In this document: piece after piece, positions 1 through 25,971 of the stretch
How the letters are laid out: each line of letters starts with the position of its first letter
Position numbering within the stretch: position 1 is the stretch's first letter
Source of the DNA: a virus
Strand: one strand, 5' to 3'
Length of the DNA stretch: 25,971 bases
IMG/VR virus record: IMGVR_UViG_3300022833_000044
Span: 1 to 25,971 of that record
The notes under the pieces: model-generated
What the model saw: only the letters and a program-made list of their open reading frames with translations
Database searches by the model: none
What the model was told of the DNA's origin: nothing
Position numbers and translations under genes: made by a program

Positions 1-341
1 AATGCAAAGTCAATAGAAGAAACTCCATTTGGGACCATTTCTGGGTCAAGTATGTCGTCTACCCCGTTCCCATCCCGCAAAGCGTGAATGCAATATGCAA
101 CTGTGTTGTCTTGTAGCGCCACCAGTTCGTGATTCTTTTCAGCTTTTATGTAAATCATGTGTGGGGCTTTAAACTCTGTTGCCAATCCGTCCACAGTAAT
201 GCGTAAAGAACCAGAGGCCAACAGCGTCAAGTGGTCAAAGCTATGCACATGGCCATGCTCTATATCTCCCGCCTCCTGAAAATGCATTTGTCGGCTAAAC
301 AGATTAGCAACACAGCCTAGTACTATGGATGGGCTGCTCAT
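1..341 (-). CDS. Cupin-domain protein, C-terminus off the window
   Basis: Starts at the ATG at 341 and overlaps the stop of the upstream gene by four bases (ATGA); still open at base 1, giving 113 residues. A single-domain cupin is indicated by the His cluster H-G-H-V-H-S-F-D-H at about residues 34-42, followed by a Gly at residue 48 and the beta-rich stretch SLRITVDG; a later His (KNHELV, about residue 74) and another in AYCIHALRDG (about residue 92) could complete the metal site. The family is a metal-binding beta barrel, often an isomerase, dioxygenase or sugar-binding module; the exact reaction cannot be told. Its place directly behind the tail fibre and fibre-associated gene suggests a virion or host-surface sugar role, which is inference. 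The end of the gene is not in the window. Confidence 0.75.
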   Translation of the reverse strand, partial: MSSPSIVLGCVANLFSRQMHFQEAGDIEHGHVHSFDHLTLLASGSLRITVDGLATEFKAPHMIYIKAEKNHELVALQDNTVAYCIHALRDGNGVDDILDPEMVPNGVSSIDFA

Positions 342-949
342 ATAACAGTCGTTGGCATAGTCGCCGCAGTAGAATTTGTTGAGCTAGAGTCATTTTTCAA
401 TATGCCCAACTGTATTTTAAGCGCTGTCATAAAAGTGTCGTGTTTTTCTTTAATTACGTTTAATGCAATCGTATCTTTAGCTATTTCAACAGCGCTTGAC
501 ACTGTTAACCTGTTATTTCGTAGTTCGGCTTGAGCAATTCGCCAAGCTGTCGCCGCCGCCAAAATTGTGTCGCAAGCTACAGCAGCAGTAATAATCACAC
601 CCTTAGCCGCTTTTGAGTTAACTTCAGATTGCACACTGCCCGGTATTGGTGTGTTTAAATAGCCAGATGCTTTGTATTCGGATGCTTCCTGTTCTGCAAG
701 CTCATACTCACTAACTAAACCTTGTAGAACTTGTTGAGTAACTTCACCCGCTTCGGACTTAACTCGTGCAATAAGCTCAGCTTTTTCTGTTTCCAAATTA
801 CGAAAATTTTTAACAATTACCGCGCCCGTCCATACATCGCCAATTACCCCCCCAATGGATGCGTCTATCAAGTTCGGAAAAACATCCAGCGAATTTACTA
901 CAATAGTGTTTATGATGCTGCCGTTAGCATCTAGTTGATGTGCGTTCAT
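338..949 (-). CDS. Putative tail-fibre-associated protein
   Basis: 203 aa. The start ATG overlaps the tail fibre stop (ATGA at 946-949), with AGGGG five bases upstream. The N-terminus (residues 5-45) has the pattern QLDANGSIINTIVVNSLD ... IGDVWTG, which resembles the short N-terminal module of many fibre assembly or fibre-attached proteins (xLDxxGxVxNVIVxDSL...IGDxWDG). The middle (about 55-110) is charged and probably helical. Residues about 112-140 (AKGVIITAAVACDTILAAATAW) are hydrophobic enough to be a membrane span or a buried helix. The C-terminus is Ser/Thr-rich. The position just after the fibre gene fits a chaperone or a bound distal protein. I do not recognise the C-terminal two thirds, so the role is inferred. 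Confidence 0.7.
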   Translation of the reverse strand: MNAHQLDANGSIINTIVVNSLDVFPNLIDASIGGVIGDVWTGAVIVKNFRNLETEKAELIARVKSEAGEVTQQVLQGLVSEYELAEQEASEYKASGYLNTPIPGSVQSEVNSKAAKGVIITAAVACDTILAAATAWRIAQAELRNNRLTVSSAVEIAKDTIALNVIKEKHDTFMTALKIQLGILKNDSSSTNSTAATMPTTVI

Positions 950-3927
950 GCGATCCCCTGTATTCTTACTTCACCACGGCCACCAGCGCCGCCACTGCCA
1001 GAGTAGGCTTCTGTAATATAGTAGCCATAGCAGCAACCGCCACCTCCACCGCCTCCGTTAACTCCACCCGCCCCGCCGTTTCCCGCCGATGCTTGATATG
1101 CAGAACCGCCTCCACCTCCGCCAAACCTAAAACTTAGGCCATCACCACCATTAGTCCCCGGTGTTGTCCCTGTTCCCACAGCGCCTCCGCTACCGCCACC
1201 GCCTTGATTTATTTTAGAGCCACCAGCGCCTCCGCTTCGATCGGTAGGTCGTCCCCCGCCGCCGCCACCTGCTGCGCCACTAACAAACGAACCGTATCCT
1301 ACATAACCATTCGCATTGGCATAGTTGATTTGTCCACCAGCGCCACCGTTGCTAAGCTCTGCCTTAGTGCTAGAAGAATTCGTTGTTAAAATAACACCAC
1401 CCCCTAGCCCACCAGTCGCAGAAGCACTTAATTGACCGCCGCCGCCACCAACGCCAGAGTAGGCTGTTACAAGAGAGCCAAAGGTTGTAGTTCCGCCAGT
1501 GCCACCACTAACTCCCGGTGTAGTAGGGTCATTCCCACCCGCCGCACCAGTTCCACCAGCGCCCACGGTGACAACTTCAGACAAAGAAATTTCAGACGCT
1601 AGTAAAAGGCGTGAAATGTAGCTCCCACCACCACCACTTGCGCCGCCAGACTGATTAGTGCCGGAGCCCATTTTCCGACCACTGCCGCCACCTCCACCAG
1701 CGCCGAATGCGTCAATCATAAACTGCGTGTATCCGGGTGGCTTCGTAAACGTACCGCTAGTAGTAAACGCCCGATAAAATGCATTTAGTACAATCGATTG
1801 CAAGCCCGTACCGTCACATTGCACTAGCCGAACCTCATTAGGGTACATAATGTAGCTGGTCAAGCCGTCAATCGTCTCAGCGCCATCCGGGTCAAGTGTA
1901 ATATCACCAGTACCTGAGTTGCGGATATACAACCACCAACCAGAAGCAAGTGTTGCAGCAGCGGTGAAGGTTTGGCTGAATGTGCCGCTGGTAATGTCAA
2001 TCAGCGTACCTTGGTCTGCACCAGCAAGGATTGTGTTTGAAGTTCTAGCTGAACGGACTACTGATGCGACTGATGATGCTGGAGCTTCCCACGTACCGTC
2101 GCCTGCCGCGTCTGAGATAAGCTGATACCCCACCCCAGCACCTGTAGTGATTTTCACCGCAGTCATTGTCTGCTTGTCGGTGAAAGTGTTAGCCGCTGTG
2201 GATGCAACTGTTGTGCCGATGTCAGCGTCCACTAAGATAGTGGCATCGTAGGCTTGAACCGTTGAGCCGATGTCAGCATCGTTAAGAAGGGTAGCATCGT
2301 AGGCTTGTACTGTTGTACCAATGTCAGCAGATTGCAATGCTGAATCAGCAAGCGCACCTTGCGCGGCCGTGGCGTAGTCGCCGCTTGCAGTCGTCGCCGC
2401 AGTGCCCAAGCCCAGGTTTGTCCTAGCGGTTATAGCATTTGTCAGGTCAGACAAATTATTGGCCGCAACCATATAACCCTCTGCTGAGATATATGCTGCG
2501 GTCCAGGCACTGCCAGTATAAACTTTCATAGCGTCGGCGCTAGTATCGAAATACAAATCGCCTGCTTGCAATGCCGAGCTGTCAGCCCTGGTCGTTGGAT
2601 CGGAGGCAGATGGTCCGATGTAGACGTCAGCAAAGTTGGTAATGTCTGCCACGTTTGTGGCCGCCGTCGAGATCGCTGAAGAAATTCCAGCAACCGTTGT
2701 TACGTTAGCGCTGATGCCCGCGACAGTACCTATGTTGGCGCTGATGCCTGCGACAGTGGTGACGTTGGCGCTGATGCCCGCTACAGTGTTGACGTTGGTA
2801 GCGTTGCTATTAACAGCTGACACCGCTGAAGATATGGTGTTGACGCCAGTCACCGCCGCGCTAATTCCTGCTACCGCAGTAACGTTGGCGGCGATACCGG
2901 CGACTGTCGTAACGTTTGCCGCAATGTTTTCTACAGCGACAACGTCAGCGGAGATTCCCGCCACAGCCGTTACGTCAGCGGCAACCCCGGCAACAGCGGC
3001 CAGGTCGTCAGCGTCTACACCGGCAACCGCTGTAACATCAGTTGCGATACCAGCAACAGTGGCTACATTGGCGGCAATCGCAGCGACAGCTCCGATAGTA
3101 TTGCTACCGGCCAAGTCAGTGGCTACGGTCCCAATATCAGTGGCGTCTCCCGCTACAGCTGTAACGTCAGTCGAGATTCCCGCAACCGTCGTAACGTTTG
3201 CCGCGATGCCAGCCACAGTGCCGACTGTGTCGCTACCCGCCAGGTCGGTAGCCACCGTGTTTATGTTTGTTGCGTTACTGTTTACAGCAGAAACCGCAGA
3301 GCTAATTGCCGACACGCCCGACACGGCGGAGCTGATGCCAGCCACCGTCGTCACGTTTGCGGAGACACCGGCCACCGTTGTAACGTTTGCGGCAATGGCG
3401 GAAACAATCACAATCTCGTCGGCGATAGCAGAAATCTCGGTGATCTCTACAGCCGTTGCACCAGGCAGTGGGTTACCGCTGGCATCAAACGCCAGGTACT
3501 TGTTCGCTCGATCTGTTGCTCTAGGCAAAACCATGTTGATCGATGTGGGGTCTGTCTGGGGCGCTTGCAGTGACCTGGCCAGGCCCTCGGCGTTCTGCTG
3601 CGCAAAGATGGTTTGCTGGTCCAGCTCATCATTAACTGTGTTAGCAAAAAAATCTCCGCCGGTCACAAAGTCACTGGTTCGCTCAATTGTCCGATTGCCT
3701 ACGATCGCAATTTGAGTGGCGCCAACTGGGGATGTGACCAGGCTGATTGACCCGGTGCCGTTGTCCGCAATAGTGACTGAGTAATCTGTCGTCAGGGTTA
3801 AGAGCGTGTCGTCCTTGTACACTGCGATGTCAGTGTTCGCTAGTATCTCAAACGTAAAAGCATACGGGCCCGTGCCGGACGCCGCATAGACTACCCGTCG
3901 TGGTACGTTGTTAATTGGGACGCTCAT
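946..3927 (-). CDS. Tail fibre protein with repeat shaft and Gly-rich tip
   Basis: 993 aa, receptor-binding fibre. Residues 1-155 resemble the T7 gp17-type N-terminal attachment domain (start MSVPINNVPRRVVY; NRTIERTSDF; LDQQTIFAQQNAEGLARSLQ), which fixes the fibre to the tail. About 165-435 is a run of ten-residue repeats of the type VTTVAGISAN. About 435-480 is a small module ending GDLYFDTSADAMKVYTGSAW, seen in many fibres. About 490-600 has TNLGLGTAA and repeated VQAYDATL units. About 630-745 is a beta-rich region before the tip. From about 750 (FTTSGTFTKPPGYTQFMIDA) to the end the protein is a Gly-rich domain with many GGGG runs. GAGG lies eight bases before the ATG, after a 38-base gap. 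The Gly-rich end probably contacts the host. Confidence 0.9.
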   Translation of the reverse strand: MSVPINNVPRRVVYAASGTGPYAFTFEILANTDIAVYKDDTLLTLTTDYSVTIADNGTGSISLVTSPVGATQIAIVGNRTIERTSDFVTGGDFFANTVNDELDQQTIFAQQNAEGLARSLQAPQTDPTSINMVLPRATDRANKYLAFDASGNPLPGATAVEITEISAIADEIVIVSAIAANVTTVAGVSANVTTVAGISSAVSGVSAISSAVSAVNSNATNINTVATDLAGSDTVGTVAGIAANVTTVAGISTDVTAVAGDATDIGTVATDLAGSNTIGAVAAIAANVATVAGIATDVTAVAGVDADDLAAVAGVAADVTAVAGISADVVAVENIAANVTTVAGIAANVTAVAGISAAVTGVNTISSAVSAVNSNATNVNTVAGISANVTTVAGISANIGTVAGISANVTTVAGISSAISTAATNVADITNFADVYIGPSASDPTTRADSSALQAGDLYFDTSADAMKVYTGSAWTAAYISAEGYMVAANNLSDLTNAITARTNLGLGTAATTASGDYATAAQGALADSALQSADIGTTVQAYDATLLNDADIGSTVQAYDATILVDADIGTTVASTAANTFTDKQTMTAVKITTGAGVGYQLISDAAGDGTWEAPASSVASVVRSARTSNTILAGADQGTLIDITSGTFSQTFTAAATLASGWWLYIRNSGTGDITLDPDGAETIDGLTSYIMYPNEVRLVQCDGTGLQSIVLNAFYRAFTTSGTFTKPPGYTQFMIDAFGAGGGGGSGRKMGSGTNQSGGASGGGGSYISRLLLASEISLSEVVTVGAGGTGAAGGNDPTTPGVSGGTGGTTTFGSLVTAYSGVGGGGGQLSASATGGLGGGVILTTNSSSTKAELSNGGAGGQINYANANGYVGYGSFVSGAAGGGGGGRPTDRSGGAGGSKINQGGGGSGGAVGTGTTPGTNGGDGLSFRFGGGGGGSAYQASAGNGGAGGVNGGGGGGGCCYGYYITEAYSGSGGAGGRGEVRIQGIA
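2630..3440 (-). repeat. Tandem 30-bp repeats encoding about 25 decapeptides in the fibre shaft
   Basis: Degenerate 30-bp units encode copies of (V/I)xTVAGI(S/A)(A/T)(N/D)V. A second longer unit (AISSAVSAVNSNATN(I/V)NTVA) occurs twice, near 3240-3310 and 2785-2850, and TDIGTVATDLAGSNT-like blocks also recur, so the array seems to have grown by duplication of larger blocks. Repeats of this type form long fibrous shafts in trimeric adhesins and fibres. Recombination between units could change shaft length. Confidence 0.85.
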
Positions 3928-3965
3928 GGTTTAATCCTCGCTCATAAAATTGTACAGCTGTCTGG

Positions 3966-6809
3966 CTATTTGTAGTAGAGGCCTTGAACCTCACGGTTGG
4001 TCTCAAACTCTAAAATCTTTTCCTGCAAGTCCAAGTCCCGCGACTTTAGTATTTGCTGGGCCGCAGTCATTAGCTTAGAGTGCGTTTGCTGCACTTGCTG
4101 CTGCCGCCCTTCAAGCGATAGGCTTTCCATTCCAGGCGCTCTAATCTTGTCTAAGATTAGCTGTTTAGCATCAAGCTCCTGACTGTAGATGGTAATTAGC
4201 TGGTTGTACTGGTTAGCATCAAGCTCAACTCCCGACAGCTTCCTGCTGGGCATACCAATCGGCGAGCCCATGCGGACCAACTCGTCGTCTACTTCGCTAA
4301 ATTGCTGAGGGCTTACTCTGGTTGGCAGCACCATCTCGTATCCTTTACCCTGGCCACTCATAAGGACCTCGCCCCACAGGTTAAGTCTCTCTGGTAGGTT
4401 TTCATTGTAACCAGGCAAGCGGCTGCGGTAGCGGTTAAACCCCTCCATAAAGCCACGCACACCCATCGGTAAATCTGGACTGGCCTTGACGTCTTTAATT
4501 GTCGGATCGTAATACCTGTTGATTGTCCCGACCATAGAGCTGTAAACGCCAGCTGGTGATCCGCCGATTACAAAGCTGCCGTACTGTTTAGTCAAGTTGT
4601 TAAGAAACGCCTTGCTCTTTTCGCCCTCCGCCGCCTGCATAAATCCAGCAATATCAGACACGCCCTGCAAGTATGGCTGCTCTTTCATAAACTCAGCCAG
4701 GCCCATAGCCGCGCCTAGAAAAACTTGGGCGATTTCGTCGTCGTCGTCGGACCTCATGGCGTACTCTGTGTAGTCCGCAGCGATCGCCAACAGCGCAGAG
4801 ACGGGCTCCATTCCCGAGTAGGATATCCACTCATCGCCAACCTTAATCGAGTAAGGCCTCCAGCCCGTGCGCTCCAACGCGTCACGCTCGGCGCGGCGAG
4901 ACGGCCCAGAGCCACTAATGCGGCCCTCTGCTGCGTAGCCAGAAAACGTGGCCATCAGCGCTGTGCTCAATGTAACTTTAGCCAGAGCCATGTCTCGGTA
5001 GATGCCGCCCTTGGCAATCTCACCACGATACCTTGCCGAAAGCGGCGCAAACGGCGTTCGCTCTAAAACCTCTAACCCGATGTTTGCTGGCGTCTTAAAG
5101 AACGGCACCAGCACTTTAAGCATTGGATGATTAAATGTTTTCTGCAGGTTTGCCAGTCCCTCTGGAAGCTCGGCGGTGAACGTGCCACGTTGAGCAAACA
5201 GCATTGCTGCTTCGTCCAGGTCTGCTGGGGGGTCAGCTAGTAACGCCTTGACCTCAACAGACATCTTAGCCGCCGCATCAACCTCGGTCATACCCGACTC
5301 GATGGCGTCCCGGTAGATAGTCTTAGCCCGGCGGCTAACCAGGGTGTTGATTTCCATGCGGTAGAGCACGCCTTTAAAAAACTCATCTTGAGTCATCAAT
5401 GCCCGGCCAGGCACGTTAATGGCTGTGCCGTAGAAATCTAGCGCTTTACCCTGCCAGGTCTCTTGGCCATAACCGCTAATGCGCTGGAGCGTTTCGCCGG
5501 TCGACTCTTGCAGCCCTCGCTGGACTTCAACTTTGCTTAATGCGTCGCTTGGTGCGCCGGTCTTCCACGCCCGTGCGCCAAGGTGCAAGCCATCAGCCCA
5601 GCCCTGTTGCAAAGACATGACCATTGTCAGCGCTTCGTCGTATGCGATTTTTTCGTCAGCGGACCCAGGCGTTAACGCTTTCCAGCTGCGCACGCCTTTT
5701 GGTAGAACGTTGCTATAGAAAGCGCCAATTAAGCGCTCTGGAATCTGGAACGCGCCAAACAGCGTGTTGCCCACAATGTTCTTCGCGTGCGTTGTTGGGC
5801 CAGATAGCAACCCGTTGATGTAAGTGGTGAACCAAATATCCTTGACGCTAGAGAACATCGACTTCTCGACAATTCCGTTTTTGGCGGCCCGGCTGTCAAG
5901 AGACAGATAGCTTTTAGCCAAGTCTTGCAGAGACCTGTCGCCGCCGTACTGGTCCAGAACTTGGCGAATAACATCGGTGCTACCTTCGCGGGGAATGCGG
6001 AATACAGCCAGGGCCCGGGCAGTCTCAGACTGCATCCCTTTGACGCCCTTTTGGATCATGCCGTGCAGCGCTATTTGCTGGCGGAGCTTGAGCTTATCAA
6101 CGTCTGTGGCCAAGCCCTCATTGACCATCTTAAACAGGCGGTCCAGCTCTTTAGCGCTAGACTCCAAAACCTCAAGAGCCTTGTAAGTGTCAGACGCGTT
6201 GCCCATTGTCTGGCCAGTGTTGTCTACCAGGCGTGTCAAAAACGATTCATCGATTCCACCAGCTGCGGCTTTGGCCTTGATTTCAGCAAAGGTCACCACC
6301 TTTGTCTGGATGCCAAGCGCATCGGCGACCCCGGCGACCACCGCGGCGGCATCCTGAGTCTGATACATAGACAGGTTAAACGGCTCGTCTGGCGACCCGC
6401 CCGGCTTACCGACTAGCGCGCCCTGCTTTTGGCGACGACTAATCGCCTCGGTTGTTTGGTCTGTAAGAGTCTGGTCCGCTTCTGGGATAACCGTATATGG
6501 CCCAGCCTTACCGGCTTCGCCAAGCTCGCCCTCTGGCACTTTGCCAGCAATGACATTGCGCTCGACCTTTGACGAGCCTTTAGTAATCTGGCTACGGATA
6601 ATCTTGTTAACAGCAGACCCAAGGCCAGCAACCTGAACACCCTCGTCCATGTTGGGAGTGCCAGGCAACGTCGTGTCTGCGTCCGGCATCTCTGCGACGC
6701 CTTCCGCTGGCATCGGCTGCAGGTCTAAAGGACCGACCATTGGTGCAGGCGACTGCTCTGGAAGAATCCCGGCAAGGCGCTGATCAAGCGGTGATTGTTG
6801 AATAGCCAT
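3966..6809 (-). CDS. Large internal virion (ejection) protein, polyvalent-protein-like
   Basis: 947 aa. The start is coupled to the previous stop (TAATG at 6809). Residues 1-60 are Pro/acidic and probably disordered. The central part has MFSSVKDIWFTTYINGLLSGPTTHAKN (about 315-345), and later HPMLKVLVPFFKTPANIGLEV (about 585-605) and WRPYSIKVGDEWISYSGMEP (about 680-700). These motifs look like the large-polyvalent-protein-associated domain (LPD38-like) common in phage internal proteins. The size and position before the fibre match T7 gp16, but I see no lytic transglycosylase motif. Several hydrophobic Gly/Ala segments (ALLAIAADYTEYA, FLGAAMGLAEF) could insert into membrane on ejection. The C-terminal 100 residues are Gln-rich and helical. 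Role in genome delivery is inferred from position. Confidence 0.75.
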   Translation of the reverse strand: MAIQQSPLDQRLAGILPEQSPAPMVGPLDLQPMPAEGVAEMPDADTTLPGTPNMDEGVQVAGLGSAVNKIIRSQITKGSSKVERNVIAGKVPEGELGEAGKAGPYTVIPEADQTLTDQTTEAISRRQKQGALVGKPGGSPDEPFNLSMYQTQDAAAVVAGVADALGIQTKVVTFAEIKAKAAAGGIDESFLTRLVDNTGQTMGNASDTYKALEVLESSAKELDRLFKMVNEGLATDVDKLKLRQQIALHGMIQKGVKGMQSETARALAVFRIPREGSTDVIRQVLDQYGGDRSLQDLAKSYLSLDSRAAKNGIVEKSMFSSVKDIWFTTYINGLLSGPTTHAKNIVGNTLFGAFQIPERLIGAFYSNVLPKGVRSWKALTPGSADEKIAYDEALTMVMSLQQGWADGLHLGARAWKTGAPSDALSKVEVQRGLQESTGETLQRISGYGQETWQGKALDFYGTAINVPGRALMTQDEFFKGVLYRMEINTLVSRRAKTIYRDAIESGMTEVDAAAKMSVEVKALLADPPADLDEAAMLFAQRGTFTAELPEGLANLQKTFNHPMLKVLVPFFKTPANIGLEVLERTPFAPLSARYRGEIAKGGIYRDMALAKVTLSTALMATFSGYAAEGRISGSGPSRRAERDALERTGWRPYSIKVGDEWISYSGMEPVSALLAIAADYTEYAMRSDDDDEIAQVFLGAAMGLAEFMKEQPYLQGVSDIAGFMQAAEGEKSKAFLNNLTKQYGSFVIGGSPAGVYSSMVGTINRYYDPTIKDVKASPDLPMGVRGFMEGFNRYRSRLPGYNENLPERLNLWGEVLMSGQGKGYEMVLPTRVSPQQFSEVDDELVRMGSPIGMPSRKLSGVELDANQYNQLITIYSQELDAKQLILDKIRAPGMESLSLEGRQQQVQQTHSKLMTAAQQILKSRDLDLQEKILEFETNREVQGLYYK

Positions 6810-8659
6810 TATTGAACCTTAGTCCGGGGCGCACGTTTCGCTTTAGTTACTGTTGGGGAGGCTGCGGCTGCATCATTTGGCGCAGCTTGTCCGACGCCGA
6901 CTGTATCCCCTGGTCCTGCAAGGCTTGCTTGTTTTGCTGTAGCTTTAACTTCATTGCGGCTGCCTCTAGCTGCAGCAAAGTCGGCATCTGTAAACTCGAT
7001 GCCTCTGGCGTTAAGTAGGTTTTTTGCTCCATCTGAAAAGCTCTCCGATCTGGCGGACTTAATGCCCATGTTAAAATAAAGGCTTTGCTCGTAGTACCAA
7101 AGAACGGCCTGGTTAGCCTGCTCGTCTAACTTCATGTTGTCGGCAACGGAGCGATTCCAAACCTTCATTAATGAACGCTCAGACTCGTTGCGAGGAGCGT
7201 CAACAAGACCTTGCTCGCTAACCGGCCCACTGGTTAATGTGCCTGTATGACGATTATATGTTCTAGTAAACCATTTGTCAGCTGTTGTTTCTTTGATGCC
7301 GTTTAGGTTTAAGAAGAACGCGCCACCTTTTTCGCCGATTAAAAACGCGCCCATTTTCATGTCACCGGCCTTGCCTGGAATGCTAGGGGTTTTGTACAAG
7401 CCAGAGTCGGCTTTCATTTGAGTGATCTCTTTAACTGTGTGAGGCGTCAGCAACCATTCAGCGTAATCGTCTAAGCCCATGCGGCCAATCATGTACTCAT
7501 GTAGCTTGAGCTGCTGTTCCATAATAGGGCCGGTAGTGCCGCCCCACAACTTGCCGTTTTCTGGGTTGCGAGAGTAAATCTTGCCGTCTCGCATTAGGCC
7601 TTCAGTAAGACGCATGGCCACTGACCAGTTCTCGCCAGCCCGTTTGTTGTAACTAGTGGAGGCGGCAAAGACGGTGGTCAACACGCGCAAGGACTCATCT
7701 GTCGCCAGCTCGGGGACAATCTTTGCCCCCAAAGTAAATGCGTCTACGACGTCATCTTCGTACCAAGTAGCGCCACTAATTGGCTGCGACAATTGGTATT
7801 CAGCTTCTGCGCTGGCCGAGTCAACCATTTTTACTAAGTCGCCAGGATTGGATGGGTTTAGTGGCTGGCCGTTATTCATGGCTAGTTGAGATTTCTCTAA
7901 CACAACCCCGACGTCACCAACAGTAAGTATGCCCTTGCTGCCGCTCCCGGTAATCTCTGGTTTAGTTAAGCGCAGCGCAACAGATGGGGCGCGCTCTGCC
8001 TGAGATGTGTAAACGCTCAATACAGGGTCGGCTTTAATAACGTCGACAGCTTGCGTTAACTCTTGTATAGGAGAGAATTCGGCAGGGTTAATTACATACA
8101 TTGGCTTTAGCGCGTCAGGTACCACACCGGCTAATGGGCCGGTGCCCTCCATAATCGCGCGGTCCAACTGCTTCCCGGTTGCGCTTAGTAGGGCCTTGCC
8201 GCCACGTAACGCGCCTTTAGCCAAACCGCCAAGGCTTACAAACTCGCCCATCTGCTGCGGCGATGTGGCCTCGCCTTGCATAAAACTTGGCATTGGCACG
8301 TTGCTGTTTAGCCAGGCGTTTACACTTTCTGTAGTCCACAAAATTGTTTGGTCTTTCATGCCTGCCAAAAACGCCTCGGCTTTTGATTGATCTCCACCTC
8401 GCGTGAAGATTGACGCCACGCCACGGCCAATCATTTCAATATCACCAAACCCGCCAACAGTGCCGGTGACCGCGCCCTTGCCCATACGGGCCACGTCTTG
8501 GCCAAAGCGGGTCGCGGCCTCCGCCGAGAGCGGCCCAGGGCCCTCGCCAGCGCCAGGCACCGCCTCCGGCTCCATAGACATCTGCTCCATTGTGGGGGCT
8601 GGGAACTCAAAGTCAGTTAGCCGTTTAAGGTACGCCTGTTCGATTGCGCTTGTTGCCAT
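6809..8659 (-). CDS. Internal virion protein, DUF7178-like core
   Basis: 616 aa, start coupled by TAATG at 8659. A Pro/Gly-rich N-terminus (to about residue 50) is followed by a Gly-rich hydrophobic stretch (GKGAVTGTVGGFGDIEMIGRG, about 60-85). The folded core (about 300-560) has WYEDDVVDAFTLG, TTVFAASTSYNKRAGENW, DKWFTRTYNRHTGTL and QAVLWYYEQSLYFNMG, a set I associate with the DUF7178 type found in phage polyvalent proteins; the match is from memory. The last 60 residues are Ala/Lys-rich and probably disordered. It lies among the likely ejection proteins, so a virion role is likely. No enzymatic residues are evident. A separate 61-aa ORF overlaps its 3' end in another frame. Confidence 0.7.
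   Translation of the reverse strand: MATSAIEQAYLKRLTDFEFPAPTMEQMSMEPEAVPGAGEGPGPLSAEAATRFGQDVARMGKGAVTGTVGGFGDIEMIGRGVASIFTRGGDQSKAEAFLAGMKDQTILWTTESVNAWLNSNVPMPSFMQGEATSPQQMGEFVSLGGLAKGALRGGKALLSATGKQLDRAIMEGTGPLAGVVPDALKPMYVINPAEFSPIQELTQAVDVIKADPVLSVYTSQAERAPSVALRLTKPEITGSGSKGILTVGDVGVVLEKSQLAMNNGQPLNPSNPGDLVKMVDSASAEAEYQLSQPISGATWYEDDVVDAFTLGAKIVPELATDESLRVLTTVFAASTSYNKRAGENWSVAMRLTEGLMRDGKIYSRNPENGKLWGGTTGPIMEQQLKLHEYMIGRMGLDDYAEWLLTPHTVKEITQMKADSGLYKTPSIPGKAGDMKMGAFLIGEKGGAFFLNLNGIKETTADKWFTRTYNRHTGTLTSGPVSEQGLVDAPRNESERSLMKVWNRSVADNMKLDEQANQAVLWYYEQSLYFNMGIKSARSESFSDGAKNLLNARGIEFTDADFAAARGSRNEVKATAKQASLAGPGDTVGVGQAAPNDAAAASPTVTKAKRAPRTKVQ
6847..7032 (-). CDS. Candidate small Gln-rich helical protein nested in another frame
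   Basis: 61 aa on the same strand but a different frame from the 616-aa gene it overlaps. It has an ATG with GGAGAG eight bases upstream, and a composition unlike the other out-of-frame ORFs here: few Ser/Arg/Cys, an amphipathic Leu/Gln/Lys helix (LLQLEAAAMKLKLQQNKQAL) and a C-terminal Met/Pro/Gln tail. The host frame at this point codes only for a low-complexity Ala/Lys tail, which would tolerate an overlaid gene. I do not recognise a family. It may still be chance. Confidence 0.4.
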   Translation of the reverse strand: MEQKTYLTPEASSLQMPTLLQLEAAAMKLKLQQNKQALQDQGIQSASDKLRQMMQPQPPQQ

Positions 8660-10419
8660 TACTGGGTTACCCCCTCTACAATATTGAGCTGCCGAATAAT
8701 TTCTCGCAAAATGTTTTCGCGGGTCTTGTTGCCCTTGGCTTTAAGCGTAAGTGCTGGCAGGCTGTCTCTAGTAATTGGCCCGTTAATCCAATCTTGCTTT
8801 TGGTAATTATCTATCCTAGCCTGGGCCCCTCTAACCGCCTCGGTGTTTCTTGCGTCGCCCACTTCTTTTTCAAGCGAAAGCAAAATACTTTCTGCCGATA
8901 TAAACTTTCCGTCGGCATCCGCTTGCGCTTGCAAGCTGGCGGCTCGGGCCCTTAAAACGCCAAGTTGTTTAAACTGAGCGCCTTTGGGGTCTAGTGAAAC
9001 GGCTACTCCAGGTATAGTCGATATCCCAGCTAACCTAGCTAACCCGGCGTTTAACTTTCTGTCGTTTGCTTTGTCTTGAGATACAAGCGCTTTAAGCAAA
9101 CTAACAGACTGTTTACCGGACAGACCTGGCACGCGGCTCAGTTGTTCTGGCGTTGTGATTTGCCCGTTGTATATCATTGCCAGCGCATTAAACTCAATCA
9201 TTGAGTTGCCGTCTTTGTCGGGCTCGTTCAAATCTTTAAGAACGCCAATGGGTACCGCATCTGGGTTTTTCTTGGCGATCTCATTCATCTGCAAAACAAG
9301 ATCTGGCCTGCGCCCGTCAGTTACCGGCATCGCTATGGCTTGCGTGTACAAGTTAACAAACGATATGACGTCCGCGTCTTTTTGCGCTTCAGCTTTGCGT
9401 TGGCTCAATGTGTAGAGGCCGTTGACCTCGGTCATCACGTTTGCAGATATTGCTTTGATCGCCGCGTAATCAGTCGCCCCAAGTATTTGCGCTACCTCTG
9501 ACATTTTGCCTAAGTCGCCGTCACGTAGTCTTTTGAGAGCCAGGTCTGGGTCGGCCATCATAGCTTCGTCATTAACAATAAACTTAGTCAACACGTTTAT
9601 TTTTGCAGTGCGCACAGCTGTCTCAAATCGGTCGGCGTACTCTTTGGCCAACTGCCCATTCGCAAGAGTAAGGGCCTTGATGGCCATATTCTTGCGCTCC
9701 GCCGTAATAATAGTCTCAATGCTTTGCCTTTGGCCGTCGCCATCAACCCAAAACCCTTGAGAGATTGTCGCCTCCAAGATTCTCTCTGTGTTTGAGAAGT
9801 CTATCCGCAGCGCTATTTCATTGCGCTCCTTGTCGCGCTTTAACTCAAACTCGGCGGCTTTTTGCAAGACGGTGTTGCCGGTCGTCGCAATACTAGCGCG
9901 CAGCTTCATCGCCGCCTCTGGTGACTGAGTGCCAACTACTTTACTAAACCCGTCAGACAAAGAAGTAATCGCAGCTTGGAAATTAGCCGTTGTTACGCTT
10001 TCGTCGCCGGACTCCAAGGCCACAAGCATTTTTGTCAACTGCGACCTAGCCTCGACTTCAAACGTGCTAGAAAGCTGGAACGCCCTAGCCTTCTCCATAG
10101 CCCTTTGATAAATAGCACCGCCGCCGCCAGTATTTAAATCAAGCGGCTTAAGGTCGCCATTCACAGCCGCTTGAAGCTGAACGTTTGTAATTGGGTTCTC
10201 GGCTGCAAACCTGGTTGCCTGCTCTTCAGCATAAACACCGGCAGTATTAAACAGCGAGCCGCTTAACCGGTCTAGTGTCTGAGCCATCTGCTGGTTTGCT
10301 GAGACAGCGCGCTGTATCCCGGTGTAGCTAGGAGCCTGAGCCTGCACGTTTGGCGTGACAGCGCCGGAGATGCCAATCGCCTGCATACGCCCTGATTCCA
10401 TTCTTGGTAATGTTGCCAT
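8659..10419 (-). CDS. Internal virion protein, T7 gp15-like by position
   Basis: 586 aa. The start lies eleven bases after the upstream stop with only a weak GAAAG upstream. The N-terminal 70 residues are Gln/Ala-rich (YTGIQRAVSANQQMAQTLDRL), a style typical of proteins of the podovirus core. The rest is predicted by eye to be almost all helical with many charged residues (EFELKRDKERNEIALRIDF at about 185-203), without membrane spans or enzymatic motifs. Size (T7 gp15 is about 750 aa) and order between a gp14-like and larger internal proteins suggest a part of the ejected tube. Sequence similarity to T7 gp15 itself is not visible, so the role rests on synteny. Confidence 0.7.
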   Translation of the reverse strand: MATLPRMESGRMQAIGISGAVTPNVQAQAPSYTGIQRAVSANQQMAQTLDRLSGSLFNTAGVYAEEQATRFAAENPITNVQLQAAVNGDLKPLDLNTGGGGAIYQRAMEKARAFQLSSTFEVEARSQLTKMLVALESGDESVTTANFQAAITSLSDGFSKVVGTQSPEAAMKLRASIATTGNTVLQKAAEFELKRDKERNEIALRIDFSNTERILEATISQGFWVDGDGQRQSIETIITAERKNMAIKALTLANGQLAKEYADRFETAVRTAKINVLTKFIVNDEAMMADPDLALKRLRDGDLGKMSEVAQILGATDYAAIKAISANVMTEVNGLYTLSQRKAEAQKDADVISFVNLYTQAIAMPVTDGRRPDLVLQMNEIAKKNPDAVPIGVLKDLNEPDKDGNSMIEFNALAMIYNGQITTPEQLSRVPGLSGKQSVSLLKALVSQDKANDRKLNAGLARLAGISTIPGVAVSLDPKGAQFKQLGVLRARAASLQAQADADGKFISAESILLSLEKEVGDARNTEAVRGAQARIDNYQKQDWINGPITRDSLPALTLKAKGNKTRENILREIIRQLNIVEGVTQ

Positions 10420-10430
10420 TTTTTATACTT

Positions 10431-11129
10431 TCAAGCAAATGGATTTGTGTACGTCTTGGCAAAATTGAGCAGCCCCTCTTGCCTTGTAACACCGGCCATA
10501 GTGCGCCCACCTTTGACAGCAAAGTCACCAGCCAGCTCAAGCTGTTTTGCAGACGTCTCTGCAACGTTTATCGTCACATCGGCCTGCTCCATGCCAGCAA
10601 GCAACATAGCTGAGGCGTCCTCAAAGCCGAGAATGTGCGCGGTCAAAGCGTTCAAATCAGAGACGCCAATGTCTCTATACGCAGCCCCGACATTAGCCAC
10701 TTGCACAGCCCTGGCAGAACCCTCGTTGTACACCACGCCACTTGCGGCAGCCCTTGCGCGAGCCGACGCGTTTGTGCGCTCAAGATCGCGCAGTATCCCG
10801 TTGCCAGCCATGACATAGTTCAGCGTGGTTTGCTGCGCCGCCTGCAATTTCCGACCGGCTTGGATCGACGCGTATTTGCGGTCTTGATCAGCACGAATCT
10901 GGGCAAGACGCAACGTGTCGGCGGCCTGGACTTGATACAGTCCCTGCTCATAATAAGCGGCGGCCTCTTGGCGTGATGCTGCGGCGTCTGCGTACAGCAG
11001 CCCGGTTATGCTAGACGTTGCGTTAATGCCAGACGTAATTGCGGAGCCGACCTGACCAATAGCGTCCCCTACCGTTTTAACTGCATTAAGCGCCCCGGTC
11101 CACGTGAAGTTATTAGTTGCAGTAGCCAT
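10431..11129 (-). CDS. Internal virion protein, T7 gp14-like
   Basis: 232 aa. Starts four bases after the nozzle gene, whose last codons supply GGGAGG seven bases before the ATG. The N-terminus has a Gly/Ala/Val-rich amphipathic segment (residues about 10-45), then a Tyr/Gln/Ala-rich helix (AAAYYEQGLYQVQAADTLRL) and an Arg/Ala-rich stretch (TNASARARAAASGVVYNEGSARAV). This composition and size are typical of gp14-type core proteins, which leave the virion first and are thought to form the pore in the outer membrane. It ends NPFA, like many such proteins. Assignment is from pattern and gene order. Confidence 0.75.
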   Translation of the reverse strand: MATATNNFTWTGALNAVKTVGDAIGQVGSAITSGINATSSITGLLYADAAASRQEAAAYYEQGLYQVQAADTLRLAQIRADQDRKYASIQAGRKLQAAQQTTLNYVMAGNGILRDLERTNASARARAAASGVVYNEGSARAVQVANVGAAYRDIGVSDLNALTAHILGFEDASAMLLAGMEQADVTINVAETSAKQLELAGDFAVKGGRTMAGVTRQEGLLNFAKTYTNPFA

Positions 11130-11133
11130 TGTG

Positions 11134-13344
11134 TTACCTCCCGCCGCTCACAGCGACTTTGTATTCCAACCCAAGCAACGTCATTTTAAGAGGCAGAACC
11201 TGGCTGATTTCAACAAATTGCTCGCGGCTATATCCGAGCACTCCGTTCACGCGCTTAATACCGGTGAACGACGGAACGGGCTCATTCAAAATGTTGCTGC
11301 CAAACTTACGAAATGGCAGCTCGTTAGAGTTGATTTGCAAGTGCTGCGTGTCATTGACTATTGCGTTGATCTCAACCACTCGCTTCTTAAAACCCATGCG
11401 CGTGCCGCTTTGCAGCTGCATCTCAACGGGCATGGTCTTAACGTAGACATTGAACGGTAAGCCAACTTCGTAGCTGACAGTGCTTGGCCTGTCAAATGTA
11501 ACGGCCCCGCCGCTGACTGTCTCATTGTTCTGCGGAACGCCGTCGCAAATAACGTTTAATGACGCGCCTTCTTGCGGCAGACTGGTTGCGCCACTTGCTA
11601 CTCCACCGACAAATCCGCAGTCTGTGTGTAGGTCGTAGTTAAAGAGCTCAACAAAGTAAGAATCGATTTCGTCAAAGGTTCGTTTGACTACGGCGTAAAT
11701 TTCTGTCACATCAACCTGCACATCCAGAAAACTGCCATCTGTAATAAACTCGCTTGGGGCTGTTATTTGCTGACTGCGCATGACAGAGAACACGGCCATG
11801 CTGCCGTCGTTGTCGTTGTTCATCAACAGCAAGTCGCCTTCATCCGTACTGGTTGCGCGTCGCAGAGCCATTCTGGTAGGGGACTTAAGCAAGTGCCCAG
11901 CCATCAAAGATATTCGCTGCGTGACGTATGTCAGCTGAGAGTCTGAGAACAAGAACTCATTAAGTGATTTCCCTTCGCGCTGAATGTAGACGGTACCGCT
12001 TTCAAGTGACTGAACCCGTGTGCCCAGCTTGCTGCCATTCCGGGAAACGTTCTTAAAGTTAAGAGCCAATGGCGTAATAGGGTCGGTGCCGGACTGCGGC
12101 ACATAGAACTCACCGCCGGTAGTAAACACCTGCAAGTCTCGACCAGAGATCATGTCAACAATAATGTTGAGCTGACTGGTGTCTAGCGTCGCTTCGACGG
12201 CGTCGTCGTCCAAAGATTCGGTCGGCACGAAGTCGTAGAAAATGCCAATCTTGCTGCCCCAGATCGTAGATGGGCGAGCCTTAGACCCGCCAAAATACAA
12301 GCGGCCCTCATGGAATACAACAGTGCGCGGCCAGCCTCTCTCTGATGACCACACATTTTCGTACTGACTTTCAATAGACCAGTTGCCAACAGTCCTAGCA
12401 GTAGTATCAAAAAATGGATACTCAGTAATAACCCGCACTTCGGTGTCGCTTACAAACTCTAGAATTCTTGCCCGGCCCTGCGGGGAGGCGTTGATGTACT
12501 GGTTAACACTTTCCAGCGCAAACGGCACAATCCTGTATGAGTCGGGAGACACAGGCGCGGTGTCCCAAGCCGGAAACACAGTAGCCACTTTTGTTGTGCC
12601 GTTGTAGGCTGTTATTTTGCGAGACTTGTCAGACTGTGCGCCCGACGTCATATGCACATACAGGCCCTTAAAAATATTAGTAGTTGAATTAGCAGCGGCC
12701 TTGAGAGTGACCGATGTAGTTGTGGCGGCCTGGATGTTACCCGTGTCTGATGTGTACGCAGACGCCGTCAAGGTTATATTACCGCTAACCGCCGACGGAG
12801 TTATGGCTGCGGTGGGCTCTATAACTTCTAGGTTAAACGGGTATTTAGGGATACTGTCAAAAGTTAAATTTGTAACTGTCCAGCTTGCATCTGTAGCGCC
12901 GCGCACGAGCTTAACCGGTGCCAGGTCTGGATGCACAATAATCATTGTGTCTGCGGACTGGGTCCAGCACATATCATCAACCATGGCCGACGTAACCGAT
13001 GTAACTAAGTATGGGTTGCCGGTCCCGTTGATGTCTGTAATCTGAACTCCGTCTTTAAAAACGTGCATCCGGTTGTGTGTAAAACACAGCATATAACTGT
13101 CTGCGACAGAGAACTCAAACGGCACCAAACGCATACCGTTGCCAGCGCTTTCTGCGCCGCTGTTTGGTAGCGTGCCGATATACTTTAAACCGGGACGGCG
13201 ACGCAGCCCGCCCTGGGGCTGGATGACTACGTTAGTGGCTTTGGCTAAGGCGTTGTTGTATTGCGATAAATCGACCCTAGCGCGCAAAAGAGGGTCAAGC
13301 TCACCAGCGCTAAAGTTGGTTTGAATATCTACAAAACGCGGCAT
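11134..13344 (-). CDS. Tail tubular protein B / nozzle, T7 gp12-like
   Basis: 736 aa from the ATG at 13344, which follows the previous stop by one base (TAAGATG) with GGGG upstream. A TTG eighteen bases earlier extends the frame but has no support. The N-terminus MPRFVDIQTNFSAGELDPLL followed by RARVDLSQYNNAL and PQGGLRRRPGLKYIG is the well-known start of podovirus tail tubular B or 'stabilisation' proteins. The rest is beta-rich, with GRLYFGGSKARPSTIWGSK (about 345-365) and QIIT-type repeats of the propeller. In T7 gp12 forms the hexameric nozzle through which DNA leaves. The length is close to T7 gp12 (794 aa). Confidence 0.92.
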   Translation of the reverse strand: MPRFVDIQTNFSAGELDPLLRARVDLSQYNNALAKATNVVIQPQGGLRRRPGLKYIGTLPNSGAESAGNGMRLVPFEFSVADSYMLCFTHNRMHVFKDGVQITDINGTGNPYLVTSVTSAMVDDMCWTQSADTMIIVHPDLAPVKLVRGATDASWTVTNLTFDSIPKYPFNLEVIEPTAAITPSAVSGNITLTASAYTSDTGNIQAATTTSVTLKAAANSTTNIFKGLYVHMTSGAQSDKSRKITAYNGTTKVATVFPAWDTAPVSPDSYRIVPFALESVNQYINASPQGRARILEFVSDTEVRVITEYPFFDTTARTVGNWSIESQYENVWSSERGWPRTVVFHEGRLYFGGSKARPSTIWGSKIGIFYDFVPTESLDDDAVEATLDTSQLNIIVDMISGRDLQVFTTGGEFYVPQSGTDPITPLALNFKNVSRNGSKLGTRVQSLESGTVYIQREGKSLNEFLFSDSQLTYVTQRISLMAGHLLKSPTRMALRRATSTDEGDLLLMNNDNDGSMAVFSVMRSQQITAPSEFITDGSFLDVQVDVTEIYAVVKRTFDEIDSYFVELFNYDLHTDCGFVGGVASGATSLPQEGASLNVICDGVPQNNETVSGGAVTFDRPSTVSYEVGLPFNVYVKTMPVEMQLQSGTRMGFKKRVVEINAIVNDTQHLQINSNELPFRKFGSNILNEPVPSFTGIKRVNGVLGYSREQFVEISQVLPLKMTLLGLEYKVAVSGGR

Positions 13345-13345
13345 C

Positions 13346-13960
13346 TTAACCCCGTACAGCAATTAAGCTGTAATCTTCAATTACGCGAGACGGCTGGCTT
13401 TGGCCATCAATGTTTGCTGCTGTTCGGAAATATCCTCCCCGACCATTTTGGGCAGTCACGCCTACCGCAATTTGCTGCCAGTATATGGCCTTCTCGCGCT
13501 GTTCGGTAATCGGCTCGGCAACGTGCCAAGCAACCATGTACTTTAAAAATTGGATAAAGTATTGAGGCATCGCAAACTCTGCAATGCCATATTGATAGTC
13601 TATATAAACAGCTGTTAAGTTAGTCAGTAGCTGGTCGCCCTGAATTTCCCACTCTTTTTGGACCGGGGCCCCTACTGAGCTACTGTTATAAACAGCTCGA
13701 GGGTTGGCGAGCTTGTCGCCTGGCAGCTGGTATGCGTACTTCCAAACAGATGTTGGCGCGGTTAATAACTGGGCCAGCTGCACTTTTTTTGTGTTGAAGC
13801 TCCACGGGTACATTACCAGGGAAGAGTCTCGAACATCGGGGTAAAGCCGGTCGCAAATACTAGATTCGTCGGTCCCCTCGTTAAAGCTGCTAATTGCTTT
13901 TGCTCCGAGCATGAGCAAAGCGTCGGAACAAACAGTTACGCCAGTGTCACCTGAAGCCAT
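13346..13960 (-). CDS. Tail tubular protein A / head-tail adaptor, T7 gp11-like
   Basis: 204 aa, near the T7 gp11 length (196 aa). AGAGG lies five bases before the ATG. Diagnostic features are the N-terminal CSDALLMLGAKAISSFNEGT, then RLYPDVRDSSLVMYPWSFN, PTSVWKYAYQLPGD and the C-terminal FLKYMVAWHVAEPITEQREKA. In T7 the protein forms a ring of twelve below the portal and binds the nozzle, whose gene follows by one base here. No odd features. Confidence 0.92.
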   Translation of the reverse strand: MASGDTGVTVCSDALLMLGAKAISSFNEGTDESSICDRLYPDVRDSSLVMYPWSFNTKKVQLAQLLTAPTSVWKYAYQLPGDKLANPRAVYNSSSVGAPVQKEWEIQGDQLLTNLTAVYIDYQYGIAEFAMPQYFIQFLKYMVAWHVAEPITEQREKAIYWQQIAVGVTAQNGRGGYFRTAANIDGQSQPSRVIEDYSLIAVRG

Positions 13961-13977
13961 ATAAACCTCTTATGCAA

Positions 13978-14011
13978 GAAAGGGCAGCCCTAGAAAACTA
14001 GAGGCCGCCCT
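13978..14011 (-). terminator. Terminator-like hairpin behind the capsid genes
   Basis: Read on the minus strand, AGGGC..GCC.CTAG TTTT CTAG.GGC..GCCCT forms a long stem with a TTTT loop and one- to two-base bulges, followed by TTCTT. The U-run is short, so termination may be partial. It sits in the 68-base gap between the 92-aa gene and the gp11-like gene, just where T7 has its late terminator after gene 10. Confidence 0.6.
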
Positions 14012-14028
14012 GTTCACTCGACTAAAAA

Positions 14029-14307
14029 TTAGTCGGTGTCGGTGTTGGCCAACACAGTGCCATCGGATACGTCCACAACGCCAGATGCGTTAGATAAGAC
14101 GTAGGCCAATGTAGCCACTGCAGTAGAGCCAGTGCTGGTTACGCAGTAGATCAAGTCGCCGACTTCCAATGTGTCAGACAGGTAATTGAAGTAACCCGCT
14201 GTGTTCACATCAGCCATTGCGTCAGCAGTCTTGTATGCGTAAATACTCGGCGCGTTACCGCGCTTTGATGCCGCTACAGATGTTAATCCAGTAGTTGAAA
14301 AAGCCAT
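14029..14307 (-). CDS. Small Ser/Thr/Ala-rich protein behind the major capsid, possible decoration protein
   Basis: 92 aa with AAGGAG nine bases before the ATG, 20 bases after the capsid stop, and followed by a terminator-like hairpin, so it belongs to the capsid transcript. Sequence: short N-terminal tail (ASKRGNAPSIYAYKTAD), then alternating hydrophobic/polar residues typical of a small beta sandwich (YLSDTLEVGDLIYCVTSTG, VATLAYVLS), ending in DTD. The position and style fit capsid decoration or head-fibre proteins. No firm family match. Confidence 0.7.
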   Translation of the reverse strand: MAFSTTGLTSVAASKRGNAPSIYAYKTADAMADVNTAGYFNYLSDTLEVGDLIYCVTSTGSTAVATLAYVLSNASGVVDVSDGTVLANTDTD

Positions 14308-14327
14308 GATTCTTTGCTCCTTAAAGA

Positions 14328-15170
14328 TTAAGATTCGCGGCAGGTAATGGAAACGACACCTTCAGCGTCGATGGCTACTGCCCCGGCACTAAACACTTCG
14401 TTAACCAACCAGCTGGTCTTCTCTGCAATGTAGTTAATCTCGGTACGCATACCGAGGCCTTCGCCGTAGCCAATGGCGTCACGGTGGAAAGCAAAGCAAG
14501 TACGGTCGCTAGAACCGTCGATTGCCAAGCCACCCTCTGTGCGGTCGCCGATGGTGTGGAACTGGAAGCCCAAGAATGTGTTGACTTCACCCTGAACCAA
14601 CGCTTTTACAGAGTTGAAGTCAGAAGAAGTTACAGCAGTCTCAGACAACAAAGAGGCCAAGCCATTTGCGTGCAAGATAATGTGACGATTGTCCATGGGT
14701 ACGTTTGAAGCATCCATTAGTCGCTTGGACTCACGGAGCTTGGCAACGTTCATATTGGTAGCAGAGCCACCGATACTGTTAGCCACGGTCAACGATGTGC
14801 CAGATGCAGCGAGTGCGTCTAGGATCATTTGATCTTGACGACGGCCCATTGCGGTAGCGACTACTTGAACCAGCTCTTGACGCTCGTCAAAGTTGACTTT
14901 GGCTTGGCTGAAGATGTCGCTGTATTCAGCGGCGTTCCAGTCTGTCAATGTCAACGTGACTTGCGAGAAGCCGACGTTAAGTGGTGTTACATCAGTTTGT
15001 GCAATACGGGGAGTAGCTACGCCACGGCCCACTTTTGGGAACTTAACAGTTGAACCTTCGACACCACGACGCGCGCGGACAGCACCCACCAATTGGGCTT
15101 TGCCTTGGTAGGCTTGCTTAACCTCTGCGTCGAACAGTGTTACAAAGGCGTTTGATAAAGACACGCTCAT
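14328..15170 (-). CDS. Major capsid protein
   Basis: 280 aa. GAGG lies eight bases before the ATG. Residues 1-75 (start MSVSLSNAFVTLFDAEVKQAY; FPKVGRGVATPR; DVTPLNVGFSQVTLTLTDW) and about 80-120 (SDIFSQAKVNFDERQELVQV; GRRQDQMILDAL) are typical of the T7 gp10 / marine podovirus branch of HK97-fold capsids: N-arm, E-loop, then spine helix. The later part (HIILHANGLASLL; AFHRDAIGYGEG) is the P/A-domain region. Shorter than T7 gp10A (345 aa). It has its own terminator-promoter-leader unit upstream, which fits the need for hundreds of copies. No frameshift signal is evident at the 3' end. Confidence 0.93.
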   Translation of the reverse strand: MSVSLSNAFVTLFDAEVKQAYQGKAQLVGAVRARRGVEGSTVKFPKVGRGVATPRIAQTDVTPLNVGFSQVTLTLTDWNAAEYSDIFSQAKVNFDERQELVQVVATAMGRRQDQMILDALAASGTSLTVANSIGGSATNMNVAKLRESKRLMDASNVPMDNRHIILHANGLASLLSETAVTSSDFNSVKALVQGEVNTFLGFQFHTIGDRTEGGLAIDGSSDRTCFAFHRDAIGYGEGLGMRTEINYIAEKTSWLVNEVFSAGAVAIDAEGVVSITCRES

Positions 15171-15311
15171 TTTGTTTACCTCATTCGGTTGTTGATCAGG
15201 ATTATCGCGCCGGTGAGCCAGTAAACTGGGCCGATTGCTTGCTACTTACGGTAGCCAATCGTCAGCATCTCACTGCGGTCAGGGTCGCTTGCGCGGTAGG
15301 CCTTGTAAATA
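15171..15311 (-). promoter_or_regulatory. Hairpin-rich 5' leader of the capsid mRNA
   Basis: About 140 bases between the candidate promoter and the capsid ATG without a convincing ORF. On the minus strand it contains two small perfect hairpins: GCTAC-CGTAA-GTAGC (15241-15255) and CCAGT-TT-ACTGG (15218-15229). It ends in the capsid ribosome site GAGG. A long structured leader may stabilise or process the mRNA; this is inference. Confidence 0.45.
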
Positions 15312-15339
15312 ATTGTAATCTAATTTGAATAAATCACAA
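15312..15339 (-). promoter_or_regulatory. Candidate sigma70-type promoter for the capsid gene
   Basis: Minus strand: TTGTGA (15339-15334), 16-base spacer, TACAAT (15317-15312). The -10 has five of six consensus bases and the -35 four of six. The region is AT-rich and lies directly behind a terminator, so a restart of transcription here makes sense. Confidence 0.55.
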
Positions 15340-15345
15340 TAGGGT

Positions 15346-15369
15346 AAAAAAAGCCCCGCCGAAACGGGG
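15346..15369 (-). terminator. Rho-independent terminator between scaffold and capsid genes
   Basis: Minus strand: CCCCG, loop TTTCGG, CGGGG, then C and seven T. This is a compact GC stem with a clean U-run. It ends the terminase-portal-scaffold transcript before the capsid promoter. Confidence 0.85.
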
Positions 15370-15403
15370 AAAAGCAAAGCCTGCAGAGCTTCGCTAGGAG
15401 AAA

Positions 15404-15466
15404 TTACTTTTTAGGCGGTTTCTTATTTTTTGCCTTACGCATATTACGCACTGGTAGTTCTCTCAT
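15404..15466 (-). CDS. Very basic 20-aa peptide between scaffold and capsid
   Basis: 20 aa: MRELPVRNMRKAKNKKPPKK, with nine Lys/Arg and one Glu. The ATG has GGAAGG eight bases upstream, starts 20 bases after the scaffold stop and ends 35 bases before the terminator stem, so it is the last cistron of that transcript. The frame also extends upstream into the scaffold gene, but the ribosome site marks the short form. Such a peptide could bind DNA, RNA or the acidic scaffold protein; no family is recognised. It could also be a chance ORF in a spacer. Confidence 0.45.
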   Translation of the reverse strand: MRELPVRNMRKAKNKKPPKK

Positions 15467-15485
15467 TGGAGTCGCCTTCCCTGTT

Positions 15486-16271
15486 TTAGTTTGCGAATTG
15501 AGCAAATGCTTTTTCGACCTTTGATCGGTATGCCTTATCGGTCTGGTACCTGGGGTCCCCCACCATCTCGTAAAGCTCATCTTTACTTGGAGCCCCATCT
15601 ACCGGGATAGACTGCGTCGGAATCCGGCCCTCATAGGCAGAGCGCATTTTCTGCAGGGCATTTAACCCCTTGGCGGTCCCACCCATAATCTTGTACTCTT
15701 CGAAATCTTCGTTCGACCACACGCCTTTGTTGACAAAGCTCCGACCCCAGTCCGCCATGCTGTTAACAACAGCCTGGGCGTTAGGCCCCAACTTCTTCAT
15801 CTCGGCGGCGGCGTCCATTGGAGGGGGCGCCATTTGCTGTGATATGTCTTGGAATTGAGAGGCCATCTCGTTAAAGGCGGCCTGGCTGACGCCGTACTTT
15901 TGCGCCCAGCCAAGGTAAGCGGACGCCAGCGGGTCCTCCCCAATGTTCTCTGTTTTAAAAACACTCGTGTCGTATTTGCCATCGGGCGGCGCTTTGTGTG
16001 CGCCCTGGCTCACCATCTTGCGCATATCGGCCCAGCTCTTGGCCATGCCCTCATAGTTGGCTTGGCCGTCCTCGGCGTTCCAGAAATTTTCTGGCATCCA
16101 CTCTGGACGGTCAACTGGAGCGCCTGGTATTTTCCCGGGCTCTGTATTGTCTGCCGCTTGATGGGTGATCTCAGACTTTTGGGGGCTGTCTTGGGCTTGT
16201 GTGTTTTCGTCTTTAACGGTCACGTTGTCCAATAGGCCGCTTTCTACGGGTTGGTCGTTTGTGTCGCTCAT
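15486..16271 (-). CDS. Capsid scaffolding protein
   Basis: 261 aa, in the T7 gene 9 position between portal and capsid. AAGGA four bases before the ATG; the start overlaps the upstream stop (ATGA). Acidic and Gln/Asp-rich with an N-terminal disordered tail (residues 1-55), then RPEWMPENFWNAEDGQANYE (about 56-75), a motif seen at the start of the folded part of many podovirus scaffolds, and a C-terminal helical, more basic end (DPRYQTDKAYRSKVEKAF) that would bind the capsid protein. Directs prohead assembly and leaves before or during DNA packaging. Confidence 0.88.
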   Translation of the reverse strand: MSDTNDQPVESGLLDNVTVKDENTQAQDSPQKSEITHQAADNTEPGKIPGAPVDRPEWMPENFWNAEDGQANYEGMAKSWADMRKMVSQGAHKAPPDGKYDTSVFKTENIGEDPLASAYLGWAQKYGVSQAAFNEMASQFQDISQQMAPPPMDAAAEMKKLGPNAQAVVNSMADWGRSFVNKGVWSNEDFEEYKIMGGTAKGLNALQKMRSAYEGRIPTQSIPVDGAPSKDELYEMVGDPRYQTDKAYRSKVEKAFAQFAN

Positions 16272-16531
16272 ATCTTCCTTGCTTGGTTAATCCGCGCCTC
16301 GATATCACGAATCACGTTTCTTTGCCCTTCAGCAAAAAATGCGTGAGACGGGTCTGTGCCTGGCACGGCGATTGGCACATCTACATAGACGCTATGCAGC
16401 CACTCAAGAATCTTCTTGCCGTCGCCGCCGCCAAATACGCGTAGGCATAGTCTGGCTGTGTCTTCGCGTTGTTGGCTAACATCATGGTTAACTGGGGCCT
16501 CCGGCTCCTCTAAGTCATCCCAGCCAGCCAT
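16268..16531 (-). CDS. Bbp19-like small head protein
   Basis: 87 aa between portal and scaffold genes; start coupled to the portal stop by TAATG. The core (about 24-85) has RLCLRVFGGGDGKKILEWL and FFAEGQRNVIRDIEARIN. This is the pattern of the small Bbp19-type protein that lies between portal and scaffold genes in BPP-1-like and many marine podoviruses. The exact role is not known; position suggests head assembly. N-terminus acidic. Confidence 0.75.
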   Translation of the reverse strand: MAGWDDLEEPEAPVNHDVSQQREDTARLCLRVFGGGDGKKILEWLHSVYVDVPIAVPGTDPSHAFFAEGQRNVIRDIEARINQARKI

Positions 16532-18129
16532 TATGCGACCCCAGGTGGTGGTGGCATAGCCTGTCCAGATTGCTGCATAGCCATCTGCGCTTGCATGGCC
16601 AAGGCCTGCTGATCTTGCTGTTGCTGGATCATAAATGCACGCTCGGCTGGGTCATTGCGCAGTGACTGCGGAACGCCTAGCTTGTCTCCCAGGTAGTCGA
16701 TCATTTCGCCGTACTTAACAGCGGTGGCGCCTTCCGGTCCAAGCTCCTTAACTAGCTGAGAGAATTGAATCGCGGCGTTGATCTCGTCCATCGCCTGGGC
16801 GTTTGCTAGGGGTGATACGGCGGAGACTTTGACCTCCAACCCGTTGACCTGCAATGGCAGATCAATTGTTCCACGCTCGTCCATAACCTGGAGAATCTTA
16901 GACACCAGCGGAATCATTGTCTCATTGATCAAACGGCCAAAGGCGGAGCCCAGGTTTTGAGAGAGCTCTTTCATGCGCTCGATAATCTCTGTAGCAGAGC
17001 GAGCGCTCATATTCTCTGGCGGCAACGATTCATCAAGCAGGTATCGTTTTACCGACGCGCGCATATCATTGATTACCAATTGCGTGATGTTGAAATCTCC
17101 AGAGCGCGGAAGCGCTTGCAGCGCAGGGCCTTGTGGCCCACCGTTGCGGGCTACTGGGATAATCGCTCCGGGTACAATCCTTACGGTGTTTGGATTCAAG
17201 ACCCCGTCATCGGCTGCGGTGTAGACACCAGCAACAGCCAAACTAGCGTTTTTAAGCAACAGCTCAATTGTTTTGTTTAGGGTTTTAATGTCTGGAAGCG
17301 CTGTCATTAGCGGACCGCGACCATAGATTTCTCCGGCCACTTTCATGTAGCGGCTAATAACCCACGGGCTGTATGTCTGGCGTCGGTAGACGATCTCTTC
17401 TTTAGACACATTGTCAATAACGTGGTAGCAGTAGTCGCCACGCTGGTGGTCGTAAATTGTAGCCTCAAGCAGCTCAACGTCGTTTTCTGGCTTCTGCTCA
17501 ATACGGCGGCTTATTTCAGCAGACAACTTTGCATCTGGCCACTGTCGCTCGATAGTCTCGCCCTTCATTCTGATCTTGCGGTAGACATTGTCTACCTGGC
17601 CATTGGCCCCCTCTTCGTATGTAACCAAGAACAACGGCACGGGAATAAAGTTAATAGGACTTACGTCATCGCCAGGCTGCACCATCATGCAAGCGGTGCC
17701 GACAGCAAGGTCGAGCAAGAACTCACCCATTGCAATGTCAAAGTTAGACTGCCGGAGCACAGCAAACATTTTGTCGTTGTAAAGGTCCAGTATCGAGTTA
17801 GCTTGAGCCCTGCGCTCAACGGGTATATCCATACCAGGCTCGAGCTTGCACCATTGGCGCTGTGGAGGGAAGACAGCAGATTGCAAACGGTTGGCAAATC
17901 GCTGGGTAGAGTTAATCGCCGTAGAGTCAAAGACCCTCTGCATCTTCTTTGATCCAGTGCTTCCACCCTCCCAAACGCCATATAGCTGGCGCTGCGGAAG
18001 CGCAAACTCATACGCGTCCTGGTAGATTTGCTGGAACTCATCCTTCTTTGTCTGGGCGGTTTTCTGACGCTTAATGATGTCGTCGGGCGATAACCGTTTG
18101 CCGCCTGTGGTTTCTTTAGAGTATTCCAT
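16531..18129 (-). CDS. Portal protein (podovirus head-tail connector)
   Basis: 532 aa, essentially the T7 gp8 size (536 aa). Start coupled by TAATG at 18129. Family marks: the N-terminal helix with DAYEFALPQRQLYG (about 38-51), KKMQRVFDSTAINSTQRFANRLQSA (about 61-85), the clip/wing region with FIPVPLFLVTYEEG, then GRGPLMTALPDIKTLNKT (about 270-287) and the tunnel-loop helix with RYLLDESLPPENMSARSATEI (about 360-380). The last 40 residues are Gln/Met/Pro-rich, probably a flexible tail. Forms the dodecameric vertex through which DNA is packed and ejected, and binds the gp11-like ring. Confidence 0.95.
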   Translation of the reverse strand: MEYSKETTGGKRLSPDDIIKRQKTAQTKKDEFQQIYQDAYEFALPQRQLYGVWEGGSTGSKKMQRVFDSTAINSTQRFANRLQSAVFPPQRQWCKLEPGMDIPVERRAQANSILDLYNDKMFAVLRQSNFDIAMGEFLLDLAVGTACMMVQPGDDVSPINFIPVPLFLVTYEEGANGQVDNVYRKIRMKGETIERQWPDAKLSAEISRRIEQKPENDVELLEATIYDHQRGDYCYHVIDNVSKEEIVYRRQTYSPWVISRYMKVAGEIYGRGPLMTALPDIKTLNKTIELLLKNASLAVAGVYTAADDGVLNPNTVRIVPGAIIPVARNGGPQGPALQALPRSGDFNITQLVINDMRASVKRYLLDESLPPENMSARSATEIIERMKELSQNLGSAFGRLINETMIPLVSKILQVMDERGTIDLPLQVNGLEVKVSAVSPLANAQAMDEINAAIQFSQLVKELGPEGATAVKYGEMIDYLGDKLGVPQSLRNDPAERAFMIQQQQDQQALAMQAQMAMQQSGQAMPPPPGVA

Positions 18130-18770
18130 TACATTCCACCTAATTTTGTTGCGCCGCCAAGGGCTCCTGGGATACCGCCCAAACTAATTGATTCACCAAG
18201 GCCTTGTACGCCTTGGTCTAATGTATCGCTAATACCCATGATTGATCTTGATGTTGCGGACTTCACCGCGCGTGTTCTTGATGACACGCGCTCGGCAGCC
18301 TCTCGTTTAAAGCCACTCATCTCACTTGTAAACGCTTCGGTAGACGCGACCTGGAGAGCTTCGGTTTCTTTTATTTGAGTCTGAAAGGCGGCTTGTTGCA
18401 CGGCAAACGCGCGCTCTTGGCCGGCCATTTGTTCTTTTAACGAGGCCTGGTCGGCTTGGTATTGCGCTTGTGCCGCCTGCGCTTGGCGCTGCTGCTCGGC
18501 CATTGTTGCGGCAATTGAAGACCTAGCACTCTCAAACTCTGCCGACTGCCTGGTCTGTGTAGCGAGAAGCTCGGCGTTTGACCTATCGATCTCGCTTTGC
18601 AATTCTTTGTCTAAGCGCGCCTGCTCGGCGATAAATTCATTTTCGGCTTGGGCCTGGGTATCGGTGTACAGCTTGTCTAATCTTAGCTGCTCATCTCTAG
18701 CCGAGGCCACATCTGCGGCCTCTTGCTCCGCAATACGGGCCTCATAATTAGCGAGTTCTTGTTCGGTCAT
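18129..18770 (-). CDS. Coiled-coil protein upstream of portal
   Basis: 213 aa; start coupled by TAATG to the upstream coiled-coil gene and its stop coupled to portal. Residues 1-150 are one continuous Glu/Gln/Ala-rich helix without Pro (EARIAEQEAADVASARDEQL onwards), a coiled coil. The C-terminal part has an Arg/Ser-rich linker (SSRTRAVKSATSRSIMGISD) and a Gly-rich end. Not recognised as a family; composition is like internal virion proteins of podoviruses and its location suggests a head or core part. Confidence 0.75.
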   Translation of the reverse strand: MTEQELANYEARIAEQEAADVASARDEQLRLDKLYTDTQAQAENEFIAEQARLDKELQSEIDRSNAELLATQTRQSAEFESARSSIAATMAEQQRQAQAAQAQYQADQASLKEQMAGQERAFAVQQAAFQTQIKETEALQVASTEAFTSEMSGFKREAAERVSSRTRAVKSATSRSIMGISDTLDQGVQGLGESISLGGIPGALGGATKLGGM

Positions 18771-19468
18771 TAGATGCTTCGTGTAACGTCACCATAACCC
18801 GGCACTAACCCAGCCTCTGGGTTTAAGCGGGCCTCTGACAACAAAGATCGGCGACCAGACCGACGCGACGCCGTAAGTCTCGCCGACTCACGCTGCGCAG
18901 TTGTGCGGCGCTCTTCCTCAAGCACTTTTGCTTGGGCGGCTTGCTGCTCTAGCATCAATGTTTTTTGCTCTGCATATTGCTCTTGCTGTTGTGCGAGCTG
19001 CGCTTTTGCCGTCTCCGCAGCTTGCGCTTGCTGCGTAGAGAGGTTGGTCATCAAAGCTCTTTGCTCGGCGGCTGATAACTGCATTTGCTGCAGCTCGTTT
19101 GCCGACGCAGTTTGCTGGGCCAATAGACTCGCGGAGTTGTTAGACTTTTGCTCTGACAGACGCTGCATCTCGGCTTCGGCGGCTGCCTGAGAAGTCGCCG
19201 CCGTCTGATCTCTTAAGAGCTTCGACTGATCGGCTGATGCCGTTCTGTTTTTCTCTGCTTGAGTCATAGATGCCTCACGCGCTAAACGAGCAGTCTCTGT
19301 CGCTGTATCGCGCGCTTTTTGCGCGTCGGCGGCGGCTTGTGTTCTGGCCGCAGCCGCTTCAGATCGAGCGGTGTCCGCAGATGCCGCCGCTTGCTTGCGA
19401 GTTTTTATGGACTCAGAAACACTGACAACAGCTGCCGTCGCTGCAATGTATGGTAGTGCTGCACCCAT
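18770..19468 (-). CDS. Ala/Gln-rich coiled-coil protein with hydrophobic N-terminus
   Basis: 232 aa. AGGAG six bases before the ATG, which follows the GNAT stop by one base. N-terminal hydrophobic segment (ALPYIAATAAVVSVSESI, residues 4-21), then about 170 residues of Ala/Gln/Glu heptads, then RRSGRRSLLSEARLNPEAGL and a Gly/Tyr end. The layout parallels the next gene (long coil, Arg/Ser-rich linker, short end), so they may act together or be old paralogues. The short hydrophobic start plus coil is common in podovirus core proteins. Function unknown. Confidence 0.75.
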   Translation of the reverse strand: MGAALPYIAATAAVVSVSESIKTRKQAAASADTARSEAAAARTQAAADAQKARDTATETARLAREASMTQAEKNRTASADQSKLLRDQTAATSQAAAEAEMQRLSEQKSNNSASLLAQQTASANELQQMQLSAAEQRALMTNLSTQQAQAAETAKAQLAQQQEQYAEQKTLMLEQQAAQAKVLEEERRTTAQRESARLTASRRSGRRSLLSEARLNPEAGLVPGYGDVTRSI

Positions 19469-19469
19469 T

Positions 19470-19928
19470 TTAAACTCCTAAATACTTGGTGTGGACCCGC
19501 TCAGTTTCCTGGTGACCCATGTGATTAAATAAATTACTAATGTCTTTGCACACTGGCACGCCGGTAAACATTCTCTGGCACCCACGCTTGCGCAGCATTT
19601 CTTCAGCGTACTTAAACATATTTAACGCAATGCGGCCTCTTCTGTAGTCCGGGTGAATAAAGTACAAATCAACGTAACCACTCAAACTACTCTTGTAGTG
19701 CAAGTGCTCTCTAACAATCGTTACATGGTACCCAATCAAAACACCGTCGTGCCGGGCCGCAACAATTTGCAAGCTACCTTGCTGCTCAAGATCAACATAG
19801 CGGTCAACGCTTGGGTCAAGAAGAACGTCCTCTTTATCCCGCGCGATCTCTTGCCAATGCAAAGACCACATCTTGCCCATCTCTGCCACGCATTGCTCAA
19901 TGGTTTCCACAGAATAAGTCGCTGCCAT
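19470..19928 (-). CDS. GNAT-family acetyltransferase-like protein
   Basis: 152 aa from the ATG at 19928; a TTG 39 bases upstream lengthens the frame but neither has a clear ribosome site. GNAT features: strand LQIVAARHDGVLIGYHVTIV (about 69-88), then the acetyl-CoA-binding block DLYFIHPDYRRGRIALNMF (about 103-121; pyrophosphate loop RRGRIA), helix AEEMLRKRGCQRM and a closing strand. The substrate is not evident. It lies between the large terminase and the coiled-coil genes, ending just before one of them. T7 gp13, an internal virion assembly protein, also has a GNAT-like fold, so a non-catalytic assembly role is possible as well as modification of a host or virion protein. Confidence 0.75.
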   Translation of the reverse strand: MAATYSVETIEQCVAEMGKMWSLHWQEIARDKEDVLLDPSVDRYVDLEQQGSLQIVAARHDGVLIGYHVTIVREHLHYKSSLSGYVDLYFIHPDYRRGRIALNMFKYAEEMLRKRGCQRMFTGVPVCKDISNLFNHMGHQETERVHTKYLGV

Positions 19929-19970
19929 TTTGTGTGATTTTATTAGTAAATTATTGGAAGTAAACAAGCG

Positions 19971-19987
19971 GATATCTGTTTGATATC
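19971..19987. repeat. Short inverted repeat GATATC-n5-GATATC in the terminase/GNAT gap
   Basis: Two copies of the palindrome GATATC separated by TGTTT, overlapping the terminase stop codon, at one end of a 57-base AT-rich gap. It could be a small hairpin or a protein-binding site. The gap has a poor promoter-like TTGTTT but no good -10. Confidence 0.35.
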
Positions 19988-21539
19988 ACCCGAATATATC
20001 AAAGTCAGTATTTGCCATAGTCTGCAGTGGCTGACGCCCGCCAAGCTGTGGGGTTTTAGTCATGCGGTTGTACTCACCGCCGCCTAGCATTAGATATCCG
20101 TACGAATCTCCGATGTGTGAGTGCTCGTTCTTGTTTGGCGCGTCTCGAAACCGCTCTTGCCCAGCCCCAACCGCAATGCGCTTAAAGTGATATCCGCCGC
20201 CCAGCGCTTTACGCAGTAGTTTGCACTCACGGTTAATCATCAACCCAGGCTTGCCGTTGATTAGCCTAGACATCGGGGCAGCCGCAGCCTCACGCCGGAC
20301 CTTAAAATCGTTTGACGCGGTAGGTTGCGCCCGGAGACCCAGAGTTCGCAAGAACTCAAACGCAGTCACCTCGTAGATAGCGTCTCTGGCCTGGCCAGCC
20401 GGGTCACCCCAGACGTATACCTGGTGATTCGGGTAGCGGGTGTTTAACTCTGTTAGTAATTGTGTGCCAAAACGCTCTAGACCCATGTCGGTGGTCACGA
20501 TTTCAGCGTGGATGACCCACTGGCCGGAGGGCAGCCGCTGGCCGATGGTGGCCGCAGGCGTCAGACCAAAGTCAAGACCGATCTGAATGGCGACAGTAGG
20601 GTCGACAATAGTGTCGCCGGACATAATCGAGTCGTCATATTCCGGCCAGACAGACCTCCCCTCTTGGACGTAGGTGTATTCGCCCTTGGCGTAGCAGCGT
20701 ATCCAGTCTAGGGTTTTCCCTAGCAGCATCTGTGGGTAGTAACCAGGAGGCAGGTTGCCCAGATTCTCCGCTTTGGGGTTAATCTTCCACCACTTGCCAG
20801 CCGAAAAGATGTGGTCGTTGGCCTCCGGCATCTCCGGTAGATCGTCAACGTCTACCGACACTATGCCACCGGGCTGCTTCCAAAACTTCCAGGCGTACTT
20901 GCCGGTCATCTTCTCTTTCTCCGCCATCCGGTGCCACCAGTGGTCGTCGTCCATCGGGTTGCTGTCCATCCAAATGCCGTGCCAAGTAGCGCCGCCGTCC
21001 CGCTTAGTCGGGTATCGGCCAACCCGGTGGGTCAACCCATCGATCACCGCCTTGGGCAACTCGCGCGCCTCGTTGACCCAGGCACCGGTCAGCTCCAAAG
21101 ACAGCAGCTTGCGCACATCTTTAGGCTGATCAAGGGCCAAAAAGATCACCTCGCAGTCGATGCCAGACGCGTCGCCCCTGGCGGGCAACCGAATATGGTG
21201 CGTAATGGGTGGTGTCCACATCATCGGCCCAAACGTGGCCTCGGGGAACAGGTCCAACCAGGTCTTAATCGTCGTGGTCTTCAGCATAGGGTAGCTGTTC
21301 CGCACAATTGCCCACCTGGTGTATCGGATGCCGTCCACGGGGGATGGCTTTTGCTCCACCGCCTTCTTCATAATCTTGGCCGCGCAAGCGTAAGACTTGC
21401 CAGAACCCACCGGGCCCATCAAGCCCTGCACAAACGCATCAGATTGAAAGTAATCGTACACCACGGGGCTAGACCTGAAGTCCAGGTTTAAACCCTCAGA
21501 TGGTATTTCTCTTTGACTCTGCTCTTTAGTCTTGGTCAT
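19986..21539 (-). CDS. terL: Terminase large subunit
   Basis: 517 aa; ATPase-nuclease motor that packs DNA through the portal. Start coupled to the small subunit stop by TAATG. Walker A GPVGSGKSY at residues 42-50; Walker B region LSLELTGAWVNEARE at 146-160 with the catalytic Glu at 157; coupling motif around DSNPMD (192-197). The RNase H-fold nuclease begins at GLDFGLTPAA (Asp323), continues with VWGDPAGQ (Asp379) and ends at HSHIGDSYGYL (Asp478). All key residues are present, so it should be active. It differs in order from T7, where terminase genes come last. Whether packaging is by cos, pac or terminal repeats cannot be told from the motifs. Confidence 0.95.
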   Translation of the reverse strand: MTKTKEQSQREIPSEGLNLDFRSSPVVYDYFQSDAFVQGLMGPVGSGKSYACAAKIMKKAVEQKPSPVDGIRYTRWAIVRNSYPMLKTTTIKTWLDLFPEATFGPMMWTPPITHHIRLPARGDASGIDCEVIFLALDQPKDVRKLLSLELTGAWVNEARELPKAVIDGLTHRVGRYPTKRDGGATWHGIWMDSNPMDDDHWWHRMAEKEKMTGKYAWKFWKQPGGIVSVDVDDLPEMPEANDHIFSAGKWWKINPKAENLGNLPPGYYPQMLLGKTLDWIRCYAKGEYTYVQEGRSVWPEYDDSIMSGDTIVDPTVAIQIGLDFGLTPAATIGQRLPSGQWVIHAEIVTTDMGLERFGTQLLTELNTRYPNHQVYVWGDPAGQARDAIYEVTAFEFLRTLGLRAQPTASNDFKVRREAAAAPMSRLINGKPGLMINRECKLLRKALGGGYHFKRIAVGAGQERFRDAPNKNEHSHIGDSYGYLMLGGGEYNRMTKTPQLGGRQPLQTMANTDFDIFG

Positions 21540-22003
21540 TAGCTACTTTCTTTGTCTTCAGGGCCAATATCGATCACATCGCCGCGCCCGCTTGAGGTAT
21601 CCGGCGCGTGTACGTTAATGCCAATCACAGACGGCTTGTCCGACTCCTCCGGCGTGTCCAGCAAACCGCTCGCTTTGGCCAAGATGCGCAGCACCCCCAC
21701 CTTGTCGTACAGCTCCAGGTCCAGCGTGCTGTTCCCGTCCCGGTCAACCCGCACCTTAATGCTCTTGATCGACGTCAAGGCGTGCTCCGGTATCTGATTG
21801 CTGGGCTTTACCTTGACGTTGCCGTCCTCGCCCCAAGTCATTATGTCTGTGATCTTCGTGTTAGCCATGCAAAGCAGCGCATAGCTGACAGCCTCTCGGT
21901 TGCCAGCCAGCGTCGCCGAGCGCTCCAGACGACGCTCAATCGAGCGCGTCCCACCCCAGCCTGCCACACTGGGAATTTGTCGGGGCGTTCTCTTCGTTGC
22001 CAT
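21539..22003 (-). CDS. terS: Terminase small subunit
   Basis: 154 aa from the ATG at 22003. An upstream TTG would extend it by 13 residues, but those codons overlie a well-supported 49-aa gene whose stop overlaps this ATG (TGATG), and there is no separate ribosome site, so translation is probably coupled. Central region PEHALTSIKSIKVRVDRDGN and LELYDKVGVLRILAKASGLL (about 76-120) is the usual terminase small subunit pattern; the C-terminus is acidic, fitting contact with the large subunit. Recognises phage DNA for packaging. Adjacent to terL as expected. Confidence 0.85.
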   Translation of the reverse strand: MATKRTPRQIPSVAGWGGTRSIERRLERSATLAGNREAVSYALLCMANTKITDIMTWGEDGNVKVKPSNQIPEHALTSIKSIKVRVDRDGNSTLDLELYDKVGVLRILAKASGLLDTPEESDKPSVIGINVHAPDTSSGRGDVIDIGPEDKESS

Positions 22004-22152
22004 CAATAGCAGTTGGTGTTGCAGTTGCCGTAATAGCAGCAAGTTGTACAGGATATGTATTTACCGTTGACGTTGTAGGTGTGAGTACTGCAAGCAGCAA
22101 ACACCGACGTATTAGCCGCCAAAACTAAAATAAAAGCAATTAGGTTTCTCAT
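22003..22152 (-). CDS. Secreted six-cysteine mini-protein
   Basis: 49 aa. Very good ribosome site (AAGGAG, eight bases before the ATG), 12 bases after the upstream stop, and TGATG overlap with the small terminase. Residues 1-19 (MRNLIAFILVLAANTSVFA) are a classical signal peptide: Arg2, hydrophobic core, V-F-A cleavage site; alternatively FAAC could act as a weak lipobox. The mature 30 residues hold six Cys (21, 35, 38, 39, 44, 47) plus many Tyr/Asn/Thr, ending CYYGNCNTNCY, so three disulfides are likely in the periplasm. I know no family. Possible roles: superinfection exclusion, lysis timing, or host envelope modification. Position inside a packaging operon is unexpected. Confidence 0.8.
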   Translation of the reverse strand: MRNLIAFILVLAANTSVFAACSTHTYNVNGKYISCTTCCYYGNCNTNCY

Positions 22153-22164
22153 CTCTGTGTCTCC

Positions 22165-22452
22165 TTAAAAAGGGATGTCGTCGTCAAGATCGGGAGCCGC
22201 CGGAGTAATCGGGGCTGACCTGGGCTCGTTGTACGAGCTCGGCTGGTTGCTGCGGCCAGCTTGAACCACCAAATCACCAACAGATAGGCTAATCCACTTT
22301 TCGCCAGAGCTGGTCACCTTGGTCCAAGCCGATACCCAACGCACCTCACCGTTGGGCAACATGATCTTGCCTTTAAGGTTCGGGTGGTTGTCCGTAGTCT
22401 TTTTATCATTCTTAAACAGCGAGCCGCTGCCTGGTCTCATCTCATAAGCCAT
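22165..22452 (-). CDS. DUF736-like protein with SSB-type acidic tail
   Basis: 95 aa; AAAGGAG six to seven bases before the ATG. Residues 1-65 have GSLFKNDKKTTDNHPNLKGK and VRWVSAWTKVTSSGEKWISLSVGD, the pattern of small OB-like DUF736 proteins. The end, DLDDDIPF, is very close to the C-terminal tip of bacterial single-stranded DNA-binding proteins (DDDIPF), which recruits replication partners. A phage ssDNA-binding or replication-accessory role is therefore plausible. The tail may mimic host SSB to attract host enzymes. Lies just upstream of the secreted peptide and terminase genes. Confidence 0.75.
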   Translation of the reverse strand: MAYEMRPGSGSLFKNDKKTTDNHPNLKGKIMLPNGEVRWVSAWTKVTSSGEKWISLSVGDLVVQAGRSNQPSSYNEPRSAPITPAAPDLDDDIPF

Positions 22453-22514
22453 AGTTTTCTCCTTTGGGCTAGTCTACAAATCCAACGAAATGTTGGGGAA
22501 AAATTGAGCGAGGT

Positions 22515-22560
22515 CCCCCCTACGCTACGGGCAGGGGGGGGAGGGGAAGGGTGTTTTTTT
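22515..22560. other. G-rich tract with quadruplex potential next to a C6/G8 inverted repeat and T7
   Basis: Plus strand: C6 at 22515-22520, GGG 22529-22531, G8 22534-22541, GGGG 22543-22546, GGG 22549-22551, T7 22554-22560. Four close G-runs meet the G-quadruplex pattern. C6 and G8 can also pair as a hairpin with a 13-base loop on either strand. Unlike any other part of the window. It lies at the 3' end of the 96-aa ORF. Confidence 0.7.
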
Positions 22561-22815
22561 ATACAGGGGCGACACCCGGCCAGCTGCTGGGCGCGCATCG
22601 TCCACAATAGTACGGTTCAGCCCCTTGGCGCTAGGATATTGCCAGGCTTTCGCCTGCCGGGTATCGGTGTCCAAATCCCATATGAGCGTTTGGGTTCTGT
22701 ACACCAACCGACTACAGGCTTTACAAGCGATTGCAGCATTAGGTTGGTATGGTTGCATACCATTGCCTACGATCGTTGCGTGTGCGGCCTCCTGACGCGT
22801 CCTAGAGGCATTCAT
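22525..22815 (-). CDS. Hypothetical 96-aa protein
   Basis: Start overlaps the upstream stop (ATGA at 22812-22815), which supports it. Residues about 1-85 look protein-like (ACKACSRLVYRTQ, WDLDTDTRQAKAWQYP, GLNRTIVDDARPA), with a single CxxC pair. The last 12 residues (KKTPFPSPPCP) are read from an A7/C8 homopolymer tract, which suggests that the true end may differ through slippage or assembly error. No family recognised. There is no terminator with a proper U-run between it and the next gene. Confidence 0.5.
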   Translation of the reverse strand: MNASRTRQEAAHATIVGNGMQPYQPNAAIACKACSRLVYRTQTLIWDLDTDTRQAKAWQYPSAKGLNRTIVDDARPAAGRVSPLYKKTPFPSPPCP

Positions 22816-23738
22816 GGTTTGGCATCCCGGTGCAGTTGCAGGATGCTGTCTGCCATCACGCGTGCGCTTGGCGTCAACCCCTCGGCCTTGAACAGCTCCT
22901 CGAGTGTTTCGTACGCTTGTGCAATTTCACTGTCTTTCATTCCGTTTTCTTTTAATCTTTTTATTTCGGTTGTGCTTAACTGTCTATAAGTATCTATGTT
23001 CTTGTAGTTCGGTACAACCTCCAGGTTGTGATTTTGTATACTCAAAGTTGTTAATGGAGGCTCTTTTACAACCTCATGGTTGTTAATGTGTTCCTTAGTT
23101 ATACCCGGCTTATCCACAGCTGGCTTTTTCATCTTTGCTTTCATCTCTCGCACTAACCTTGTCTCTGTCTTTGGCATGTTGTACTCCTTTGGTTGACTAA
23201 CTCTGCTCGACACGAGCGCGTTCCTGACCAGCCTAGCAATGCGAGCTTGGCCCTCGGTGTCTGGCTGCTCGTTTGCGGCCCTGGCGGCCCTCTCTTGCTC
23301 GTCTCTAATGGCCGGTGGCCTGGTGTCTTCCTTCGGCCCGTTGGTCAGCGTGATGGCCTCCTCGCCTGTGATGCTTGGGTCGTAGATAACCCGTAGGGTA
23401 TCTGTACGCTTACCTCTGAAACCCCTGCGCATGACCTCCAAGTAACCTAACTCCTTAAGCTGCTTGTACTGCTTGGCCAGCGCCTGCTGGCTGATGCCCA
23501 GCTCGGACGATAGCCTGGTCTGGCCCACCCATGTGACGCCTGCCTTGTTGCAGTAGCTGCACAGCGCGGCCAAAGCCTGCAGCCCACCGTGAGTCAGCTG
23601 CTTATCAAACACAGCCCTAATTGGGACCACAGCGACCGTGCGACGGTCTGGCGGCGCGTCCTTCTGCTCGATCTTGGGCCGCTTGGGCAGCTCAAACTGG
23701 ATCACTTCAGCTGGTGCGTTCATTTGCTTACCAACCAT
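22812..23738 (-). CDS. Winged-helix DNA-binding protein, candidate replication initiator
   Basis: 308 aa. Two starts are possible: ATG 23738 with AGGAG ten bases upstream, or ATG 23723, which overlaps the preceding stop as ATGA. Residues about 50-118 form a winged helix-turn-helix: THGGLQALAALCSYCNKAG, then TRLSSELGISQQALAKQY as the recognition helices and a wing (RRGFRGKRTDTLRVIY). A charged linker (about 135-250) follows, then a C-terminal helical domain. The plan, DNA-binding N-terminus plus linker plus C-terminal domain, and the palindromes and DnaA box within the linker DNA, resemble lambda-O-type initiators with the origin inside the gene. A transcription regulator is the alternative. 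Confidence 0.8.
   Translation of the reverse strand: MVGKQMNAPAEVIQFELPKRPKIEQKDAPPDRRTVAVVPIRAVFDKQLTHGGLQALAALCSYCNKAGVTWVGQTRLSSELGISQQALAKQYKQLKELGYLEVMRRGFRGKRTDTLRVIYDPSITGEEAITLTNGPKEDTRPPAIRDEQERAARAANEQPDTEGQARIARLVRNALVSSRVSQPKEYNMPKTETRLVREMKAKMKKPAVDKPGITKEHINNHEVVKEPPLTTLSIQNHNLEVVPNYKNIDTYRQLSTTEIKRLKENGMKDSEIAQAYETLEELFKAEGLTPSARVMADSILQLHRDAKP
23014..23029. repeat. 16-bp palindromic site 1
   Basis: ACAACCTCCAGGTTGT: perfect 7-bp arms around CC. Same arms as the site at 23068; probable binding site for a dimeric protein, perhaps the winged-helix product. Confidence 0.7.
23068..23083. repeat. 16-bp palindromic site 2
   Basis: ACAACCTCATGGTTGT: 6-bp perfect arms (ACAACC/GGTTGT). 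It begins 54 bp from site 1, and the two agree at nearly all arm positions and in minus-strand reading differ only near the centre. Confidence 0.7.
23110..23118 (+). promoter_or_regulatory. DnaA box
   Basis: TTATCCACA, identical to the strongest consensus DnaA box of enterobacteria. The chance rate for one 9-mer in a 26-kb window is low but not negligible; its value comes from lying next to the palindromes and AT-rich tract. Confidence 0.5.
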
Positions 23739-24025
23739 AGAGCCCGCACTCCTCTCTTGAGATTGTCTGCTGCGTGCTTGCCCCGGCGGTGCTCAACGCC
23801 CATGATGTAGTCGCGCCTGGAAATCTGAGGCGTGCTCTTGCGTCGTCGGTTGACCACCAGAGGCAGCTTCTCCAGCACCCACTTCGCTTCGGTGTGTGCG
23901 CGCCAGGCCTCGCTGTAGTTGCTGACCTGAGAGCCGTCTGGCAACGTGACCAGCTTGGCTCCCTTGTGAACCTGGCCGCAGGCTGCACACGCGAGATCAC
24001 TTGTTCCAGTTGCCGATGTGCTCAT
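23720..24025 (-). CDS. CxxC-containing phage protein, DUF7696-like
   Basis: 101 aa from the ATG at 24025, which has GGGAG seven bases upstream; an ATG 18 bases earlier lacks such a site. Near the N-terminus CAACGQ (about 13-18) is a lone CxxC pair. The rest has YSEAWRAHTEAKWVLEKLPL and RRDYIMGVEHRRGKHAADNL. The pattern of a helical 'EA.WVL..P....R..Y...V..RRG' block recalls the DUF7696 type, often next to replication genes in phages; this is from memory. The start overlaps the preceding 46-aa gene by 29 bases and its stop overlaps the winged-helix gene. Confidence 0.7.
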   Translation of the reverse strand: MSTSATGTSDLACAACGQVHKGAKLVTLPDGSQVSNYSEAWRAHTEAKWVLEKLPLVVNRRRKSTPQISRRDYIMGVEHRRGKHAADNLKRGVRALWLVSK

Positions 24026-24137
24026 CTGCCTTCTCCCATCCAAGCATCAACGCGGCCACAACAAAGTAGGCGACCATGCCCAGCCCCACAATTGGGAGCA
24101 TTGAGTAGTACAGGGCTTTACCCACCGCGCGCTTCAC
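23997..24137 (-). CDS. 46-aa single-span membrane protein, GTG start
   Basis: Starts at GTG, overlapping the upstream stop as GTGA. N-terminus basic (VKRAVGKALYY), then a hydrophobic span of about 21 residues (SMLPIVGLGMVAYFVVAALML), then a polar tail (GWEKADEHIGNWNK). Positive-inside reasoning puts the N-terminus in the cytoplasm. Small spans of this kind occur among pinholin or lysis accessory proteins; the SleB-like lysis gene lies in the same operon. The frame lies between two accepted genes and fills an otherwise empty 109-base stretch. Confidence 0.65.
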   Translation of the reverse strand: MKRAVGKALYYSMLPIVGLGMVAYFVVAALMLGWEKADEHIGNWNK

Positions 24138-24427
24138 AGCGCGGCCTGCTTGTTGTCAACCAGGACAATCTCTAGATTGCCTCTTGCAATGTCGAGGCCA
24201 AGAATGGCCCCCGAGTACGCCATGCCCGCGACAAAGCTGCACAGCAGTACCGCGCCAAAAAACTTACCCCATTCGTAAGCGCTGAGGTCAAACAGTGCCG
24301 CCATGTCTAAGTGTTTCGAAAATGGGTCTGGCATAGATGGGATTTCAATGTGTATTGGTGCCGCGCTGGCATCCATTACTCTGCGCACCGTCTTGTCGGT
24401 GCCAGCTAGTTGGGCTTCTAATGTCAT
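24134..24427 (-). CDS. Small membrane protein, possible holin-like
   Basis: 97 aa; the ATG overlaps the preceding stop (ATGA) with AGGAG just upstream. Residues 1-50 are polar (with PIHIEIPSMPDPFSKHLDM). About 51-80 is hydrophobic (WGKFFGAVLLCSFVAGMAYSG, AILGLDIA), one long or two short spans. The C-terminus is polar. No family recognised. Being in the operon of the SleB-like hydrolase makes it, with the next 46-aa gene, the best holin or antiholin candidate in the window; this is inference. Confidence 0.7.
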   Translation of the reverse strand: MTLEAQLAGTDKTVRRVMDASAAPIHIEIPSMPDPFSKHLDMAALFDLSAYEWGKFFGAVLLCSFVAGMAYSGAILGLDIARGNLEIVLVDNKQAAL

Positions 24428-24612
24428 GTGGTTTTCTCCTGCTTAAAAAGCGGTGCCCACTTAGTCCTGGGTTCAGCCGCGTGCTGCACATAGAAATGGA
24501 TCAAGTGATCAAACAACTGCACGTATGTCATACGCACTCCCGTTCTCTGTTGAATAAAGTCTCGGATTTTGTCAATGTCCTGGTTGACCTCAATTGTTAT
24601 TCTTTTTGCCAC
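24424..24612 (-). CDS. Small protein with ribbon-helix-helix pattern, GTG start
   Basis: 62 aa. The start is GTG with GGAG seven bases upstream, 23 bases inside the preceding gene. The sequence begins with a beta-strand pattern (AKRITIEVNQ), a helix (DIDKIRDFIQQRTG) and a second helix (TYVQLFDHLIHFYVQ), the order of Arc/MetJ-type DNA-binding dimers. The C-terminal tail is basic/polar. Likely a small regulator; no operator is identified. Could also be a non-DNA-binding small protein. Confidence 0.65.
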   Translation of the reverse strand: MAKRITIEVNQDIDKIRDFIQQRTGVRMTYVQLFDHLIHFYVQHAAEPRTKWAPLFKQEKTT

Positions 24613-24781
24613 TTAGTTTCTCCATTTTGAATCTAGCCCCGCCGTGCTCGGCAGCCTCAACCCTCTCTACAGTTGTGAACTTGTGCAGGTTCCCACACTC
24701 CAGTGTTCTGCGCCTGGTGTTGTCTTGCCGGGTGCGAGTCTCTAAGACAGTTGACCAGGCTTTGCATAAAGGGCAATTCAT
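24590..24781 (-). CDS. NrdR-like zinc ribbon without ATP-cone
   Basis: 63 aa; start overlaps the SleB stop (ATGA), with AGGAG seven to eight bases upstream. MNCPLCKAWSTVLETRTRQD, then RRRTLECGNLHKFTTVERV, closely parallels the N-terminal zinc ribbon of NrdR (CPxC...VxxSR...RRRxC..C..RFTTxE). The metal ligands are Cys3, Cys6, Cys29 and probably His33 in place of the fourth Cys. NrdR continues into an ATP-cone, absent here. Such lone ribbons are common in phages. It may bind DNA, perhaps to affect host nucleotide-reductase control; unproven. Confidence 0.75.
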   Translation of the reverse strand: MNCPLCKAWSTVLETRTRQDNTRRRTLECGNLHKFTTVERVEAAEHGGARFKMEKLSGKKNNN

Positions 24782-25221
24782 TTCTTTCTCCTCGGATATT
24801 TATAAAAAACATGAAAACCAATGACCTCTGTCATCTCAAGTCTGCCCGCCCACCTGGGGTAAACGGCCAGGGTATGGTAGTGCGTTGACTTTCGTGTGTT
24901 GTCCTTCAACCTACCTGCGATTGCCCTGGCCACAACCCGCTGCACCTTCTGTGTGTATGCCAACAGCATTGGATTTCGCGCCCTGTAATCGTTGGCCCAA
25001 CTGAACTGCTTGCTTTGATACACAACTTTGCAGATTGAATCTGGCCAGCGCTTGCTAGCGACCCTGTTTAAGACCACTGATGCTACTGCTCTGATGCCAG
25101 CCAGACTTTCGCCACGTGCCTCGTAATGCAGATTATCAGCCAGACATTTAGCTTGTTTAGAGTACGGCACAGCCGATGCCGCTGCAGGCAACATCAGCAA
25201 AGCCAGTAGTAGCTTAAGCAC
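24778..25221 (-). CDS. SleB-family cell-wall hydrolase, probable endolysin
   Basis: 147 aa if read from the GTG at 25221, eight bases inside the upstream gene. The frame stays open further upstream, to 25353, but that would bury 140 bases of the 78-aa gene, so the GTG is preferred; another GTG at 25233 is possible. Signal peptide LKLLLALLMLPAAASA ends near residue 17. The domain begins AKCLADNLHYEARGE (catalytic Glu at about residue 34), then GIRAVASVVLNRV, WPDSICKVVYQ, QFSWAND and HYHT, all typical of the SleB hydrolase domain (peptidoglycan hydrolase). A signal peptide means Sec export, so a classical large-hole holin may not be needed. Confidence 0.88.
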   Translation of the reverse strand: MLKLLLALLMLPAAASAVPYSKQAKCLADNLHYEARGESLAGIRAVASVVLNRVASKRWPDSICKVVYQSKQFSWANDYRARNPMLLAYTQKVQRVVARAIAGRLKDNTRKSTHYHTLAVYPRWAGRLEMTEVIGFHVFYKYPRRKK

Positions 25222-25450
25222 TGCCTCTTGCACGGATGGCTTTGGCACACCAAGTCGCCAGCACATCCTCGCCATCGTATTCGGTGTCAAGGTCATCACA
25301 CACCTTTGCACACGCCTCTCGTTCTGCCTCAATCTCTCTCTGCATATACTCAACCGTCACCGTGCCAAACTGGCTCGGCTGGTTCTCGGGGTCGGTGAAC
25401 AGTTGCATCATTGCCTCACGTGCCTTTTTGATAATGTCTTCTGTGGTCAT
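25214..25450 (-). CDS. Small charged phage protein
   Basis: 78 aa; the ATG overlaps the preceding stop (ATGA) with AAGGAG eight bases upstream. Helical with many acidic and basic residues (EYMQREIEAEREACAKVCDD), two Cys in ACAKVCDD and an end AKAIRARGSA. The pattern 'AEREACAKVCDDL ... WCAKAIRARG' is common in short phage ORFs of unknown function. It codes up to the GTG start of the hydrolase. Confidence 0.75.
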   Translation of the reverse strand: MTTEDIIKKAREAMMQLFTDPENQPSQFGTVTVEYMQREIEAEREACAKVCDDLDTEYDGEDVLATWCAKAIRARGSA

Positions 25451-25764
25451 GTGTTCTTCTCCTTGATTTTGGTTTCAATAAACTGTGCAAACTCAAAAAC
25501 AGTTGGGCGGTCTGGTAAATCCCAAGAATCAACATCTATTTGCGTTAGCCCAACCCATTTAGACCGTTTAAAAGCATCCTCTGCTCTTTTAATTAACTCT
25601 ACTTGATCAATATTCCCATCATCCTGAAACTCATCTTGCTCATCTTTATCCATCTGCGCAAAAGTCTCAAAATGCGCCTCGCCACAGCATTGAAACCGTA
25701 CCTTCTCGTCCCCGCAGTAGCAACAGTACTGCGTACCGTCTGTCATTAGTTCTTCTCGTGTCAT
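25447..25764 (-). CDS. Cys-rich acidic phage protein
   Basis: 105 aa; ATG overlaps the upstream stop (ATGA) and AAGGAG is eight bases before it. N-terminal metal-binding-like cluster YCCYCGDEKVRFQCCGEAHF (five Cys and a His between residues 13 and 32), then an acidic run (DKDEQDEFQDDGN) and a C-terminal block (RSKWVGLTQIDVDSWDLPDR). The Cys cluster looks like a small zinc ribbon. No function can be assigned. Confidence 0.75.
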   Translation of the reverse strand: MTREELMTDGTQYCCYCGDEKVRFQCCGEAHFETFAQMDKDEQDEFQDDGNIDQVELIKRAEDAFKRSKWVGLTQIDVDSWDLPDRPTVFEFAQFIETKIKEKNT

Positions 25765-25913
25765 GTGTTCTTCTCCTTTTGCTGCGCTATGGCAGCGTCA
25801 ATCTCCTTACAAACTTCAGCAGGTGTTTTTCTTGTGCAGCCCTCGCATCACTCGCAGCAGCACTCACGCATCACACTGCCTTTAAGCGCCGGGCTGGCCT
25901 CATCGGCCCTCAC
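25761..25913 (-). pseudogene. Small Cys-rich gene split by an in-frame TGA
   Basis: From a GTG overlapping the upstream stop (GTGA at 25910-25913), the frame reads 21 residues ending SVMRECCCE, meets TGA at 25848-25850, and continues in the same frame as CEGCTRKTPAEVCKEIDAAI to a TGA that makes the ATGA overlap with the next gene. Both ends of the frame are thus anchored by coupling, and the interrupted motif CCCE-x-CEGC looks like a zinc-binding cluster. A TGG or CGA to TGA change would explain it. Possibilities: nonsense mutation, read-through, or base-call error. Confidence 0.6.
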
Positions 25914-25971
25914 TTCAGCTTCTCAAAAAGATAGACCTCGACTCGCGGGTCTGTTGCGTAACGTTTGGTGG
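25910..25971 (-). CDS. C-terminal end of an upstream gene
   Basis: The last 19 full codons of a frame entering from the right edge, ending RVEVYLFEKLK. Its stop overlaps the next GTG as GTGA. Too short to identify. Confidence 0.5.
   Translation of the reverse strand, partial: TKRYATDPRVEVYLFEKLK

Follow-up and report, generated by a model that had tools for sequence, protein, structure and literature searches.

A family of small six-cysteine peptides with predicted export signals, encoded by an accessory gene in phages of aquatic bacteria

Phage T5 encodes Llp, a small protein of the periplasm that contains a structural disulfide (Cys11-Cys58) and blocks the receptor from inside (PMC9586334). 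The Rtp45 / Oekolampad SE lipoprotein, a periplasmic protein of about 6 kDa with a disulfide and a beta-hairpin, binds LptDE and also blocks the receptor from inside (PMC12685063). Here, we describe a family of phage peptides starting from a stretch of viral DNA of 25,971 bases, called the window in the following, a piece of a podophage-like genome with transcription mainly from the minus strand. Like Llp, the peptide is small, phage-encoded and, by prediction, periplasmic with structural disulfides, whereas Llp is lipid-anchored, has about 60 residues, is mentioned with one disulfide, and acts on a known target, FhuA. Rtp45 differs as well, being a lipoprotein with one disulfide, while three disulfides and a soluble mature form are predicted for our family. 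No sequence relation to T5 Llp was found in the libraries searched, and Llp, Cor, and Rtp45 were compared by description. A further likeness leads to insect viruses: the conotoxin-like ctl peptide of baculoviruses is also virus-encoded, small, and secreted and shares the Cys order C-C-CC-C-C with our family, but it belongs to a virus of insects and shows another Cys spacing.

The gene is located at 22003..22152 (-), stop codon included, and encodes a 49-aa precursor, which reads MRNLIAFILVLAANTSVFA for the signal peptide and ACSTHTYNVNGKYISCTTCCYYGNCNTNCY for the mature part. Residues 1-19 (22096..22152 (-)) form the signal peptide, for which the sequence and the AxA-type site kept across the family predict a signal peptidase I site between VFA and A. 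The mature peptide, residues 20-49 (22006..22095 (-)), displays six Cys within 30 aa, at positions 21, 35, 38, 39, 44, and 48. At 22160..22166 (-), overlapping the stop codon of ssb, lies the ribosome binding site AAGGAGA, whose predicted anti-SD energy of -9.2 kcal/mol ranks third when 29 candidate starts of the window are compared. A preliminary description of this DNA had singled out the ribosome site as one of the best in the window and had recognised a signal peptide as well as six Cys among the 30 mature residues; our analysis bears out all three. The window contains 75 ORFs of 30-80 aa that start with ATG, and only that of the peptide carries at least six Cys in its last 35 residues. 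A chance ORF is excluded, because a 42-member profile matched at least 502 contig stretches in IMG/VR (133 relatives had been found with a three-member profile), the amino acids are under purifying selection, and the cysteines are invariant.

The six-Cys pattern of the mature part was present in 108 of 108 distinct coding sequences, 107 of which scored with six Cys and one with seven, a Cys of the signal peptide having been taken as the start; the signal peptide of one relative, L167, does contain a Cys. In all members, the cysteines align in the order C-C-CC-C-C (21, 35, 38, 39, 44, 48), which is that of inhibitor cystine knots and conotoxins, within a mature consensus of roughly [ASN]C[ST]TH[TS]YxxNG[RK]xVTCTTCC(Y)xxNC[NT]T[NT]C[FY]. 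The comparison of synonymous and nonsynonymous change proposed in the preliminary description revealed pN/pS values for the mature part of 0.036 (pairs of >90% identity) and 0.119 (80-90% identity), and for the signal peptide of 0.13 and 0.20, respectively; these are simple pairwise Nei-Gojobori proportions from non-independent pairs, but their direction is clear. Purifying selection on the amino acids of the peptide is thus well supported by the sequences, and unselected changes breaking the signal peptide or the Cys pattern, named beforehand as evidence against the peptide, were not what we found, the Cys pattern being kept in all 108 genes under selection. For 77 of 79 distinct peptides, the SD energy is at least as good as -5 kcal/mol, a proportion somewhat favourable by construction, since the start chooser weighed SD strength among the candidate starts. 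The AxA site, six invariant Cys, pN/pS values far below 1, and these SDs lend strong support to the earlier idea of a phage peptide that is secreted and rich in disulfides, except for the tie to the terminase that came with it. We are highly confident that the gene is real, secreted, selected, and mobile.

AlphaFold2 modelled the precursor with a pLDDT of 71 (about 82 for the mature part) and the mature part alone with a pLDDT of 90.7 and a pTM of 0.41, showing strands at residues 2-9, 12-21, and 24-29. According to this model, the mature peptide is probably a beta-meander of three antiparallel strands, held together by three disulfides from strand to strand. The Cys pairing was derived from the strand limits of the model, in whose register two-residue turns at Asn29-Gly30 and 41-42 oppose Cys21-Cys38, Cys35-Cys48, and Cys39-Cys44; only 0.2% of random six-Cys placements paired perfectly in this register. 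The pairing implied by the model (1-3, 2-6, 4-5) differs from that of a cystine knot (1-4, 2-5, 3-6). Within the mature part, the second turn, between Cys39 and Cys44, is the only place with insertions (one or two residues), in agreement with the model, and the variable residues are found on the first hairpin and the second turn. The pattern of a strict Cys/Thr/Asn/His core and hairpin residues that vary suggests that the scaffold is fixed while residues on its strands adapt to a target. Fold searches of the PDB with both models yielded common beta-meanders only (best E about 0.8, VIA-align Z at most 3.5). A Thr-rich ice-binding protein was considered and rejected, the likeness being limited to TCTT motifs and the peptide being too short, and a redox or heme CxxCH motif was rejected since no CxxCH is present.

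Database comparisons provided few names. Pfam gave no match for the window peptide, and for the family, no informative sequence match was obtained from Pfam, NCBIfam, PHROGs, or the PDB; NCBIfam matches to MerP and lipoproteins were weak, scattered, and of the signal-peptide type. A weak likeness to phrog_17544, of unknown function (E 0.086 for the window protein, 0.005 at best among the members), spans residues 1-35, chiefly the signal peptide and the first hairpin, and does not allow a confident family assignment. PADLOC-DB revealed no match for 42 members, so that no known class of anti-phage defence was recognised. In UniProt, A0A6J5M8Q5 of an uncultured Caudovirales phage has 49 aa, 51% identity, and the same predicted fold (Foldseek E 4.7e-5), and it belongs to the six-Cys family. 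A tblastn search of INPHARED with the window peptide gave no match, and other members as query found two Manatee Spring phages only, or nothing. In both carriers, the peptide gene is unannotated and a CDS on the opposite strand was called instead, showing that gene callers can overlook it. Matches in the Burkholderia phages BcepSauron and BcepSaruman (E=2) were dismissed as chance, being antisense to the annotated SSB gene.

Outside viral contigs, the family is scarce. The three-member profile had no match in the 84,980 species genomes of GTDB, and a second scan of these bacterial and archaeal genomes found one divergent copy, MKKKLVVAAIAACASFAVWANCTTNTTWYNGRAVTCTTCCTGSYCNTNCY, on a 5.3-kb contig of a Burkholderiales MAG (L164, 3533-3685). 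This copy, flanked by a VIT/VWA-like protein and a WYL-type regulator, both named by reading their sequences, may be chromosomal. A set of 399 Burkholderiales genomes contained a full-length match in one genome and no further one, a partial match in G064 covering profile residues 1-38 (E 8e-4), and a search of plasmids found no family member. Our literature search met no paper on the family, though it may be included unnamed among the small phage genes catalogued by Fremin et al. 2022. This is a large, unnamed phage family, almost absent from bacterial genomes, whose carriers are viruses of aquatic bacteria: a near-invariant, apparently exported mini-protein present in hundreds of phage contigs and nameless in curated databases.

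The gene neighbourhoods were surveyed in 100 distinct loci with a crude gene-calling script, of which single rows are fallible while recurring classes were checked with PHROGs. The upstream gene was on the same strand in 84 of the loci. The commonest upstream neighbour was an SSB of the window type (15 loci); a canonical SSB adjoins in two more, and proteins with an SSB-like acidic tail, unconfirmed, in seven. A Cro-like regulator cluster lies upstream in 13 loci, and 17 loci have a primosomal O-like protein on the downstream side; RecE-like exonuclease, Erf-like annealing protein, RusA, NinB, and HNH nucleases were found nearby. In the nearest relatives, L167 (73% identical) and L206, the peptide gene ends a block of small genes, including DUF1289 and DUF3310 in L167; behind it come a terminator-like hairpin and a DNA polymerase gene in convergent orientation, which Pfam assigns to family A in L206. 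The peptide gene is an accessory, movable one-gene cassette residing mostly in recombination/replication modules of early type. At one locus (L155, 4305-5690), a 462-aa protein without a PHROG or Pfam match adjoins the peptide gene upstream of a different terminase large subunit.

The explanation that we tentatively prefer is an accessory soluble peptide that excludes rival phages. The cassette would insert between coupled genes, here ssb and terS, leaving the coupling intact, and its own strong ribosome site would drive synthesis of the peptide. After Sec export and cleavage by signal peptidase I behind VFA, the soluble peptide would fold in the periplasm as a beta-meander with the three disulfides given above. 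It would arrive there early in infection, which we infer from the usual position of the gene in recombination/replication or post-cro modules. It would then bind an envelope protein, most plausibly a receptor or a DNA-entry component, and further phages would be kept out as they are by T5 Llp or Rtp45. An effector acting on the envelope had been suggested before, and we infer the same; superinfection exclusion as its function, argued by analogy, is possible though doubtful. To our knowledge, a lipid anchor is found in exclusion proteins of comparable size, but the sequences of this family suggest a soluble peptide. Such proteins would also be expected to diversify with the receptor, yet high conservation of the mature part is seen in many phages, and a conserved host target accounts for it no less well than exclusion. 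With respect to timing, the position directly before terS in the window phage could mean late expression.

The main rival is an inhibitor of a conserved periplasmic or inner-membrane protein of the host, e.g., a protease, Dsb, or a component of Lpt or Bam, which would aid the phage's own replication or assembly. The very strong conservation of the mature core in many phages fits such a target, and compact disulfide-rich beta-sheets are common among protein inhibitors; but no sequence or fold match to inhibitor families was found, though short folds match poorly, and no reactive-site loop is obvious, the variable residues lying on the first hairpin and second turn instead. We regard this reading as rather unlikely. 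Conservation this strong, in many different phage modules, implies a common host target. In more general terms, it is plausible, though not quite probable, that the family represents a soluble triple-disulfide beta-sheet scaffold of 30 residues, reaching the periplasm early, exchanged as a cassette among phages of aquatic bacteria, and controlling a process of the host envelope, be it phage entry or some other conserved target, through a mechanism that differs from the known lipid-anchored exclusion proteins. The size of 30 residues permits direct synthesis and testing, and a disulfide-stapled scaffold active in the Gram-negative periplasm could reveal a new way in which phages control the cell envelope.

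A peptide released as a signal or antibacterial agent, in the manner of a pheromone or microcin, and acting on neighbouring cells appears improbable. Small size, a secreted type, three predicted disulfides, and the lack of an anchor would suit it, and the secreted peptide AimP of the arbitrium system, discussed in PMC11323111, is a precedent for phages. No receptor, immunity, or exporter gene, however, constantly adjoins the peptide gene in the 100 distinct loci, no outer-membrane export system was identified, and the net charge of the mature peptide is about 0 to +1. This charge likewise disagrees with a lysis helper weakening the outer membrane or joining the spanin step, as disruptins are cationic; spanins, moreover, possess a second transmembrane helix or a lipid anchor, neither of which is seen here. 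The predicted periplasmic location and the late-gene neighbours terS and terL in the window phage would agree with a lysis role, but most relatives carry the gene in recombination/replication-module or post-cro positions, and instead of a lysis cassette, genes for SSB, Erf, RecE, RusA, NinB, primosomal proteins, Cro, or the terminase adjoin it, making such a helper quite improbable.

Still less probable is a lipoprotein of the outer or inner membrane, as A0A6J5M8Q5 is labelled in UniProt. A-A precedes the first Cys in most members, which would suit a lipobox in addition to this name. Across the family, however, Cys1 is preceded by A, S, N, T, or Q, position -3 is aromatic, and the AxA site with its aromatic middle residue is conserved; by the established sequence rules for signal peptidase I and lipobox assignment, cleavage is therefore ascribed to signal peptidase I, which argues against the UniProt name. 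Besides, Cys21 is placed opposite Cys38 in the model. The lipobox with an acylated Cys, the hallmark of the Llp, Cor, and Rtp45 lipoproteins, was not found in the family, and for this reason, we do not place it among them. The predicted product of Sec export and cleavage after VFA is a soluble, periplasmic peptide of 30 residues. That the ORF is a mere coupling leader for terS, with a functionless peptide, is next to impossible: terS, which is without an SD, does appear to depend on the upstream stop codon, but selection acts on the amino acids, most relatives carry the gene away from terS, and in the sister phages, which lack it, terS is coupled to ssb.

Regarding this coupling, the preliminary description was right about a TGATG stop/start overlap between the peptide gene and terS (22001..22005 (-)). 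The small terminase gene terS (21539..22003 (-); Pfam PF03592, E=2e-4, below the curated cut-off) has no SD of its own (0.0 kcal/mol) and is followed by terL for the large subunit (19986..21539 (-); PF04466, E=8e-5, just below the curated cut-off), the product of which showed 73.7% to TerL of Methylophilales phage MEP301. Directly upstream of the peptide gene lies ssb (22165..22452 (-); PHROG 7364/18154). In the sister phages L010 and L011, with a TerL of 98% and 93%, respectively, there is no peptide gene between ssb and terS, and ssb is coupled straight to terS via TAATG in the former and TGATG in the latter, again with a terS SD of 0.0. In all three phages, terS thus appears from its sequence to rely on a stop/start overlap with whichever gene precedes it, and since the sisters couple ssb and terS without the peptide gene, the latter is seen as a cassette that brings its own ribosome site and leaves the coupling in place. 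MEP301 has no peptide gene between ssb and terS. It precedes terS in at least four TerL lineages, namely the window (100%), L230 (83.6%), L199 (72.8%), and L227 (72.7%). In other relatives (L012, L014, L015, L017, L020, L037, L057, L063, L083, and others), this place is filled by another small gene, which is unrelated and shows the motif GMTLRDYFAAKAMQ...ADAMLKAR (phrog_2201, function unknown), and the ssb-terS slot is an insertion hot spot for small genes.

The assignment to a packaging operon consequently holds for the window's phage group only, the peptide gene residing elsewhere mostly in recombination/replication modules. A peptide tied to the terminase is not borne out, as the gene is absent from sisters with 93-98% identical TerL and most relatives have neighbours other than terminase genes; the gene is linked to packaging only incidentally. 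Absence of the ORF from related phages had been named in advance as an argument against it, and L010 and L011 are literally such phages, yet they reveal an accessory gene and not a spurious one.

Further features of the window deserve mention. Between ssb and the gene upstream of it, a poly-G tract, GGCAGGGGGGGGAGGGGAAGGG (22530-22560 (+)), is a possible G-quadruplex or terminator-like element. The small gene MAKRITIEVNQDIDKIRDFIQQRTGVRMTYVQLFDHLIHFY is common to the window (24427-24612) and L167 (1418-1600) and has no Pfam match. At 24593-24781 (-), a small protein with a zinc ribbon, which matches Ogr/Delta and the N-terminus of NrdR, is possibly a transcription regulator. A SleB-type cell wall hydrolase (24778-25236 (-); PF07486, E 1e-25), a likely endolysin, sits among small genes upstream of the replication gene and not with the late structural genes. 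Finally, a 993-aa tail-fibre-like protein is encoded at 946-3927 (-), displaying many NVTTVAGISA-type repeats and a glycine-rich C-terminus.
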